Positions 1-64,000 of a DNA stretch of 64,000 bases are shown piece after piece (within the stretch, counting starts at the first letter, position 1; every line of letters begins with the position of its first letter). A program made the position numbers and the translations under genes. The notes under the pieces were generated by a model that worked only from the letters and a program-made list of their open reading frames with translations, did not search any database and was not told the origin of the DNA. The stretch is from assembly GCA_020444275.1 (NCBI GenBank), contig JAHLLG010000004.1, positions 1 to 64,000 on the forward strand. Reading direction: 5' to 3'. This DNA comes from Bacteroidota bacterium. Its GTDB lineage: Bacteria; Bacteroidota; Bacteroidia; Bacteroidales; UBA12077.

Positions 1-1380
1 AGTGTATCACCAGCCACAACAACAACGTATTATGTACGAGCAGAAGGAGATTGTAGTACTACAGCTTGTGCAAGTTTAACCATAACAGTAAAAACTGAAT
101 CAACTGATCCAACCGGGATCACAACCGACAATGATAATTTTTGTCCTGGAGACGCAGCGAATTTAAGTGTACAAGGAGGCAGTTTAGGAACAGGAGCAAA
201 TTGGGAATGGTTTACTGGTTCGTGTGGAGGTACATCTGTAGGTTCAGGTCCTACCTTGAATGTATCACCAGCCACAACAACAACGTATTATGTACGAGCA
301 GAAGGAGACTGTAATACTACAGCTTGTGCAATTATAACCATAACAGTAAAAACGGAATCAACTGATCCAACGGGGATCACAACCGACAATGACAATTTCT
401 GTCCAGGAGACGCAGCAAATTTAAGTGTGCAAGGAGGCAGTTTGGGCGATGGCGCAACTTGGGAATGGTACAGTGGCAGTTGCGGAGGCACCTCGGTAGG
501 AAGTGGAGCAAGTATAAATGTATCTCCTGCAGTAACAACAACATATTATGTACGAGCAGAAGGAGATTGTAACACCACAGCTTGTGCAATTATAACGATA
601 ACAGTAAAGACTGAATCAACTGATCCAACGGGGATCACAACCGACAATGACAATTTCTGTCCAGGAGACGCAGCAAATTTAAGTGTGCAAGGAGGCAGTT
701 TGGGCGATGGCGCAACTTGGGAATGGTACAGTGGCAGTTGCGGAGGCACCTCGGTAGGCAGTGGTCCTGGAATAAGTGTATCACCAGCCACAACAACAAC
801 GTATTATGTACGAGCAGAAGGAGATTGTAGTACTACAGCTTGTGCAAGTTTAACCATAACAGTAAAAACTGAATCAACTGATCCAACCGGGATCACAACC
901 GACAATGATAATTTTTGTCCTGGAGACGCAGCGAATTTAAGTGTACAAGGAGGCAGTTTAGGAACAGGAGCAAATTGGGAATGGTATACTGGTTCGTGTG
1001 GAGGTACATCTGTAGGTTCAGGTCCTACCTTGAATGTAACACCAGCTGTAACAACAACATATTATGTACGAGCCGAGGGTGATTGTAACACCACAGCTTG
1101 TGCAACTATAACCATAACAGTAAAGACCGAATCAACTGATCCAACCGGGATCACAACAGATAATGATAATTTCTGTGTTGGAGAATCAGCCAATTTAAAT
1201 GTTCAAGGTGGTAGTTTAGGAGATGGAGCAAATTGGGAATGGTTTAGAGGTAGTTGCGGAGGCACTTCGGTGGGCAGTGGTCCTGGAATAAGTGTGTCAC
1301 CTGTAGCGACAACAACTTATTATGTGCGAGCAGAGGGAGATTGCAACACTACAGCTTGTGCATCTATTACACTCACTGTT
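1..1380 (+). repeat. 258-bp in-frame tandem repeats within the adhesin gene
   Basis: Units begin at 1, 259, 517, 775 and 1033, with a partial unit from 1291; the period is exactly 258 bp (86 codons). The array continues off the left edge. Unit 1 and unit 4 are almost base-for-base identical (one visible change, TTTACT against TATACT in the GSCGG-proximal part). Units 2 and 3 are identical from about 361-498 against 619-756. The last unit is clearly more diverged. This pattern implies recent duplication of multi-unit blocks or gene conversion. Confidence 0.95.
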
Positions 1381-4300
1381 TATGAAGCCCCTGTGGCATA
1401 TTCAGGAGAAGACACAACATTGTGCTATGGAACTCCATATTATATTCAGGATGCAGATACTACAAACTCGGATGGAGTAAATTGGGAAATATTAACAGGT
1501 AATGGAACTTTAGATAATCCAAATATAATTGCTCCAACGTATAATCCTGATTTATTAGATGGTGGAACGATTGTAGAATTAGTATTACACGCCTCTGGAA
1601 AAGGAAGCTGTGGAGAAGATACCGATACCTTAAGAATTAATTATCTTAATGAACTAACTGTTTCTATAGGAAAACCAACACCGTTTTTTATTGATTCATC
1701 ATCAACACATATTGATGTGTACATGAAGATAACAGGTCATGAGTATATAAGTCTTGTAGGATTATATTTGGTTAGTCCATTGGATTCTATTGTTGAATTA
1801 AAACCTATCTGTACAGGTAATATACCTGCAGATATTACGGCAACAAGTGATATTGAGTATAAATTCTATAATGATCCGATTGATACGGCAAGTGCTGGTG
1901 GTCTAATGCCAGAGAATTCTTGTGGTGTAAGTTCGGGAAGATATTTATTTGCTGGTGATTGGAAAGAAAAACTACATGGTCAAGATCCATCCAATGGTGC
2001 TTGGCGGGTAATGATAAAAGATACATTAAATTATGGTACTCCAGGAGTTTTAGAAGAAGCTACCATAGCTTTTACTGATACAAATGATATAAGTGTACTC
2101 GAAACGGTACTTTATGCTGATTCAACAATTAATTTAAATATTACTGGTCATACCGGATCGGGTCCGGCAGCAATAACAACTTACACATTACCAATAACTG
2201 GTTTAACTACCTCTTGTTTTGGCTTATGCGATGCAACTGCTGTGGCAACAGCTTCAGGAGGTCAACCGCCTTATAATGATATTGATTTCGTATGGAGTAC
2301 TAGCATTGATTTCTCTGTTGATCCAATATTTGGCGATACGGTTGATCTATGTGCTGGAACATATTACGTTCAAATAACTGATGCACATGGTTGTACAGCT
2401 ATCGATTCAGTTACGGTAGGAGAACCAGCAGAAATAGAAATTACAAATAGTACTGTAGTAGATAACGTATGTTATAACGACTCTGTTGGTGAAGTAACAC
2501 TAGAATTTAGCGGTGGCACAGGTGCATTAACATATACATATGATACGTATACAGGAGCAGCAAAAGTAAGTGGAGAAACTTTCAGTGGGTTGAAAGCTGA
2601 TGAGTATACATTTACAATTACCGATGCTTCAGGATGTACAAAGGACACTTCGATTACTATTGATGAGGGATTAGAAATTACATTTGCAACTAATGTAACT
2701 GGTATCAGTTGTTATGGATCTGCTGATGGACAGATTGAAATAACAGGAGGATTACCAGGATATTTGTATTCTATTGATAGTGCTTCTACATGGCAAGCAG
2801 GAAATACATTTGGTCCTTTACCTGTGGATACTTTTTATGTTGCCGTTCAGGATGTGAATGGTTGTATTCAATTTGGAGATACAGTGGAGTTGTTAAATCC
2901 TGATACCATAACAATTACATCTATTGATGTGACACCATATTCATGCTTTGGTAACGAAGATGATGGAGAAATAACCATTAACGCTACAGGTGGAGTTGGT
3001 GTATTATGGTATTCAATAGATGGGACCAATTTCCAGATAGATCCTACATTTACATCTGTAGATAAAGGAACATATTCTGTTTATGTAAGAGATGATTGTT
3101 ATACAATGACACTTGTGGATACTGCACATATTACCGGACCTACTCCAATAACCATTGATATTGTTGATATTACAGATGTTAATACATGTTATGGAGATAA
3201 TACAGGACGAATAGAAATTACAGCAAGTGGAGGAACCGGAAATTTCGAATATTCAAATAATGGCGGAGCAGATTATCAAGCAAGTAATGTCTTTATCGGA
3301 ATACAAGCAGGGATATATACTTTATCTGTAAAAGATGACGACGCTTGTGTAAGTCCGGATTCAGTTGTAACCGTTGATCAACCTGTTGAACTTGTTATTA
3401 ATGGATTTACTATTATAGATGCTTCTGAATGTAATGATGATTTAACGGGTTCCGTTACTGTTAATGCATCAGGTGGAACAGGAGCTCTTGAGTATAATGT
3501 TGATGGAGGAGCTTTCCAGTCTGATCCGACATTTACTGATTTAAGTACAGGAACACACACATTTGTTGTAAGAGATGCAAATTCTTGTGAAGCTGCTGAT
3601 GACGCTGCAATTGTTACAATCGATCCTTTAAGTGTTGAGCTTTCTTCAAATGCAGTAACTTGCTTTGGATTGTCAAATGGTAGTGCAACAGCAACTCCTG
3701 AGGATGGAACAACTCCATACTACTATATTTGGGAGGATGGAGAAACCACAGCAACAATTACTAATAAGGAAGCAGGTATTTATAGTGTTACTATTACTGA
3801 TTCTAACGTGCCTACGAAATGTGAATTTATTGGAACGGTTGAAATTGAAGAACCCGATGAGCTTCAACCAAACGCTACTCCACAAAATAAAAAGTGTATT
3901 ACTAGTCCATCAAGAGATCTTGAGAATTCTATGGGTAGTGTAATTGTAGTGCCTTCTGGAGGTACGCCTGGTTATACATATGAATGGGATGGTCCATCAG
4001 GGTTCGATTCTGATAATGACACAATTTTATACCTTCAACCTGGTAATTATAGCGTTACAATTACTGATAGTAGAGATTGTAAAACAACCTATAGTACAAC
4101 CTTAATTGAAGATGCATCGTACGATATACCTTCTTACAATGTAGAGTTTGAAGATAATACGGTATGTTGGAATGATAATGTTATCTTTGAAAATACATTT
4201 ACTGAAGATGCTGTGAATAGCATTATATTCCAAATATCAGAAGAAATAAGTCCTAATCAATGGGTTGCTTCTAACTGGGAAGTAAATGTTTCGGAGAGCC

Positions 4301-4968
4301 CGACAGTTGTTGAACGCTTCATAAATTATAATACAAATTTCGATTATATTCGAGCAACCAATGAGTATTGTTTTCAGGATACAACCGATATTCTAATTGA
4401 ATATCTGCCTAGTTTCCAACTCGACATTATTGATGAATTAGATGGAAATGCCGAAGATGATACAATCTATTTAAAAGGAGCTCGAACCGGCATGTTAAGT
4501 GCCTATGTAACAGATACAGTAGATGTTAGCTTCGAGTGGTATGAATCTGATCCGATTTTCTCACAAGAGTTTCCTAATGCTGCAGAAATTTCTATTGAGC
4601 CGGATTCTTCGGCCTATTATGTGGTGGTTGCTACTTCCGATGAATGTGTTGATAGTTCAAGAGTATACCTTGAATTTATACCGGCAATTACTCCAAACGA
4701 GGCATTTTCACCAAATGATGATGGAATTAATGATTACTGGCAAATTAAGTTTATCGATAAGTTTACGAATAATAAGGTAATGGTATTTAATCGATGGGGA
4801 TTAAAAGTGTTTGAACAGCAACGTTACTCTAACGAAGATAGATCAAGAGCTTGGGATGGTCGTTCTAAAAACGGAAAAGAGTTACCAAGTGGCACCTATT
4901 ATTACGTTATAATACTGGATGAAGCAGGATTCGAACCAATTACCGGATCAATAACTATAATTCGATAG
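1..4968 (+). CDS. Giant repetitive surface adhesin, T9SS type B cargo (5' end missing)
   Basis: The reading frame is open from base 1, so this is the 3' part (1655 residues) of a larger secreted protein; an ATG at 256 is internal. Order: tandem 86-residue repeats (codons 1-460, each with four Cys and a YYVRAEGDC core); a linker; a jelly-roll segment resembling a proprotein-convertase P domain (nt about 1650-2085, with GAWRVMIKD); about eight SprB-like units of roughly 80 residues opening with motifs like SCFGLCDA, SCYGSADG, TCYGDNTG (nt 2206-4110); then a C-terminal gliding-motility/CHU_C domain (FSPNDDGINDYW, VFNRWGLKVFE, WDGRSKNGKELPSGTYYY), the type B T9SS sorting signal. By family knowledge such proteins are exported by T9SS and act as adhesins or SprB-like motility adhesins. 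A PorP/SprF gene follows 1 bp downstream. The ligand cannot be told from sequence. Confidence 0.9.
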   Translation, partial: SVSPATTTTYYVRAEGDCSTTACASLTITVKTESTDPTGITTDNDNFCPGDAANLSVQGGSLGTGANWEWFTGSCGGTSVGSGPTLNVSPATTTTYYVRAEGDCNTTACAIITITVKTESTDPTGITTDNDNFCPGDAANLSVQGGSLGDGATWEWYSGSCGGTSVGSGASINVSPAVTTTYYVRAEGDCNTTACAIITITVKTESTDPTGITTDNDNFCPGDAANLSVQGGSLGDGATWEWYSGSCGGTSVGSGPGISVSPATTTTYYVRAEGDCSTTACASLTITVKTESTDPTGITTDNDNFCPGDAANLSVQGGSLGTGANWEWYTGSCGGTSVGSGPTLNVTPAVTTTYYVRAEGDCNTTACATITITVKTESTDPTGITTDNDNFCVGESANLNVQGGSLGDGANWEWFRGSCGGTSVGSGPGISVSPVATTTYYVRAEGDCNTTACASITLTVYEAPVAYSGEDTTLCYGTPYYIQDADTTNSDGVNWEILTGNGTLDNPNIIAPTYNPDLLDGGTIVELVLHASGKGSCGEDTDTLRINYLNELTVSIGKPTPFFIDSSSTHIDVYMKITGHEYISLVGLYLVSPLDSIVELKPICTGNIPADITATSDIEYKFYNDPIDTASAGGLMPENSCGVSSGRYLFAGDWKEKLHGQDPSNGAWRVMIKDTLNYGTPGVLEEATIAFTDTNDISVLETVLYADSTINLNITGHTGSGPAAITTYTLPITGLTTSCFGLCDATAVATASGGQPPYNDIDFVWSTSIDFSVDPIFGDTVDLCAGTYYVQITDAHGCTAIDSVTVGEPAEIEITNSTVVDNVCYNDSVGEVTLEFSGGTGALTYTYDTYTGAAKVSGETFSGLKADEYTFTITDASGCTKDTSITIDEGLEITFATNVTGISCYGSADGQIEITGGLPGYLYSIDSASTWQAGNTFGPLPVDTFYVAVQDVNGCIQFGDTVELLNPDTITITSIDVTPYSCFGNEDDGEITINATGGVGVLWYSIDGTNFQIDPTFTSVDKGTYSVYVRDDCYTMTLVDTAHITGPTPITIDIVDITDVNTCYGDNTGRIEITASGGTGNFEYSNNGGADYQASNVFIGIQAGIYTLSVKDDDACVSPDSVVTVDQPVELVINGFTIIDASECNDDLTGSVTVNASGGTGALEYNVDGGAFQSDPTFTDLSTGTHTFVVRDANSCEAADDAAIVTIDPLSVELSSNAVTCFGLSNGSATATPEDGTTPYYYIWEDGETTATITNKEAGIYSVTITDSNVPTKCEFIGTVEIEEPDELQPNATPQNKKCITSPSRDLENSMGSVIVVPSGGTPGYTYEWDGPSGFDSDNDTILYLQPGNYSVTITDSRDCKTTYSTTLIEDASYDIPSYNVEFEDNTVCWNDNVIFENTFTEDAVNSIIFQISEEISPNQWVASNWEVNVSESPTVVERFINYNTNFDYIRATNEYCFQDTTDILIEYLPSFQLDIIDELDGNAEDDTIYLKGARTGMLSAYVTDTVDVSFEWYESDPIFSQEFPNAAEISIEPDSSAYYVVVATSDECVDSSRVYLEFIPAITPNEAFSPNDDGINDYWQIKFIDKFTNNKVMVFNRWGLKVFEQQRYSNEDRSRAWDGRSKNGKELPSGTYYYVIILDEAGFEPITGSITIIR

Positions 4969-4969
4969 T

Positions 4970-5869
4970 ATGAAAAAGTTAAGATATATCATAATCATTG
5001 GGTTAACCGTGCTGTTTATAAAAACAGTAAATGCACAGGTTGCACCTTATTATACCCAATATATGTTTAATGATTATTTGGTAAACCCTGCTGTGGCAGG
5101 AACACATAATTATTTTCAGGTAAGGGCTAATTCACGAATTCAGTGGATAGGTATGGATGGTCCGAGAACAATGAGTATTGCTGCTTATGGTCCTTTTAAG
5201 GAACGAAATATGGGGTATGGTGGTTATGTTTATAATGATGTTACCGGACCCGAAAGCTGGACATCGTTGGGTGGAACCTATGCATACAATATTGCAATTA
5301 ATGAAGCATGGAGAATCTCAGGAGGTTTATCACTCGGTATGATGCAGTATAAGTTGGATGGACAAAAATTGCAAATGGATGAGGATATTTATGATCCGGT
5401 AATACCTCAAGGTGTAGAATCCAGGACAATAATGGATGCAACTGCAGGGGTTTATGTGTGGACATCATACTATTATGTAGGACTTTCGGCTCATCAGTTA
5501 TTAGGAAATAAATATGGTATAGAAACAGATTCAATAAAGGGTATTAGCAGGTTAACCCAACACGTATATTTATCGGGTGGGGCGAATTTTATTTTAAATA
5601 GAGAGTTTTTTCTGACACCTTCAGCTTTAATTAGATACTCTGCCGGGTTATTTCAAGCTGAAATAAATGCTAAAGTGATTTATAATAGAATCGTGTGGGG
5701 AGGATTATCCTATCGTACAGGAGATGCCATTGCTGTTATGGCAGGGTATAATTATGAGAACAAGATTTATATCGGAATTGCCTATGACTTACCTCTTTCG
5801 GATATCAGGCAATATACGGCGGGAACGATGGAGGTAATGATTGGTTATCGGTTTGATAGTATAAAATAA
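4970..5869 (+). CDS. PorP/SprF family T9SS outer-membrane protein
   Basis: A 299-residue protein with a Sec signal peptide (hydrophobic residues 5-20, cleavage near VNAQ) and the hallmark start of PorP/SprF proteins (PYYTQYMFNDYLVNPAVAGT). The rest alternates short amphipathic strands rich in Gly and aromatic residues and ends with a strand (MEVMIGYRFD), as expected of an outer-membrane barrel. In flavobacteria SprF is needed for export of SprB; PorP-like proteins retain or help export type B cargo. Its ATG lies 1 bp after the adhesin stop, so the two are almost certainly cotranscribed and form a cargo/partner pair. A strong hairpin terminator follows at 5890. Confidence 0.92.
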   Translation: MKKLRYIIIIGLTVLFIKTVNAQVAPYYTQYMFNDYLVNPAVAGTHNYFQVRANSRIQWIGMDGPRTMSIAAYGPFKERNMGYGGYVYNDVTGPESWTSLGGTYAYNIAINEAWRISGGLSLGMMQYKLDGQKLQMDEDIYDPVIPQGVESRTIMDATAGVYVWTSYYYVGLSAHQLLGNKYGIETDSIKGISRLTQHVYLSGGANFILNREFFLTPSALIRYSAGLFQAEINAKVIYNRIVWGGLSYRTGDAIAVMAGYNYENKIYIGIAYDLPLSDIRQYTAGTMEVMIGYRFDSIK

Positions 5870-5889
5870 ATATTAAGGCACAAAAAGTT

Positions 5890-5916
5890 AAATCCGGCAA
5901 AATTGCCGGATTTTTT
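5890..5916 (+). terminator. Rho-independent terminator after adhesin/PorP operon
   Basis: An 11-bp perfect stem (AAATCCGGCAA / TTGCCGGATTT) with a 2-nt nominal loop, running into a T-tract, 20 bp after the PorP/SprF stop. Confidence 0.85.
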
Positions 5917-5947
5917 ATGAGAAACATTAAATTAGCAAAAAAAAGTA

Positions 5948-6340
5948 ATGAGAAATTGTATTGTAATATTGATTATGGCCTTCATGCTTTCATGTGTTAA
6001 AAATGATAAGGTACCTGATTATGTTATTCCAAAAGAGGACATGGTAAATATTATTAGAGACATTCACTTAACCGACGGAATGTTAACTATTAGTGATGTG
6101 CGACGAGATCTGGCAAGACAAGATACTATTAATTATTATGATGCCATTTTTGAGAACTATGGATATAAAAGAGCTGATTTTGATACCTCTATCTATTATT
6201 ATAGTAAGGAAATTAATACGTTTGATGAAATTTATAAAGAAGTGTTGAATCAATTAAACGAAATGGAAACATTATTGAAGGAAGATGATAAGAAAGAGGA
6301 GGAACAAGATGAACCTAAAAAAGATGTGGGTAACTCGTAA
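5948..6340 (+). CDS. DUF4296 domain lipoprotein
   Basis: A 130-residue protein with a lipoprotein signal (hydrophobic stretch then LSC, Cys16) followed by the motif typical of DUF4296 (VIPKEDMVNIIRDIHLTDGML) and a Tyr-rich helical region (FENYGYKRADFDTSIYYYS). The C-terminus is charged (Glu/Lys/Asp-rich). Function of the family is unknown; it is common in Bacteroidota and likely sits in the outer or inner membrane facing the periplasm. The stop overlaps the next gene's ATG by 1 bp (TAATG), so translation is probably coupled to the amidohydrolase. Confidence 0.82.
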   Translation: MRNCIVILIMAFMLSCVKNDKVPDYVIPKEDMVNIIRDIHLTDGMLTISDVRRDLARQDTINYYDAIFENYGYKRADFDTSIYYYSKEINTFDEIYKEVLNQLNEMETLLKEDDKKEEEQDEPKKDVGNS

Positions 6341-7518
6341 TGAGAAGAATCTCTGCCAACTATATTTTTCCTGTTAGTTCAGCACCATTAAAAAATGGAA
6401 TAATTGAGATTAATGAGCTAGGTGTAATTCATAATATAATAGATACAAAAGGTGCACTTAGCGAATCCAGAAATTTAGAATTTTATAATGGAGTTATCAT
6501 ACCAGGCTTTGTAAATGCGCACTGTCATCTTGAGTTATCTTATCTAAAGAATAAAATTACCCCACAAGAAGGACTTCCCGATTTTCTCACAAATGTTGTT
6601 AAACAAAGAGGAGTAATGCGTAATGAGTTTGTGATGGAAAATATTTCAAAGCATGATGCACTGATGAAGCAACGAGGTATAGTAGCTGTTGCTGATATTT
6701 CAAATACAAATAATACACTTAGAGTTAAAGCGAGAAGTAAAATATATTATCATACTTTTGTTGAAACCATTGGTTTAAGTAATGCCCAAGAGATATTTCA
6801 AAAACAGAAAACCATTTATGATGAATTTATCCAAAACGGATTAAAAACTTCTATAACTCCACATGCACCTTACTCTGTTTCAGAAGAGCTGTTTCTAAAA
6901 ATAAAAAAGCATTCCGAGAAGTATAATAGCGTTATTTCTATTCATAATCAGGAGAGCAAGGACGAGAATGCGATGTTCTTAAGTAAATCAGGAGATCTTG
7001 TCAAGGCACTTACCTCGTTGGGGGTTGATTTAAGCTCGTGGTATCCATCAGGTAAAAAGTCTGTTGCTTCTGTCATAAATTGGTTACCAAAAGAAAACAA
7101 TATCTTGTTTGTGCATAATACGTATTCTACTCAAGAGGATATTGATATAATTCACAAAAACCTTTCCAGTCCATACTGGTGTTTGTGCCCAATGTCAAAT
7201 TTGTATATCGAAAATAAATTGCCCGATTTTTCATTATTTAAAAGCTATGATGAAAAGGTTACTTTGGGAACAGACAGTCTGGCTTCAAATCGTGATTTAT
7301 CGATACTGGATGAAATGAAAACGATTGCTATTAATTCGGATATTACATTTAACCAGCTTTTAAAATGGGCTACATTAAATGGAGCTAAGTTTCTTGCTAT
7401 TGATAATCGGTTTGGTAGTTTGGAGAAAGGTAAAAAACCAGGATTAAACGTTATAACAAATTTCGATTTTCAGAAAATGCATCTTTCGGAGTCCAGCCAA
7501 ATTAAAGTACTATGCTAG
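6340..7518 (+). CDS. Amidohydrolase family protein (cytosine-deaminase/TrzA-like)
   Basis: A 392-residue metal-dependent hydrolase. The metal-site motifs are in family order: H61xH63 (NAHCHLELS), H175 (TPHAPYS), H202 and E205 (SIHNQES), and D312 (LGTDSLASNRDLSIL). The set matches the aminohydrolase branch that deaminates purine, pyrimidine or related heterocycles (SAH/MTA deaminase, cytosine deaminase and TrzA relatives). The natural substrate cannot be told. It overlaps the DUF4296 gene by 1 bp upstream. Its last 4 bases overlap the end of the convergent hemerythrin-like gene. Predicted cytosolic, with no signal peptide. Confidence 0.85.
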   Translation: MRRISANYIFPVSSAPLKNGIIEINELGVIHNIIDTKGALSESRNLEFYNGVIIPGFVNAHCHLELSYLKNKITPQEGLPDFLTNVVKQRGVMRNEFVMENISKHDALMKQRGIVAVADISNTNNTLRVKARSKIYYHTFVETIGLSNAQEIFQKQKTIYDEFIQNGLKTSITPHAPYSVSEELFLKIKKHSEKYNSVISIHNQESKDENAMFLSKSGDLVKALTSLGVDLSSWYPSGKKSVASVINWLPKENNILFVHNTYSTQEDIDIIHKNLSSPYWCLCPMSNLYIENKLPDFSLFKSYDEKVTLGTDSLASNRDLSILDEMKTIAINSDITFNQLLKWATLNGAKFLAIDNRFGSLEKGKKPGLNVITNFDFQKMHLSESSQIKVLC

Positions 7519-7940
7519 TTTAAGCCTCCTGCTCTGAGATATTCAACGGCATCTTTATCGTATTTTAAAATGTGCTCATCAAACCAATTTTCCAGAAACT
7601 GGAATATTTCCAGGCATAGATCTGGTTTGTTATTTTCCACATCTTTCTGGAATTGAATAATTCTTTCAATAAATGCATTGTGTTGTGCTTTATGTTGGTC
7701 GAAATGAGGATATTTTAAATCTTTAAAATAAATCTCTTCCTTAATAAAGTAATGATCGATTAAATAAGCCAACTGAAAGAAAACTTGCGAAACCTTTTCT
7801 TTACATGTACCACTGTTAATAATAATTTTAAGTTCATTAATAATATCGAGGAACTTTTTATGTTGATCATCGATTACAGATATTTTAACAGAATACTCTT
7901 CCTTCCACTGATAAGGTTCTGGATTAACTTTATTCTCCAT
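7515..7940 (-). CDS. Bacteriohemerythrin-like protein
   Basis: A 141-residue single-domain hemerythrin. Diiron ligand positions visible are H27 (DDQH), E68 or E69 (KEE), H83 and H87 (DQHKAQH), and H123 and D128 (FDEHILKYD). Hemerythrins bind O2 (or sense NO/O2) at this centre. The usual HFxxEE motif is here HYFIKEE: counting back from E68 puts Tyr64 where the ligand His is expected, with His63 next to it. So either a one-residue insertion has occurred or one ligand is changed. It is a free-standing gene, convergent with the amidohydrolase; the two stops share a CTAG. Confidence 0.85.
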   Translation of the reverse strand: MENKVNPEPYQWKEEYSVKISVIDDQHKKFLDIINELKIIINSGTCKEKVSQVFFQLAYLIDHYFIKEEIYFKDLKYPHFDQHKAQHNAFIERIIQFQKDVENNKPDLCLEIFQFLENWFDEHILKYDKDAVEYLRAGGLN

Positions 7941-8095
7941 GCTTCTATTTTTTAGAACAGTACAAATTTAGGTGGATCGATCCGAAATAAAATGATAATT
8001 GTCATTAAATCAGGAGGGTGTTGGTTTCAAAGGATATTAGCACTAATAAAATATAATTTAGTATTATTTTAAATGATCATACTCAATTGTTTTGT

Positions 8096-8103
8096 TAAAT
8101 TTG
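8096..8103 (+). promoter_or_regulatory. Candidate -7 element (TAAATTTG) for the glycosyltransferase gene
   Basis: An exact TAnnTTTG match, the Bacteroidota sigma-factor -7 consensus, close upstream of the start. No clear TTG at -33 was seen. If it is used, the leader is very short and the ATG at 8120 is a better start than the TTG at 8114. Confidence 0.35.
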
Positions 8104-8119
8104 AATAACGCGTTTGCAA

Positions 8120-9202
8120 ATGGAAAGAGAAAAAAAAGCACTTGTTTGTCCGCTAAATTGGGGCTTAGGTCATGCAACCAGAATTGTGCCTTTAATCCAA
8201 ACCTTAATTGAAAACGAAATAGAGGTTGTGGTGGCTTCATATGGTAACTCCGGGCTGTTTCTTAGAAATGAGTTTCCACAATTGAAACATATTAGCTTTC
8301 CGGGTTACTCAGTTCGTTATTCTAAACGTAACACACAATGGTTACCAATGCTTTTTTTGGCACCTTCTATTTTGTTCTGGAGTATTAAAGAGCACCAAAA
8401 GTTAAAGGGGCTGGTGTTAAGTGAGAATATTCATATTGTAATCTCTGATCATCGTTTCGGATGTTGGGCCAAATCAACATACAACATTTTTATTACGCAT
8501 CAGTTAAAGGTTAAATTTCCCAAGGGCATAAGGATTTTAGAACCAGTATATCAATTTTTATCTGAATTTTTTATTAAAAAGTATGATGAATGTTGGATTC
8601 CGGATTACAAAGATGAAAAAAACCTTTCAGGAGGTTTATCTCATGTCAAAACTTGTTTAAGGAATATTAACTATATCGGACTATTATCCAGATTTAGTGA
8701 GCTAAATCATAACGAATTTGCAAAGGATATAGATATCCTGTTTTTGTTATCAGGACCCGAACCACAACGAACTATTTTAGAAGATATTATTTATAAGCAA
8801 ACAAGAGGATTATCTGCAAAAATGGTCATGGTACGAGGAAGTAAAACACAATGTAAAAAGCAGTTTAATTATCCCACATACGATTTAATAAACACAAAAA
8901 ATTTATATGATTTAATAAAGCGAACTAAGATAGTTGTATGCCGTTCAGGATATAGCTCAATAATGGATTTAGTTGCCTTGCGGCAGAAAGCAGTCTTGAT
9001 TCCTACTCCGGGACAAACAGAACAGGAATACCTGGCACATTATCTTCATAAGCAGAATGTTTTTTATACAATGGATCAACATAAATTTGATTTGGAATAT
9101 GCAATTAAGAGTGCATTTGATTATCCAAGTAATATGTTTAAATCTAATAGTAAATTAATAGAGAAAGTACAGGATCTTAGAAAAATGAAATTACCAAAAT
9201 AG
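8120..9202 (+). CDS. MurG/GT28-like glycosyltransferase
   Basis: About 360 residues. The N-terminus has the GT-B nucleotide-sugar-transferase opening (ALVCPLNWGLGHATRIVPLIQ, a Gly-rich loop with GHATR). The C-terminal half carries the GT28-type acceptor/donor loop (VVCRSGYSSIMDLVALRQKAVLIPTPGQTEQEYLA), comparable to the UDP-GlcNAc-binding region of MurG. This is not MurG itself: it is divergent and lies outside any mur cluster. It may glycosylate a lipid or surface glycan; the acceptor is unknown. The start is taken at ATG 8120 rather than an in-frame TTG at 8114. Its 3' end overlaps the convergent membrane-protein gene by 26 bp. Confidence 0.75.
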   Translation: MEREKKALVCPLNWGLGHATRIVPLIQTLIENEIEVVVASYGNSGLFLRNEFPQLKHISFPGYSVRYSKRNTQWLPMLFLAPSILFWSIKEHQKLKGLVLSENIHIVISDHRFGCWAKSTYNIFITHQLKVKFPKGIRILEPVYQFLSEFFIKKYDECWIPDYKDEKNLSGGLSHVKTCLRNINYIGLLSRFSELNHNEFAKDIDILFLLSGPEPQRTILEDIIYKQTRGLSAKMVMVRGSKTQCKKQFNYPTYDLINTKNLYDLIKRTKIVVCRSGYSSIMDLVALRQKAVLIPTPGQTEQEYLAHYLHKQNVFYTMDQHKFDLEYAIKSAFDYPSNMFKSNSKLIEKVQDLRKMKLPK

Positions 9203-9785
9203 ATACAATACATCCTGTAATCCAACCCACATAAATATGAAAAGGTTTATGGGTTTTTAGTTTTAATCGCGAATATCCTATAATTCCCGAGAGCAATACC
9301 GCAGCCATAATATAATATTCCATATTAACACTTAACCGAAAAGAAATAGCAACAAGTGCACCTGTTAATCCTCCAATACCAACAAGATGAGCGCTGATTT
9401 TCCATTTAAATGAGTATAAAAAAAGGATTGCTGCAGAAACCGTTGCTGCTAAAATAAATTTGGTAATGGTTTGTGGTGCACCAAGCCTGACAAGTAAAAA
9501 ATATCCAAAGAAAAATAGAGCTGAAGTTATAAAAAAAGGGACTAATCTTTCACGGTTGTTTTCCATTTGTACATTTTTAATGATTTTTTGAAAAATAAAA
9601 AATGGAACAAATGAAATGGGTAAAATTAAAGTACTTACACCAACAATTAGCAAGATAATCTTTTTAGCCTGAAAAGGAAGATACTCCAGCACTGATCCCG
9701 AATTATACAAAATAATAATTCCGATTGTTGGCAACAGGAGTGGATGTAAAAGTAGTGAAAATGTTTTTGCTAATGTTTTACCCAT
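9177..9785 (-). CDS. Polytopic membrane protein, PAP2-like
   Basis: A 202-residue protein with about six hydrophobic segments. It has remnants of the phosphatidic-acid phosphatase (PAP2) signature in order: RERLVPF (first motif), ISAHLVGIGG (in place of PSGH) and SRLKLKTHKPFH (SR-x5-H, but with His where HxxxD expects Asp). It may thus be a PAP2-fold lipid phosphatase variant or an inactive relative. It starts 1 bp after the rpoN stop, so it is the last gene of the asnS-rpoN run. Confidence 0.6.
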   Translation of the reverse strand: MGKTLAKTFSLLLHPLLLPTIGIIILYNSGSVLEYLPFQAKKIILLIVGVSTLILPISFVPFFIFQKIIKNVQMENNRERLVPFFITSALFFFGYFLLVRLGAPQTITKFILAATVSAAILFLYSFKWKISAHLVGIGGLTGALVAISFRLSVNMEYYIMAAVLLSGIIGYSRLKLKTHKPFHIYVGWITGCIVSILVISFF

Positions 9786-9786
9786 T

Positions 9787-11244
9787 TTATAACTCTTTTC
9801 TTAGTCGTGCAACAGGAATATTTAATTGCTCGCGGTATTTTGCTACTGTTCTCCGGGCAATTTTATATCCTTTTTCTTTCAAAATATTGGTTAACTTATC
9901 GTCGGTTAGTGGTTTTTTCTTATCCTCATTTTCAATGCACTCTTTCAGTATCGATTTTATTTCTCGGGTAGAAACCTCTTCACCTGATTCAGTTTGTAAA
10001 CCTTCTGAAAAGAAATATTTTAAGGAGTAAATACCAAAATGTGTTTGAATATATTTACTGTTAGCCACACGCGAAATGGTCGAAATATCTAGTCCGGTAC
10101 GTTCTGCAATATCTTTCAGTATCATTGGTTTTAGCTTCGATTCATCCCCTTCTAAGAAATATTCATATTGATATTCTATGATTGCATTCATTGTTAATAA
10201 CAGCGTGTTCTGTCTTTGTTTTATGGCATCAATAAACCACTTTGCCGAATCGAGCTTTTGTTTCATAAATGAAATAGCTTCCTTGTCGCTTTTTGTTTTT
10301 TCTTGCTTGCTCTTACTCGAGTAGGACTGAAGCATTTCTGTATACGTATAGCTAAGACGAAGATCAGGAACATTTCTTGCATTAAGAGAAAGCTGTAGAT
10401 CTCCTTCATTATTCTCCAAAATGAAATCAGGAATTAAAGTTTGGATGGATTGAGAACTGGATGAAAAACTACTTCCTGGTCTGGGATTTAGTTTTAAAAT
10501 CTCGTTCATAGCACTTTTTAACTGATCTTCTGTAATATTTAACCTGGTTTCGATCTTTTCGTAATGCTTTTTCGTGAATTCGTTAAAGTAATATTTAAGA
10601 ATTTTCCAGGCCAGATCAATTTCAGGCTGCTCTCTATCCTTATTTTGTATCTGAATTAATAAGCACTCCTGAAGATTCCGTGCACCAACACCTGCGGGTT
10701 CCAAATCCTGTATAATTCTTAAAACCTCTAACAGTTCATCTTCATCGGTTTCAATATTCTGAGAAAAGGCAAGATCATTGGCAACAGCTTCGAGTTTTCT
10801 GCGAACATAACCATCATCATCAAGGTTACCAATTAAATATGTTGCAAGAACTTCCTCTTTTTCGGTAAGATTTCTCAACCCCAGCTGATCCTGAAGGTGC
10901 TCATGGAAAGATATCCCAACAGAGAAGGGGATGTCTTCTTTTTTATCATCCTTAGAATAGTTGTTTGATGATAGTTTGTATGAAGGAATGTCCTCGTCAT
11001 TTAAATAATCGTCTAGAGAAAACTCATCAACATCATCATTTAGATTATCTTCATTAATTTCCTCCTCACCGTTATCACTATATTCCTCTTCTTCTTTCCC
11101 TTCTTCAAGCACAGGATTTTCTTCCAACTCCTTTTTTATCCTCTGTTCAAGCTGAATGGTAGGAATCTCCAGCAGCTTAATCATTTGGATTTGCTGAGGT
11201 GAAAGCTTTTGTAGTAATTTTTGTTGTAAACTTTGTTTTAACAT
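9787..11244 (-). CDS. rpoN: RNA polymerase sigma-54 factor
   Basis: 485 residues with the sigma-54 plan. An N-terminal Gln/Leu-rich activator-responsive region (QQKLLQKLSPQQIQMIKLLE) is followed by an acidic region II (about 50-95), the core-binding domain (about 110-300), a helix-turn-helix, and the C-terminal RpoN box (ARRTVAKYREQLNIP) that reads the -24 element. It directs transcription that needs AAA+ activators. No such activator is in the window. It lies 30 bp after asnS and 1 bp before the PAP2-like gene, so probably one transcript. Confidence 0.97.
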   Translation of the reverse strand: MLKQSLQQKLLQKLSPQQIQMIKLLEIPTIQLEQRIKKELEENPVLEEGKEEEEYSDNGEEEINEDNLNDDVDEFSLDDYLNDEDIPSYKLSSNNYSKDDKKEDIPFSVGISFHEHLQDQLGLRNLTEKEEVLATYLIGNLDDDGYVRRKLEAVANDLAFSQNIETDEDELLEVLRIIQDLEPAGVGARNLQECLLIQIQNKDREQPEIDLAWKILKYYFNEFTKKHYEKIETRLNITEDQLKSAMNEILKLNPRPGSSFSSSSQSIQTLIPDFILENNEGDLQLSLNARNVPDLRLSYTYTEMLQSYSSKSKQEKTKSDKEAISFMKQKLDSAKWFIDAIKQRQNTLLLTMNAIIEYQYEYFLEGDESKLKPMILKDIAERTGLDISTISRVANSKYIQTHFGIYSLKYFFSEGLQTESGEEVSTREIKSILKECIENEDKKKPLTDDKLTNILKEKGYKIARRTVAKYREQLNIPVARLRKEL

Positions 11245-11274
11245 TTCCTGTGCAAAATATTTGTTTAAATGTAA

Positions 11275-12720
11275 TTAAAATTCTGCATTCTTTGGTGTTC
11301 TCGGAAATGGAATTACATCTCTAATGTTCGACATGCCGGTTACAAATAACATAAGGCGCTCGAAACCCAGACCATATCCACTGTGTGGAACTGTTCCAAA
11401 CTTTCTGGTTTCTAAATACCACCACATGTCTTTTTCAGGGATATTCATTTCCTTTATTCTTGTTGAAAGCTTATCGTAATCCTCTTCTCTTTGCGATCCA
11501 CCAATAATTTCTCCTATTCCGGGGAATAAAATATCCATGGCACGAACTGTTTTCCCATCGTCGTTCTGTTTCATGTAAAAGGCTTTGATGTTTTTTGGAT
11601 AATCAACTAGAATAACGGGTTTTTTATAATGTTTTTCGACTAGATATCGTTCATGTTCTGATTGTAAATCAATTCCCCATTCAACCGGAAACTGGAATTT
11701 CCCTTTTTTAGCTGGTTTGGAGTTTTCTAAAACCTTTATAGCCTCAGTATATGTTAGTCGCTCAAAGTTACCTTTTAGTATAAATTCAAGTTTTTCGATT
11801 AATTTCATTTCAGATTTTTCGTTCTGAGGTTTGTTTTTTTCTTCCTCCAGAAGTCTGTTCTCCAGAAATTTAAGATCGTCCATACAATTGTCTAATGCAT
11901 ATTTAATCAGATACTTAAGCATATCTTCTGCTAAATCCATATTATCATGGATATCGTAAAAAGCCATTTCCGGCTCAATCATCCAGAATTCAGCTAAGTG
12001 TCTTGGAGTATTCGAGTTTTCTGCTCTAAATGTTGGTCCAAAAGTGTACACATTTGAAAGTGCTGTTGCTCCCAATTCTGCTTCTAACTGACCCGATACA
12101 GTAAGGTTAGTTTCTTTTCCAAAGAAATCTTCAGTAAAATTAATAGTTCCATCTTCACCTTTTGGTGGATTTTCAATATCCAGGGTCGATACTCTGAACA
12201 TTTCACCTGCTCCTTCGGCATCTGAACCAGTAATGATTGGTGAGTGTAGGTAGTAAAAGTTCTTGTCATTAAAGTATTTGTGAATAGCAAATGCCATAGC
12301 ATGCCGGATTCTAAATACTGCTCCAAACGTATTTGTGCGGAATCGTAAATGAGCAATTTCTCGCAAATACTCTAGAGAATGTCTTTTTTTCTGAAGCGGG
12401 TATTTTTCAGGGTCAGCAGTTCCGTAAATCTCAATTTCTTTTGCTTGAATTTCTACATTTTGCCCTTGTGCAACAGATTTAACAAGTAAACCATTTACAT
12501 TTACACTGGCACCAGTAGTTATATTTTTTACTATATTTTCATCAAAATTAGCAATGTCGATTACAACTTGAATATTATTAATTGTAGAACCATCGTTTAC
12601 AGCAACAAATGCAACCTGCTTATTTCCTCTCTTGGTTCTTACCCAACCTTTTACATTTACATCACGATCAACTTCAGTTGATTGCAATAAATCCTTAATA
12701 AAGCTTCTTCTTTTTTCCAT
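11275..12720 (-). CDS. asnS: Asparaginyl-tRNA synthetase
   Basis: 481 residues, class IIb aminoacyl-tRNA synthetase charging tRNA-Asn. There is an N-terminal OB-fold anticodon-binding domain (about 15-115, [23 protein letters not shown]). The catalytic core has motif 2 ([22 protein letters not shown]) and motif 3 ([13 protein letters not shown]). The absence of an extra GAD domain and the HLAEF/MIEPE context fit AsnRS rather than AspRS. It is the first gene of the asnS-rpoN-PAP2-like run; a TATTTTTG -7 candidate is just upstream. Confidence 0.97.
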
Positions 12721-12745
12721 GAATCTTAGTCTATAATTAATCTCA

Positions 12746-12753
12746 CAAAAATA
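12746..12753 (-). promoter_or_regulatory. Candidate -7 element (TATTTTTG) upstream of asnS
   Basis: An exact TAnnTTTG match on the minus strand, 26 bases before the asnS ATG. No well-spaced TTG was seen at -33. Confidence 0.35.
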
Positions 12754-12937
12754 ATATTTTTCAATCGATATAAAATAGATTATACGTTATATAAAAGTAA
12801 AAATCAATTATAATATTTGATTTTTAGCATTAGATTTCGTATATTATTAACAAATTGATTTCTTACCTAAACCTCTTTGCTCGCTATTTAAAGGTAGGGT
12901 AAACATGTAATTCTAACCAAAATTAAATTAGATACTT

Positions 12938-13717
12938 ATGAAATGGAATATTAAAAATAATGTCTTTGACAACAGTGAAAAGAATGATAAATTGATGCTT
13001 GTTATTAACGACATCGTGGCTGAATTTGACAGACTTATTCCTGAGGGTCCGCCATTGGGGTTTAAAACGTTGGAAATAGTAAATGATGAGATTTCAGGAC
13101 CTACATTTTACTGGCCGTTGGGGCGTGATTTTTATAAAATTGCATTAAACATTACTGATTTAAATTACAATCAAATAGCATTTCAATTTACTCAGGAGCT
13201 ATGCAGAATTTATTGCGATCCTAGAATGAGAAGTTGGTTTATTCAGTTGTTAAGTCATATCTCCGCATTATATGCTCTGGATTATTTAGGTCATAAATGG
13301 GAAAATAAACCACCAAATGATGAGTTAAAAGATTATTGGTATAATTTCGATTCATATAAAAGTAATCTCTTAGGAGCAGCCTTTAGTAAAGTAGATATAG
13401 TAAAATATCAGGTTGCTAATGAGTGGGTGCAATATCAGGTTAATAAATTAAGACGAAATGATAAGCTTAATCGAGGTAAGTTGCTGATTATTGCTTATGA
13501 GTTACTCCCAATGTTTAAAGATAATGAGAAAAGTTGGCTGATTTTGCCCTATGTGGGTAAATGTTCAGTTCCTCCACCACCAGAGAATGCAAACGAAATT
13601 GTTGCTGATAGAGACACTGAGCCCGACTTTGAAAAATTAATAAAAGAGTTGCCACAAGAAACTATGGAGTTTGCTAATAAATTTTACGATAAAATAGGAG
13701 CCCGGGAGTATATTTAA
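12938..13717 (+). CDS. Hypothetical protein resembling an inactive zinc-metallopeptidase
   Basis: 259 residues, no signal peptide. I do not recognise a named family with certainty. The segment IAFQFTQELCRIYCDPR lines up with the HExxH helix of gluzincin-like bacterial proteins (xxFxHExxHxx), but both His positions are Gln and Arg (QELCR). The following WFIQLLSHISALYALDYLGHKWENKPP resembles the second helix of those proteins (WFEExLCExASLxxLxxxAxxW), again with the Glu ligands replaced. This suggests a metallopeptidase fold without a zinc site. The family link is from memory of sequence patterns and is inference. It stands alone, upstream of the Usp gene. Confidence 0.55.
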   Translation: MKWNIKNNVFDNSEKNDKLMLVINDIVAEFDRLIPEGPPLGFKTLEIVNDEISGPTFYWPLGRDFYKIALNITDLNYNQIAFQFTQELCRIYCDPRMRSWFIQLLSHISALYALDYLGHKWENKPPNDELKDYWYNFDSYKSNLLGAAFSKVDIVKYQVANEWVQYQVNKLRRNDKLNRGKLLIIAYELLPMFKDNEKSWLILPYVGKCSVPPPPENANEIVADRDTEPDFEKLIKELPQETMEFANKFYDKIGAREYI

Positions 13718-13772
13718 TTATTAGCCGAATATATTGTACAGAGTTCTTTAATAACTTATAAAACGTAAGGCT

Positions 13773-14894
13773 ATGGAAGACAAATTAATTACAATTGCGG
13801 TTCATAATTATTCAAGAGCTGAAATATTAAGAACGCGGCTAGAGGCCGAAGGTATCCAGTGTTATCTTAAAAATATTAACCTAATTCACTCAGTTGTTTC
13901 GGGAGGTGTAAAAGTTAGGGTAAATTCAAAAGATTTAGATAAGGCACTTCGAGTTGTTGAAAAGGTAAGCGAGCAGTTTAGAGACGAATACGAAAATGAG
14001 GTAGAACAAGAAAATAGTGTTCAACGCATATTAGTTCCCATTGATTTTAGCGATTACTCAGTAAATGCATGCCGTTATGCTATTGGTTTGGCCGAAAAGC
14101 TTAATGCTGAAATTAAGCTTATGCATGTTTATTATAATCCTGTTGTTAACTCTATGCCATTAACTGATACGTATTACTATCAGGTGAATATGGACGAGAT
14201 TATCAGAGAAATTGAGTTGAGAGCAAAAAGTAACATGGAAGAGTTTTACAGTGATCTGAAGGAAAAGATAGAAAAGGATGGTATAAAAGGAGTAAAACTG
14301 GATTATGCTTTGGTTAGAGGAATTGCCAGCGAAGAAATCATTACCGAAAGCGAAAAGTATAACCCTGATGTTATTATTATAGGAACACGCGGTCAGGGTG
14401 AGCGAGAAAACGATTTAATTGGTAGCGTAACGGCTAAAATTATTGAAGACACAAAGGTTCCGGTTCTTGTTATTCCTGAGGATTCCTTATATGAGGGTAT
14501 TGCAACAATTAATATTATGTATGCAACAAACTTTGATGATTCAGATTATAAGGCACTTAAAAAGTTAATGTACATTATGTCACCGTTTGAATTTCGACTT
14601 CATTGTGTGCATATCGGAATTAAGGATAACAACTTTTGGGATAAAGCAAAGATGAGTAACCTAAAAGAAAAATTATTTGAACAATATCCTGATTATGAAA
14701 TTGAATGCAGCCTGATTGAAGAAGATGACTTTTTTAAAGCAATACAGGAGTTTATTCGCGAAAAACGAATTGATATCATTTCTCTGGTAACCCATAAACG
14801 TACATTAATTTCCAAACTATTAAATCCAAGTGTAGCCAGAAAAGTATTATTTCATACCAATATACCTTTTTTGGTTTTTCACTCCGATAAATAG
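13773..14894 (+). CDS. DUF2007 - universal stress protein fusion (two Usp domains)
   Basis: 373 residues in three parts. Residues about 4-68 are a DUF2007 signal-transducer-like domain (HNYSRAEILRTRLEAEGIQCYLKN, then DLDKALRVVEK). Residues about 84-238 are a UspA domain with ATP-binding signature GTRGQGERENDLIGSVTAKI (GxxG-x9-G[ST]) and the opening RILVPIDFSDYSVNACRYA. Residues about 243-372 are a second, degenerate Usp domain lacking that glycine motif. Usp proteins bind ATP/AMP and act in stress survival; DUF2007 has no firm function. The 3' end overlaps ispD by 16 bp in convergent orientation. Confidence 0.85.
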   Translation: MEDKLITIAVHNYSRAEILRTRLEAEGIQCYLKNINLIHSVVSGGVKVRVNSKDLDKALRVVEKVSEQFRDEYENEVEQENSVQRILVPIDFSDYSVNACRYAIGLAEKLNAEIKLMHVYYNPVVNSMPLTDTYYYQVNMDEIIREIELRAKSNMEEFYSDLKEKIEKDGIKGVKLDYALVRGIASEEIITESEKYNPDVIIIGTRGQGERENDLIGSVTAKIIEDTKVPVLVIPEDSLYEGIATINIMYATNFDDSDYKALKKLMYIMSPFEFRLHCVHIGIKDNNFWDKAKMSNLKEKLFEQYPDYEIECSLIEEDDFFKAIQEFIREKRIDIISLVTHKRTLISKLLNPSVARKVLFHTNIPFLVFHSDK

Positions 14895-15553
14895 TCTGCT
14901 AAAGCTTCGGCAATTTTGAGGTCTTTTTTTGTTGTTATTTTAATGTTTTCCGGATTTCCTGGAACTAAATTGATTTTAATTCCTAATTTTTCCACAACAC
15001 TGGCATCATCTGTAAATGACTCTTCCCAGTTTTGTGTATAAGCTTCTTTTATAAGTTTGCAACTGAATGTTTGCGGGGTTTGAATACTTTTTAGTTTTGT
15101 TCTATCTACTCTTTGGTTTTTATCGGAATCAACATATCTTAAAGAATCATAAATGTCTGTATAGGGAATTGCATTTCCATAACGTTCTGCTGTTTTAAAT
15201 GTCTGAGCTATTGTTTCCTGGCTAACCAGAGGCCGCACACCATCATGTATTGCTACAATACCATCATCAGCAATTACTTTTAAGGCATTTTGAATAGAGT
15301 GAAACCTGGTTTTTCCTCCTTCTACTATAGTATGTTTAATTGTAAAATTATTTTCTTTCATTATTTCCTTCCAATATGAAATATGATTATTTGGTAGGGT
15401 CAAAACGATAGTTATTTGGTTATCGAAAGTATAAAAGGCTCGTATGCTTTTTATTAAAATAATATCATTATGAATAGAAAGAAACTGTTTAGGTATTTCA
15501 CTTGCCATTCTTTGGCCAGAACCTCCAGCAGTTATGATTACAAATCTTTTCAT
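14879..15553 (-). CDS. ispD: 2-C-methyl-D-erythritol 4-phosphate cytidylyltransferase
   Basis: About 224 residues. It makes CDP-methylerythritol in the non-mevalonate isoprenoid pathway. Visible are the CTP-binding loop (ITAGGSGQRMASEIPKQFL), VAIHDGVRPLVS, KSIQTPQTF and the C-terminal FTDDASVVEKLG and NPENIKITTKKDL. The start is placed at ATG 15553, directly before the conserved FVIITAGG; an upstream in-frame ATG at 15574 would add seven residues with no counterpart in the family. No other isoprenoid gene is in the window. Confidence 0.94.
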   Translation of the reverse strand: MKRFVIITAGGSGQRMASEIPKQFLSIHNDIILIKSIRAFYTFDNQITIVLTLPNNHISYWKEIMKENNFTIKHTIVEGGKTRFHSIQNALKVIADDGIVAIHDGVRPLVSQETIAQTFKTAERYGNAIPYTDIYDSLRYVDSDKNQRVDRTKLKSIQTPQTFSCKLIKEAYTQNWEESFTDDASVVEKLGIKINLVPGNPENIKITTKKDLKIAEALADYLSE

Positions 15554-15683
15554 GGGTAAGAATGTTTCGCTCAAAGTTAGTTATAATAACTTGTCTTAAC
15601 AATATCGGTATTATTGTATTAGTTTATTATATTTGTACTAGTCAAAAAAAATACTGATAATTTTTTATTTAAATTTATAGTAT

Positions 15684-15691
15684 TATATTTG
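15684..15691 (+). promoter_or_regulatory. Candidate -7 element (TATATTTG) of the tetR gene
   Basis: An exact TAnnTTTG match 3 bp before operator 1, so a repressor bound there would cover the start of transcription. A second TATATTTG lies at 15628-15635. Confidence 0.45.
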
Positions 15692-15694
15692 CAT

Positions 15695-15708
15695 ACCAAA
15701 CGGTCGGT
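15695..15708. promoter_or_regulatory. TetR-type operator 1 (ACCAAACGGTCGGT)
   Basis: This site between the -7 element and the tetR ATG (15714) matches ACCRRACGGTMGGW, the same 14-bp pattern found twice more at 16338 and 16407. The half-site spacing is typical of TetR/AcrR operators. It implies autorepression. Confidence 0.65.
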
Positions 15709-15713
15709 TTTAT

Positions 15714-16316
15714 ATGAGTCCAACAAAGGAACATATTATATTAACAGCATTTAGGTTATTTCTTCAGAAGGGATATCGAGAAGTTACAATGAGTATGCTT
15801 GTAAAAGCTACAGGGTTATCCAAAGGGGCTTTTTATCACTATTTTGAAAATAAGGAACAGCTTTTTATAGAAACATTAGATAATTTGTTTTTTTCATTAT
15901 CGCCATTTAACAGTGAAATGATTGTTAATCCCGAAGTGTCATTTTACGAATATATGGAAATGTATATTGAAAATGGTCAAAAAATGGCAAAAATGATTGC
16001 AAGTTATGTTGGAGAAGAATCTTCGGGAATGGGTTATTACAGGTTAATGCTTGATGTAGCGAATTATGCACCCGATTTTCATAAAAAAGTTGAGGAGTCG
16101 AATCAAAACGAGCTGGAATTTTGGAAAAAGATTGTAGATAATGGCATTAATCGGGGAGAACTTAAATCGGAGTTAGATAGAGAAGTTTTGGCTAATCATT
16201 TTCAGTGGTTGCAAGATGGTATAGCTATAAATTCTATATTTTCAGGAAATCCGAAATCGTTATATGAAAATTTAGAAAGAGCATTTAAACAATTATATCA
16301 ATGTATAAAAAAGTAA
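15714..16316 (+). CDS. TetR/AcrR family transcriptional regulator
   Basis: 200 residues with a classic TetR DNA-binding domain (about 6-52: ILTAFRLFLQKGYREVTMSMLVKATGLSKGAFYHYFENKEQLF). The ligand-binding half is variable, Phe/Met-rich and all-helical. It probably represses itself and the downstream acyl-carrier-like operon: one operator-like palindrome sits 5 bp before its ATG and two more lie between its stop and the next gene. The ligand is unknown. The acyl-carrier-like and acyl-CoA synthetase neighbours make a fatty-acid-type effector plausible, which is inference. Confidence 0.92.
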   Translation: MSPTKEHIILTAFRLFLQKGYREVTMSMLVKATGLSKGAFYHYFENKEQLFIETLDNLFFSLSPFNSEMIVNPEVSFYEYMEMYIENGQKMAKMIASYVGEESSGMGYYRLMLDVANYAPDFHKKVEESNQNELEFWKKIVDNGINRGELKSELDREVLANHFQWLQDGIAINSIFSGNPKSLYENLERAFKQLYQCIKK

Positions 16317-16337
16317 AAAAAATTTACAAGAAAACAT

Positions 16338-16351
16338 ACCGGACGGTAGGT
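16338..16351. promoter_or_regulatory. TetR-type operator 2 (ACCGGACGGTAGGT)
   Basis: Same 14-bp pattern as operators 1 and 3, with flanks extending the symmetry (ATACC at 16336-16340, GGTAT at 16349-16353). It lies about where the -33 region of the next promoter should be. Confidence 0.6.
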
Positions 16352-16372
16352 ATATGATAATCGACGTATATG

Positions 16373-16380
16373 TAACTTAG
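16373..16380 (+). promoter_or_regulatory. Candidate -7 element (TAACTTAG) for the acyl-carrier-like operon
   Basis: One mismatch to TAnnTTTG. Operators 2 and 3 lie on either side of it, which fits repression of this promoter. Confidence 0.35.
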
Positions 16381-16406
16381 CAAAATATTTTTTTATTACA
16401 TAAAAG

Positions 16407-16420
16407 ACCGAACGGTCGGA
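16407..16420. promoter_or_regulatory. TetR-type operator 3 (ACCGAACGGTCGGA)
   Basis: The most symmetric copy (CCGAACGGTCGG), 11 bp before the ATG of the acyl-carrier-like gene and downstream of its presumed transcription start. Confidence 0.65.
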
Positions 16421-16431
16421 ATAAATTGGTT

Positions 16432-16671
16432 ATGAAAAATGTAGAACAAAGATTAAAAAGAGTATTGGTTGATTACGGAATCGACCAAAGAAAAATTTCG
16501 AAAGAAAGTGATTACTATTTCGATTTGAACCTTAATATGCTCGATTTGATGGGGTTAGCCAAGAAAATTCAACACGAATTCCTGGTTACAATTCCGGATA
16601 ATGAGTTGTTACGTATGGAATGTATTGCTGATACCATATACTTTTTAGAAAGAAAATCTATTAGGTGTTAG
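16432..16671 (+). CDS. Acyl-carrier-protein-like protein lacking the phosphopantetheine serine
   Basis: 79 residues with the size and pattern of an acyl carrier protein. Helix I is VEQRLKRVLVDYGID. The segment before helix II, FDLNLNMLDLMGL, aligns with the canonical DLGADSLDxVEL, and the C-terminal part has EFLVTIPDNEL and IADTIYFLE. At the position of the serine that receives 4'-phosphopantetheine the codon is ATG (Met), so it cannot be a normal holo-ACP; it may be a scaffold or regulatory ACP homologue. The start is ATG 16432, not the in-frame TTG at 16426. It is the first gene of the TetR-controlled operon, 30 bp before the phosphoesterase. Confidence 0.7.
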   Translation: MKNVEQRLKRVLVDYGIDQRKISKESDYYFDLNLNMLDLMGLAKKIQHEFLVTIPDNELLRMECIADTIYFLERKSIRC

Positions 16672-16701
16672 CCTAAGTATGTAAATAATAAATTAATAGT
16701 T

Positions 16702-17514
16702 ATGAAAAAGATAAATAAAATATTTACGATGTTAATTATCTTTCTAATTGTTTTAATAACAGGAAGTTGTGAGGAGTACTTCGAGTATAGTCCTTATGCT
16801 GCGAATGTTAAAAGTGAGTATAAATACACATTTGATAAAAATTTAGAAATGCTTAATGAAAGCGATACAGCTCAGAAAAACGTAGTCAAGATTGCTGTTA
16901 TTTCTGATTCACATTATAATTATCATGAGCTAAATGAGGCTATTGTAAATATTAATTCTAGAAATGATATAGATTTTGTTATAGCAAATGGAGATATCTC
17001 TGATCATGGCTACATAAAGGAGTTTGAGCTTTTTCATGATCAGATGGAAAGCTTGACTGTGCCCTATTTTACGGTAATTGGAAATCATGATTACAGATCG
17101 AACGGGGAAGATATCTATAAAACTATGTATGGTGATTATAATAAAACCATAATATTTAATAATATGCTTTTTGTGTTATTTGATGATGTGTTCTGGGAAA
17201 GCAATAAAATTCCCGATTTTACATGGTTAGAAAATAAACTGGCTGAGTCGGATAATTATGACAGAACTTTTGTGCTAGCTCATATACCACCATATAGCCA
17301 TCAATTTACTGATGAAAGTGAAAATTTATACTGCGATTTAATGCGAAGGTATAATGTGGATCTATCTATTCATGGACATGTACATAAGTTTTCTTATGAC
17401 GATTATTATCACGATGGAATGAATTATACTACTATTGGAACAATCATAGATAAGGAATATGGAATCATTACAATGTATGATGATCGGGTAGTAGTTGAAT
17501 CAATTAATTATTAA
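16702..17514 (+). CDS. Metallophosphoesterase lipoprotein (calcineurin-like)
   Basis: 270 residues. An N-terminal lipoprotein signal ends at TGSC (Cys about 23), so it is membrane-anchored outside the cytoplasm. The dinuclear metal motifs are all there in order: D-x-H (VISDSHYN), GD (VIANGDISDHG), GNHD (VIGNHDYRS), H (VLAHIPPYSH) and GHxH (SIHGHVHKF). It should hydrolyse a phosphomonoester or phosphodiester in the periplasm or at the surface; the substrate is unknown. It lies between the ACP-like gene and an outer-membrane protein 5 bp downstream, so probably one operon under the TetR protein. Confidence 0.88.
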   Translation: MKKINKIFTMLIIFLIVLITGSCEEYFEYSPYAANVKSEYKYTFDKNLEMLNESDTAQKNVVKIAVISDSHYNYHELNEAIVNINSRNDIDFVIANGDISDHGYIKEFELFHDQMESLTVPYFTVIGNHDYRSNGEDIYKTMYGDYNKTIIFNNMLFVLFDDVFWESNKIPDFTWLENKLAESDNYDRTFVLAHIPPYSHQFTDESENLYCDLMRRYNVDLSIHGHVHKFSYDDYYHDGMNYTTIGTIIDKEYGIITMYDDRVVVESINY

Positions 17515-17519
17515 GAGCT

Positions 17520-18131
17520 GTGAAACAAAGCATACGAATATTTATAATCATTACTTTTTTGATGCCAATGAGCGAGTTTATAGTTGCTCAAGAAGATCGA
17601 AGTAATACAGATATATACAAAAGTAGAAAATGGTATTCACCAGATTATTTTAAATTACAGTATGCCGGAAACATTGGGTTTTTATCTATCGGATTAGGAT
17701 ATAATTGGTGGCGGGAAAAAGCCCAATCAACCTTCATCTATGGATACGTGCCAGAACATAAAGGTAATACGACAATTCATACCTTTTCAATTAAAAACGA
17801 TTTTAAATTATACTCATTTTATATTAACGACAAATATAATGTTCAACCTATCTTAGGGTTTTCAGTAAGTTTAGAACCCGGGCAAAATTCATATATGCGT
17901 GTTCCGGACCGATTCCCGGATGATTATTACGGACCAAATAGTTTTTATGCATGTATTAATTTGGGGTTAAAAACACATTTCAATTTTGATCCTCAACGTC
18001 ATTTTTCCGGAATTGATATTTATTTCGAATTCAACACCTTAGCCGATTACTTATACTATAATATTATAGCTCAAGAAGATCGCAGCGACAATATAGGTTC
18101 ACTTGCATTAGGGACAAATGTTTTTTTCTAG
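17520..18131 (+). CDS. Predicted outer-membrane beta-barrel protein, unknown function
   Basis: 203 residues from a GTG start 5 bp after the phosphoesterase stop. It has a signal peptide with cleavage near VAQE, then short alternating strands with many aromatic residues and a terminal Phe (LALGTNVFF), as in small outer-membrane barrels. The hexapeptide AQEDRS occurs twice, just after the signal peptide and near the C-terminus. No named family recognised. A terminator follows at 18176. By position it is the last gene of the TetR-linked operon. Confidence 0.7.
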   Translation: MKQSIRIFIIITFLMPMSEFIVAQEDRSNTDIYKSRKWYSPDYFKLQYAGNIGFLSIGLGYNWWREKAQSTFIYGYVPEHKGNTTIHTFSIKNDFKLYSFYINDKYNVQPILGFSVSLEPGQNSYMRVPDRFPDDYYGPNSFYACINLGLKTHFNFDPQRHFSGIDIYFEFNTLADYLYYNIIAQEDRSDNIGSLALGTNVFF

Positions 18132-18175
18132 GCCGTATGGCCATTCTATTCTTTTCAAAGCGGTTTAAAGTGGTT

Positions 18176-18202
18176 AGAGCGCCTGTGGTGGGCGCTCTTT
18201 TT
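18176..18202 (+). terminator. Rho-independent terminator after the TetR-linked operon
   Basis: An 8-bp GC-rich stem (AGAGCGCC / GGCGCTCT) with a 7-nt loop and T-tract on the plus strand; it ends at the stop of the convergent acyl-CoA synthetase. Confidence 0.8.
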
Positions 18203-19865
18203 ATATATCAGCTCCAGTATATAAAAATCGCTTAATACTTCTTTTGGGTGTTTTAGCAAACTCTTCGGGGTAAATCTTAATTTTCGATATTTGCATGTAT
18301 TTAGCTAATGTAAGGTTCAACTCTTTTTTTGTTTCTTCCATGATGTCTAACAGCCCTGCCTCGCTGATTTTTTCCTGATCTACCAGTTCTAAATCAGGAT
18401 ATACCAAAGCAATCAGCTTTCCTTCTTTTTCAACCACAACGGATTCTTGCACATAGGCCATGTTATTCAATTTAGCCTCAATTTCTTCGGGATAAATATT
18501 TTCACCCGAAGGTCCTAAAATCATACTTTTGTTACGACCCTTAATGAAAACAAAATTTTCCTTGTCGATAACACCCAAATCTCCTGTGTGCAACCAACCG
18601 TCTTTGTCTATGGCTTGCTCAGTTGCCTCTACATTTTTGTAATAACCATACATTACATTTTCGCCACGAACAAGAATTTCTCCAACTTCGCTGTAAGGAT
18701 CGTTGGAGTCAATTTTTATTTCTAATGTATCAACCAGTTTACCCGATGATGTATATTTAGTTTTATCCCAATTTGCATAACTAATTAAAGGTCCGCATTC
18801 TGTCATTCCGTATCCGACAGAATAGTTAAACTTAATTTTGTTTAAGAAACTCTCAACATCATTATTTAACGCAGCACCACCCAAAACAACTTCTTTAAAG
18901 TTTCCGCCAAAAACTTCGTTCAGTTTATTTCTTATTTTACCATAAATCGCTTTGTCGATAAGCGGAACACTCATTAATAGCTGCATTGATTTCTTATCCA
19001 AAAGGGGTAAGATTTGCTTTTTGTAAATCTTTTCAATAATTAAAGGAACAGTAATAATGATTGCCGGCTTAACTTCCTGAAAAGCCTGAATAATAATTTT
19101 AGGCGATGGAGTGCGAGTTAAAAAATGTATGTGGCATCCAATGGTAAAAGGCCATAAAAATTCAAATGCACAACCGTAAGTATGAGCCAGTGGTAAGAAA
19201 GAAACAATGCTATCTCCTGGGTTTAAAGGCATGTTTCGGTGAGCAAAACGAATATTTGCAGCAAGACTGTTTAATGGCAATACAACCCCTTTGGAAAAAC
19301 CAGTTGTTCCTGACGTATAATTCAGAACTCCAACTTCTTCGTTTGAAATTTCGTCGAAAGTTAATTTATCTGCTGTAATTCCACCAGGATAGAAATCTGC
19401 ATATAAGTCGTTCAATTTATCATAAATCGCTTTAACATTTTCTTTATTACCTTCAATAAGAATCCTGAAATCTGTTAAAGAAAAAATGGCCCGTAAGTTG
19501 GGCATGCTTTTTTCGTCAAGGTTTTCCCAGATTGGATCACCGGTAAATAATACTACTGAATCGGAGTGATTTACAATATGGTGAACATCGTTGGGGTGAA
19601 AATCAGGTAGAATTGGTACAACCGTTGCTCCATACGTAACGATAGCAAGGTAGGTTACTGCCCAGTATGCTGAGTTTTTTCCTATTAAAGCTATTTTATC
19701 GCCTTTTTTCACATTACATTCTTCGAACATAATGTGCATTTTAGCAATTTTTCTTGCTACATCACTGTACTTATAACTTTCTCCCTGATAATCTGTTAAA
19801 GCCTGAAGGTCCCAGTTTTTTTTCAGGCTGTTTTCTATATATTTTATAAAATTTTCCGGTATCAT
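18201..19865 (-). CDS. AMP-binding acyl-CoA synthetase (long-chain fatty acid-CoA ligase-like)
   Basis: About 554 residues of the ANL superfamily. The ATP/AMP loop is LNYTSGTTGFSKGVV. Motif A5 is YGMTECGPLI, the hinge/adenylate motif HTGDLGVID, and the catalytic lysine region GRNKSMILGPSGENIYPEEIE. The closest recognisable group is long-chain acyl-CoA synthetases. It activates a carboxylic acid to acyl-AMP, then to a thioester. Start chosen at ATG 19865 (MIPENFIKYI); the longer frame to 19925 adds a hydrophobic 20-residue extension not expected for the family. It converges on the ACP-like/phosphoesterase operon, separated only by that operon's terminator. Confidence 0.88.
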   Translation of the reverse strand: MIPENFIKYIENSLKKNWDLQALTDYQGESYKYSDVARKIAKMHIMFEECNVKKGDKIALIGKNSAYWAVTYLAIVTYGATVVPILPDFHPNDVHHIVNHSDSVVLFTGDPIWENLDEKSMPNLRAIFSLTDFRILIEGNKENVKAIYDKLNDLYADFYPGGITADKLTFDEISNEEVGVLNYTSGTTGFSKGVVLPLNSLAANIRFAHRNMPLNPGDSIVSFLPLAHTYGCAFEFLWPFTIGCHIHFLTRTPSPKIIIQAFQEVKPAIIITVPLIIEKIYKKQILPLLDKKSMQLLMSVPLIDKAIYGKIRNKLNEVFGGNFKEVVLGGAALNNDVESFLNKIKFNYSVGYGMTECGPLISYANWDKTKYTSSGKLVDTLEIKIDSNDPYSEVGEILVRGENVMYGYYKNVEATEQAIDKDGWLHTGDLGVIDKENFVFIKGRNKSMILGPSGENIYPEEIEAKLNNMAYVQESVVVEKEGKLIALVYPDLELVDQEKISEAGLLDIMEETKKELNLTLAKYMQISKIKIYPEEFAKTPKRSIKRFLYTGADI

Positions 19866-20033
19866 TTTGTAAAATTTTAGAAAAATGCCAAACGTAAACT
19901 TACACAATATAAAGCGGATAATCAAATATAACCTGTCAGTAATAAATAATTAAAACAAAAGAACTGACACTGATGTTATATGTTTATTTAAAGTAAAAAT
20001 TACTAAGAAAGTAAATTAGTGAACAATATTTTA

Positions 20034-20041
20034 TAATTTTG
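20034..20041 (+). promoter_or_regulatory. Candidate -7 element (TAATTTTG) of cysH
   Basis: An exact TAnnTTTG match. It overlaps the in-frame TTG at 20039, which argues that this TTG is not the start codon and that translation begins at an ATG at 20069 or 20072. Confidence 0.5.
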
Positions 20042-20068
20042 AGCACTCAAAAAACGATAATAAAAGGG

Positions 20069-20791
20069 ATGATGGATAAAGTAGAACAAGCTAAGGAATT
20101 AACAGATCGTTTAAAAGATAAATCACCACAGGAAGTATTAAGTTATTTTATTGATAAATGTGATCAAAAGGTGGGTTTTGCATCTAGCCTGGGAGCCGAA
20201 GACCAGGTTTTAACCGATATGATCTGTAAAATAAATAAAAATGTTAATATTTTTACATTAGATACAGGTCGACTGTTTCCTGAAACATATGATCTCATTG
20301 CAAAAACAAGCGATTTTTACGATAAAAAAATAAAGGTATACTTTCCTGATCATAAGAAGGTAGAGAAGATGGTTGAGGAACTTGGGATTAATCATTTTTA
20401 TAAAAGTGTTGAGAATCGTGAACGATGCTGTTATTTGCGAAAAAAGGAACCATTAAAGCGAGCTTTTAAAGGATTAGAAGCCTGGATATGTGGCTTGCGT
20501 CGTGATCAATCCATCACGCGATTCAACAATAAATTGGTTGAATGGGATGATCAGCATGGCTTATTTAAAATAAATCCGTTAATTGATTGGAGCGAAGATC
20601 AGGTTTGGGATTACATTAAAGTGCATAATGTGCCTTATAACGAGTTGCACGACAAAGGTTTCCCAAGTATTGGTTGCCAACCATGTACACGAGCCATAAA
20701 ACCTGGAGAAGATGTTCGAGCCGGACGCTGGTGGTGGGAACAGCCAGAAAAACGAGAATGTGGATTACATAACAGGCCAACTAAGAAATGA
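20069..20791 (+). CDS. cysH: Phospho/adenylyl-sulfate reductase (assimilatory)
   Basis: About 240 residues, PAPS/APS reductase family of the PP-loop fold. Visible are FASSLGAEDQVL (nucleotide loop), TLDTGRLFPETYDL, GLRRDQSITR and the C-terminal RECGLH nucleophile cysteine motif. Two cysteine pairs (ERCCYLRKKE and GCQPCTRA) are those that hold a [4Fe-4S] cluster in APS-type enzymes. It reduces activated sulfate to sulfite. No cysD/N/C, cysI/J or sulfate transporter is in the window, so it is a lone gene here. Confidence 0.93.
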   Translation: MMDKVEQAKELTDRLKDKSPQEVLSYFIDKCDQKVGFASSLGAEDQVLTDMICKINKNVNIFTLDTGRLFPETYDLIAKTSDFYDKKIKVYFPDHKKVEKMVEELGINHFYKSVENRERCCYLRKKEPLKRAFKGLEAWICGLRRDQSITRFNNKLVEWDDQHGLFKINPLIDWSEDQVWDYIKVHNVPYNELHDKGFPSIGCQPCTRAIKPGEDVRAGRWWWEQPEKRECGLHNRPTKK

Positions 20792-20830
20792 GATTGAAAT
20801 TTTGACCTGAGAGTTAATATGTTCTTTCGA

Positions 20831-22057
20831 TTATTTGTTGAAAATTACCTTTTTAACTACATTATTTTTATTATCAAGATTTAGTGCAATGAAATAAAGG
20901 CCTTTGAAATCAGTGTTATAAAAACTAATATTGTTCAATCCGGCCATCTTAAATCCCTTATCTAAAACTTTTAGTTTTTTCCCGGTTAAATCATAGATAG
21001 CAATTTCTATATAACCACTTTTTTCCAATTCATAATCAATGGTAGCATAAGTTACAATAGGATTTGGATGTATATTAAAGTATATATCTTTTAATGATAT
21101 ATCGGATATTGATGTCGTTTCATCTTGCATATCATATTTCATCGTACCACCAATACTTATTTTTGTAACTTCTGCGCAATAGTCTACATCTATATTTTTT
21201 AAAAGGTCGGTTGGCTGATGATAGTTTGGATTTGCACTAAAATTTTCTTCTAGGTATACACATTTATAACCTCTATTGTAAAATGCACGATCAGCATATG
21301 GTCCTTCGTTTGAAGGCCAAAGATGCCGACTTAGGTTAGTATAAGTATCACATATGGATGCAATCATCATTGTTTCTGTTCCACAATTAGGGTAATTTGA
21401 AACATACAATGTTCTATTACCATCATTATAACCTATCATATCATTATGAATAACCAAATCTATAGTATCATTGTTAGCTTCGGCATTAGCAGCATGGATA
21501 TCATATCCACCTAAACCGTAATTCATTAATTCTTCTGCAGCAAAAGCAATTATTTCAATGGTATGTTCCGAAAAATAATTTATTTCTGAAAGCACACGTG
21601 CAGATTCCAGGCATGCGGCAATACCAGAGGCATCATCATCAGCACCTGGAGCAATATGATATGGATCTCCATATGAGAAGCTATCATAATGACCACAAAT
21701 GATTATTTTCTTATTTGTAGAACCCGGGATGGTTGCAACAACATTGTATTGTACAGTAGTGGTATCCAACCCCAAACTTTCTTTAACAGTATACGTTTCA
21801 AAAGTATCTATTCTTGTGCTATCTACACCAAGAGTTTTAAATTTGTTTTGCAGCCACTCAGCAATCTCCAGTCGATTCGGTGCAATCATATATCGTGTAC
21901 CATAATTTTCAAGATGCTGAATATAACTTTCTATACTATCTGAACTTACTAATTGTGTTGCAGTTAATATGTCATTGTTTTGTGCTTTGGAAGTTTGTAA
22001 TTCGAAAAGCGATACAATAATGGTTAAAAACAGTAATAAACGAAAAAAAGTATTCAT
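20831..22057 (-). CDS. Secreted M28 family zinc peptidase with T9SS type A signal
   Basis: 408 residues. Signal peptide to about residue 25 (SKAQN). Zinc/aminopeptidase motifs are H123 and D125 (CGHYDSF), D140-D142 (PGADDDASG), E174/E175 (AFAAEELMNYG), D in VIHNDMIGYNDG, and a late His in YHQPTD. So it is probably an active di-zinc aminopeptidase. The last 80 residues are a T9SS type A sorting domain (FNIHPNPIVTYATIDY, IYDLTGKKL, GLYFIAL, KKVIFNK). It is expected to be exported and attached to the surface or released. Confidence 0.92.
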   Translation of the reverse strand: MNTFFRLLLFLTIIVSLFELQTSKAQNNDILTATQLVSSDSIESYIQHLENYGTRYMIAPNRLEIAEWLQNKFKTLGVDSTRIDTFETYTVKESLGLDTTTVQYNVVATIPGSTNKKIIICGHYDSFSYGDPYHIAPGADDDASGIAACLESARVLSEINYFSEHTIEIIAFAAEELMNYGLGGYDIHAANAEANNDTIDLVIHNDMIGYNDGNRTLYVSNYPNCGTETMMIASICDTYTNLSRHLWPSNEGPYADRAFYNRGYKCVYLEENFSANPNYHQPTDLLKNIDVDYCAEVTKISIGGTMKYDMQDETTSISDISLKDIYFNIHPNPIVTYATIDYELEKSGYIEIAIYDLTGKKLKVLDKGFKMAGLNNISFYNTDFKGLYFIALNLDNKNNVVKKVIFNK

Positions 22058-22374
22058 AATGATGATATTTAATGTTTATTAAAAGTAATATATTTAAGGA
22101 TAATAACCGATTAAGTTCAGTATTGTATGTAATTTAATCAGTGAAATCAACGAATAAAGGTTTGAAATGAAGAATTTTTAAAAGTCGAGAAATTAATGAA
22201 ATATATTCATTTGATATAAATATTTGAACAATTAGTCTATAAATCTGGAATGATTTTTTTCTTAAGTTTTAAAAATGATAATTTTATTAATAAATAATCA
22301 CGTTATAGTATATTGTTATGTAAGAAACGAAATTAAATTTTGGAACCTTCTTTTGGAGAGTAAGTTCAGTACAT
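22058..22374. other. 317-bp intergenic region, A+T-rich
   Basis: A divergent spacer between the M28 peptidase and a small membrane-protein gene. It must hold both promoters, but I see no exact TAnnTTTG element, no operator palindrome and no RNA fold I would name. No credible ORF. Confidence 0.5.
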
Positions 22375-22851
22375 ATGATCACCTATTTTCTAATGGGAAT
22401 CATCGCATCAACCATATTGGGGTACAAAGAAATGTTTAGTACACCACCAATGTCTTATTTAATGAAACCTATTGATTCAACATGGGTAGCTGCAGGACCT
22501 ATTTTGCAGGTTCTTAGAGGTCTGGTATTTGCAATTGCTTTGTGGATAATTAAAGATAGCTTTCTTTTTAAAAATAGAGGATGGTTAAAACTATGGATAT
22601 TAGTGGTAAGTTTATCGATCTTATCTACTGCAGGTCCTACACCCGGATCCATTGAAGGTATAATATATACTAAAATACCAGTTCTTGATCAGCTTAAAGG
22701 ATATTTGGAAATATTACCTCAAACTTTTCTTTTTTCAGTTGGAATTTACTTTTGGTATAGAAATCCTAAAAGAACCTGGAATATATTATCTGCTGTGTTG
22801 GTTGTAATTATTTCAATGTTAAGTCTGTTGGGTATGTTAGCGTTAATATAA
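22375..22851 (+). CDS. Small polytopic membrane protein, unknown function
   Basis: 158 residues with four predicted membrane helices (about 1-17, 42-60, 75-92, 115-155 including a tandem end). No named family. Frame stays open upstream to 22324 and encodes a plausible further N-terminus (FGTFFWRVSSVH) that would complete the first helix, but no ATG, GTG or TTG lies in that frame. Hence either the helix is short or the true start codon is atypical. A bidirectional terminator follows. Confidence 0.6.
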   Translation: MITYFLMGIIASTILGYKEMFSTPPMSYLMKPIDSTWVAAGPILQVLRGLVFAIALWIIKDSFLFKNRGWLKLWILVVSLSILSTAGPTPGSIEGIIYTKIPVLDQLKGYLEILPQTFLFSVGIYFWYRNPKRTWNILSAVLVVIISMLSLLGMLALI

Positions 22852-22860
22852 GTAAACAAA

Positions 22861-22885
22861 AAAAGAGGCTTATGTAGCCTCTTTC
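22861..22885. terminator. Bidirectional terminator between convergent genes
   Basis: A 9-bp perfect stem (AAAGAGGCT / AGCCTCTTT) with a 5-nt loop, A-rich before and T-rich after. It serves the plus-strand membrane protein and the minus-strand coiled-coil gene. Confidence 0.75.
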
Positions 22886-22906
22886 TTAGTTAATTTCAAT
22901 AATATT

Positions 22907-23860
22907 TTAGAACAATCCACCTTCAACAATTTGGAATTGTGCATTGCCAATTTCGTTGCCATCAGCAAAAACATATACTTCGTATGTTCCTGGTATTAAG
23001 GCTCCATTGTTATCCCAGTATACAATAACATCTAAATTATCACCCATAAAATCGATTGGTCGTTTCGCTGAGTAAACGATCTCTTGCCCTTGATATTCAA
23101 AAAGATCATCTTCCGATTTTGCTAAAATATAATCATCTGGTCCGGCAATACGAATATAAACATCACGCTCGCCTTTTTCAGCCAATACATTTTCTTTAAT
23201 CTGGAAAGTAACTTTTATCTTTTCTATTTTATTGATCTTGTTATTTTCTTTTCCTCTTTTATTAATCGGTATTGCCTGTAAATTTTCTGTTCTTAATTCA
23301 CTAGCTAATTCAACTTTACCAGAAAGATCTTTGTTTTTCTCTTCCAATTCTTCTTTTGATTTAGTTACTTGTGCCATCTCATTTTTTACTTTGATATTTT
23401 CAGCAACTAATTCTTTATTCATTGTATTTAACGAATCAATTTGACGAACATAACTTTTAGCTACTTTTCGTAAAGTTGTTAACTCACTTTGTAATTGTTT
23501 AATTTTGGCATAGTTTGTTGCTTTAACAGTTTTTATTTCTGCCAAAAGATCATCAATTTTTTCTTTTTCTTCGTTTAGTTGAGCGTTTAGCGTATCATTA
23601 TCAGTCATTAGTTCATCATAATCATTACGTAAATTTAGTAAATGAGATTGTAATGAATCCTTTTCAGCAGTTAAAGCAGTTTCAATTTCTTGTGTAGTAC
23701 TGCGCTGATTAATGTATAATACGGTAACTACAGCTAATAGCGCAATTACTAAAATTAAAATAAACGTTAAAGCACTTTTGTTTTTTTGAGGTGGCACTGG
23801 TGCCTGATTATTTGTTTGTTGTTGATTTTCCTGATTTTGATTGTTTTTTTGCTCTTCCAT
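22907..23860 (-). CDS. Membrane-anchored coiled-coil protein, unknown function
   Basis: 317 residues. Residues 1-28 are Asn/Gln-rich (repeated NNQ/QQ), 30-50 form one membrane helix, 55-190 a long coiled coil rich in Leu, Glu, Lys and Asn, and 205-315 a beta-rich domain with segments like KVTFQIKENVLAEKG and LIPGTYEVYVFADGNEIG. Topology: short cytoplasmic N-terminus, with the coiled coil and beta domain in the periplasm. The plan is common among Bacteroidota proteins of unknown role; the domain suggests binding or tethering rather than catalysis. Confidence 0.75.
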   Translation of the reverse strand: MEEQKNNQNQENQQQTNNQAPVPPQKNKSALTFILILVIALLAVVTVLYINQRSTTQEIETALTAEKDSLQSHLLNLRNDYDELMTDNDTLNAQLNEEKEKIDDLLAEIKTVKATNYAKIKQLQSELTTLRKVAKSYVRQIDSLNTMNKELVAENIKVKNEMAQVTKSKEELEEKNKDLSGKVELASELRTENLQAIPINKRGKENNKINKIEKIKVTFQIKENVLAEKGERDVYIRIAGPDDYILAKSEDDLFEYQGQEIVYSAKRPIDFMGDNLDVIVYWDNNGALIPGTYEVYVFADGNEIGNAQFQIVEGGLF

Positions 23861-23966
23861 TTTATTTTTAGGTTAGAATTTTTATTTCAATGGGCAAATG
23901 TATGCTATATTTTCAATAAGTTCAATACTTTGAAGCTAATAACGAATAAAATTTTCGTTTATTATT

Positions 23967-25100
23967 TTATCCTTCCGATTGTAACTTTGATTGCAAATAA
24001 TAGTTGCCATTTACCACAATATCCGATTTAATAAGATTTTCACTAGGATTAATGAGTTCTACAAAAGCATCTTGTTTGGCTCCTCTTTCAATTTTAACAA
24101 GCTCAAATGAATTTTTATTTTGTATAAACACAAAATATACACCTTCGTACTCTACAATAGCTTCTTCAGGAATAGTGTACGATTCTCGTTCATTAAGGTA
24201 AATTGAAGCATTTATAAACATGCCCGGTTTTAATGATTTATTCTTGTTTTCTATTTTACTATGAACCATAGTAGATCGATCAGTATTATCTACAGTAATT
24301 CCAATGCGTTGTACGATAGCTTCATATTTGGTACCTTTCTTTAATGGCCCAAAAACAATCTTTTGACCTACATTAACTCGTGAAATATCCTTTTCAAATA
24401 CTTTAAAATGAAGATACAACGTTTTGTCATTTGCAATTTCATAAACAAAATTCTCCTGACCAACCAATTTGCCTTTATTGGTGTTAAGTTTTGATACTAC
24501 ACCACTAATTGGTGCAATCAATTTGAATTCATTCACAAAGTCACCTTTTTCAATTTGACTTGTGTTTACACCCAAGAGCTCTAATTGCGCTTTTAATGAT
24601 TTGTAAATAGCTTCACTAGCTAAAAAATCGGCTTTGGCTTTTTGCATTTTTTTAATGGAAGCAGCATTTTCAACGGTTAGTTCACCCTGGCGTTTATACT
24701 CCTCCTGATAATACTCAACCTGACTTTTTGCTTCCAAATATTGTTGTTGTAGCTTAATAAAATCAGGATGTTCTAGTATTGCCAGAATATCTCCTTTGGA
24801 TACCCAATCGCCTTCCAGATAATTTAAATCTTTAACAAAGCCACTTATTGATGGTGATATTGTGGCTATGTTTTCCGGCGGTATTTCAATACTACCAGTA
24901 CATTGTAATGTTTCAGATATATTTTGTTTGGTTGCTTTTCCTGTTTTTATCTGAGCAACCTCAATTTGCTCTGCAGTTAGGGTTATTATTCCTTTCGAGT
25001 CTTCTTGTTTAGCATCACCTGTGCTTATTTCTTCAGTTTGTTTTGAAGAGCAGGATAGGATAGCGAAAGATAATGCCAGATATATTATTTTTTTCATCAT
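23967..25100 (-). CDS. RND efflux periplasmic adaptor (CusB/CzcB-like)
   Basis: 377 residues. Lipoprotein signal (LAFAILSC type, Cys about 17) anchors it in the periplasm. It shows the membrane-fusion-protein order: barrel-sandwich half (ISGFVKDLNYLEGDWVSKGDILA), alpha-hairpin (about 125-190), second lipoyl half (FKLIAPISGVVSKLNTNKGKLV), beta-barrel (LKPGMFINASIYL) and a C-terminal membrane-proximal domain. It links the RND pump to the outer-membrane factor. It starts 6 bp after the pump gene and ends the operon. It resembles heavy-metal adaptors; the metal is not determined. Confidence 0.88.
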   Translation of the reverse strand: MMKKIIYLALSFAILSCSSKQTEEISTGDAKQEDSKGIITLTAEQIEVAQIKTGKATKQNISETLQCTGSIEIPPENIATISPSISGFVKDLNYLEGDWVSKGDILAILEHPDFIKLQQQYLEAKSQVEYYQEEYKRQGELTVENAASIKKMQKAKADFLASEAIYKSLKAQLELLGVNTSQIEKGDFVNEFKLIAPISGVVSKLNTNKGKLVGQENFVYEIANDKTLYLHFKVFEKDISRVNVGQKIVFGPLKKGTKYEAIVQRIGITVDNTDRSTMVHSKIENKNKSLKPGMFINASIYLNERESYTIPEEAIVEYEGVYFVFIQNKNSFELVKIERGAKQDAFVELINPSENLIKSDIVVNGNYYLQSKLQSEG

Positions 25101-25106
25101 ACGTAA

Positions 25107-28100
25107 TTATTTTGTATAAAATTCTAGTTCAATAGCTGTATTATTATAGTTGAGTAAAGATTCCAGATAACCTAAATATATTTCTTGCGCTGCTTTAATG
25201 CTTTGCAAATATTCCAGGTATTCAATTTCCTCTTTTTCGAATTGAGTTTGTGCCGTATTTTTTAATAGTGTGGCTTTTTTTAAGGCATTCTCGTGGTAAT
25301 AGATTAAATCATTTTGGATTTGGTCTAAATGAATTACCAGGTTTTCAATTTCTTTATTCACATTAAATTTTTGATATTCATAATTATTTAATGCTTTTTC
25401 TCGTTCAATTTTAGATGCCTGTACTTTCGCATTTTGAGGGAGAAACCAAAGTGGGATACTCACACCAACGCTCCAACCAGTGAATCCGCCAACATTATCA
25501 ATTTGCTGGTTAAAGTACCCTGCCGATATTTCAGGAAAATATTTCGATCGCTCAACACTGTATTTTATGTTCTCTTGCTGATACAGGTTTTCATAATAAT
25601 TCGTAATGCTTGAGCTGGTAAACCGTTCATTTGGATTTTGGCTTGCCGGTAATTGATATATTGCCAGCGAATCTGATTCGGGAAGAAAATCTCCATCAAC
25701 ATTCATGATCTGTTTTAGATTATTTTCAGCAATAATGAGTTGCTCAGTGGTTTTTAACAGTTCGTTTTTAGAAGAGGCATATTCTGTTTCAGCGAGCGTG
25801 AGTTCCAGTAAATTTGATTCGCCCAATTCATATTTTAATGATGATATACGCACGAATTCTTTGTATAAACCAACCTGCTCCTGCATAATTTTATGCCTGT
25901 TAATAAGATAAATCCACCTGTAGTAAGCCATTTTGGTTTGTGCAACAATTTCTTTTTCGGTTAACACATATTCTTTCTGACGAAGAGAAATTGTATTATT
26001 CACTAATTTCCCTGTTTGAAAATGCGTTAACAGCGAACCAAAGTTCTGATTAATATCAAATGAATAGTCTATTATATCTGAGTTAAGCTGACCTTTTTGG
26101 TAAGAAAACTCTGTGGGAGCAAAATTTAAAATGCCTTGCTTTTGTTTTTCGGCTGATTTTATATCCAGCGCAGCATTTTGTAATGTCGGATTATTTTTAA
26201 TGGTGTTTTCAACAGCTTGTTGCAAGGTTATGGTTTGAATCTGGGATTCTTCCTGCTGCTGACCAAAAACATTCGATGCTCCTATAAATACAAATATGAG
26301 TAAAACTGAAACAGCTTTTTTAGAAACTTTTATTCTGGGTAATCCATTCTTCGAATTAAACAGTTGAAATAAAATGGGTAGTAAAATCATAGTCAATAAA
26401 GTTGATGTAACTAAACCACCAATAACTACCGTTGCCAGAGGTCTCTGCACTTCTGCACCAGATGATGTAGAAAATGCCATGGGTAAAAAACCTACCATTG
26501 TAGAAGCTGCAGTTAACAATACAGGTCGGAGTCTTTCCTTGGTAGCTTTTAGTATTATCTCACGCATATCTAATACTCCCTGGCTTTTTAACTCTTTTAG
26601 ATATTCTATTAATATAATACCATTTAGCACGGCTACACCAAATAAAGCTATAAAACCTATTCCTGCAGAAACACTAAAGGGCATGCCTCTAATCCATAAT
26701 AGAAGAACACCACCAACCGTTGATAGTGGAACTGCTGTAAAAATTAGAGCTGCATCTTTTAGTGATCTAAAAGCAAAATGTAAAAATACAAAGATAAGAA
26801 GCAATGCTATTGGAACAGCAAGCTTTAATCGTTTGGTTGCATTTTCCAGATTTTCAAACTGCCCTCCGTACTTAACATAATAGCCTGCTTTGAGTTCTAA
26901 ATTCTTTTCAACTTTAGTCTGTATATCTTCGATTACTGATTCAAGGTCTCTGTTACGAACATTCACACTAACAACAACTCTTCGATGCGTATTCTCTCTT
27001 GAAATTTTTGCCGGACCTGTGGTGTAATTTATTGTAGCAACCTCTTCTAACGGAATTTGCTTACCATTGGGCAAACCGATGTAAAGCTTTCTAATATTTT
27101 CAATATCATTTCTATATGATTCGTCGAATCGAACGGCCAAATCGAAACGCTTTTCACCTTCAAAAGTGCTTCCGGCAATATACCCGCCAAAAGCCATGGA
27201 AAGTTGCCTGTTTAGCTCTTCGATACTTAAACCATAATAAGCTAGATTATTTCGTTTATACTGAACACTCACCTGTGGCAGTCCAACCGTTTTCTCTAAA
27301 ATGATGTCGGCAGCACCAGGAACATCTTCAATCAATTTTTTAATTTCAGAAGCTTTGGTATCAAGGTACTGAATATCTTCGCCAAATAATTTAATGGCAA
27401 TATCGGCTCTTACACCGGTTATTAGTTCGTTAAACCGCATTTCAATGGGTTGGGTAAATTCATAATCGATTCCCGGAATTACAGATAAAGCATCTTTAAA
27501 TTTATTGGCAAGTTCTTCTTTGCTCTTTGTAACTTTCCACTGGCTCCGTGGTTTTAATTTAATGATCATATCGATTTCTTCCATCGACATTGGATCAGTA
27601 GGAACTTCGGCGGCTCCAATACGACAGACAATCTGGTCAACCTCATCGAAATTATCAATCAGAATCTGTTCCATTTTTGTTGTCAGATCTATGGTTTTTG
27701 TCAATGAGGTCCCTGTTTTGAGAACAGGTTGTATAACAAAGTCTCCTTCGTCGAGTGTTGGAACAAACTCGCCTCCCATTCTGGAAAAAATAATTGCTGT
27801 AAATGTGACCACAACTAGTGTGGAGCCAATAATTAATGCTTTATGATCATAAGCCCATTTAATAACCGGTTCGTACGATTTATGAATTAGGTTCATGGCC
27901 CACTTTGAAATGCTTTTATTTTTTTGTTTTTCTGGTTTCAAAAATAATGATGAAGCTACCGGTAGCCAGGTAAAACCTAAGATCATAGCACCAATTATGG
28001 CAAAACTGAATGATAAAGCCATAGGTCGGAACATTTTTCCTTCAACGCCACTTAACGTAAGAATAGGAACCAATACAACCAGAATAATAATTTGACCGAA

Positions 28101-29462
28101 AATTGCTGAACTCATCATTTTGGATGCACCATGGAATGTAATTTTATCCAGTAATACTTGCTTTTGTTTCCCTTGCGATTTTTCAAAATCGGTTTGGCTG
28201 GCCGTAATACGTATCGAAATAAATTCGACAATAATAACGGCACCATCGATTATAATACCGAAGTCAAGCGCACCCAAACTCATCAGGTTAGCATCTATTC
28301 CCAGAATATACATCATAGATATTGTGAACAGGAGTGATAATGGTATGATAGATGCAATAACAAGTGATGCACGAATATTTCCTAAAAAAAAGATAACTAC
28401 GAAAACAATGATCAAACAACCAAGAATTAAATTTTCGTAAATTGTACTGGTGGTTCTTCCAATCAGTTCACTTCGTTCTACGATTGGATTAATGTAAACA
28501 CCTTCGGGCAAACTTTTCTGAACTTCATCAACACGTTCTTTAACAGCATTAATTACTTCTTTCGAGTTGGCATTTTTGAGCATCATGATTTGCCCCATAA
28601 CTTTTTCACCTTCTCCATTTGCCGTAATCGCACCATATCGATTGGCATGTCCGAAACGTACTGTTGCTATATCTTTTATTAATATGGGTGTTCCTTTAAC
28701 ATTTTTAACTACAATTGATTCTATATCTTCAATGGAGCTAACCATTCCGTTTCCACGGATAAAATAGCTCATGTTTTGTTTTTCAATATAAGCACCACCT
28801 GCAATACTGTTGTTCTTTTCTATGGCACTAAAAACTTCCAGTAAAGTTATCTTCGAGCTAAGAAGTTGATCAGGGCTGATGGCAATTTCGTACTGTTTTA
28901 AAAATCCTCCCCAGGTATTGACCTCAACAACTCCCGGAATACCAGAAAGCTGGCGCTTGGCAATCCAATCTTGAATAGTGCGCAACTCCATCGTTGAATA
29001 TCGATTTTCGAAGCCCGGTTTTACATCCAGGATATACTGATATATTTCACCCAATCCCGTTGAAATAGGTCCCATTTCGGGCGTTCCAAATCCTTCGGGG
29101 ATATTATCTGCTGCTGCTTTTATTTTTTCTGCTATTAACTGGCGGGGAAGATAGGTTCCCAGTTTTTCATCGAAAACGATGGTGACAACAGATAATCCAA
29201 ATTTAGACACTGAACGTATTTCTTGTACGCCCGGTAAGTTGGCCATTTCCAATTCAACCGGAGCCGTTATAAACTGCTCTACATCCTGAGTTGATAAGTT
29301 TGTCGATACTGTAATTACTTGTACCTGGTTGTTTGTAACATCCGGAACGGCGCCAACCGGTATTTTGTAAACAGCAAAAATTCCAAATGCAGCAATGGTC
29401 AGTGTGAAAAGAATAACTATCAGCTTATTCTTTATGCTGAAGTTGATGATATGGTTAATCAT
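25107..29462 (-). CDS. CzcA/CusA-type heavy-metal RND pump fused to a TolC-family outer-membrane factor
   Basis: 1451 residues. Residues 1 to about 1040 are an HME-type RND transporter: 12 membrane helices, two large periplasmic loops, and the TM4 signature GALDFGIIIDGAVIIVE (two Asp, typical of Zn/Co/Ni/Cd CzcA-like pumps rather than Cu/Ag CusA). Residues from about 1067 on are a TolC-family protein with two repeats of coiled helices. At the joint (about 1045-1066) is KKAVSVLLIFVFIGASNVFGQ, which looks like a signal peptide with a cleavage site. CusA-CusC fusions are known in Bacteroidota. Together with the adaptor it makes a whole tripartite metal pump from two genes. Two AGAATTCT palindromes lie upstream. 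Confidence 0.92.
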   Translation of the reverse strand: MINHIINFSIKNKLIVILFTLTIAAFGIFAVYKIPVGAVPDVTNNQVQVITVSTNLSTQDVEQFITAPVELEMANLPGVQEIRSVSKFGLSVVTIVFDEKLGTYLPRQLIAEKIKAAADNIPEGFGTPEMGPISTGLGEIYQYILDVKPGFENRYSTMELRTIQDWIAKRQLSGIPGVVEVNTWGGFLKQYEIAISPDQLLSSKITLLEVFSAIEKNNSIAGGAYIEKQNMSYFIRGNGMVSSIEDIESIVVKNVKGTPILIKDIATVRFGHANRYGAITANGEGEKVMGQIMMLKNANSKEVINAVKERVDEVQKSLPEGVYINPIVERSELIGRTTSTIYENLILGCLIIVFVVIFFLGNIRASLVIASIIPLSLLFTISMMYILGIDANLMSLGALDFGIIIDGAVIIVEFISIRITASQTDFEKSQGKQKQVLLDKITFHGASKMMSSAIFGQIIILVVLVPILTLSGVEGKMFRPMALSFSFAIIGAMILGFTWLPVASSLFLKPEKQKNKSISKWAMNLIHKSYEPVIKWAYDHKALIIGSTLVVVTFTAIIFSRMGGEFVPTLDEGDFVIQPVLKTGTSLTKTIDLTTKMEQILIDNFDEVDQIVCRIGAAEVPTDPMSMEEIDMIIKLKPRSQWKVTKSKEELANKFKDALSVIPGIDYEFTQPIEMRFNELITGVRADIAIKLFGEDIQYLDTKASEIKKLIEDVPGAADIILEKTVGLPQVSVQYKRNNLAYYGLSIEELNRQLSMAFGGYIAGSTFEGEKRFDLAVRFDESYRNDIENIRKLYIGLPNGKQIPLEEVATINYTTGPAKISRENTHRRVVVSVNVRNRDLESVIEDIQTKVEKNLELKAGYYVKYGGQFENLENATKRLKLAVPIALLLIFVFLHFAFRSLKDAALIFTAVPLSTVGGVLLLWIRGMPFSVSAGIGFIALFGVAVLNGIILIEYLKELKSQGVLDMREIILKATKERLRPVLLTAASTMVGFLPMAFSTSSGAEVQRPLATVVIGGLVTSTLLTMILLPILFQLFNSKNGLPRIKVSKKAVSVLLIFVFIGASNVFGQQQEESQIQTITLQQAVENTIKNNPTLQNAALDIKSAEKQKQGILNFAPTEFSYQKGQLNSDIIDYSFDINQNFGSLLTHFQTGKLVNNTISLRQKEYVLTEKEIVAQTKMAYYRWIYLINRHKIMQEQVGLYKEFVRISSLKYELGESNLLELTLAETEYASSKNELLKTTEQLIIAENNLKQIMNVDGDFLPESDSLAIYQLPASQNPNERFTSSSITNYYENLYQQENIKYSVERSKYFPEISAGYFNQQIDNVGGFTGWSVGVSIPLWFLPQNAKVQASKIEREKALNNYEYQKFNVNKEIENLVIHLDQIQNDLIYYHENALKKATLLKNTAQTQFEKEEIEYLEYLQSIKAAQEIYLGYLESLLNYNNTAIELEFYTK

Positions 29463-29480
29463 AAGGTATTTATTAAATTA

Positions 29481-29522
29481 AGAATTCTAAATTTAACACA
29501 ATTTTTTGTCTTAAAGAATTCT
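29481..29522. promoter_or_regulatory. Two AGAATTCT palindromes upstream of the metal efflux operon
   Basis: Copies at 29481-29488 and 29515-29522 (34 bp between starts); the second extends to AAGAATTCTT. They lie between the pump ATG and its upstream neighbour and could be a metal-regulator operator, but in A+T-rich DNA this may be chance. Confidence 0.25.
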
Positions 29523-29575
29523 TAAAAACAATAAATTAACCTAAATGTTTTATAGGAATAACGGACCTAAAAGTC

Positions 29576-30373
29576 TTATTTGCTAATTGTTTGCTGTTTT
29601 CTACTTCGATATAACAGGTAAAACCCAATAAGAACAAATGGTATACTTAACCACTGCCCCATATTTAATGACATACCTTGTTCAAAACCTACCTGGTCTT
29701 CTTTAATAAACTCGATGAAAAATCTAACGGTAAACAGAAGAATAAGAAATAAGCTAAAAATTAAACCTTGCTTAACATGTTTACCTTTCTTATTATAAAT
29801 GGTATAAAGCAATATAAAAATCATTAAATAAGATAATGCTTCATATATTTGCGTGGGATGTTTTGGAACTGTTTGCCCATCTCTAACAAAGATAAATCCC
29901 CAGGGAAGCGAAGTTTCGATACCATATATTTCAGAGTTCATTAAATTTCCCATTCGAATAAAGAATCCTGCTAGAGCTACTACGATTACTATCCTATCTA
30001 AAATCCATAAGTAAGGTTTTTTATTCTTTTTTGAGAAATAATAGAGCGCAATTAAAATACCTATAGCCGCTCCATGGCTGGCTAGTCCACCATGCCATAT
30101 TTTTATGATTTCAAGTGGATTGCTTAGGTAATAGTCGGGTTGATAAAATAAACAATGTCCTAAACGCGCTCCAACAACAGTACCTACTGCCATATACATG
30201 GTAAGCTTGTCGAGTAATTCGTTGGATAATCCTTCATTTTTAAAAATCTTTTGCATGATAAGGTATCCAAAAAAGAAGGACGCGGCAAAAAGTACTCCGT
30301 AATATCTGATGGTTAATCCCCAAAAACTCACAATATCTGGATTTACATCCCAGTTTATATAGTTTAGTAACAT
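29576..30373 (-). CDS. lgt: Prolipoprotein diacylglyceryl transferase
   Basis: 265 residues, polytopic inner-membrane enzyme that transfers diacylglycerol from phosphatidylglycerol to the lipobox Cys. Motifs: opening FWGLTIRYYGVLF, HGGLASHGAAIGI (essential His region), the Lgt signature IRMGNLMNSEIYG, and HPTQIYEAL. Length and about seven helices fit. Consistent with the many lipoproteins encoded nearby; lspA, the next enzyme of that pathway, is at 38850. Confidence 0.96.
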   Translation of the reverse strand: MLLNYINWDVNPDIVSFWGLTIRYYGVLFAASFFFGYLIMQKIFKNEGLSNELLDKLTMYMAVGTVVGARLGHCLFYQPDYYLSNPLEIIKIWHGGLASHGAAIGILIALYYFSKKNKKPYLWILDRIVIVVALAGFFIRMGNLMNSEIYGIETSLPWGFIFVRDGQTVPKHPTQIYEALSYLMIFILLYTIYNKKGKHVKQGLIFSLFLILLFTVRFFIEFIKEDQVGFEQGMSLNMGQWLSIPFVLIGFYLLYRSRKQQTISK

Positions 30374-30503
30374 AACTGTAAATTTAAATTTGGCCTTACA
30401 AATGTATTAAAATTTTATGCGTATATGAGAATTGCAACTTACTATTCTGTTATTAATTGTTAAATATTCTATAAATTGAACCACATTAAAGCTTAAAGCA
30501 TAA

Positions 30504-30533
30504 CTGTTTATTTCAAGAAACTTTTTAAGTTTG
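30504..30533 (+). promoter_or_regulatory. Candidate promoter of the Ig-like lipoprotein gene
   Basis: TAAGTTTG at 30526-30533 is an exact -7 match; CTG at 30504-30506 stands 19 bases upstream in the -33 place (one mismatch to TTG). Confidence 0.5.
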
Positions 30534-30556
30534 TAAACTAATTTGGGATATAAAAA

Positions 30557-32539
30557 ATGAAATTTAAAAACATACATTTAGTCTTATTCTTATTGTTTAG
30601 TGTCTTTGTTTTAAGCCGATGTGCTAAAATGGTTGCACCAACCGGTGGACCGAAAGACGAAGAGCATCCATTAATTGTTAAAGTTGAACCGCCATTTAAT
30701 TCGGTTAACTTTGATCGAAAGAAAATCAGTATTACGTTCAATGAGTTTATTCAACTTAAAGATTTGAATTCCAATTTAGTGGTTTCACCTCCTTTGGAAG
30801 AAAAACCTGAAGTCACAATTAAAGGAAAAACTCTGGAGATTGAGTTGCTCAGTGAACTTCAGGATTCTACAACATATAATCTTTACTTCGGAAATTCAGT
30901 GCAGGATTTTAACGAAGGAAATCCGATAGAAAACTTCGAGTATGTTTTTTCAACAGGCGATTTTATTGATTCGCTATCGATTAAAGGTCAGGTAATAAAC
31001 TCATATAATCTATTGCCTGAAGAAGGTGTTTTTGTAATGCTCTATAAAGATTATGGAGATTCTGTACCCATTAAACAATTGCCGGTTCATGTTTCCAAAA
31101 CAAATAAAGATGGTTTTTTTCAAATCAATAATATTAGCAACAATACCTTTAAGTTGTTTTGTTTAAGAGATGCCAACAAAAATTATTTGTTTGATTTACC
31201 CAATGAAGATATTGCATTTATAGATTCGTTAATAACATTTCAATTGATAACAGAAACAACTATTGATACTATTTATAAGACAGATACTTTAACTGAATTA
31301 AGCGATAGTGTTTTTGCAAAAGAGGCAAAAATGTCGAAAATGATTTCTGACACATTAATTATTGCCAAAGAAATAGAACAAAAAGACAGCCTAATTGCTG
31401 ATAACGATTCTGTCGGTCCTCTTGATTTAGGTGAGGTTGAAACTTCTGACTCACTTCAAGTATCGGATAGTTTATCGAATGAAGAGCGACAGGAAATTGA
31501 TACTATAATTGTTCAATCAAGATCTTATTTCCCAACGCATGAGTTTGTTTTTCGGTTATTTACTGAGTATCATGAATTGCAGTATTTATCCAATAATACA
31601 CGCAACACAAAACAACGTATCGATATTATTTTTAATAAACCCATAAAAGATAGTATCCAGTTCTCTGTTATCGACACAGTAATAGATTCTAAGTGGTTCC
31701 TAAAAGAAACCAATGCAACCAACGATTCTATAATATATTGGCTAACGGATAGTACACTGTATAATAAAGAACGACTTTCATTTGCGCTTACATATCAGCA
31801 AGAAGATTCTAATATGGTTTATCAGTGGAACACCGACACACTCAGCCTAAGGTATACAGAACCTAAATTAAAAAAGAATGAAGAAGTGGATACTTCATTG
31901 CAATACACCATGAATATTAAAAGCAGAAGTACAATTGATCTAAACAGACCAGTGAATTTCTTCTTTGAAACACCTGTTCAATCGTATGATACTTCAAAAA
32001 TTGATCTGTTTGCCATTGTAGATTCATTAGAATTTCCTGTACAATATCAGTTTGGACAGGACAGTGTGAAAATACGTAACTATAAGATGGATGTTGAGTG
32101 GGATTCTGATACTATTTACAGATTAGAATTATATCCCGGGGCATTTACAGATATTTATTCTGCTGTTAATGATACGAGCATCTTCGAGTTTAAATCGCAA
32201 AAAAGAGATCATTATGGTAAAATATTAGCTAATGTAACAGGTATTGATTCTTCGGCAACTTCTTTTCAGGCAATTGTACAGGTTATACTTCCATCAAAAG
32301 ACAAAGAGAATGTTTTAAAAGAAAGTATTATTAAAAACGATCAAATTGTGGAATTTGATTATCTGCCGCCAAAAGAAGTTATGCTAAAAATTATTCTGGA
32401 TAAGAATTTTAATGGTAAGTGGGATACTGGAGAATATTTAAAGCATCTGCAGCCCGAAGAGGTTTTGTATTATAAAGATAAAATTCAGGTAAGGTCAAAT
32501 TGGGACATCGAAGTTAATGTTGATTTAAATAAAAATTAG
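30557..32539 (+). CDS. Lipoprotein with bacterial Ig-like (Big_5-type) domain
   Basis: 660 residues. Signal peptide ends in a lipobox (LSRC, Cys about 22) followed by AKMVAPTGGPKDEEHP, a start common to a Bacteroidota family. Residues about 35-135 are an Ig-like domain (ISITFNEFIQLKDLNSNLVVSPP, STTYNLYFGNSVQDFNEG). Next comes a carboxypeptidase-regulatory-like beta domain (about 140-210), a Ser/Asp/Thr-rich low-complexity stretch (about 230-320) and two further beta domains. No catalytic motif. Function unknown; likely periplasm- or surface-facing. It is followed after 2 bp by the thiamine-binding-like gene. Confidence 0.8.
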   Translation: MKFKNIHLVLFLLFSVFVLSRCAKMVAPTGGPKDEEHPLIVKVEPPFNSVNFDRKKISITFNEFIQLKDLNSNLVVSPPLEEKPEVTIKGKTLEIELLSELQDSTTYNLYFGNSVQDFNEGNPIENFEYVFSTGDFIDSLSIKGQVINSYNLLPEEGVFVMLYKDYGDSVPIKQLPVHVSKTNKDGFFQINNISNNTFKLFCLRDANKNYLFDLPNEDIAFIDSLITFQLITETTIDTIYKTDTLTELSDSVFAKEAKMSKMISDTLIIAKEIEQKDSLIADNDSVGPLDLGEVETSDSLQVSDSLSNEERQEIDTIIVQSRSYFPTHEFVFRLFTEYHELQYLSNNTRNTKQRIDIIFNKPIKDSIQFSVIDTVIDSKWFLKETNATNDSIIYWLTDSTLYNKERLSFALTYQQEDSNMVYQWNTDTLSLRYTEPKLKKNEEVDTSLQYTMNIKSRSTIDLNRPVNFFFETPVQSYDTSKIDLFAIVDSLEFPVQYQFGQDSVKIRNYKMDVEWDSDTIYRLELYPGAFTDIYSAVNDTSIFEFKSQKRDHYGKILANVTGIDSSATSFQAIVQVILPSKDKENVLKESIIKNDQIVEFDYLPPKEVMLKIILDKNFNGKWDTGEYLKHLQPEEVLYYKDKIQVRSNWDIEVNVDLNKN

Positions 32540-32541
32540 TT

Positions 32542-32856
32542 ATGTCAGTACTTCTCGAGTTTGCTATGTTTCCAACCGATAAAACAGGCGATAGTGCCAG
32601 TGAGTCGGTAAGTAAAGTAATTAAGATGATTAAAGATAGTGGTGTAAGTTACAAACTTACGGCTATGGGCACCATAATAGAAACTGAAACGCTGGCCGAA
32701 GCACTCGATATTGTTAATCGCTCTTACGAAGTACTTGAACCGTTAGCAAAAAGGGTTTACTCAAGTATAAAACTTGATATACGCAAAGGGAAGGATAACC
32801 GATTGATTCAGAAAATTAAATCGGTTGAATCGAAAATTGGTAAGGTTAATCAGTAA
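32542..32856 (+). CDS. MTH1187/YkoF-like thiamine-binding family protein
   Basis: 104 residues of the DUF77/MTH1187 family (LLEFAMFPTDKTGDSASESVSKVIKMI, YKLTAMGTIIETETLAEALDIV). The family folds as a ferredoxin-like oligomer; YkoF relatives bind thiamine or its pyrimidine part. The role here is unproven. 2 bp after the Ig-like lipoprotein stop, so cotranscribed although the partners look unrelated. Confidence 0.85.
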   Translation: MSVLLEFAMFPTDKTGDSASESVSKVIKMIKDSGVSYKLTAMGTIIETETLAEALDIVNRSYEVLEPLAKRVYSSIKLDIRKGKDNRLIQKIKSVESKIGKVNQ

Positions 32857-32989
32857 TATTTCTTCTTTCCTGGAGTTTATTCGTTTTTTTAGTGCAAAAA
32901 GTGAACAATTCTGTCGCAATTTACGTAAAAATGTAATATCTTGTTGCGCTCTAATTTATTAATACTTATTTGTTTAAAGTTGTGGTGTT

Positions 32990-35900
32990 ATGATAAAACA
33001 CGTTGCGTTTATATGGATTATTGTTTTTACTTCTAACTTGCTTTTTGCACAACAAAGAGTTCAGGTTGACTTGGTGCAAAATAGATCAAAGATTCATCAG
33101 GAACAGGTTAGAACGAAAACCAATGGTCTGATCTTATCCGAATCAATTGCTGGTTTTGAATTAGTTGAAAAAAGTACAAAGGAAGGGAATTATGGCCAAC
33201 TGGTTGTTGAAGGCTTGTCAAAAACATACAATGCTGGTAATCCTGATTTACCTGTAATCAATCGCTTAATTGAAATCCCTCACAATTCAGATGTTGAAAT
33301 TAAGATAGTTAGTTACAATGAGGAGATCATAAAGCTTAACGAAAAAGGATTTAAAAACCTTATTATTCCGGCTCAACCATCCCATAGTAAAAGTCAGGAT
33401 GCAAAAGATATTCCTTTCGAAAAAAATAAAGAGGTATATGGAAAAGATGAGTTTTATAAGAGAGAATTAGTAAAGTTTGAGGATAAAGGTTATTTAAGAA
33501 ATAAACATTTAGGTTATATAGAGATTTCACCTTTTATGTATAATCCCGTTAGCAATGTTCTCAAAGTATTAAATAATATTGAGGTTGAAATTACTTTTGT
33601 TCCATCAACAAAAACAAAAGTTTTAAGTGAGGCAAAACTTCAGTCACCCTATTTTGATCAAATCAATTATAATGTAATAAACCAGACAAGTGGTTCAAAA
33701 TCAGTAATATCCGATCCTGTGAAATATGTGATTGTTGCCGACAGAATGTTCGAAGAGGCATTGCAGGATTTTATTCTTTGGAAAACACAAAAAGGTTTTA
33801 ATGTTGTAGAGGCTTATACAGATGTAATTGGTACAACCACATCCAGTATAAAAACATATTTACAGGATCTTTACGAAAACCCTGTTGATGATGTAGCACC
33901 AACATTTGTTTTATTGGTAGGAGATGTTGCACAAATACCTACTTTTAGTGGTACAGCAGGTAGTCATAAAACTGATTTATACTATTTTGAATATACGGGC
34001 GATAAATTGCCTGAAGTATTTTATGGGAGATTTTCAGCCGAATCTATTGAAGAGTTGCAACCTCAAATTGACAAGACCCTGGAAATAGAGAAGTTTGAAA
34101 TGCCGGATCCATCATACCTTGATAATGTAGTTTTGGTAGCTGGTGTAGATCAAACTTATGCACCAACTTATGGTAATGGAGCAATAAATTATGCAAATAC
34201 CTATTATACAAATTCAGAGAATGGAATAAACTCATATTATTATTTATATGGCGATGCCAGTGGTGTTATGTCTTCAAGTAGCTCTGAGGCTTCTGCTTCC
34301 ATAAGAAGTTATATCAGTGCAGGAGTTTCTTTTTCCAATTACACAGCGCACTGTGGTGTGAGTGGTTGGTCCGACCCAAGTTTTAGTATTAGTCATATAG
34401 ATGGATTAACTAACGAACACATGTATCCGTTAATTATTGGAAATTGTTGTCAGTCCAACACATTTAATAGTGACGATTGTTTTGGAGAAGAAATTTTAAT
34501 GGCTGCCAATAAAGGTGCAGTAGGTTATATTGGAGGTTCAAATAATACCTATTGGGACGAAGATTACTACTGGGGAATTGGTTTAACAAATAGTATCGAG
34601 GCGAATCCTACGTACGAAGAGAGTGGATTAGGAGCATACGATAGATTTTTTCATTTAAATGGTGAAGATAAATCAGACTGGTATATTACCCAGGGACAAA
34701 TAAATGTTGCAGGAAATTTAGCGGTTGAAGCTTCAACATCATCACGAAAGGCATATTACTGGGAAATTTATCATCTTATGGGAGATCCATCACTGACACC
34801 CTATGTTACGGTACCTTCGGTTTTAACGGCATCGTACGATAGCGAAGCATTTATAGGCTATGAATCTTTTAATGTAACTGCTGAAGAAAATGCATATGTG
34901 GCTCTATCTGACAATGGTGTTTTATTAGATGCTGCTTTAGTGGATGAGTCTGGGTCTGTTACGCTAACTTTTGATGCTTTACCCGAAGCTACTACTCTTG
35001 ATTTAGTAATTACCAAGCAAAACAGACAACCAATTATCGATCAGATTGCTGTAATACCATCAACTACGCCATATGTGAAACTGAACGATTATATCATTAA
35101 CGACAATGCAGGAAATAGTAATAGTGAAGTTGAATATGGTGAAACCATCAATGTGGATATTGAACTGTTAAACATAGCCAAAGATTATGATGCGTACAAT
35201 GTTGTGGCTAATTTAAGTTCTGCGGATACCAATATTGTAATTGTTGATAACACAGAAAGTTTTGGAACTATTTTAAGTGAAGATTCTGTTTCGGTATCGG
35301 CATCTTATATTGTGCAGTTTAAAAATAAGTTTAGCAACCAACAGGTAGTTGATTTTAATTTGGAAATTACAGGCGAAAACTCCGGAGGCGATGAGTATAC
35401 ATGGAATGATGAAATGAGCTTAACGGTTAATGCTCCAGAATTAAATATAGAATATTTTGGTATTGATGATATCGCAGGGAATAATGATGGTTATGCTGAT
35501 CCGGGCGAGCGAGCAAACATTTTTGTAAAAGTAACCAATGTTGGAAAAGCGACTATAGAAGATTTTAATGCTAACTTCGGATTAGTTGGTACCAATGATA
35601 ATATTACAATTCATAATAACGAAATTACTAACTTAAGTCTGGCGCCAGGAGGATCAGATACATTGCAATTTGACTTTTCTGTTGCTGAAATTGAACCCTT
35701 TGGGTCATCTTTAGATGTTCTTTTTAAGACAAAGGATAATTTATATAACTTTTACAACGATACATTAATTTATGAAATAACTCTGGGAAATATTAAGGAA
35801 ATTAGAATCGATAGTTTAGATCAAGTTTCTGTTGACAAATTCCTGTTATTCTATGATTCGGGAGGAAAAGAGAATTCCTATTCCAACTATGAAGATGATA

Positions 35901-37375
35901 GCATTACTTTTTATCCGAAAAACGAACGAGGAATTTTAAGTGTTGAGTTTAATTCGTTCGATGTTGAACCTAATGGTGGTGGTTGTTACGATTATTTAGA
36001 AATTTACGATGGTGAAAATACAAATGCTACCTTGATTGGAAGCTTCTGTAATTCAAACAAGCCAACTACTTATACTGCGACAAATTCAAAAGGAGCTTTA
36101 ACTTTCAGATTTAAGTCAGATCAAAATGTTACACCTGCAGGTTGGGAGGCAAAAATAACTAATACCGGAAATCTTGTGAAAATTATTGTTCACAATCAGG
36201 ATGGAGTGGTAGAAAACGCCATTGTAGAATTTAATGATGAGGAAAAATACACGAATGTTAATGGTGAAGCATATTTCTTTTACGTAACCAGCGGTAATAA
36301 TCTCAGTTATATTATTCGCAAAGCAGCATACGAAAACCTAACCGGGCTGGTTAATATAGATTCCGACACAACAATAAATTTAGTCATAGAAGAAGGGATT
36401 CCTCAATTTAAAGCCACATTTAAAGTGGCGAACGAATCTAAATCGATATATAATGCTGAGGTAATCTTAGATTCCGACACGGTAATTACTAATAGCAAAG
36501 GTGAAGCTGTGTTTGATGGACTCTTCGAAAAAAATAATATTCCATATAGTATTTCAAAAGAACATTTTAACAAAGTGCAGGGAACTATTGATATTAACGG
36601 TGATAATGTGTTGGTTGATACTATTCTCGATTACGAGTCCTATGATATTGTCTTTAATGTGAACGACGGCGAAAGTCCGGTTGAAAATGCATCAATAGAA
36701 TTTAATGAAGAAACAAAATATACAGATGCACAAGGAACAGCGACGTTTAGCCCAAAGTACTCATTAAATCAGAAATATAAGATATCAAAGGAAGGCTATA
36801 AGGTTGACAGCGGAATGATTAATGTTGATGTAAGCAAGTCATTAGATATAATATTAGATCTTCAAAGATATGATGTTATGTTTGTTGCAATGGATCCGGC
36901 ATTGCATGTAATAGAGAATGTGTTGGTTGAATTTAACAGCACTAGCAAATATACAAACAGCAGTGGCGAAGCATTATTTAGTAATATTTCACCCGGAAAC
37001 AACATGGAGTTTTCATTAAGTGCAGATGGTTTCTGGAATTACGATAGTACACTTAATGTGGAGAACAAGAATGTTGTTTTTAATGCGATTATGTCCTCAA
37101 CAACAAGTGTTGCCGAATTTGAAAAAAATGATATAAAAATATATCCTAATCCTTCAAATGGGCTATTTACTATTGAAATGAATGGTAATTTATCTGCAAC
37201 ATATCAAATTAAGATTTATGATATAACAGGATCGGTTGTGTACTCCAAAAAAATTCAAAACCAGCAATTTATTAATGAGCATGTTAATGTATCTCATAAA
37301 TCAAAAGGGATTTACTTTTTAATCGTAAGATCAGATTCTGGTGAGATATCTAAAACAAGATTGTTATTGCAGTAA
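32990..37375 (+). CDS. Gingipain-family C25 cysteine peptidase, T9SS type A cargo
   Basis: 1461 residues. Signal peptide 1-20; propeptide about 25-235; C25 catalytic domain about 240-610 with catalytic His454 (NYTAHCGVSGW) and Cys486 or Cys487 (IIGNCCQSN). An Ig-like domain follows (about 615-690), then a long beta region with two APHP/CARDB-like segments (about 700-930), and a CUB-like domain (about 935-1060, EPNGGGCYDYLEIYDG). Four repeats of about 75 residues come next (from about 1065) resembling carboxypeptidase-regulatory folds. The T9SS type A sorting domain ends it (IKIYPNPSNGLFTIEM, GIYFLIV). Family knowledge: secreted, autoprocessed protease. Specificity is not visible. A terminator follows. 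Confidence 0.92.
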   Translation: MIKHVAFIWIIVFTSNLLFAQQRVQVDLVQNRSKIHQEQVRTKTNGLILSESIAGFELVEKSTKEGNYGQLVVEGLSKTYNAGNPDLPVINRLIEIPHNSDVEIKIVSYNEEIIKLNEKGFKNLIIPAQPSHSKSQDAKDIPFEKNKEVYGKDEFYKRELVKFEDKGYLRNKHLGYIEISPFMYNPVSNVLKVLNNIEVEITFVPSTKTKVLSEAKLQSPYFDQINYNVINQTSGSKSVISDPVKYVIVADRMFEEALQDFILWKTQKGFNVVEAYTDVIGTTTSSIKTYLQDLYENPVDDVAPTFVLLVGDVAQIPTFSGTAGSHKTDLYYFEYTGDKLPEVFYGRFSAESIEELQPQIDKTLEIEKFEMPDPSYLDNVVLVAGVDQTYAPTYGNGAINYANTYYTNSENGINSYYYLYGDASGVMSSSSSEASASIRSYISAGVSFSNYTAHCGVSGWSDPSFSISHIDGLTNEHMYPLIIGNCCQSNTFNSDDCFGEEILMAANKGAVGYIGGSNNTYWDEDYYWGIGLTNSIEANPTYEESGLGAYDRFFHLNGEDKSDWYITQGQINVAGNLAVEASTSSRKAYYWEIYHLMGDPSLTPYVTVPSVLTASYDSEAFIGYESFNVTAEENAYVALSDNGVLLDAALVDESGSVTLTFDALPEATTLDLVITKQNRQPIIDQIAVIPSTTPYVKLNDYIINDNAGNSNSEVEYGETINVDIELLNIAKDYDAYNVVANLSSADTNIVIVDNTESFGTILSEDSVSVSASYIVQFKNKFSNQQVVDFNLEITGENSGGDEYTWNDEMSLTVNAPELNIEYFGIDDIAGNNDGYADPGERANIFVKVTNVGKATIEDFNANFGLVGTNDNITIHNNEITNLSLAPGGSDTLQFDFSVAEIEPFGSSLDVLFKTKDNLYNFYNDTLIYEITLGNIKEIRIDSLDQVSVDKFLLFYDSGGKENSYSNYEDDSITFYPKNERGILSVEFNSFDVEPNGGGCYDYLEIYDGENTNATLIGSFCNSNKPTTYTATNSKGALTFRFKSDQNVTPAGWEAKITNTGNLVKIIVHNQDGVVENAIVEFNDEEKYTNVNGEAYFFYVTSGNNLSYIIRKAAYENLTGLVNIDSDTTINLVIEEGIPQFKATFKVANESKSIYNAEVILDSDTVITNSKGEAVFDGLFEKNNIPYSISKEHFNKVQGTIDINGDNVLVDTILDYESYDIVFNVNDGESPVENASIEFNEETKYTDAQGTATFSPKYSLNQKYKISKEGYKVDSGMINVDVSKSLDIILDLQRYDVMFVAMDPALHVIENVLVEFNSTSKYTNSSGEALFSNISPGNNMEFSLSADGFWNYDSTLNVENKNVVFNAIMSSTTSVAEFEKNDIKIYPNPSNGLFTIEMNGNLSATYQIKIYDITGSVVYSKKIQNQQFINEHVNVSHKSKGIYFLIVRSDSGEISKTRLLLQ

Positions 37376-37395
37376 ACAGAATACTAGTATAGATT

Positions 37396-37424
37396 AACCC
37401 GGGTAATTAAGCCCGGGTTTTTTA
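37396..37424 (+). terminator. Rho-independent terminator after the C25 peptidase
   Basis: A stem AACCCGGG / CCCGGGTT with an 8-nt loop followed by TTTTTT, 20 bp after the stop. Confidence 0.85.
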
Positions 37425-37470
37425 TTTGTATAAAAATTAGGATATTTATATCTCTAAACCAAGTTTGTTT

Positions 37471-38139
37471 ATGAAAGAAGAAAGGAAAAGGTTTTATTTA
37501 AGTATGGTTTTTCCTCTGCTTTTTCTGTTAATCTTGTGGATTATTAAGATCTCGGAGGTGCTATTGGGAACAAGCTTTGTTTTTTTAGGAATATATCCTT
37601 TAAAAGCAAAAGGTTTAATAGGTATTCTAACGGCTCCACTAATCCATTCCGACTTTGGACATTTAATGGCCAATAGTGTTCCTTTATTCATATTAGGAAC
37701 TGGGGTGTTTTATTTTTACAATAAGATCGCCATAAAAGTATTTTTATTAAGTTATTTATTAACGAACTTTTGGATTTGGTTTGGAGCACGTCAGGCTTAT
37801 CATATAGGAGCAAGTGGATTGGTATATAGTTTTGCAGCATTTTTATTTTTTAGCGGAGTTATACGAAAGAATATTAAGTTAATGGCCATATCTTTACTGG
37901 TGGTGTTTTTATATGGAAGTATGATTTGGGGAGTATTACCCTGGCAACCGCATATATCATGGGAATCTCATCTAATGGGAGCAATAGCGGGTATTGTTTT
38001 GGCGTTTTATTATCGCAACGAGGGTCCAAAAAGAAAAAGATATAGCTGGGAATTAGAAGAAGAGGAAGAAGAGCTTGATGAAGACGAGAAATATTGGGAA
38101 GTAGATGTAAAGAAAGAGGAAAAAGGAGAAGACATATGA
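37471..38139 (+). CDS. Rhomboid family intramembrane serine protease
   Basis: About 222 residues with six membrane helices. Catalytic serine motif GASGLVYS (GxSG), catalytic His in [12 protein letters not shown], and the [15 protein letters not shown] helix with the conserved His and Asn. The C-terminal tail is strongly acidic (Glu/Asp-rich, about 195-222). It would cut membrane proteins within or near the bilayer. Start is ATG 37471; a TTG at 37465 gives a 2-residue longer form. The stop overlaps the next ATG (ATGA at 38136), so it is coupled to the RlpA-like gene. Confidence 0.88.
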
Positions 38140-38825
38140 CAATACGAACGATTATTATTTTATTAAGTGCAGTACTTTTTGCTTTTGAAAGTAATGCTCA
38201 GAAAAGTTATGTAAAAACAGGGATTGCTAGTTTTTATGCTGATAAGTTTGAAGGTCGGCCAACAGCTAATGGAGAAATATATTATCACGCCAAAAGAACT
38301 GCCGCACATCGAACCTTGCCATTTGGAAGTATTGTGAAAGTAACCAACCTGGAAAATAATAAATATGTTGTGGTTCGGGTTAATGACAGAGGTCCTTTTG
38401 TCGACAACAGAATTATTGACTTGTCTAAATCAGCAGCAAATGAGTTGGATTTTGTGGAAAAAGGATTGGCCAAAGTGAAAGTTGAATTGATTGCTTCAAC
38501 AGATGATCTTCCAGATTCTAAACCAAATACTAATGAAGATAAAAAGAGCACGAATTATTATAAGATTAACGCTGAAAAGGTTTATCCGAAAGGGAAAGGA
38601 GTGCAGATTGCTAGTTTTAAAAACAACGAAAACGTATTTCGTTTAGTAGAGGAGTTAAACAATAAATACAACGAAGAGGTTTTTGTTGAATTTAGCATGG
38701 TAAAAAACCATGCTGTTTATCGCATCATTATTGGAAATTATAATTCCGATGCCAAGTTAGAAGCATTAAAAAAAGTACTTTCCGTCGATTACCCGGAGTG
38801 TTTTATTGTTACGTTTAAAAACTAG
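38136..38825 (+). CDS. RlpA-like septal lytic transglycosylase with SPOR-type tail
   Basis: About 229 residues. Signal peptide to FESNAQK; double-psi beta-barrel domain (about 25-110) with the RlpA hallmarks [32 protein letters not shown] and [18 protein letters not shown]; then a SPOR-like domain at the C-terminus (about 150-229, [19 protein letters not shown]). Such proteins bind or cut peptidoglycan at the division site. Start at ATG 38136, which directly precedes the signal peptide; an upstream ATG at 38094 would add an Arg/Lys-rich stretch and lies inside the rhomboid gene. Confidence 0.86.
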
Positions 38826-38849
38826 CTATTAATGGAAACTTTTTTGAAC

Positions 38850-39461
38850 TTATTCAATATGCTTAAAGAACGATCGTTCAAAAAGTAAAATATAAGCTAC
38901 ACCAATTGTAATGGATGAGTCGGCAATATTAAATACCGGTCTGAAAAATATGAATGGTTCATTAGCTAAAAATGGGAACCATCCTGGATAGTTTCCTTTT
39001 AATATGGGAAAGTACAACATATCAACCACTCGTCCTTGTAGCCAAGTTGAATAACCGCCATCCTGAGGTAAGAAGCTTGCTATTTGATAGAAACTCTCGT
39101 CGAAAATGACACCATAAAATACGCTGTCAATTATGTTTCCAAGAGCTCCGGCAAGTATTAATGAAATACTAATTACTACCATTTGTGGAGCTTTTTGATT
39201 AATTAGTATTTTAAGATACCAACCGATTCCAACAACGGCTAAAATTCTGAATAGGGTTAAGAATATTTTTCCGTTTTTACCCCAGAATTCCATTCCAAAA
39301 GCCATTCCGTTATTTTCGGTAAAATGGATGATAAACCAATCACCAAAAATTTTATATTCCTGACCTAAAACCATGTGGGTTTTTATCCAAATTTTAAATG
39401 TTTGGTCAATAATTAATACCAATAATATGATAAGAATTGATTTCGTAGTAATTGATTTCAT
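38850..39461 (-). CDS. lspA: Lipoprotein signal peptidase (signal peptidase II)
   Basis: 203 residues with four membrane helices. Catalytic aspartates lie in the two family motifs GALGNIIDSVFYG and FNIADSSITIG; FTENNGMAFG is also conserved. The loop between is longer than in E. coli, as usual in Bacteroidota. It removes signal peptides from diacylglyceryl-modified lipoproteins (the step after Lgt). Third gene of the run ileS - DksA-like - lspA, an order common in this phylum. Confidence 0.96.
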   Translation of the reverse strand: MKSITTKSILIILLVLIIDQTFKIWIKTHMVLGQEYKIFGDWFIIHFTENNGMAFGMEFWGKNGKIFLTLFRILAVVGIGWYLKILINQKAPQMVVISISLILAGALGNIIDSVFYGVIFDESFYQIASFLPQDGGYSTWLQGRVVDMLYFPILKGNYPGWFPFLANEPFIFFRPVFNIADSSITIGVAYILLFERSFFKHIE

Positions 39462-39502
39462 CTTTCTAAAAATTAGGGCATAAAACTATTAAAAAGTGTT
39501 GA

Positions 39503-39541
39503 ATAAAAAAAAATGATTGAACCGATTTGATTCAATCATTT
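39503..39541 (-). terminator. Hairpin between the DksA-like gene and lspA
   Basis: An 11-bp stem (AAATGATTGAA / TTCAATCATTT), 9-nt loop, and a run of A on the plus strand (39505-39513) giving a T-tract on the minus strand. It lies in the 102-bp gap, so lspA may need its own promoter or read-through. Confidence 0.65.
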
Positions 39542-39563
39542 CATAAATTATGTTAAAATTATG

Positions 39564-39941
39564 TTATCGTTGATTTTGTTTTGCTTCGATACTTAATGTA
39601 GCATGAGGCACTGCACGAAGCCTTTCTTTAGAGATTAATTTTCCGGTTTCTCGACAAATACCATAGGTCTTATTCTCGATACGAACAAGGGCAGCTTGCA
39701 AATGCTGAATAAATTTTTGTTGACGCTGAGCCAGTCTGCCCGCTTCTTCTTTAGAAAGAGTTGCTGCTCCTTCCTCTAGAACTTTAAATGTTGGCGATGT
39801 ATCTTCAGTATCGTTACTTTCACTATGTGTAATTGTATTTTTCAATATTTCATAGTCCTGTCTTGCTTTCTCAAGCTTTTTCATGATGATTTCTTTGAAT
39901 TCTGCCAACTCTTCGTCTGTGTACTTTTTCTTTTCCGCCAT
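39564..39941 (-). CDS. DksA/TraR-type protein lacking the zinc-finger cysteines
   Basis: 125 residues. Coiled-coil hairpin (about 5-85, with a Gln-rich AGRLAQRQQKFIQHLQAAL) then the TraR/DksA tail. Where DksA has four Cys (CxxC-x17-CxxC), this has CRETG and later ATLSIEAK, so only one Cys remains and no zinc can be held in the usual way. The rest of the tail (YGICRETGKLISKERLRAVPHATLS) is otherwise well kept. It probably binds the RNA polymerase secondary channel; effects on transcription are inferred from the family. Zinc-less versions occur in other Bacteroidota. Confidence 0.85.
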   Translation of the reverse strand: MAEKKKYTDEELAEFKEIIMKKLEKARQDYEILKNTITHSESNDTEDTSPTFKVLEEGAATLSKEEAGRLAQRQQKFIQHLQAALVRIENKTYGICRETGKLISKERLRAVPHATLSIEAKQNQR

Positions 39942-39967
39942 AATTCATCAAGTTTATGTTTGATCTA

Positions 39968-40009
39968 AAGATAGCAAATTTTTTAATTCAAAAAAGCAAT
40001 TGCTATCTT
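39968..40009 (-). terminator. Inverted repeat just after ileS
   Basis: 10-bp arms AAGATAGCAA / TTGCTATCTT with a 22-nt A/T-rich spacer, 6 bp beyond the ileS stop. It could end ileS transcription; it could instead be an operator for the DksA-like gene, whose ATG is 27 bp further on. Confidence 0.45.
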
Positions 40010-40015
40010 AACTTA

Positions 40016-43000
40016 TTAACTAATCTTATCAATTTTAATGTTCGTTTTTATTTCTTCGTCAATTTCTACGAAATGAACTGAATTTTGTTCAAATCCATCA
40101 ACTAAATCAATTGATTTTGCTAGGGTTTGGGTGCTTATATAGTCATTGTATTTTTCTATAGCACTGTTAATTAAATCGTGTTTTTGTATTTGAATTTTAA
40201 TTTTATCGGTTACATCAAAGTTACTATCTTTTCGTATATTTTGGATTCGATTAATAAATTCACGAGCTATTCCTTCTTCTCTAAGCTCATTAGTAATATT
40301 AATATCCAACGCAACAGTTAATTTACCATCATTGGCTACCAACCAACCTGGTATGTCTTCCGATGTTATTTCAACATCTTCAAGGCTTAAGTTGATCTTT
40401 TCTGTATCAACGTTTAACTCGTAGCTTTCATTGCGTTCGAAAGCAACAATATCTTCCTGCGACATTTGGGCTACGGCTTGTGAAATCTGCTTCATTAGTT
40501 TACCATACTTTGGCCCTAATGTCTTGAAGTTTGGTTTTATCTTCTTAACCAATACTCCGGTTGTATCGGTAATATATTCAACATCTTTTACATTAACTTC
40601 TGTAAGAACCAGGTTACGCACCGCCTCAAACTTTGGCTGCAATGATTTATCCAAAACAGGAATCATCATTTTACTTAATGGTTGACGCACTTTAATATTT
40701 ACTTTACGACGCAACGCAAGAATCATAGATGATACGCGCTGTGCGATATCCATTCTTTCTTCCAGTCCTTTGTCGATATATTGATCGTTATATTTTGGAA
40801 AATCTGCGATATGAACGGATTCTGTTTTGTCTTTACCTGTGGCTGCATTCAGGTCAGTAAAGATCTGATCGGCAAGGAATGGAGATATCGGAGCCATTAA
40901 CCTTGCTACAGTTTCTAAACAAGTATACAGTGTTTGGTAAGCGGCAATTTTATCTTTGGAATATTCTCCGCCCCAATAGCGTTTTCGGTTAAGGCGCACA
41001 TACCAGTTACTCAAGTTTTCTGTTACAAATTCTTGTATTGCTCGTCCTGCGCGAGTGGGTTCGTAATTTTCATAGTCATTTTCAACCTCTTTAACCAATG
41101 AGTTTAATAGGGATATAATCCACCGGTCAATTTCTGGGCGTTCAATTACAGATACTTCTTCTTCAGAGAAGGTAAATCCATCAACATTGGCATACAAAGC
41201 AAAGAATGAGTATGTATTATAAAGTGTTCCGAAAAATTTGCGCTTAACTTCATCTAATCCTGATGGATCAAACTTTAAGTTATCCCATGGTTGTGCATTC
41301 GTAATCATGTACCAACGTAAAGGATCAGAACCATGTTTTTCAATGGTTTCAAAAGGATCTACAGCATTTCCTAAACGCTTAGACATTTTTGAACCATTTT
41401 TATCAAGCACCAATCCGTTGGATATAATGTTTTTATAAGCAACAGAATCGAACAACATGGTTGCAATAGCATGCAAGGTGAAAAACCAACCACGTGTTTG
41501 ATCAACACCTTCGGCAATAAAGTCGGCAGGATAAACCTGATCGAAACCCTCTTTGTTTTCGAACGGGTAATGCAGTTGTGCATATGGCATTGCTCCAGAA
41601 TCGAACCAAACATCAATTAAGTCTAATTCGCGAACCATTTTTTTGCCTGAGTCTGAAACCAGATAAACACCATCAACATATGGTCTGTGCAGATCGATCT
41701 TTTCGTAATTTTCTTTCGAATTGTCACCCACTTTAAAATCAGCAATAGGATTTTCTTTCATAAACCCTGCTTTTACCGATTTTTCAATTTCGTTGTATAG
41801 TTCTTCAACGGAACCGATACATTTCATTTCTGAACGATCTTCGCTTACCCATATTGGCAATGGAGTTCCCCAGTATCGCGATCGAGAAAGATTCCAGTCC
41901 TGAAGGTTTTCCAACCATTTTCCAAAACGCCCTGTTCCGGTCGATTCTGGTTTCCAGTTGATGGTTTTGTTCAGCTCCATCATTTTATCCTTAAGCGATG
42001 TAGTTTTTATAAACCACGAGTCTAATGGATAATACAAAACAGGTTTGTCGGTTCTCCAGCAATGTGGATAATTGTGAACGTGTTTTTCAATCTTGAATGC
42101 TTTATTCTCTTTTTTAAGCATTACAGAGATATCTACATCAATGGTAGGGTCATTTTCTGATAATGATTCATCATACTCATTTTTTACAAATCTTCCGGCA
42201 AATGTTTTATAGGTATCCGTGTTCACATAATCCTTTACAAAATCAGGATCTAAATCTTCAATGTTAAACATTTTTCCCTGTTTGTCTACCATAGGGTGCA
42301 TGTTTCCTTCTTTGTCGAATAATACCAATGGAGAAATATTACTTTGTTTTGCCACACGATCATCATCGGCTCCAAAAGTAGGAGCAATGTGCACTATTCC
42401 TGTACCATCTTCAGTGGTTACATAATCGCCCAGAATAACTCTGAACGCATCACCTTTGGGTTGTACCCAGTTTATGAGCTGCTCATAGCGAACACCTTCT
42501 AAATCGTTCCCAGTATATTCTTCAATAACTTTGTACGGTACTTTCTTATCACCTTCTTTATAGTCCTCGAGTTTTAATTCATCACTTTTTTTATCAAAAT
42601 AGCTGTTGAAGAGATCTTTCGCTAAAACTACTGTAATGGGTTCACCCGTATATTGATTAAATGTGCGAACTTTTACATAATTAATTTTTGCACCAACGGC
42701 CAAAGCTGTGTTCGATGGTAATGTCCATGGAGTGGTTGTCCAGGCTAATAAATAAACCTCAGTATCCGTGTTTTTAAACAAAAAATCAGAATCATTATTT
42801 TTTACTACTTTGAACTGTGCTGTGCAGGTTGTGTCTTTTACATCCTTATAACATCCGGGTTGATTTAACTCGTGTGTGCTCAAACCTGTTCCTGCAGCAG
42901 GTGAGTATGGTTGAATGGTATATCCTTTATAGAGTAATCCTTTTTCGAAAAGTTGTTTTAATAACCACCATAATGTTTCGATATAACGATTATCATAAGT

Positions 43001-43453
43001 AATGTATGGATCATCCATGTTAACCCAATATCCCATTTTATGTGTAAGGTCTTCCCACACATCGGTATATTTCATCACCTCCTTTTTACAGGTTTCGTTA
43101 TATTCATCAACGGTAATTTTCTTTCCAATATCCTCTTTTGTAATTCCTAAAGCTTTTTCAACAGCAAGCTCAACGGGCAGTCCATGAGTGTCCCAACCGG
43201 CTTTTCTTTTTACAAGATATCCCTGCATGGTTTTATAGCGGCAAAAAATATCTTTTATTGCACGGGCCATTACGTGGTGAATGCCAGGCATTCCATTTGC
43301 CGATGGAGGTCCTTCATAAAATACGAATGTAGGTTTTCCTTCTCGTGTGGTTATACTTTTATGAAATGTATCGTTCTCGTCCCAACGCGCAAGCACATCT
43401 TTATTTACTTGCGATAAATCTAACTGCGGATATGTGCGAAATTTATTACTCAT
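40016..43453 (-). CDS. ileS: Isoleucyl-tRNA synthetase
   Basis: 1145 residues, class I synthetase charging tRNA-Ile with proofreading. HIGH-equivalent in PPSANGMPGIHHVMARAIKD; the CP1 editing domain (about 190-420) includes WTTTPWTLPSNTALAV and DGTGIVHIAPTFGADD; KMSKS-type motif GSKMSKRLGNAVDP; anticodon-binding C-terminal part with no zinc-cysteine cluster. Length and motifs resemble the longer, eukaryote-like IleRS type; that class is often mupirocin tolerant (inference only). Start at ATG 43453 (MSNKFRTYPQLDLS); the longer frame to 43516 adds an unrelated 21 residues. Confidence 0.95.
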   Translation of the reverse strand: MSNKFRTYPQLDLSQVNKDVLARWDENDTFHKSITTREGKPTFVFYEGPPSANGMPGIHHVMARAIKDIFCRYKTMQGYLVKRKAGWDTHGLPVELAVEKALGITKEDIGKKITVDEYNETCKKEVMKYTDVWEDLTHKMGYWVNMDDPYITYDNRYIETLWWLLKQLFEKGLLYKGYTIQPYSPAAGTGLSTHELNQPGCYKDVKDTTCTAQFKVVKNNDSDFLFKNTDTEVYLLAWTTTPWTLPSNTALAVGAKINYVKVRTFNQYTGEPITVVLAKDLFNSYFDKKSDELKLEDYKEGDKKVPYKVIEEYTGNDLEGVRYEQLINWVQPKGDAFRVILGDYVTTEDGTGIVHIAPTFGADDDRVAKQSNISPLVLFDKEGNMHPMVDKQGKMFNIEDLDPDFVKDYVNTDTYKTFAGRFVKNEYDESLSENDPTIDVDISVMLKKENKAFKIEKHVHNYPHCWRTDKPVLYYPLDSWFIKTTSLKDKMMELNKTINWKPESTGTGRFGKWLENLQDWNLSRSRYWGTPLPIWVSEDRSEMKCIGSVEELYNEIEKSVKAGFMKENPIADFKVGDNSKENYEKIDLHRPYVDGVYLVSDSGKKMVRELDLIDVWFDSGAMPYAQLHYPFENKEGFDQVYPADFIAEGVDQTRGWFFTLHAIATMLFDSVAYKNIISNGLVLDKNGSKMSKRLGNAVDPFETIEKHGSDPLRWYMITNAQPWDNLKFDPSGLDEVKRKFFGTLYNTYSFFALYANVDGFTFSEEEVSVIERPEIDRWIISLLNSLVKEVENDYENYEPTRAGRAIQEFVTENLSNWYVRLNRKRYWGGEYSKDKIAAYQTLYTCLETVARLMAPISPFLADQIFTDLNAATGKDKTESVHIADFPKYNDQYIDKGLEERMDIAQRVSSMILALRRKVNIKVRQPLSKMMIPVLDKSLQPKFEAVRNLVLTEVNVKDVEYITDTTGVLVKKIKPNFKTLGPKYGKLMKQISQAVAQMSQEDIVAFERNESYELNVDTEKINLSLEDVEITSEDIPGWLVANDGKLTVALDINITNELREEGIAREFINRIQNIRKDSNFDVTDKIKIQIQKHDLINSAIEKYNDYISTQTLAKSIDLVDGFEQNSVHFVEIDEEIKTNIKIDKIS

Positions 43454-43574
43454 TGATAAACTATATTTTAATGGTCTACAATATTTTAAAACGTACAAAG
43501 ATAGACTTATGTACAATAAAATGCAATGAAAATTTCATCTCTTGATTATTTTTTTATTGCAATAGCTTTATATG

Positions 43575-43604
43575 AGAAAAGCCCCATAATAAATGAGGCT
43601 TTTC
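43575..43604 (-). terminator. Hairpin terminator between ribE and ileS
   Basis: 8-bp stem GAAAAGCC / GGCTTTTC with a 14-nt loop, 22 bp after the ribE stop in the minus direction. Confidence 0.6.
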
Positions 43605-43625
43605 AAAATATTATGCGTGTGTTTT

Positions 43626-44231
43626 TTACTTTCCCAATTGCTGTTTCACAATTCGAGCAACATATTTCCCAATCACATCGAATTCTAAGTTAACAACTGT
43701 TCCAACTTTAAATTCGTGAAAGTTGGTTAAATCATAAGTAAATGGAATAATAGCTACTTCAAACGATCTGTCTTTTGAATTGACTACGGTTAAACTTACA
43801 CCATTAACAGAAACCGACCCTTTTTCAACTGTAATATAATCTTCTTGCGACGGGTCGTACTCAAATGTATAGTACCAGCTTCCGTCAGCTTCACGAACAT
43901 TTGTGCAAGTTGCAGTTTGATCAACATGACCTTGAACTAAGTGGCCATCTAATAAACTGTCAATTTTCATACTTCTCTCAAGATTCACTTTTGAACCTAT
44001 TTCTAATAACCCAAGATTCGATTTGTCTAGAGTTTCCTGTATGGCGGTTACCGTAAAAGTTTTATTTTCTTTATCAACCTTAACAACAGTTAAACATACT
44101 CCATTATGAGCAACGCTTTGATCAATCTTTAATTCATGTGCAAAAGAACATTGCATGGTAATGTGCAAGTTTCCCTTATCTTTTTCCAGCTTAACAACTT
44201 TTGCCGCTTCTTCTACTATTCCTGAAAACAT
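43626..44231 (-). CDS. ribE: Riboflavin synthase alpha subunit
   Basis: 201 residues: MFSGIVEE start and two lumazine-binding repeats (1-96: SVAHNGVCLTVVKV; 97-195: GSVSVNGVSLTVVNS, each about 98 residues). It dismutates two 6,7-dimethyl-8-ribityllumazine molecules to riboflavin. The key N-terminal MFSG is intact. No FMN riboswitch or other rib gene is visible nearby. Confidence 0.96.
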   Translation of the reverse strand: MFSGIVEEAAKVVKLEKDKGNLHITMQCSFAHELKIDQSVAHNGVCLTVVKVDKENKTFTVTAIQETLDKSNLGLLEIGSKVNLERSMKIDSLLDGHLVQGHVDQTATCTNVREADGSWYYTFEYDPSQEDYITVEKGSVSVNGVSLTVVNSKDRSFEVAIIPFTYDLTNFHEFKVGTVVNLEFDVIGKYVARIVKQQLGK

Positions 44232-44322
44232 ATGTTTGTATTTTTAAGTGTTTAAATTTCTGCGAATTTAGGAAGTTTTGTACTATTAGCCAAGTTATTT
44301 TTAAGTTAAGAATTGATGATAC

Positions 44323-44523
44323 TTAATCATCATTCTCAAGTTGAAAAATCTCATTAACGGGTTTTTTAAATACTCGAGAAATTTTTAAAGCTAAAATTGT
44401 TGAAGGCACATATCTATTGGTTTCAATAGAATTAATGGTTTGGCGCGAAACTCCAATTTTTTGAGCAAGTTCTTCTTGAGTAATGTCCAGAATTGCTCTT
44501 TCTATTTTTAGCCTGTTTTTCAT
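44323..44523 (-). CDS. XRE-family helix-turn-helix regulator
   Basis: 66 residues, a single Cro/CI HTH domain (RAILDITQEELAQKIGVSRQTINSIETNRYVPS). It overlaps the upstream membrane-protein gene by 4 bp, so both are translated together. Small XRE genes paired with a membrane protein are a common bacterial arrangement; the pair may sense a membrane or environmental signal, which is inference. Confidence 0.92.
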   Translation of the reverse strand: MKNRLKIERAILDITQEELAQKIGVSRQTINSIETNRYVPSTILALKISRVFKKPVNEIFQLENDD

Positions 44524-45002
44524 TTCTTTAATTTTCTTTTTAGCGAATAGAAAAATAGTATATAGGCTATTAAAGTAAAATTAATGAAATATATGGAAGA
44601 ATAGCTTTGAAAATCATTGGCTCCCAAAAGTTTATCAATTAGTATAAAAAGTAGATGAACAATAATTCCTATGATCAAAGCAAAAAAAGCAGAATTTAAT
44701 CTTAGCTGCATAATCATCTCATCTTCCGACTTCTCTTTTGACAAAACAATAAATAAGAGTCCAACAGTAAGACCTATCTGCCAAAACAATTCTATTATTT
44801 TGTTTTCGCCGTATATGTCCGTGAGGTGAGCTATAATTGAAAAAAGAGCTGTTGCAATACCAATAAATTTTAACCAATATGGAAGTAATTTCAGTTTATT
44901 TTTAATATCTACTTTATCAGTAAAATTAATTTTACTTGTAAAAAGCATTACTATAACAATGATTACTAGGATAGAGACGGTGAAAATAGTAGTTTTTTCC
45001 AT
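44520..45002 (-). CDS. Four-helix membrane protein, DUF2178-like
   Basis: 160 residues with about four hydrophobic helices (4-21, 45-63, 68-84, 100-150). A loop after helix 3 is charged (LSKEKSEDEMIMQLRLNSAFFA), a pattern seen in DUF2178-type partners of small XRE regulators. Function unknown. Overlaps the XRE gene by 4 bp. Confidence 0.65.
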   Translation of the reverse strand: MEKTTIFTVSILVIIVIVMLFTSKINFTDKVDIKNKLKLLPYWLKFIGIATALFSIIAHLTDIYGENKIIELFWQIGLTVGLLFIVLSKEKSEDEMIMQLRLNSAFFALIIGIIVHLLFILIDKLLGANDFQSYSSIYFINFTLIAYILFFYSLKRKLKK

Positions 45003-45090
45003 TTTTAATATCTAAGTTAGTTTTACATTATGACAAACATACTTTACGTGGTTTAAAATTCCAAATTATGGCAGTTAAAACAATTAAATA

Positions 45091-46209
45091 TTAATTTACA
45101 TGATACCCCTGACTCTTCATTTCCATAGTTTGCACTAAATCGTAGGTTTCTGTGTTAAGTGGATAATCCCAGCATCCCATGCGATGAAAGATATTTCCTC
45201 CAAAACCTGTTTTAAATCGGTATAATCCATACATAGGGTGAGAAGGATCCCGGTATGGTGCTATTCCGAACATATCGTATTCTGCACAGTTCTTTTGTTT
45301 GGATCGTTTTATTGCCTCCCACTGTAATAGGTAAGGAGCCATTAAGTTTCGGTTTCTCGAAGATGAAGCGCCATAAAGATACGTTGCTCTTTTACCAGAA
45401 TAAACAACAAATATTGCCGCTAAAGGTTTGTTCTCGTATTCAGCAATAAGTAATTCTACCGTGGCAGGAGATTTAGTGTCTGTTGCATCTGTTTTAAGCA
45501 CCGTTTTAAAATACTCCAAATTGTCAAGAAAAATTCCATTTCTTGTGCACGTTTCTTTATACAAGTCGTACCAAATACTGATATCATCCATTTGTGCTTT
45601 ACGCACCGTAACACCTTTTCGTTCAGATAGTCTTATGTTATAACGGGTTTTGGACTTCATATGCATAAGAATATCTTCTTCGTTTTTGGTAAGATCTATA
45701 AATAAGGTATCTTTCGGTAAAACATTGGTATTGGCTTTTTTTAAATTCCAGTTATGCGTTGAGAAATTCAGCCGAAGTTCCTGGTTTTTCTTTTCTGGTG
45801 GTCCAACCCAATCGCCATTTGTAAAACGAGAATCGTCTTTTGCCCATGGTGATTCCCATAATAAATCATAACGAAGCATTACACAACTTGAATCTAAGTG
45901 AGGCTTTAACGATTCCGATAGCTCTTCGAGAAATTGCCCTTGATATTCCTCGTTAGGTTCAATGGTTGGTCCATAAGGAACGTATCCTATTGAAGTATCT
46001 TTTCCAATCTTCTGAAATAAAATTAAAAAATCATCTCGAATGAAATTCTTACTTGAAGAATTAAAGATATCTTCGGCCTTCAATTTAATATCAAAAGCCT
46101 TGGTTTCAATTCCTTGATTTTCTTTTAATTCAGACCAAAACGCAGTTTGCTGAACAATAGAACTTCTTTCTATTGAATGTGTGCTTTTTCTTTCCAGATT
46201 TATACTCAT
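45091..46209 (-). CDS. FemAB/GNAT-like aminoacyl or peptidoglycan-bridge-type transferase
   Basis: About 372 residues. Two GNAT-like halves with the FemA/B pattern: FLILFQKIGKDTSIGYVPYGPT in the first and RYNIRLSERKGVTVRKAQMDDISIWYDLYKETCTRNG then PLAAIFVVYSGKRATYLYGASS in the second; YDMFGIAPYRDPSHP closes it. In Gram-positives FemAB proteins add amino acids to lipid II from aminoacyl-tRNA; Bacteroidota members have uncertain roles. Start at ATG 46209; the frame to 46242 adds only 11 residues. Confidence 0.82.
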   Translation of the reverse strand: MSINLERKSTHSIERSSIVQQTAFWSELKENQGIETKAFDIKLKAEDIFNSSSKNFIRDDFLILFQKIGKDTSIGYVPYGPTIEPNEEYQGQFLEELSESLKPHLDSSCVMLRYDLLWESPWAKDDSRFTNGDWVGPPEKKNQELRLNFSTHNWNLKKANTNVLPKDTLFIDLTKNEEDILMHMKSKTRYNIRLSERKGVTVRKAQMDDISIWYDLYKETCTRNGIFLDNLEYFKTVLKTDATDTKSPATVELLIAEYENKPLAAIFVVYSGKRATYLYGASSSRNRNLMAPYLLQWEAIKRSKQKNCAEYDMFGIAPYRDPSHPMYGLYRFKTGFGGNIFHRMGCWDYPLNTETYDLVQTMEMKSQGYHVN

Positions 46210-46389
46210 AACTAGCAATATTTTAGAAAGGGTGCAAAACAAACAATTAAACCAAGAATATCCAATTCTGCTAATGTGTTATGGAACAATGATTAAGCAA
46301 TTAATGTCGGAGTGTTGGAATAATAGTATTTAGAGAATCAATAACAAGAGTAAAATACCATAAATTAAATTTACTGTTGATAATTATAT

Positions 46390-46397
46390 TAGCTTTG
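46390..46397 (+). promoter_or_regulatory. Candidate -7 element (TAGCTTTG)
   Basis: An exact TAnnTTTG match, 37 bp before the flavin-binding-type gene. No well-spaced -33 TTG seen. Confidence 0.4.
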
Positions 46398-46433
46398 TTA
46401 AACTAAACGAATTATAATCTGTTTATAAGTCAT

Positions 46434-46880
46434 ATGGTTAAAGTAGATCAAAGAATTGTTGAGTTTATAGATAAGCACCATGTATTAACATTAGCTACCA
46501 CACGAAATAATATACCTTACTGTGCTAATTGTTTTTATGTGTATAGTAAAGAAGACAACATGTTAATATTTACAACCGATCATGAAACTAAACATGCTCA
46601 GGATGCGATCGAGCAGGATATTGTTGCTGGATCAATTGTTTTGGAAACCAACGTGATTGGGAAAATACAGGGGTTACAGTTTCAGGGGAAGATGTCTGAA
46701 CCGAGGGATGACCTGTTAAAAAAAGTAAAATCGAGATACTTAAAAAGATTCCCGGTCGCCATGTTGATGAAAACTCACCTTTGGGTAATTGAGTTGCAGT
46801 TTATGAAGTTTACGGATAATCGACTGGGATTTGGTAAAAAGTTATTTTGGGGTGAAGAACAATCAGAAAGTAATGGATAA
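46434..46880 (+). CDS. Pyridoxamine-5'-phosphate-oxidase-fold protein (YhbP-like)
   Basis: 148 residues with the split-barrel flavin-binding pattern: LTLATTRNNIPYCANCFYVYSKEDNMLIFTTD, then HAQDAIEQDIVAGSIVLE and GLQFQGKMSEP. No residues specific for true PdxH are evident, so a small FMN- or heme-binding protein is more likely. Its last 8 bases overlap the next gene's ATG. Confidence 0.78.
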   Translation: MVKVDQRIVEFIDKHHVLTLATTRNNIPYCANCFYVYSKEDNMLIFTTDHETKHAQDAIEQDIVAGSIVLETNVIGKIQGLQFQGKMSEPRDDLLKKVKSRYLKRFPVAMLMKTHLWVIELQFMKFTDNRLGFGKKLFWGEEQSESNG

Positions 46881-47898
46881 AAAGATTTTAGTTACAGGAA
46901 GTACAGGATTAATAGGATCTCATGTATTATATAATCTGGTAAGCAAAGATTTTAAAGTTCGTGCTTTTTATAGAGACGCAAAAAAGCTAGATAAAGTCAA
47001 AAAAGTTTTATCGTATTATTCCGATGATTACGAAAGGTTATTCGGTAACATAGAGTGGGTACAGGTTGATTTGTTAGATGTAAGCTCATTGGATGATGCT
47101 ATAAAAGGGATATCAAAAGTTTATCATTGTGCAGCGATGGTTGCGATTGGCGGGAAAAATAAAGATGAATTAATTCAAAATAATGTTACAGCAACGGAAA
47201 ATATTGTAAATTTATCTATTCAGCATGGTGTCGACAAATTGTGTCATGTAAGTTCAGTTGCAGCTTTAGGTGGACCTGTTAATGGAGAATTTATAACAGA
47301 AGAGTCTAAATGGACTTCTACAAAAAATCATTCAGCTTATGCTGTAAGTAAGTTTAAATCAGAAATGGAAGTTTGGCGAGGTATACAGGAGGGACTAAAA
47401 GCTGTTATTGTAAATCCTTCGGTAGTTATTGGTCCGGGATTTTGGAATTCAGGAAGCGGATCGTTGTTTACCAGAGCTGCTAAAGAAACGAAATATTATA
47501 CTACCGGTAAAACTGGTTTTGTAGATGTTCGGGATGTAGCTAGAGCTATGGTAGAGCTCATGGAAAGTGATATTTCTGAAGAGCGGTTTATTTTAAACTC
47601 AGAAAATGTAAGTTATAAAGATTTGTTCAGCAAAGTTGCTGCAGCAATGAATGTAAAGCAACCCAAGAAACCAGCAACAAAAAAAATGTTAAAAACAATA
47701 AGCGCATTAGAATACCTAATGAGCGGCCTGGGTCTAAAAAGAAGAGAATTAACAAAAGACGTGGTAAGGGCAAGTTTTTCAGAATCGAACTATTTGAATG
47801 AAAAGATAAAAAAAGCTTTAGGGTTTAAGTTTAGATCAATAAAAGACAGTATTGAGGATACTACAGAAAAATATAAGAAAGATTTAACAATAAGCTAA
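46873..47898 (+). CDS. NAD(P)-dependent epimerase/dehydratase (dihydroflavonol-reductase-like)
   Basis: About 341 residues of the extended SDR family. Rossmann motif VTGSTGLIGSHVLYNL, substrate/catalytic motif YAVSKFKSEMEVW (YxxxK), and VNPSVVIGPG. Closest recognisable group is 3-beta-HSD/dihydroflavonol-4-reductase-like oxidoreductases; substrate unknown. Start at ATG 46873, just before the Rossmann strand; the ATG at 46831 would sit inside the previous gene. Confidence 0.88.
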   Translation: MDKKILVTGSTGLIGSHVLYNLVSKDFKVRAFYRDAKKLDKVKKVLSYYSDDYERLFGNIEWVQVDLLDVSSLDDAIKGISKVYHCAAMVAIGGKNKDELIQNNVTATENIVNLSIQHGVDKLCHVSSVAALGGPVNGEFITEESKWTSTKNHSAYAVSKFKSEMEVWRGIQEGLKAVIVNPSVVIGPGFWNSGSGSLFTRAAKETKYYTTGKTGFVDVRDVARAMVELMESDISEERFILNSENVSYKDLFSKVAAAMNVKQPKKPATKKMLKTISALEYLMSGLGLKRRELTKDVVRASFSESNYLNEKIKKALGFKFRSIKDSIEDTTEKYKKDLTIS

Positions 47899-47946
47899 TT
47901 CAGTAAGTTAAGAATTGGTGTTTATTGCGAAGAAAAATATAAAATT

Positions 47947-50103
47947 ATGAGTAAAGGAAAAATAAAGAAAAGCAAGAAGGGGAAGAAAAAATCCGCTGGG
48001 TTAAATAAAAAGCAACTGATCAACATGATTATGGGTTTGTTTGCGAACAATCCGAATAAAACGTTTAATTATAAACAGATATCAAAGCAGATTAATATAA
48101 CCGATCTGGCCACAAGAAACTTAATTACAACAATACTTTATGAGTTGAGAGATTATGGTTCTTTAGTAGAAACTTCAAGAGGCAAATTTAAGTTGGTTCA
48201 ACAGGGAGGATATGTAACAGGAACAGTTGAATTAACTATGCGAGGAGCAGGTTATATCATTTCCGAAGAAACGGAAGAGGATATTTTTGTTACGCAATCG
48301 AATTTAAACCATGCGTTAAATGGCGATACAGTTAAAGTATATCTGTATGCCAAAAAGCGTGGTAAACAACCGGAAGGCGAAGTTGTAGAGATTTTGCATC
48401 GTGCCAATGAAACTATTGTTGGAGTAATAGAAATATCAAAAACATTTGCATTTGTTGCTGCAAATACGAAGCAAATGCCTTATGACATATTTATTCCTTT
48501 GGGAAAGATTAACGGAGCTAATAATGGAGATAAAGTAATTGTAAAAATAACAGAATGGCCTGAAAAATATCGAAATCCATTTGGTGAAATTATACAAGTT
48601 CTGGGGAAACCAGGTGATAATGAAACAGAGATGCATGCTATTCTTGCAGAGTTTGATCTCCCATATGATTTTGATAAAAAGGTTGAGGAAGCAGCTAACA
48701 AAATACCGGATAAAATTACAGACAAGGATTATAAAGAACGAAGAGACTTTAGGGATATTCCTACCTTTACAATTGATCCAGCCGATGCAAAGGATTTCGA
48801 TGATGCATTATCTATACAAAAATTAGGTAATGGTAACTGGCAGGTTGGTGTTCATATTGCAGATGTTACGCACTATGTAACTCCGGACACTATTGTTGAG
48901 CATGAGGCATACGAGCGAGCAACTTCGGTATATTTGGTAGATAGAGTAGTTCCTATGATTCCCGAAAAGCTTTCTAATGAAATATGTAGTTTGCGACCAG
49001 ATGAGGAAAAACTTTGCTATAGTGCAGTTTTTGAATTGGATAACAATGGAGATGTGCTTGATCAATGGATTGGCAGAACTGTAATTAAATCGGATAAACG
49101 ATTTGATTATGAGCAGGCACAAGCCATAATTGAAGGCGGCGAAGGAGATTTTAAGGAAGAACTGTTGCTTTTAAACGACCTGGCACAAAAGATCCGAGCC
49201 AGAAGATTTAAAAATGGAGCCATTTCATTTGAGCGCGTAGAAGTGAAATTTAATATCGATGAGAAAGGAAAGCCTCTGGGTGTTTTCTTTAAGGAACATA
49301 AAGAATCGAACCAGTTGATTGAAGAGTTTATGCTTTTAGCGAATAAACGGGTTGCTGAATTTATTGGGTTAACAAAGAAAGGTCAACCTAAGAAAACCTT
49401 TGTATATCGTATTCATGAAAAGCCAGATCCTGAGAAGTTAGAAAAGTTCGCAAAATTTATTCATCGTTTTGGATATTCCATAAATACCACCGGACAGAAA
49501 AATATTACTACATCGATAAACAATTTGTTAGATGAGGTACAAGGTAAGAAAGAGCAAAATGTGATTGAAACTTTAGCAGTAAGATCCATGGCAAAAGCGG
49601 TTTATTCTACGAAAAACGTTGGCCACTATGGCTTGTCTTTTCCATATTATACGCATTTTACCTCGCCAATTCGTCGATATCCGGATATGATGGTACATCG
49701 ATTATTAACTGAATATATGGATGGTGCCAAGAGCAAGAATAAGAACAAGTACGAAGAAATGTGTAAACATGCTTCAGATATGGAGAGAAAAGCAGCTGAA
49801 GCGGAGAGAGCTTCAATAAAGTATAAGCAGGTTGAATTTATGAAGGATCATATTGGTGAAGAATTCGATGGCATTATATCTGGTGTTACAGAATGGGGGC
49901 TGTATGTAGAATTAAATGAAAGTAAATGCGAAGGGTTGGTGCACATTAGAGAGTTAGATGATGATTACTACTTTTTCGATGAAGATAATTATTCTATTAT
50001 TGGTAAACGAAATAAAAAGACTTACCAGCTGGGCGATCCGGTAACGATTAGAATTGTGAGAGCCGACCTGGAGAAAAAACAGTTAGATTATACATTAGCG
50101 TAA
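47947..50103 (+). CDS. rnr: Ribonuclease R
   Basis: 718 residues. Lys-rich N-terminus, a winged-helix RNA-binding segment (about 25-85), OB/cold-shock domains (about 85-245), the RNB catalytic domain with the metal-binding aspartates in TIDPADAKDFDDALS, HYGLSFPYYTHFTSPIRRYPD, and a C-terminal S1 domain (about 635-716, GEEFDGIISGVTEWGLYVEL). A 3'-5' exoribonuclease that digests structured RNA and supports quality control. A short hairpin follows the stop. Confidence 0.96.
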   Translation: MSKGKIKKSKKGKKKSAGLNKKQLINMIMGLFANNPNKTFNYKQISKQINITDLATRNLITTILYELRDYGSLVETSRGKFKLVQQGGYVTGTVELTMRGAGYIISEETEEDIFVTQSNLNHALNGDTVKVYLYAKKRGKQPEGEVVEILHRANETIVGVIEISKTFAFVAANTKQMPYDIFIPLGKINGANNGDKVIVKITEWPEKYRNPFGEIIQVLGKPGDNETEMHAILAEFDLPYDFDKKVEEAANKIPDKITDKDYKERRDFRDIPTFTIDPADAKDFDDALSIQKLGNGNWQVGVHIADVTHYVTPDTIVEHEAYERATSVYLVDRVVPMIPEKLSNEICSLRPDEEKLCYSAVFELDNNGDVLDQWIGRTVIKSDKRFDYEQAQAIIEGGEGDFKEELLLLNDLAQKIRARRFKNGAISFERVEVKFNIDEKGKPLGVFFKEHKESNQLIEEFMLLANKRVAEFIGLTKKGQPKKTFVYRIHEKPDPEKLEKFAKFIHRFGYSINTTGQKNITTSINNLLDEVQGKKEQNVIETLAVRSMAKAVYSTKNVGHYGLSFPYYTHFTSPIRRYPDMMVHRLLTEYMDGAKSKNKNKYEEMCKHASDMERKAAEAERASIKYKQVEFMKDHIGEEFDGIISGVTEWGLYVELNESKCEGLVHIRELDDDYYFFDEDNYSIIGKRNKKTYQLGDPVTIRIVRADLEKKQLDYTLA

Positions 50104-50130
50104 CTCGTTTTGTTCGAATATTTTTGTACA

Positions 50131-50154
50131 AAGGTCAATCTTATGGTTGACCTT
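50131..50154 (+). terminator. Possible terminator or stem-loop after rnr
   Basis: 8-bp stem AAGGTCAA / TTGACCTT with an 8-nt loop, 27 bp after the rnr stop. The T-tract is weak. Confidence 0.4.
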
Positions 50155-50236
50155 AACTTATATCGCCGTACATCGCCAGACAGAATTTTAGAAGAATATA
50201 GTCGAAAAAGCTTGCCAAAATTAAAATTGTTCTTTA

Positions 50237-50268
50237 TTTTCGAATATCAAATTTAAAATATTCGAAAA
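50237..50268. promoter_or_regulatory. Inverted-repeat operator before the TetR-RND operon
   Basis: 11-bp arms TTTTCGAATAT (50237-50247) and ATATTCGAAAA (50258-50268) with a 10-bp spacer, abutting the tetR ATG at 50269. A third TTCGAATAT lies at 50113-50121. This is the likely autoregulatory site of the operon. Confidence 0.7.
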
Positions 50269-50874
50269 ATGATCAAAGAACATATTCTTAAAAAACAAAA
50301 AGCAATTAAATATAAGATTGTTGGAATAGCTTCCGATGTATTTAGCAAATTCGGGTTTAAAAAAGCAACTATGGAAGATATTGCTAAAGCGGCAGGAATG
50401 GGTAAAAGTTCTATTTACTATTACTTTAAAAGCAAAGAGGAAATTTTTGAAGCGGTTGTTAAAAAAGAGGCTGCAACATTAAGTGTAGAGTTAGAGAAGA
50501 AGGTGATTAATGTTCATGATGATCCCAAAGAGAAAATTCGCAATTACGTCTTTATTCGAATGAAATATCTTAAAGAGATGGTAAATTTCTATGAGGCTTT
50601 AAAAAATGATTATTTGGCTAACCTGGCATTCACGGAACGTATTCGAAAAAAGTATGATAGAGAAGAACAAGATACCATCAAAAATATTCTTGAGGAGGGC
50701 GTAAATCAAGGTATTTTTAAAGTAAATAATACAAAATTTGCAGCAATGGCATTAGTTACGTTTTTAAAAGGCCTGGAAAAAACAATGATTATTGATGAGG
50801 AGATGGACATGGATGGTTTAGAAAAGAATTTAGATGATATTCTCCATATTTTATTTTACGGAATGATTAAATAA
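50269..50874 (+). CDS. TetR family regulator of the RND operon
   Basis: 201 residues: TetR HTH (about 13-60, SDVFSKFGFKKATMEDIAKAAGMGKSSIYYYFKSKEEIF) and an all-helical effector domain. It precedes a TolC-adaptor-pump operon by 7 bp and has a perfect 11-bp inverted repeat at its ATG, so it probably represses its own transcription and that of the efflux genes, released by a pump substrate. A different operator sequence from the TetR at 15714. Confidence 0.92.
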   Translation: MIKEHILKKQKAIKYKIVGIASDVFSKFGFKKATMEDIAKAAGMGKSSIYYYFKSKEEIFEAVVKKEAATLSVELEKKVINVHDDPKEKIRNYVFIRMKYLKEMVNFYEALKNDYLANLAFTERIRKKYDREEQDTIKNILEEGVNQGIFKVNNTKFAAMALVTFLKGLEKTMIIDEEMDMDGLEKNLDDILHILFYGMIK

Positions 50875-50881
50875 GGTAATT

Positions 50882-52360
50882 ATGTTAAAATCCTTTCTTA
50901 CTATCCTTTTATTGTTTGTTGCTTCTATTTCTTTTGGTCAGGAGGGAACACTGAATTTAGAGGATTGCAGACAAATAGCATTGCTTCATAACAGAAAAAT
51001 AAAAATGGCCGAGGAGGATAAACTCATGATGAGTTCTATTTACAAATCTGCCAAAACACAACACTATCCAAGATTTGGTATAAATGGAGGATATTTAAGA
51101 ACGAACCGAAAATTTAGTTTGTTACAGGACGATCTGTTTATACCAATTATTCCCAGTGAAGCAATAGTTAACGGGCAATTTGATCAGACCGTTTTTTATT
51201 CAGATCCCGATCTTATGCGAGAAACGTTTGAAACCGGAGAGATGTTTGGTCAACCCTATCCACTTACAGATCAGAATGGGGATTATATTTTTCAAAACTA
51301 TGCATATATACCTAAAGAAGAAGCGGAAGTAGGATTTGAGAATATTTTTATAGCAAATTTTGGGATGACTCAACCCATTTATATGGGAGGGAAGATCCGT
51401 CAACTAAATAAGCTTGCTGAGCAAGGAGAGGAGTTATTTAAAAATAAGAAAGAATTAACCAAGGCTGAGGTTATTATTGAAACTGATAAGAAGTATTGGC
51501 AGGTTATATCATTAAAAGAAAAGGTTAAGCTAACAACAATTTATAAACAAATGATTGATAGCTTATTAATAGATCTTAATAATATCTATGATGAAGGGAT
51601 TATCACACGAAACGAGATATTAAAAGCCAGTGTTAAGCGCAATGAAGTGGAATTAAAACTATTAAAAGCAACAAATGGATTACACCTGGCACAAATGGCC
51701 CTGAATCAAACCTTGGGTTTTCCTTTGGATACCACTATTAATTTATCAGATTCTATAACCACTCAAAATAATTTTGGACAGGCTTCGGGCTTGACACAAC
51801 AAGCATTGGAAAACAGACCTGAAATTGAAATGGTTAGTTCAACCATTAAAATTGCACAGTCTGCTGAAAAATTAATGCGATCAAGATATCTGCCTAATAT
51901 TGGTTTAACAGCAAATTACTTCTTTATGAATCCTAATCCTTACAACGGTTTTGATGAAGAGTTTGGTGGGGATTGGAATGTTGGTGTTGTGGTAAATATT
52001 CCTTTATGGCACTGGAACGATAAAAAGCATACCTTAAATGCGGCAAAACATAAAACAAACTCTTTAAAGGAGAAATATAACGAAGCACAGGAGTTGATAA
52101 CGCTGGAAGTGCAGCAAGCACTCTTTAAATGCCAGGAATCGGAAAAAAAAGTTGAACTCACGCGCACTTCTTTAAAACAATCAGAAGAGAATTTGCAAAT
52201 TACTCAAGACAGTTTTAATGAAGGAATGGTAAATACAACTGATTTGTTAGAAGCACAAACCATGTGGCAAGAGGCTTATTCTGAGTTTATTGAAGCTAAA
52301 ACAGAACAAAAACTTTGCGAATCAGAATTATTAAAAGCAACCGGACAATTGAATTATTAA
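50882..52360 (+). CDS. TolC family outer-membrane efflux channel
   Basis: 492 residues. Signal peptide to about SFGQE. TolC-type duplicated coiled coil: a first half with ALLHNRKIKMAEEDKLMM and IANFGMTQPIYMGGKIRQL, a second with FGGDWNVGVVVNIPLWHWNDKKHTLNAAK and SFNEGMVNTTDLLEAQ. An extended loop (about 80-150) lies between the first strands. Outer-membrane exit duct for the RND system encoded next. Confidence 0.9.
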   Translation: MLKSFLTILLLFVASISFGQEGTLNLEDCRQIALLHNRKIKMAEEDKLMMSSIYKSAKTQHYPRFGINGGYLRTNRKFSLLQDDLFIPIIPSEAIVNGQFDQTVFYSDPDLMRETFETGEMFGQPYPLTDQNGDYIFQNYAYIPKEEAEVGFENIFIANFGMTQPIYMGGKIRQLNKLAEQGEELFKNKKELTKAEVIIETDKKYWQVISLKEKVKLTTIYKQMIDSLLIDLNNIYDEGIITRNEILKASVKRNEVELKLLKATNGLHLAQMALNQTLGFPLDTTINLSDSITTQNNFGQASGLTQQALENRPEIEMVSSTIKIAQSAEKLMRSRYLPNIGLTANYFFMNPNPYNGFDEEFGGDWNVGVVVNIPLWHWNDKKHTLNAAKHKTNSLKEKYNEAQELITLEVQQALFKCQESEKKVELTRTSLKQSEENLQITQDSFNEGMVNTTDLLEAQTMWQEAYSEFIEAKTEQKLCESELLKATGQLNY

Positions 52361-52372
52361 AGAAATAAAGCA

Positions 52373-53410
52373 ATGAAGAAATATTTTATCTTTTTGTTGA
52401 CAACCATATTACTTAATGTTAGTTGTGTAAAACAAGAACAGAGTGGTAAAGAAGTTACAAACAAGATCCCCGTATCGGTATCTAAATCTATCGAAAAAAA
52501 GTATACACCAGTATTAACTTTTTCAGGGACAGCTTATGCTAATAGGGAGGCTAACCTTGGAACTGCAATTCCGGGACGAGTGGAAAAAATCTATTTTGAT
52601 GAAGGACAGAAAGTAAATAAAGGAAATAAAATTGTTGAACTCTCATCAGAACTGTATGTGCAAGCATTGATTGAAAGAAATACCTTGAAAAAGGATTTTG
52701 ACAGAGTAAGCAGATTAAAAGAAAAAGGAAGCTTGAGTCAGCAGGATTACGATCATGTAAAAGCAAAATATGACGCTTCTGTAGCAAAAACTGAAATGAT
52801 GAAAAAAAACTCCGAAATTAGGGCTCCATTTTCAGGTGTTATAGTAGATCATATAGTAAATGAGGGTGAAAACTTTCTTTTTGCACCAAGTCTTAAACCA
52901 GGATATTCCATGACCTCAGGAATAGTTAAACTCATGCAACTTGAAATTCTGAATGTCGAAATTGATATTAATGAAAAAGATATTTCCAAAATTCATGCGG
53001 GTCAGGATGCGAAAATTGTTTTTGATGCCTATCCTGATAAAATTTATCATGGCAAGGTACAAATGATTGATCCGGTGTTATCCACTTTATCCAGAACAGC
53101 CAAAGCAAAAATTCAAATCAAAAATAAGGATTTAACAATAAAACCAGGAATGTATGCTAATGTAAGCATTAAGTTACCAGAAAACCAAGCAGTTTTTGTT
53201 CCTAACGAATCAATTTATCGTCAGCCAGGCACAGGTAACGATTTTGTTTTTGTCATTAAAAATAATGTGGCTTATAAAACGAAAATAGAGCGATTATATA
53301 CGGTTGAAGATGTGGTTGCGGTTAAAGGATTGGAGGCTAACAAGACCATAGTGGTTGCCGGAAAAGGCAAGTTGAGTGATGAAATGGAAGTTGAAATCAA
53401 AGAAAAGTAA
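52373..53410 (+). CDS. RND efflux periplasmic adaptor (AcrA-like)
   Basis: 345 residues with a lipoprotein signal (LNVSC, Cys about 18). Membrane-fusion-protein layout: first lipoyl half (GRVEKIYFDEGQKVNKGNKIVEL), short helical hairpin (RLKEKGSLSQQDYDHVKAKYD), second lipoyl half (IRAPFSGVIVDHIVNEGENF), beta-barrel (LTIKPGMYANVSIKL), C-terminal domain. It joins the TolC-like channel and the pump. Confidence 0.9.
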   Translation: MKKYFIFLLTTILLNVSCVKQEQSGKEVTNKIPVSVSKSIEKKYTPVLTFSGTAYANREANLGTAIPGRVEKIYFDEGQKVNKGNKIVELSSELYVQALIERNTLKKDFDRVSRLKEKGSLSQQDYDHVKAKYDASVAKTEMMKKNSEIRAPFSGVIVDHIVNEGENFLFAPSLKPGYSMTSGIVKLMQLEILNVEIDINEKDISKIHAGQDAKIVFDAYPDKIYHGKVQMIDPVLSTLSRTAKAKIQIKNKDLTIKPGMYANVSIKLPENQAVFVPNESIYRQPGTGNDFVFVIKNNVAYKTKIERLYTVEDVVAVKGLEANKTIVVAGKGKLSDEMEVEIKEK

Positions 53411-53430
53411 AATCTGAAAGAAGTTAAATC

Positions 53431-56400
53431 ATGAGATTACCCAAAATAACTGTAAACAGACCTGTTGCAACAGCCATGGCGTTTTTGGCGGTACTGCTAT
53501 TTGGATTCGTTTCATTACAACGCCTACCGCTCGATATTATGCCTGAGATGGAACTACCAACGTTAACAATTATGACAGTTTATCCCGGAGCGTCAGCCGA
53601 AGAGGTTGAGGAGCAGGTTACCAAAGTGCTGGAAGAAATATTAGCTGGGACGGAAGGTTTAAAAGATATCACCTCCGATTCGCAAGAGAATATCTCTTTT
53701 ATTGCGTTACAATTTGACTGGGGTACTAATATTACCAATGCAGCAAACGATGCACGTGATTTAATGGAGCTTACCAAAAGAAAGCTACCTGATGATGCCG
53801 AAAATCCAATTATCTACAAGATTAACTCTTCGCTTTTTCCTATTCTGGTGTATGGTGTTACTGCCGATGAAAATTATTATGGTATTAATAACATTATTAA
53901 AGATGATATTGTTAGTCCTTTGAAGAAGGTTAAAGGCGTTGGTTCAGTAGTTTATATAGGTCAGCCCGAAAGGGAAATAAAAGTGAATGTTGATCCAAAG
54001 AAAATATCAGCATATGGAATTTCAGTAAGTCAGATTTCGACTATTCTTAAAGCAGAAAACATTACTATACCTGGTGGTAATATAAAGGTAGGAATAAACG
54101 ATTTTGCAGTTAAAGTACCCGGAAAATTTGAGAGTTTACAACAAATCGAAAACATTAATCTAATTAATTTTAATAGCAGAATTATAAGATTAAAAGATGT
54201 AGCTATGGTTAAAGATGGCTACAGAGAAAAAGATGAGTTTGCCAGATCAAAAGATGGATTGGGAGTTGCTTTGTTAATTCAGAAGCAATCCGGTGTGAAT
54301 ACCTTGGAGGTTGCCAATGCCATTCGAAGTAAAATGGCAGAAATAGAAATGGAGCTACCAAAGGATATGGAGGTATTTGAAATAATGAATACCGATGAAC
54401 TAATTGTAGAATCTATTGATAATTTAACAGAAACACTTTGGTGGGCATTATTATTCGTGATAATTGTAGTATTTGCTTTTTTGCGAGAATGGAAATCGAG
54501 TATTATCGTTTTACTCACCATACCATTTTCTTTGATTATTGCATTTATAGTGATGTTTATTATTGGTTATACCATTAATATCTTTTCGTTAATGGCTATA
54601 GTCATTGCCATTGGTATGGTTGTGGATAATGCTATTGTTGTACTGGAAAATATTACCCGGCACATAGAACAAGGATCACGTCCTAAACAAGCCTCAATAT
54701 TCGGATCCAGTGAAATGGGAATGGCCATAACAGCTTCAACAGCAACTACACTGATGGTTTTTATTCCTATGATATTTGTCGGTGGTGTTGTTGGATTGTT
54801 ATTTAAACAATTGGCTATTATTACTTCGGTAACTATGGTAGCATCATTAATAACTTCGCTATCATTAACTCCAATGATTTCGTCAAAATTACTGAAAGGT
54901 TTAACGCAGGAAAGAAAAAAGAAAAAACGGACAAAACTTTACCAATGGTCAGAACAGCAGTTTGTTGTGTTAGAAAATTACTATTCCAAAACATTAAACT
55001 GGGCAATACATCATAAGTTGATGACTATAACGCTTGCTATTGTGATTTTTGTAATAACACTCATTATCGGTAGAAATATGGGATCAGATTATATCCCTGC
55101 TTTTGATGCCGGTGATATTTCATTGGTTTTTGAAACGGAAGTAGGAACAAGTGCTAAGGAAACCGATCGTGTAGCACAAGAAGTAATGGATATATTTATT
55201 GAAGAGGTTCCGGAAATGGCTCCTGGTTCATTATCATCTATAACAGGTCAAACGGATGGAGGAACACTAAAATCCGTTGGGTTTGCCGAAGGGAAAAATG
55301 TGTGTACAGTAATTGCTCACCTGGTATTACCAGACGAACGCGAGCGTTCTGCTATTGAAATTGGCGAGGTTTTGCGTAACAGAGTCGCAGAGATTCCCGA
55401 AATCAGCAAATTTCATATTACCGCTGGTAGTATAATTTCAGAGGCCATAACAGGAAGTGTTAAACCCATAGAAGTTGAAATCAGTGGAGATAACTACGAA
55501 GATATTAACCAGTTTGCTAGAAAGCTTTATGCAGAAATGATGCAGATTAAAGGTTTAACAGATATTCAATCTACTATTGATGACGGAAAGCTGGAAGTTC
55601 AGATTCACGTTGATAAGGAAAAAGCTTCCGCACTGGCGCTGAACACAGCGATGATTGCTTTACAGGTTCGTCAGAGCATTTATGGTGCCGAGGCAGGAAA
55701 CTTTACTGAACAAGGAGATGATTATAAAATAAATATTCGGTATGCACCTGAGCATAGAAAAAAAATAGAGAGTATTGAAAATATTGTGATAACCAATTTA
55801 CGTGGTAATCAAATTCCAATTTCTGCGGTGGCAGAAATTAAAATGGGAACCGGTCCAATGACCATAAAACATAAATCGCAGCAAAGAATTGTTAAGGTTA
55901 TGGCCAATTTATTGAATATTTCATTAGGCGAAGCAGCTGATCATGTGCAAGAATTAATAAACTCTATGGATATTCCCGACGGTGTCGAAGTAGATTTGGA
56001 AGGACAAATAACCGAGCAAGGAGAGTCATTTGCAGATCTATATACGATTTTGATTATCGGAGTTTTACTAGTTTATATGGTAATGGCAGCTCAGTTTGAA
56101 TCATTAAAAGATCCGTTTATTATCATGTTTGCCATTCCGTTTACCATTGTAGGTATAATTCTGGCATTTTTTATTACAGGAATTACGCTTAGCGTAACAA
56201 CGTTTATTGGTGTGATTATGCTCATGGGTATTGTGGTAAACAATGGAATTGTGCTTGTTGACTATACAAACCTATTACGAAAAAGAGGGTTAGATTTAAC
56301 AAGTGCTATTTTAGAATCGGGAAGATCAAGAATGCGCCCTGTTTTAATGACCTCTTTTACTACCATGTTGGGTATGTTACCTATGGCATTAAGCAAAGGT

Positions 56401-56526
56401 ATGGGACGTGAAATGTATTCTCCTTTAGGGGTAACTATTATTGGAGGATTGCTCGTTTCTACAGTAATTACACTTATTTTGGTGCCAACAATTTATAGTA
56501 TATTCCATGGTAAAAAAACAGTTTAG
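53431..56526 (+). CDS. RND efflux permease (AcrB/HAE-type)
   Basis: 1031 residues, 12 membrane helices, two large periplasmic loops. N-terminus RLPKITVNRPVATAMAFLAVL; TM4 proton-relay motif AIGMVVDNAIVVLEN (one Asp then Asn where AcrB has Asp-Asp); PMTIKHKSQQRIV and GIVVNNGIVLVDYTNLLRKRG in the second half. Probable drug/lipid/bile-type substrate export driven by protons; substrate unknown. Third structural gene of the TetR-controlled operon. Confidence 0.94.
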   Translation: MRLPKITVNRPVATAMAFLAVLLFGFVSLQRLPLDIMPEMELPTLTIMTVYPGASAEEVEEQVTKVLEEILAGTEGLKDITSDSQENISFIALQFDWGTNITNAANDARDLMELTKRKLPDDAENPIIYKINSSLFPILVYGVTADENYYGINNIIKDDIVSPLKKVKGVGSVVYIGQPEREIKVNVDPKKISAYGISVSQISTILKAENITIPGGNIKVGINDFAVKVPGKFESLQQIENINLINFNSRIIRLKDVAMVKDGYREKDEFARSKDGLGVALLIQKQSGVNTLEVANAIRSKMAEIEMELPKDMEVFEIMNTDELIVESIDNLTETLWWALLFVIIVVFAFLREWKSSIIVLLTIPFSLIIAFIVMFIIGYTINIFSLMAIVIAIGMVVDNAIVVLENITRHIEQGSRPKQASIFGSSEMGMAITASTATTLMVFIPMIFVGGVVGLLFKQLAIITSVTMVASLITSLSLTPMISSKLLKGLTQERKKKKRTKLYQWSEQQFVVLENYYSKTLNWAIHHKLMTITLAIVIFVITLIIGRNMGSDYIPAFDAGDISLVFETEVGTSAKETDRVAQEVMDIFIEEVPEMAPGSLSSITGQTDGGTLKSVGFAEGKNVCTVIAHLVLPDERERSAIEIGEVLRNRVAEIPEISKFHITAGSIISEAITGSVKPIEVEISGDNYEDINQFARKLYAEMMQIKGLTDIQSTIDDGKLEVQIHVDKEKASALALNTAMIALQVRQSIYGAEAGNFTEQGDDYKINIRYAPEHRKKIESIENIVITNLRGNQIPISAVAEIKMGTGPMTIKHKSQQRIVKVMANLLNISLGEAADHVQELINSMDIPDGVEVDLEGQITEQGESFADLYTILIIGVLLVYMVMAAQFESLKDPFIIMFAIPFTIVGIILAFFITGITLSVTTFIGVIMLMGIVVNNGIVLVDYTNLLRKRGLDLTSAILESGRSRMRPVLMTSFTTMLGMLPMALSKGMGREMYSPLGVTIIGGLLVSTVITLILVPTIYSIFHGKKTV

Positions 56527-56554
56527 TAAGATCTAACGAATAATTGATAGCTTT

Positions 56555-56860
56555 ATGAAAATGATATATGCCACATGCAATGTAAGTATTCGCGAAACTT
56601 TAATAAAGATGCTTGAAGATAATGATGTTAAGGATTATCAAGTAATAGAGCAGCTTACAGCAAAAAGTGTAAAAGGAGACCCACGATTTAATACAGCGGT
56701 TTGGCCAGGATATAACTCAGCTGTTTTTATCCAGTTTTCTGATGACGAAAGGGCAAAATTTATTATGCAAAAAATTAAAGAGTTTAATCAAAAAGCATTT
56801 AATGATAACGAGTTAGTTACTGCATGCTCCTGGACTTTAGATGATTATTTTTACGAATGA
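56555..56860 (+). CDS. PG0541-like RND-associated small protein
   Basis: 101 residues, soluble. Begins with a beta-strand/helix pattern (MIYATCNVSIRETLIKMLEDNDV) and has GDPRFNTAVWPGYNSAVFIQFSD, then a C-terminal helix-strand. This matches my memory of the PG0541 transporter-associated family found after RND pumps in Bacteroidota; the fold looks like a small ferredoxin-like or PII-like domain (inference). 28 bp after the pump stop, so part of the operon. Confidence 0.7.
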   Translation: MKMIYATCNVSIRETLIKMLEDNDVKDYQVIEQLTAKSVKGDPRFNTAVWPGYNSAVFIQFSDDERAKFIMQKIKEFNQKAFNDNELVTACSWTLDDYFYE

Positions 56861-56930
56861 TAATTCTTAATGTGCCACAGTTCGGAAATTTTATTATCTT
56901 GGTAATCGTTAAAAACCAAAACAAATTATT

Positions 56931-57398
56931 ATGAAAGCTAAACTATTTTTAATTTCTCTTTTTGTTGGATTATTTTTTTCACCTCAGCTTAAAGCTCAAG
57001 ATGCTGATAACATTAAAGGATATTGGTTAACACAAGATGGCGATTCTCAGGTAAAAATCTTTAAAGCAACAAATGGTAAATATTATGGTGAGATCGTTTG
57101 GTTAGAAACGCCTAACGAAGAAGATGGTACGCCAAAACTGGATAAAAACAATGAGAATGAAAAATTAAGAAAAGAACCAGTAATGGGGTTGAGACTTTTA
57201 AAGGGATTTAAATATGATGAAGGTGATAAAGAATGGGTAGATGGTACTATATACGATCCTAAAAATGGTAAAACCTATAAATGTTACATGTGGTTTGATG
57301 ATGGAGATGATGTTACACTGCATGTTAAGGGATTTATTGGATTTTCCTTACTGGGAAGAGAAGTAGAATGGATACGTGAAGATAAATTAAGAGAATAA
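56931..57398 (+). CDS. DUF2147 domain secreted protein
   Basis: 155 residues. Signal peptide (to about QLKAQ), then a lipocalin-sized beta domain with the DUF2147 pattern: GYWLTQDGDSQVKIFKATNGKYYGEIVWL, LLKGFKYDEGDKEWVDGTIYDPKNGKTYKCYMW, and the closing FSLLGREVEWIR. Periplasmic; function unknown, probably ligand-binding. A bidirectional terminator follows. Confidence 0.9.
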   Translation: MKAKLFLISLFVGLFFSPQLKAQDADNIKGYWLTQDGDSQVKIFKATNGKYYGEIVWLETPNEEDGTPKLDKNNENEKLRKEPVMGLRLLKGFKYDEGDKEWVDGTIYDPKNGKTYKCYMWFDDGDDVTLHVKGFIGFSLLGREVEWIREDKLRE

Positions 57399-57419
57399 TT
57401 TGAATACAACATAAAATAG

Positions 57420-57452
57420 AAAAAGTGGCACATCAACTTGTGCCACTTTTTT
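57420..57452. terminator. Bidirectional terminator
   Basis: A 13-bp stem AAAAAGTGGCACA / TGTGCCACTTTTT with a 6-nt loop, A-rich on the left and T-rich on the right; it serves both DUF2147 and the convergent tricorn-like gene. Confidence 0.85.
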
Positions 57453-57463
57453 ATTACTTCATA

Positions 57464-60400
57464 TTATTTATAAACAGGATAGGGTTCGTGTTTTGGGAAT
57501 GTTTGCGGATTTTCTTCAATTTTTTTCATGAGATAATCAACCGCTTTCATTAATTGTGTGTCATAACCTTCTGACATTTTTTTAGAGTCAATATCTATTT
57601 CAATATCGGGTTGAACGCCTACATTTTCAACAACCCACTCACCTTGTTTATTATATATTCTATAATCAGGGGCTGTTAGTCCTCCACCGTCTATTAATCT
57701 CATAAACATCGATACACCAACTAGTCCACCCCATGTTCTGGTACCAATCACAGGCCCCATGTTATTTAACTGGAATTCATATGGAAGCTCATCACCACCA
57801 GATCCCGCATATTTATTGGTTAAACAAGCCATATGTGCATCCACGGCAAGTGCTGGAATCATCTGATCTTGCGAATATCTGCGAGTCCAATAACCATGTG
57901 GCTTTTTCTGTAATCTTTGTAAAAAGATTTCAGGATCTAATCCACCGCCATTAAATCTACCATCCAGAATGATACCTTCTTTCTTGGTTTGTGAATAGAA
58001 ATATTTTGGAAAATCTGTTGCTGATCCATTATAAGTGTCAGGCATATAGATATAACCAATTTTACCTTTGGAGGCTTTCTCCACCGTCTTACGATTTTCT
58101 TCAAGCCATGCCATATATCTCATAGTTCTTTCACTTCTTGCAGGTTCTACAACAACTTCTCTAGCTCCAGATAAAGTTGGTTTGGAATTAACAGTTAAGG
58201 TAACTTGTTGGCCTGCTAATCCAACGAAATAACTATAAATGTTTTGATCGGTACTAACTGTTTGGTCATTTACTTTTAACAGATATTCACCTTCGGAGAT
58301 ATTCACACCGGGTTTAGCCAATGGAGGCCATACCTCCCTCGACCAGTCAGGTTCTCCATAGATTTTATCAAATTGATATAATCTGTTATTGTTGTCTGCT
58401 TTCCAGTCTACACCAAGCATCCCAACATTAACATAGTCTGCGTTTCTTTTCGAATCGCCTCCATAAACATAGGTGTGTGAAGTGTTTAGTTCACCAATTA
58501 GTTCACCAATTAGAAAATTAACATCAGATCTGCAGGTTGCTCGCTTAATCAATTTACCATATTTTGTTTTCATAGCATCCCAATCTAAGCCATGCATGTT
58601 TGGTTCGTAGTAATAATCTCGTTCCAGGCGCCATGCTTCGTTGAATATCTGAGTCCACTCTGCAACTGGGTTATACCAGAATTCTAAGTCACTTAAATTT
58701 AACTTCTCATCTTTTAGTTTTTTTGTAGTAATTATTCCAACCGTATTTTTTTGTTTGTAGACTATTTGATCACCAGATGCAGACATTTGATAATCATTAA
58801 CTCCTTCTAGTACACTCGATTCTTTTTGTGTAATGAAATTGTATTGATACAAATTCATCTGTTGCGGAACTCTGAATTCAAACTTATTAAAATCTCCATC
58901 TTCTTTATTTAAATAGAAAACGCTCGATTCGTTTACTGATAGTTCTCTGTAATTACCTCTGCTAAGCGGTAAAGATTCTACTCTATCTGCGATTCCATCA
59001 AAATCAATTCTAAGTGTTGTTTGTTTCTCTGGTTTATTCTGACCGCTATTTTCCTCATCGTTTTTAAAAGGAAGAATAGAAGGTCCATCTTTTCTTAATG
59101 TCAGAGCATAAATACCTGCAACATCTTTGTAAACCATTTCCCATTCTAAATCGCAATAGGTTGGGTTAAAGCGTCTGTTCGAAATGAATAGCAAGTGTTC
59201 ACCATCCGTTTTAAAAATGGGTCCGAAATCGTGAAACAATCCATTACTAACACAATTTATCTGTTTATTAGCCAGAGAGTACAGATAGATTTGATACATA
59301 TAACTATCATTCATTTTACTGTATGCAATATATTTGCTATCCGGTGACCAATTAAAATCAGAAATTGGCTTCTTATGAATGGACACATCTACATTTTCAA
59401 AATTGGCTTTATCAACTTTTGTAATAGTTTTTGTGTTAATATCAATATAATATAATGTTAAAGTTTGATCTGTATAGGCAATTTTCTTGCTGTCGGGTGA
59501 CCATTTTAATGTATGTCTGTATCCGTCTTGATGATTGGTAAGCTTAATAGCTTCTGATTTACCATCAGGATTTACAATGTAAATTTCGTATTCCCCTGAT
59601 TGATCAGATAAGTATGCTATTTTTTGACCATCTGGAGACCATACTGCACCTCGATCATGGGCCCCTGAATTATTCGAAAGATTTTTAACTGCTCCGTTTT
59701 CATAAGGGACCGTAAAAATTTCGCCGCGTGCATTAAGAAGCGCTCTCTTTCCTGAAGGAGAAATGGCGATTTCATTTATTTCTTCACTCACATCTTTCAT
59801 ATATGGGCGAGTTTCTTCCATGTCGGCTAGCACTTGTATGTCTACCTTATTATACTCTTTGGAGTTCACATCTAATAACCAAATGTCGCCGCCATTTTCA
59901 TAAACGATTTTATCTTTACCATAGCTTGGTCGACGAATATCGTATTCTAAATGATTAGTAATTTTTTCAATTGATTCATCTTGGGTATTGTATGCAAATA
60001 TGTTTAGAAATTTTTCGCGATCTGAGCTAAAATAAATTTTATCTCCAATCCACATTGGAATTCTATCAGTGCCTAAGAATTCACTAATGTTTTTTTCTTC
60101 ATTGGTCTTAAAATCATAAATGTAAACTTCCTGAGCACGTCCTCCCTTGTATCTTTTCCAGGTACGATCTTCTCTGTTCGATTTGTTGAAAGCTATTTTA
60201 GATCCATCAGGAGAAAAGCTTCCTCTGGCAGCATCATACATAATTAATTCTTCAATACCGGTTCCATCTGGAGATATTAAAAAGATTTTAGTGTAACGAC
60301 TTGAGCTGTTTCTTCCTGAAGTAAACATGATTTTATTCTTAACTGCATTCCATCCAATTACTTCGTCATAACCCGGATGAAATGTTAATCGGGTAATATT

Positions 60401-60703
60401 ACCACCATATTTATTCATTACATAAACATCGCTATTACCATCATAAGATCCTGTAAATGCTATTAACTCTCCATCTGGAGAAAACTTTGGATGACTTTCC
60501 TGTCCATTATGAAAGGTGATTTTAGTAGCAATTCCTCCCTCAATGGGTACAGTCCACAAATCTTCACCACAAGAAAAAACAATGGTTGATTCGCTCACAT
60601 CAGGAAATCTTTTAATTGGCTCCTGTGTAAAAGCAGAAAGGCTGAGGATCATCAAGATGATTAAAGAAATCATCGAGATAAATGTTTTTGTTAATTGTTT
60701 CAT
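57464..60703 (-). CDS. Tricorn-like protease (beta-propeller, PDZ, S41 peptidase)
   Basis: 1079 residues. Signal peptide, then a long beta-propeller region (about 30-560) with repeated SPDG/SPDSKKIAY motifs typical of TolB/WD40-like blades; a helical tricorn core (about 680-760, AWRLERDYYYEPNMHGLDW); a PDZ domain (about 770-850); and a C-terminal S41 domain (about 880-1060) with KIGYIYMPDTYNGS and AGSGGDELPY, carrying the nucleophile Ser, then GTRTWGG. Likely periplasmic or secreted; it cuts peptides from larger proteases. One gene transcribed from the promoter at 60746. Confidence 0.9.
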   Translation of the reverse strand: MKQLTKTFISMISLIILMILSLSAFTQEPIKRFPDVSESTIVFSCGEDLWTVPIEGGIATKITFHNGQESHPKFSPDGELIAFTGSYDGNSDVYVMNKYGGNITRLTFHPGYDEVIGWNAVKNKIMFTSGRNSSSRYTKIFLISPDGTGIEELIMYDAARGSFSPDGSKIAFNKSNREDRTWKRYKGGRAQEVYIYDFKTNEEKNISEFLGTDRIPMWIGDKIYFSSDREKFLNIFAYNTQDESIEKITNHLEYDIRRPSYGKDKIVYENGGDIWLLDVNSKEYNKVDIQVLADMEETRPYMKDVSEEINEIAISPSGKRALLNARGEIFTVPYENGAVKNLSNNSGAHDRGAVWSPDGQKIAYLSDQSGEYEIYIVNPDGKSEAIKLTNHQDGYRHTLKWSPDSKKIAYTDQTLTLYYIDINTKTITKVDKANFENVDVSIHKKPISDFNWSPDSKYIAYSKMNDSYMYQIYLYSLANKQINCVSNGLFHDFGPIFKTDGEHLLFISNRRFNPTYCDLEWEMVYKDVAGIYALTLRKDGPSILPFKNDEENSGQNKPEKQTTLRIDFDGIADRVESLPLSRGNYRELSVNESSVFYLNKEDGDFNKFEFRVPQQMNLYQYNFITQKESSVLEGVNDYQMSASGDQIVYKQKNTVGIITTKKLKDEKLNLSDLEFWYNPVAEWTQIFNEAWRLERDYYYEPNMHGLDWDAMKTKYGKLIKRATCRSDVNFLIGELIGELNTSHTYVYGGDSKRNADYVNVGMLGVDWKADNNNRLYQFDKIYGEPDWSREVWPPLAKPGVNISEGEYLLKVNDQTVSTDQNIYSYFVGLAGQQVTLTVNSKPTLSGAREVVVEPARSERTMRYMAWLEENRKTVEKASKGKIGYIYMPDTYNGSATDFPKYFYSQTKKEGIILDGRFNGGGLDPEIFLQRLQKKPHGYWTRRYSQDQMIPALAVDAHMACLTNKYAGSGGDELPYEFQLNNMGPVIGTRTWGGLVGVSMFMRLIDGGGLTAPDYRIYNKQGEWVVENVGVQPDIEIDIDSKKMSEGYDTQLMKAVDYLMKKIEENPQTFPKHEPYPVYK

Positions 60704-60745
60704 TGTTAGGTTTTTTATTTAATAGAATAATAAGTGTAAGGAAAT

Positions 60746-60776
60746 CAAATTTATTAAATAGCTCACTGATTGTCAA
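60746..60776 (-). promoter_or_regulatory. Promoter of the tricorn-like gene
   Basis: On the minus strand TTG (60776-60774), a 20-base spacer, then TAAATTTG (60753-60746); a full match to the TTG / TAnnTTTG Bacteroidota consensus, 43 bp before the ATG. Confidence 0.6.
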
Positions 60777-60847
60777 TTTAAAAGCAGATAATATTATTTA
60801 TTTGATGATCTTATGATCAAAAGGTTTAATACTTTCGTGGCATTGTT

Positions 60848-60855
60848 TAACTTTG
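60848..60855 (+). promoter_or_regulatory. Candidate -7 element (TAACTTTG) of the HD-domain gene
   Basis: An exact TAnnTTTG match that overlaps the in-frame TTG at 60853; this supports ATG 60880 as the true start. Confidence 0.45.
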
Positions 60856-60879
60856 AGATTAGATATAATAATTGCTTGT

Positions 60880-61527
60880 ATGAGTACTGAAATAATAAAT
60901 AGAACAAAGGTATTTGTTAAGGAAAAACTCTCGGGAGATAGTTCTGGACATGATTGGTGGCATATTTATCGAGTTTGGAACATGTCGAAAAAGTTGCAAG
61001 AGAAAGAAGGGGGTGAGCTATTGGTTATCGAAATGGCAGCCTTGTTACATGATATTGCCGATTGGAAGTTTAACAGCACTGATGAAGAGGGTATCTTATT
61101 AATTCAAAAGTGGTTGAGCCAGGTGAACTTAGATCAAAGTTCAGCACAAAGAATAATTGAAATTATAAAAGATGTTTCTTTTAAAGGTGCAGGCGTAAAG
61201 GATAAGATGGTATCTATTGAAGGGAAAATTGTTCAGGATGCAGATAGGCTTGACGCCATTGGTGCAATAGGGATTGCAAGGACTTTTGCTTTTGGTGGTA
61301 AATTTGGAAATTCCATGCACGATCCTGAAAGTAATGCAGAAATGCATGCAAGTTTCAAGGAGTATAAAAAATCAAATGGTACCACTATTAATCATTTTTA
61401 TGAGAAATTGTTGTTGTTAAAAGATCGCATGAATACCCAAACAGCAAGGAAAATTGCTTTGGAGCGGCATCAATATATGGAACATTTTCTCAAACAATTT
61501 TACAATGAGTGGGATAATGTAAAATAG
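60880..61527 (+). CDS. HD-domain metal-dependent phosphohydrolase
   Basis: About 215 residues. HD motif set: His in GHDWWHIYRVW, the HD pair in ALLHDIADWKF, and Asp in VQDADRLDAIGAIGIARTFAFGG. This resembles the YedJ/PA0420-type HD hydrolases of unknown substrate (nucleotide or phosphate monoester). Soluble. Start is ATG 60880; an in-frame TTG at 60853 lies in the promoter. Confidence 0.88.
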   Translation: MSTEIINRTKVFVKEKLSGDSSGHDWWHIYRVWNMSKKLQEKEGGELLVIEMAALLHDIADWKFNSTDEEGILLIQKWLSQVNLDQSSAQRIIEIIKDVSFKGAGVKDKMVSIEGKIVQDADRLDAIGAIGIARTFAFGGKFGNSMHDPESNAEMHASFKEYKKSNGTTINHFYEKLLLLKDRMNTQTARKIALERHQYMEHFLKQFYNEWDNVK

Positions 61528-61559
61528 TATGTTTAAATTAGAGTAAAGATTCATGCTCA

Positions 61560-62252
61560 ATGAGAATTTTTATTCAATACATTACGGATTTCGTTAATCT
61601 ATTCTTCCCCAACTTATGCGTTGTTTGTAATCATCACTTAGTTAATCAGGAGGAGTTGATTTGTACAAAATGCTTGTATAACTTACCCAAAACAAATTTT
61701 CATAAAACAATAGACAATCCGGTATCACAGCTCTTCTGGGGTAGAACTAAGGTTGAATATGCTACGGCATATTTCACATTTAATAAAGGGAGCAAATACC
61801 AGCACATGATGCATAAATTTAAGTATCATGGAAATAAAGAAATTGGCTATGTCTTAGGCAGGTCGTTTGGCAATCAGATACGAAGTAGTGTGTTTTCTGA
61901 AATAGATGTAATCATACCTGTTCCATTGCATAAGAGTAAACTAAAAAAACGTGGATACAACCAGAGTGAGTGGATTGGAAAAGGTTTATCAGAAGCATTA
62001 CAGAAACCCTTAGATACAAAATCATTTATTCGCGCTGTAGCTACAGAAACACAAACCAGGAAATCACGATTTGAGCGTTGGAAAAATGTAGAAAACATTT
62101 TCAAAATAACCAGTACGGATTCATTAGAAGGTAAACATATTTTAATAGTAGATGATGTGGTTACCACCGGATCAACGTTAGAGGCTTGTGCCAATGTATT
62201 ATTAGAGTTGGATGGAGTAAAAGTAAGTATAGCCACTTTGGCAGTAGCTTAA
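61560..62252 (+). CDS. ComF family phosphoribosyltransferase-like protein
   Basis: 230 residues. N-terminal zinc-finger-like Cys pairs (CVVCNHH and CTKC), then a type I PRTase domain with PVPLHKSKLKKRGYNQSEWIGKGL and the PRPP loop LIVDDVVTTGSTLEAC. ComF proteins take part in DNA uptake in naturally competent bacteria, but the gene is also widespread where competence is unproven. 33 bp after the HD gene; possibly cotranscribed. Confidence 0.92.
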   Translation: MRIFIQYITDFVNLFFPNLCVVCNHHLVNQEELICTKCLYNLPKTNFHKTIDNPVSQLFWGRTKVEYATAYFTFNKGSKYQHMMHKFKYHGNKEIGYVLGRSFGNQIRSSVFSEIDVIIPVPLHKSKLKKRGYNQSEWIGKGLSEALQKPLDTKSFIRAVATETQTRKSRFERWKNVENIFKITSTDSLEGKHILIVDDVVTTGSTLEACANVLLELDGVKVSIATLAVA

Positions 62253-62291
62253 TCGGGGAATTACTATTTCACAATTTCGCTAATTTACAAA

Positions 62292-62867
62292 TTAAACCAT
62301 ATGGTTTCCCCAACGTTTCGAATCTATTTTAAATCCGGCTAAATCTAACACACGATTAGTAACCGTTTGTATTACTTCATCTATGGTTTTTGGTTTTGAA
62401 TAAAAAGAAGGAGTCGCCGGACAAATGATCCCACCTGTAAGGGTAACAGTTTCCATATTTTTAATATGAATTAAACTATAAGGGATTTCTCGTGGAACTA
62501 AAATAAGTTTTTGTCTTTCTTTTAACATTACATCAGCTGCACGGGTAATTAAATCATCCGATGTGCCGCTGGCTATTCGCCCCAATGTTCCCATAGAGCA
62601 AGGGCAAATAATCATGGTATCATACTGAGCTGATCCCGAAGCAAAAGGCGCATAAAAATCGTTTGGTTCATAAATCTTAAATGGATAATCTTGGTAAGAA
62701 GTGTTTTCAAGCTCGTATTCCCAGATTTCTTTAGCGTTTTTTGAGAAAACCAGGCCAATATCAGCAATTTGATCTTCCAGTTTTACTAATTGATCTAGCA
62801 ATTTTTTTGCATAAATTGAACCACTAGCACCAGTTATAGCTATAACTATTTTATGTTTTTTTGTCAT
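62292..62867 (-). CDS. ubiX: UbiX-family flavin prenyltransferase
   Basis: 191 residues. FMN-binding start VIAITGASGSIYAKKLLD, then APFASGSAQYDTMIICPCSMGTLGRIASGTSDDLITRAADVMLKERQKLILVPREIPYSLIHIKNM and GGIICPATPSFYSKP. It prenylates reduced FMN to make the cofactor of UbiD-type decarboxylases; no ubiD in this window. Overlaps the upstream outer-membrane gene by 4 bp. Confidence 0.93.
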   Translation of the reverse strand: MTKKHKIVIAITGASGSIYAKKLLDQLVKLEDQIADIGLVFSKNAKEIWEYELENTSYQDYPFKIYEPNDFYAPFASGSAQYDTMIICPCSMGTLGRIASGTSDDLITRAADVMLKERQKLILVPREIPYSLIHIKNMETVTLTGGIICPATPSFYSKPKTIDEVIQTVTNRVLDLAGFKIDSKRWGNHMV

Positions 62868-63469
62868 TTTCCAAAATTTGCAATTTGATAATAAACAGCA
62901 AAAGTGAGTACATTGTTGTATTGTCCTCTATTTAGAAAAAATGTTTGATCTCCAGGGTGATCTCTTACTGGCAATATCGAGTAATTAAGTCGAACATTAA
63001 AATAGAAGTTTTTCCAAAACTCATATTCAACACCTGCTAATCCTGAAAATTCAAATTCATTAAAAGGAGGATCTGCCGGTTCATCACCTATTCCATCTTT
63101 ATTTTCTGTGGATTTCTGCAAATATCCCAGGGCCAAACCAATATTTGCACTAAATTTTTCTAAAAACCGGTATTTCAAGAAAAGAGGCATTTCAATGTAG
63201 TTTAGCTTGGAGTGATAAAAGGTTACATCGTTTTCTTCCCATTTGCTACCTTTTTGAACATACTTAAGTTCAAGCTGAGCATCAACAAATTTGGTTAAAT
63301 GCACATTGGTATAAATACCAAACGATACACCGGCTTTATTATATCCGCCTGATTTATCTCCGTCCAGCTGTGATGCCGATAGTCCCCCAAAAACACCACC
63401 ACCAAATGTTTGAGCATTGACAAAATTATAGCAAAATAGAATTAAAACTATTATAAAATATCTTTTCAT
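62864..63469 (-). CDS. Outer-membrane beta-barrel (PorT-like) protein
   Basis: About 201 residues. Signal peptide (to FVNAQ), then eight-strand-type barrel pattern: GGVFGGLSASQLDGDKSGGYNKAGVSFGIYTN and LELKYVQKGSK, with the PorT/OmpA-barrel family spacing and an aromatic-ended last strand (FAVYYQIANF). Function unknown; porin family. Start at ATG 63469. An ATG at 63487 would add six residues before the signal. Overlaps ubiX by 4 bp. Confidence 0.8.
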   Translation of the reverse strand: MKRYFIIVLILFCYNFVNAQTFGGGVFGGLSASQLDGDKSGGYNKAGVSFGIYTNVHLTKFVDAQLELKYVQKGSKWEENDVTFYHSKLNYIEMPLFLKYRFLEKFSANIGLALGYLQKSTENKDGIGDEPADPPFNEFEFSGLAGVEYEFWKNFYFNVRLNYSILPVRDHPGDQTFFLNRGQYNNVLTFAVYYQIANFGK

Positions 63470-63651
63470 AATATGAAAATTTAGCATCGATTAAAAGTAC
63501 AGAAAATATTTAAACTAAATTAAAATTAGCCATTAGAACTTATATATAAATAAAGATAAAAAGATATAAAAATATAATACTATAAAAATCATTGGATGTA
63601 TCTGTATTATGTCTTATATTCGGGGAGTTTTAATCTAAAATTTATTAACCT

Positions 63652-64000
63652 ATGAAAAAACTTTTACACCCCTTAATTTTTTTATTATTTTTTACTCCTG
63701 TAATTAGTTACAGTCAACTTGATGGTAGTGGAATAGCTCCAAATTTTACTCTTACAGATACAAGTGGCGTGTCTCATACATTATACGATTATTTGGATAA
63801 CGGTAAAGTTGTTGTTCTTGATTTTTTTGCAACTTGGTGTGGTCCTTGCAATAATAATGCAGATGAAGTTGAAAGGGTTTGGCAAGATTACGGCCCTGAT
63901 GGAGACAATACAATCATGATGTTTTTAATGGAATCTTCAAGTACTTCTAATTTCTCAGATTTACAAGGATTTATGTCTCAACACAACGTAACATGTCCAA
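63652..64000 (+). CDS. Secreted thioredoxin-like protein (3' end outside the window)
   Basis: From ATG 63652 the frame is open to the window edge (116 codons). Signal peptide to about SYSQ, then APNFTLTDTSG (TlpA/AhpC-type start) and FFATWCGPCNNN, the thioredoxin CxxC site. So a periplasmic or secreted thiol-disulfide protein; the missing part may hold a sorting domain. Downstream context unknown. TATATTCG at 63615-63622 is a near -7 match. Confidence 0.85.
   Translation, partial: MKKLLHPLIFLLFFTPVISYSQLDGSGIAPNFTLTDTSGVSHTLYDYLDNGKVVVLDFFATWCGPCNNNADEVERVWQDYGPDGDNTIMMFLMESSSTSNFSDLQGFMSQHNVTCP

Follow-up and report, generated by a model that had tools for sequence, protein, structure and literature searches.

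The carrier work of acyl carrier proteins (ACPs) needs a prosthetic arm. The family represented by Pfam PP-binding (PF00550) is recognized by an ACP sequence profile, a helical fold, the serine of the DSL motif and an acidic recognition helix II. The closest described case of an ACP without this serine is the mitochondrial ACP (mACP) of Plasmodium, for which the available part of the source reports a phenylalanine, Phe113, at the serine site and binding to Isd11; the wild-type protein co-purified with Isd11, whereas the F113A form did not (PMC8547962). On the regulatory side, PfmR is a fatty-acid regulator of Thermus for which the site TACCGACCGNTNGGTN is predicted, as given in the accessible part of the report (PMC7022988). 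Our search of the open-licence literature found no bacterial ACP lacking the serine or phosphopantetheine, nor a TetR setting of the kind described below for such a protein, which is not to imply that none is in print.

Here we describe ACP1, a 79-aa ACP-fold protein encoded in a stretch of 64,000 nucleotides from a Bacteroidota genome (hereafter the window). The gene acp1 (16432..16671, forward strand) was recognized from its ORF, homology, orthologues and structural model, and its product carries Met36 at the position of the phosphopantetheine serine. As in the mACP of Plasmodium and other apicomplexans, the ACP fold is kept and the serine is replaced by a bulky hydrophobic residue; the Plasmodium protein, so far as the available part of the source goes, functions without a prosthetic group, and the same is proposed here for ACP1 (PMC8547962). 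However, that source places the Plasmodium mACP in a eukaryotic mitochondrion as an Isd11-Nfs1 binder with Glu retained at positions +5 and +11 (PMC8547962), whereas ACP1 is bacterial and TetR-linked, with Gly or Arg at +5 and Gln, Lys or Arg at +11 in 6/6 sequences. Since ACP1 lacks these acidic residues, its partner should differ from that of the Plasmodium protein.

ACP1 is an ACP homologue without the attachment serine

The acp1 ORF begins with ATG, and the initial annotation had read its product as an ACP homologue lacking the attachment serine. This description holds: ACP1 scores 21.5 bits against Pfam PP-binding (cut-off 20.8), and the DSL position reads N35-M36-L37. NCBIfam acyl carrier models match it with E-values down to 4e-10, ACPs of the PDB with E-values down to 3e-8, and profile comparison with carrier ACPs gives an E-value of 4.4e-11. 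ACP1 has the sequence profile and the helical fold of PF00550; it matches 11 NCBIfam ACP models, scoring under the curated cut-off in each case (best 39.3 of 71 bits). Compared with the housekeeping AcpP (TIGR00517, PF00550), it keeps the fold, the length and the residues D31-L32, L37-D38, E49-F50 and I54-P55-D56, but lacks the attachment serine, has a neutral helix II and is encoded without fab genes beside it. A scan of genome contigs also returned three loci with chance matches to YFDLNLNM within ORFs reading as TonB-type receptors, and these were set aside.

Structure prediction also returned ACPs as the nearest matches. AlphaFold2, run on the single window sequence, gave a best model of moderate quality (pLDDT 73, pTM 0.66) with helices at residues 3-14, 36-50 and 62-74, the remaining four of the five models having a pLDDT of 48-60. 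The top Foldseek matches of the ACP1 model are ACPs (best E-value 0.011, none under 0.001), and VIA-align aligned it best with the ACP 2ehs, with a Z-score of 6.8 and an rmsd of 3.0 over 69 residues. A Z-score of 6.8 is moderate for a helical bundle, and the ACP assignment of ACP1 is carried by the sequence evidence.

Occurrence, selection and the altered surface of ACP1

Orthologues 64-79% identical to ACP1 are present in five further genomes (G009, G010, G011, G017 and G022) of a family set of 25, of which 20 belong to the genus of the window and five to a sister genus. With the window included, acp1 is carried by 6/20 genus genomes and by 0/5 of the sister genus; the genus genomes are partly incomplete, and among the 11 with at least 90% completeness, five have ACP1. 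A search of 247 genomes of the order found nothing near the orthologues, the best other match having an E-value of 6e-10; it yielded 29 new loci, and DSL is present in all 28 that were read (L046, not read in the right frame, was left out of this count). When 395 genomes of the phylum were searched with an ACP1 profile at 1e-13, with no more than 13 candidates of each genome scored, the window's own gene was the sole match, and a search of plasmids and phages gave no match. Within the samples searched, ACP1 is limited to part of one genus; more distant serine-less ACPs may lie beyond the reach of the order and phylum searches.

The attachment site reads DML in G009, G010 and G022 and DIL in G011 and G017, and serine is absent from position 36 in 6/6 sequences, the window included (Met in four, Ile in two). 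Over 15 pairs, the pn/ps of acp1 is 0.13-0.33 with synonymous sites near saturation, and 33 columns are invariant among the six proteins. Because of these ratios and the missing serine in every orthologue, acp1 can be regarded neither as a chance ORF nor as a strain-specific change, the latter being the outcome against which the initial annotation had set its claim. The combination known from the Plasmodium mACP, a hydrophobic replacement of the serine in a gene under selection, is thus found here as well. A duplicated ACP heading to decay would fit the patchy occurrence in 6/20 genus genomes and the absence of acp1 from G015 in spite of its tetR1 and operator; however, the low pn/ps at near-saturated synonymous sites and the invariant columns argue against decay, and we regard it as the least probable of the explanations considered.

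The genome of the window also encodes a housekeeping ACP with DSL, against which the surface of ACP1 could be compared. Helix II (residues 35-50) has a charge of -1 to +1 in the six ACP1 sequences as compared to -5 in the housekeeping ACP, and the corresponding values for the whole protein are -4 to +2 and -15. At the level of sequence, the acidic recognition helix II of PF00550 is absent from ACP1; the G011 and G022 orthologues are still acidic overall (pI 4.7-4.8). Residues that are invariant in ACP1 and absent from carrier ACPs include Y28-Y29-F30 and N33 round the old site, along with R61-M62-E63. We read the surface round the former attachment site as altered for another use and not as decayed. 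ACP1 could perhaps still do carrier work by way of a different modified residue or different chemistry, as the retained ACP fold would allow. However, the start of helix II has no Ser or Thr in 6/6 sequences, the acidic face is lost and the cassette described below contains no biosynthetic genes, leaving continued carrier work a very slim chance.

The tetR1-acp1 cassette and its neighbours

The gene tetR1 (15714..16316, forward strand) encodes a 200-aa TetR-family regulator (Pfam TetR_N, 61.6 bits). It is found, with E-values below 1e-94, in all six acp1 genomes and in G015, where tetR1, the operator and a phosphoesterase gene are present and acp1 is absent (L160 5284-5920). The tetR1-acp1 cassette sits between ispD and the gene of a calcineurin-like phosphoesterase (16702..17514, forward strand), a putative lipoprotein by its N-terminus. 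With the phosphoesterase gene travels that of a putative outer-membrane protein (17520..18131, forward strand), so read with no family match. The convergent acyl-CoA synthetase (AMP-binding) that the initial annotation placed at the far end lies at 18201..19865 on the reverse strand.

In G014, G019, G020, G023 and G024, the ispD, phosphoesterase, membrane-protein and synthetase genes adjoin without tetR1 or acp1, and in G006, also without these two, the phosphoesterase pair is separated from both ispD and the synthetase gene. As in the window, the gene stretch is closed by the synthetase in G009, G010, G017 and G022; in G017, the synthetase comes after tetR1-acp1 and the phosphoesterase is missing. 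The G011 locus differs in that efflux genes stand between its cassette and its synthetase. Because the neighbours stand together in five genomes without the cassette, tetR1-acp1 is the conserved unit, with the phosphoesterase gene an inherited neighbour and the synthetase gene an old one outside the cassette. The operon that acp1 was first thought to head under TetR control is thus confirmed in part: the tetR1-acp1 pair stands, whereas its link to the phosphoesterase and membrane-protein genes does not hold. ACP1 might instead assist or scaffold the neighbouring synthetase or phosphoesterase, given that the genes are adjacent in the window and that the synthetase closes the stretch in four other genomes. 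However, the five genomes without the cassette, the G017 locus without phosphoesterase and the intervening efflux genes of G011 all argue against such a role, as does the finding that no operator, exact or with one mismatch, lies at the synthetase in the genome of the window; the proposed tie to the synthetase is not upheld, and a helper or scaffold function has a slim chance.

Some further observations were made on these genes. In the G011 locus (L070 2345-8462), the phosphoesterase/membrane-protein pair is parted from the synthetase by ORFs reading as MarR, TolC, membrane-fusion and RND efflux proteins. Divergent extra copies of the phosphoesterase gene (16702-17514) occur in several family genomes, five with the membrane-protein gene, and PADLOC, run on four proteins, gave as its sole match a weak one of the phosphoesterase to the candidate defence model PDC-S10. 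Elsewhere in the window, a 1451-aa ORF (25107-29462, reverse strand) can be read as a fusion between an RND efflux pump and an outer-membrane factor of TolC type. Rfam gave no match in the window at gathering scores.

TetR-type operators

At the tetR1 promoter, the operator ACCAAACGGTCGGT (15695..15708) directly follows a TATATTTG box, which we take to be a Bacteroidetes-type -7 element. Two further sites lie between tetR1 and acp1, viz., the operator-like site A with two mismatches (16338..16351) and the operator site B, ACCGAACGGTCGGA (16407..16420), 11 bases before acp1. Site A has counterparts with one or two mismatches in G009, G011, G017 and G022, and none was seen in G010. Site B is exact in 5/6 acp1 loci, carries two mismatches in G017, and is also present in G015, where acp1 is absent. 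The palindrome-like pattern ACCRAACGNTCGGW is common to the tetR1 promoter and the region before acp1, and the gene tetR1 encodes a TetR_N domain and has an operator-like palindrome at the promoter.

In its own genome (4.22 Mb), exact matches to ACCRAACGNTCGGW occur at three places, which are tetR1, acp1 and G000:C10:53947, before the ORF here called ACP2; the expectation for exact matches from the dinucleotides of the window is 0.12. We extended the count to 14 genomes chosen from the 25 (seven with tetR1, five of the genus without tetR1 and two of the sister genus), in which 20/21 exact places are at tetR1, acp1, ACP2 or a related tetR and the remaining one is inside a G016 ORF reading as fabI. 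With one mismatch allowed, the pattern is no commoner in the 14 genomes than a backward control, the count of which pools exact and inexact matches, and therefore only exact matches were counted.

Related TetRs (34-38% identical) with such operators are found in G006, G007, G008 and G013 (L154, L155, L157 and L158), where they precede genes reading as ABC-2 transporters. At these loci the operator is seen on both sides of the TetR where both are on the contig. Across the order, TetR1 relatives at an E-value of 1e-22 are present in 16/247 genomes. A site within one mismatch occurs at 7/13 of the relatives, and 11/13 of the new ones adjoin genes reading as ABC transporters or TolC/efflux parts, no transporter being seen beside L178 and L180; reading of the ORFs within 1.5 kb on each side of the 13 new loci (L168-L180) showed no ACP-like neighbour. 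At 1e-15, tetR1 is the only TetR of its group in G000, G009 and G011, and G017 has a second at 1e-16. Near-identical operators belong to further TetRs of the order too, and TetR1 is therefore the probable binder of the operators described here, and not a proven one.

TetR1 shares the TetR N-terminal domain with PfmR/TTHB023 of Thermus, which has ACCGA/TCGGT-type sites. PfmR-type regulators have fatty-acid synthesis genes as targets, whereas the candidate targets here are serine-less ACP-like genes. It is conceivable that ACP1 acts as a buffer for free fatty acids or other small hydrophobic molecules, held non-covalently in its helical bundle, with TetR1 sensing the same molecule. The transporter or efflux genes read beside 11/13 TetR1 relatives and the conservation of aromatic and hydrophobic side chains next to the old site would suit such a role, as would the closeness of the operator to the site predicted for PfmR in the accessible part of its source (PMC7022988). 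However, this operator type is common to transporter-linked TetRs and therefore says little about the ligand. Moreover, ACPs hold their chains by a covalent tether, and we consider small-molecule binding by ACP1 unlikely.

A second, probably serine-less ORF and the RNA before it

ACP2 is an 88-aa ORF (L121 1501-1767 = G000:C10:54098-54364) behind a TetR-type operator, flanked by ORFs reading as a DEAD-box helicase and a methylglyoxal synthase, with rsmI beyond. It was found in 4/98 genomes searched, each with tetR1 and acp1, and the operator precedes it in 4/4; the relatives in G017 and G009 match at 38%, that of G011 has a GTG start, and G010 and G022, which carry tetR1 and acp1, gave no match. 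Differences by codon position (41/16/49 in one pair) and a pn/ps of 0.47-0.52 in three pairs of G000, G009 and G017 (G011 left out) show that ACP2 is a fast-evolving ORF under coding selection. Its sequence resembles ACP1 weakly, and its assignment as an ACP is less firm than that of ACP1: profile comparison gives a probability of 79% with ACP1 (E-value 1.7e-5) and of 43% with carrier ACPs, the one member scanned has no NCBIfam match, 0/4 members have a Pfam ACP match, and a PDB search gave no convincing match. The position of Ser36 is taken by E, A, T and Q in a register uncertain by one residue, and in G000 and G009 a serine stands next to it.

An RNA element of 116 nt with a nearly invariant core (L183 1501-1619; L181, L182, L184 and L185) is situated between ACP2 and its operator. 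RNAalifold on four sequences gives 26 pairs, nine of which are changed on both sides. In a model-fitted alignment of seven rows, which leans towards its own structure and includes two weak rows (G021 with 31 bits and a second match in the G017 locus with 22 bits), the number is 21/26 pairs, which was reached by 0/500 shuffles; slid versions of the alignment gave nine pairs at most. A search of the 25 family genomes, with 148 candidates scored in each, recovered the RNA from the four ACP2 genomes and from G015, which has no ACP2 ORF, and gave a weak match in G021 (70% complete), where tetR1 was not found; it was not found in the acp1 carriers G010 and G022. Rfam gave no match on the four ACP2 loci up to an E-value of 1.

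Proposed function and implications

The above findings suggest that the ACP fold has here been turned from fatty-acid carriage to the binding of other molecules. The idea that an ACP-like protein in such a TetR setting may have a non-carrier role, already put forward in the initial annotation, gains from the Met or Ile in 6/6 sequences, the purifying selection and the TetR-type operators before acp1 in 6/6 loci. We think it reasonably probable that ACP1 forms a TetR-controlled, non-carrier module whose former attachment site now serves to bind a protein. ACP1 would then bear neither phosphopantetheine nor acyl groups, having given up carrier work. The adjacent TetR1 would repress acp1 via the operators at the tetR1 promoter and in front of acp1, and the third operator, before ACP2, may serve the same repressor. 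A signal, probably hydrophobic or amphipathic, would release TetR1, upon which ACP1 would be made, together with ACP2 in some species. ACP1 would subsequently act as a stoichiometric protein-binding module, likely through the surface formed by Y28-Y29-F30, M/I36 and R61-M62-E63.

Several points count against the protein-binding reading: the acids at +5 and +11 are lost, G015 has tetR1 without acp1, G010 and G022 are without ACP2 and the RNA, the G011 and G022 proteins are acidic, near-identical operators exist elsewhere and the model is a moderate one from one sequence. A wider proposal, which we offer tentatively, is that of a TetR switch with a regulon comprising the repressor, two carrier-dead ACP-fold proteins and the covarying leader RNA as a third output, the old site perhaps serving as a hydrophobic docking surface.

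Working serine-less ACPs are known in apicomplexans, and a bacterial one with its own TetR, and probably with a second serine-less gene and an RNA, looks like a new form of them so far as the open-licence literature searched goes. The small candidate regulon (tetR1, acp1 and RNA-ACP2) makes both the signal and the partner directly testable, with G015 and the genomes without the cassette as natural comparisons. If the proposal is true, bacteria, like apicomplexan mitochondria, would make use of the ACP fold as a reusable module for binding proteins.
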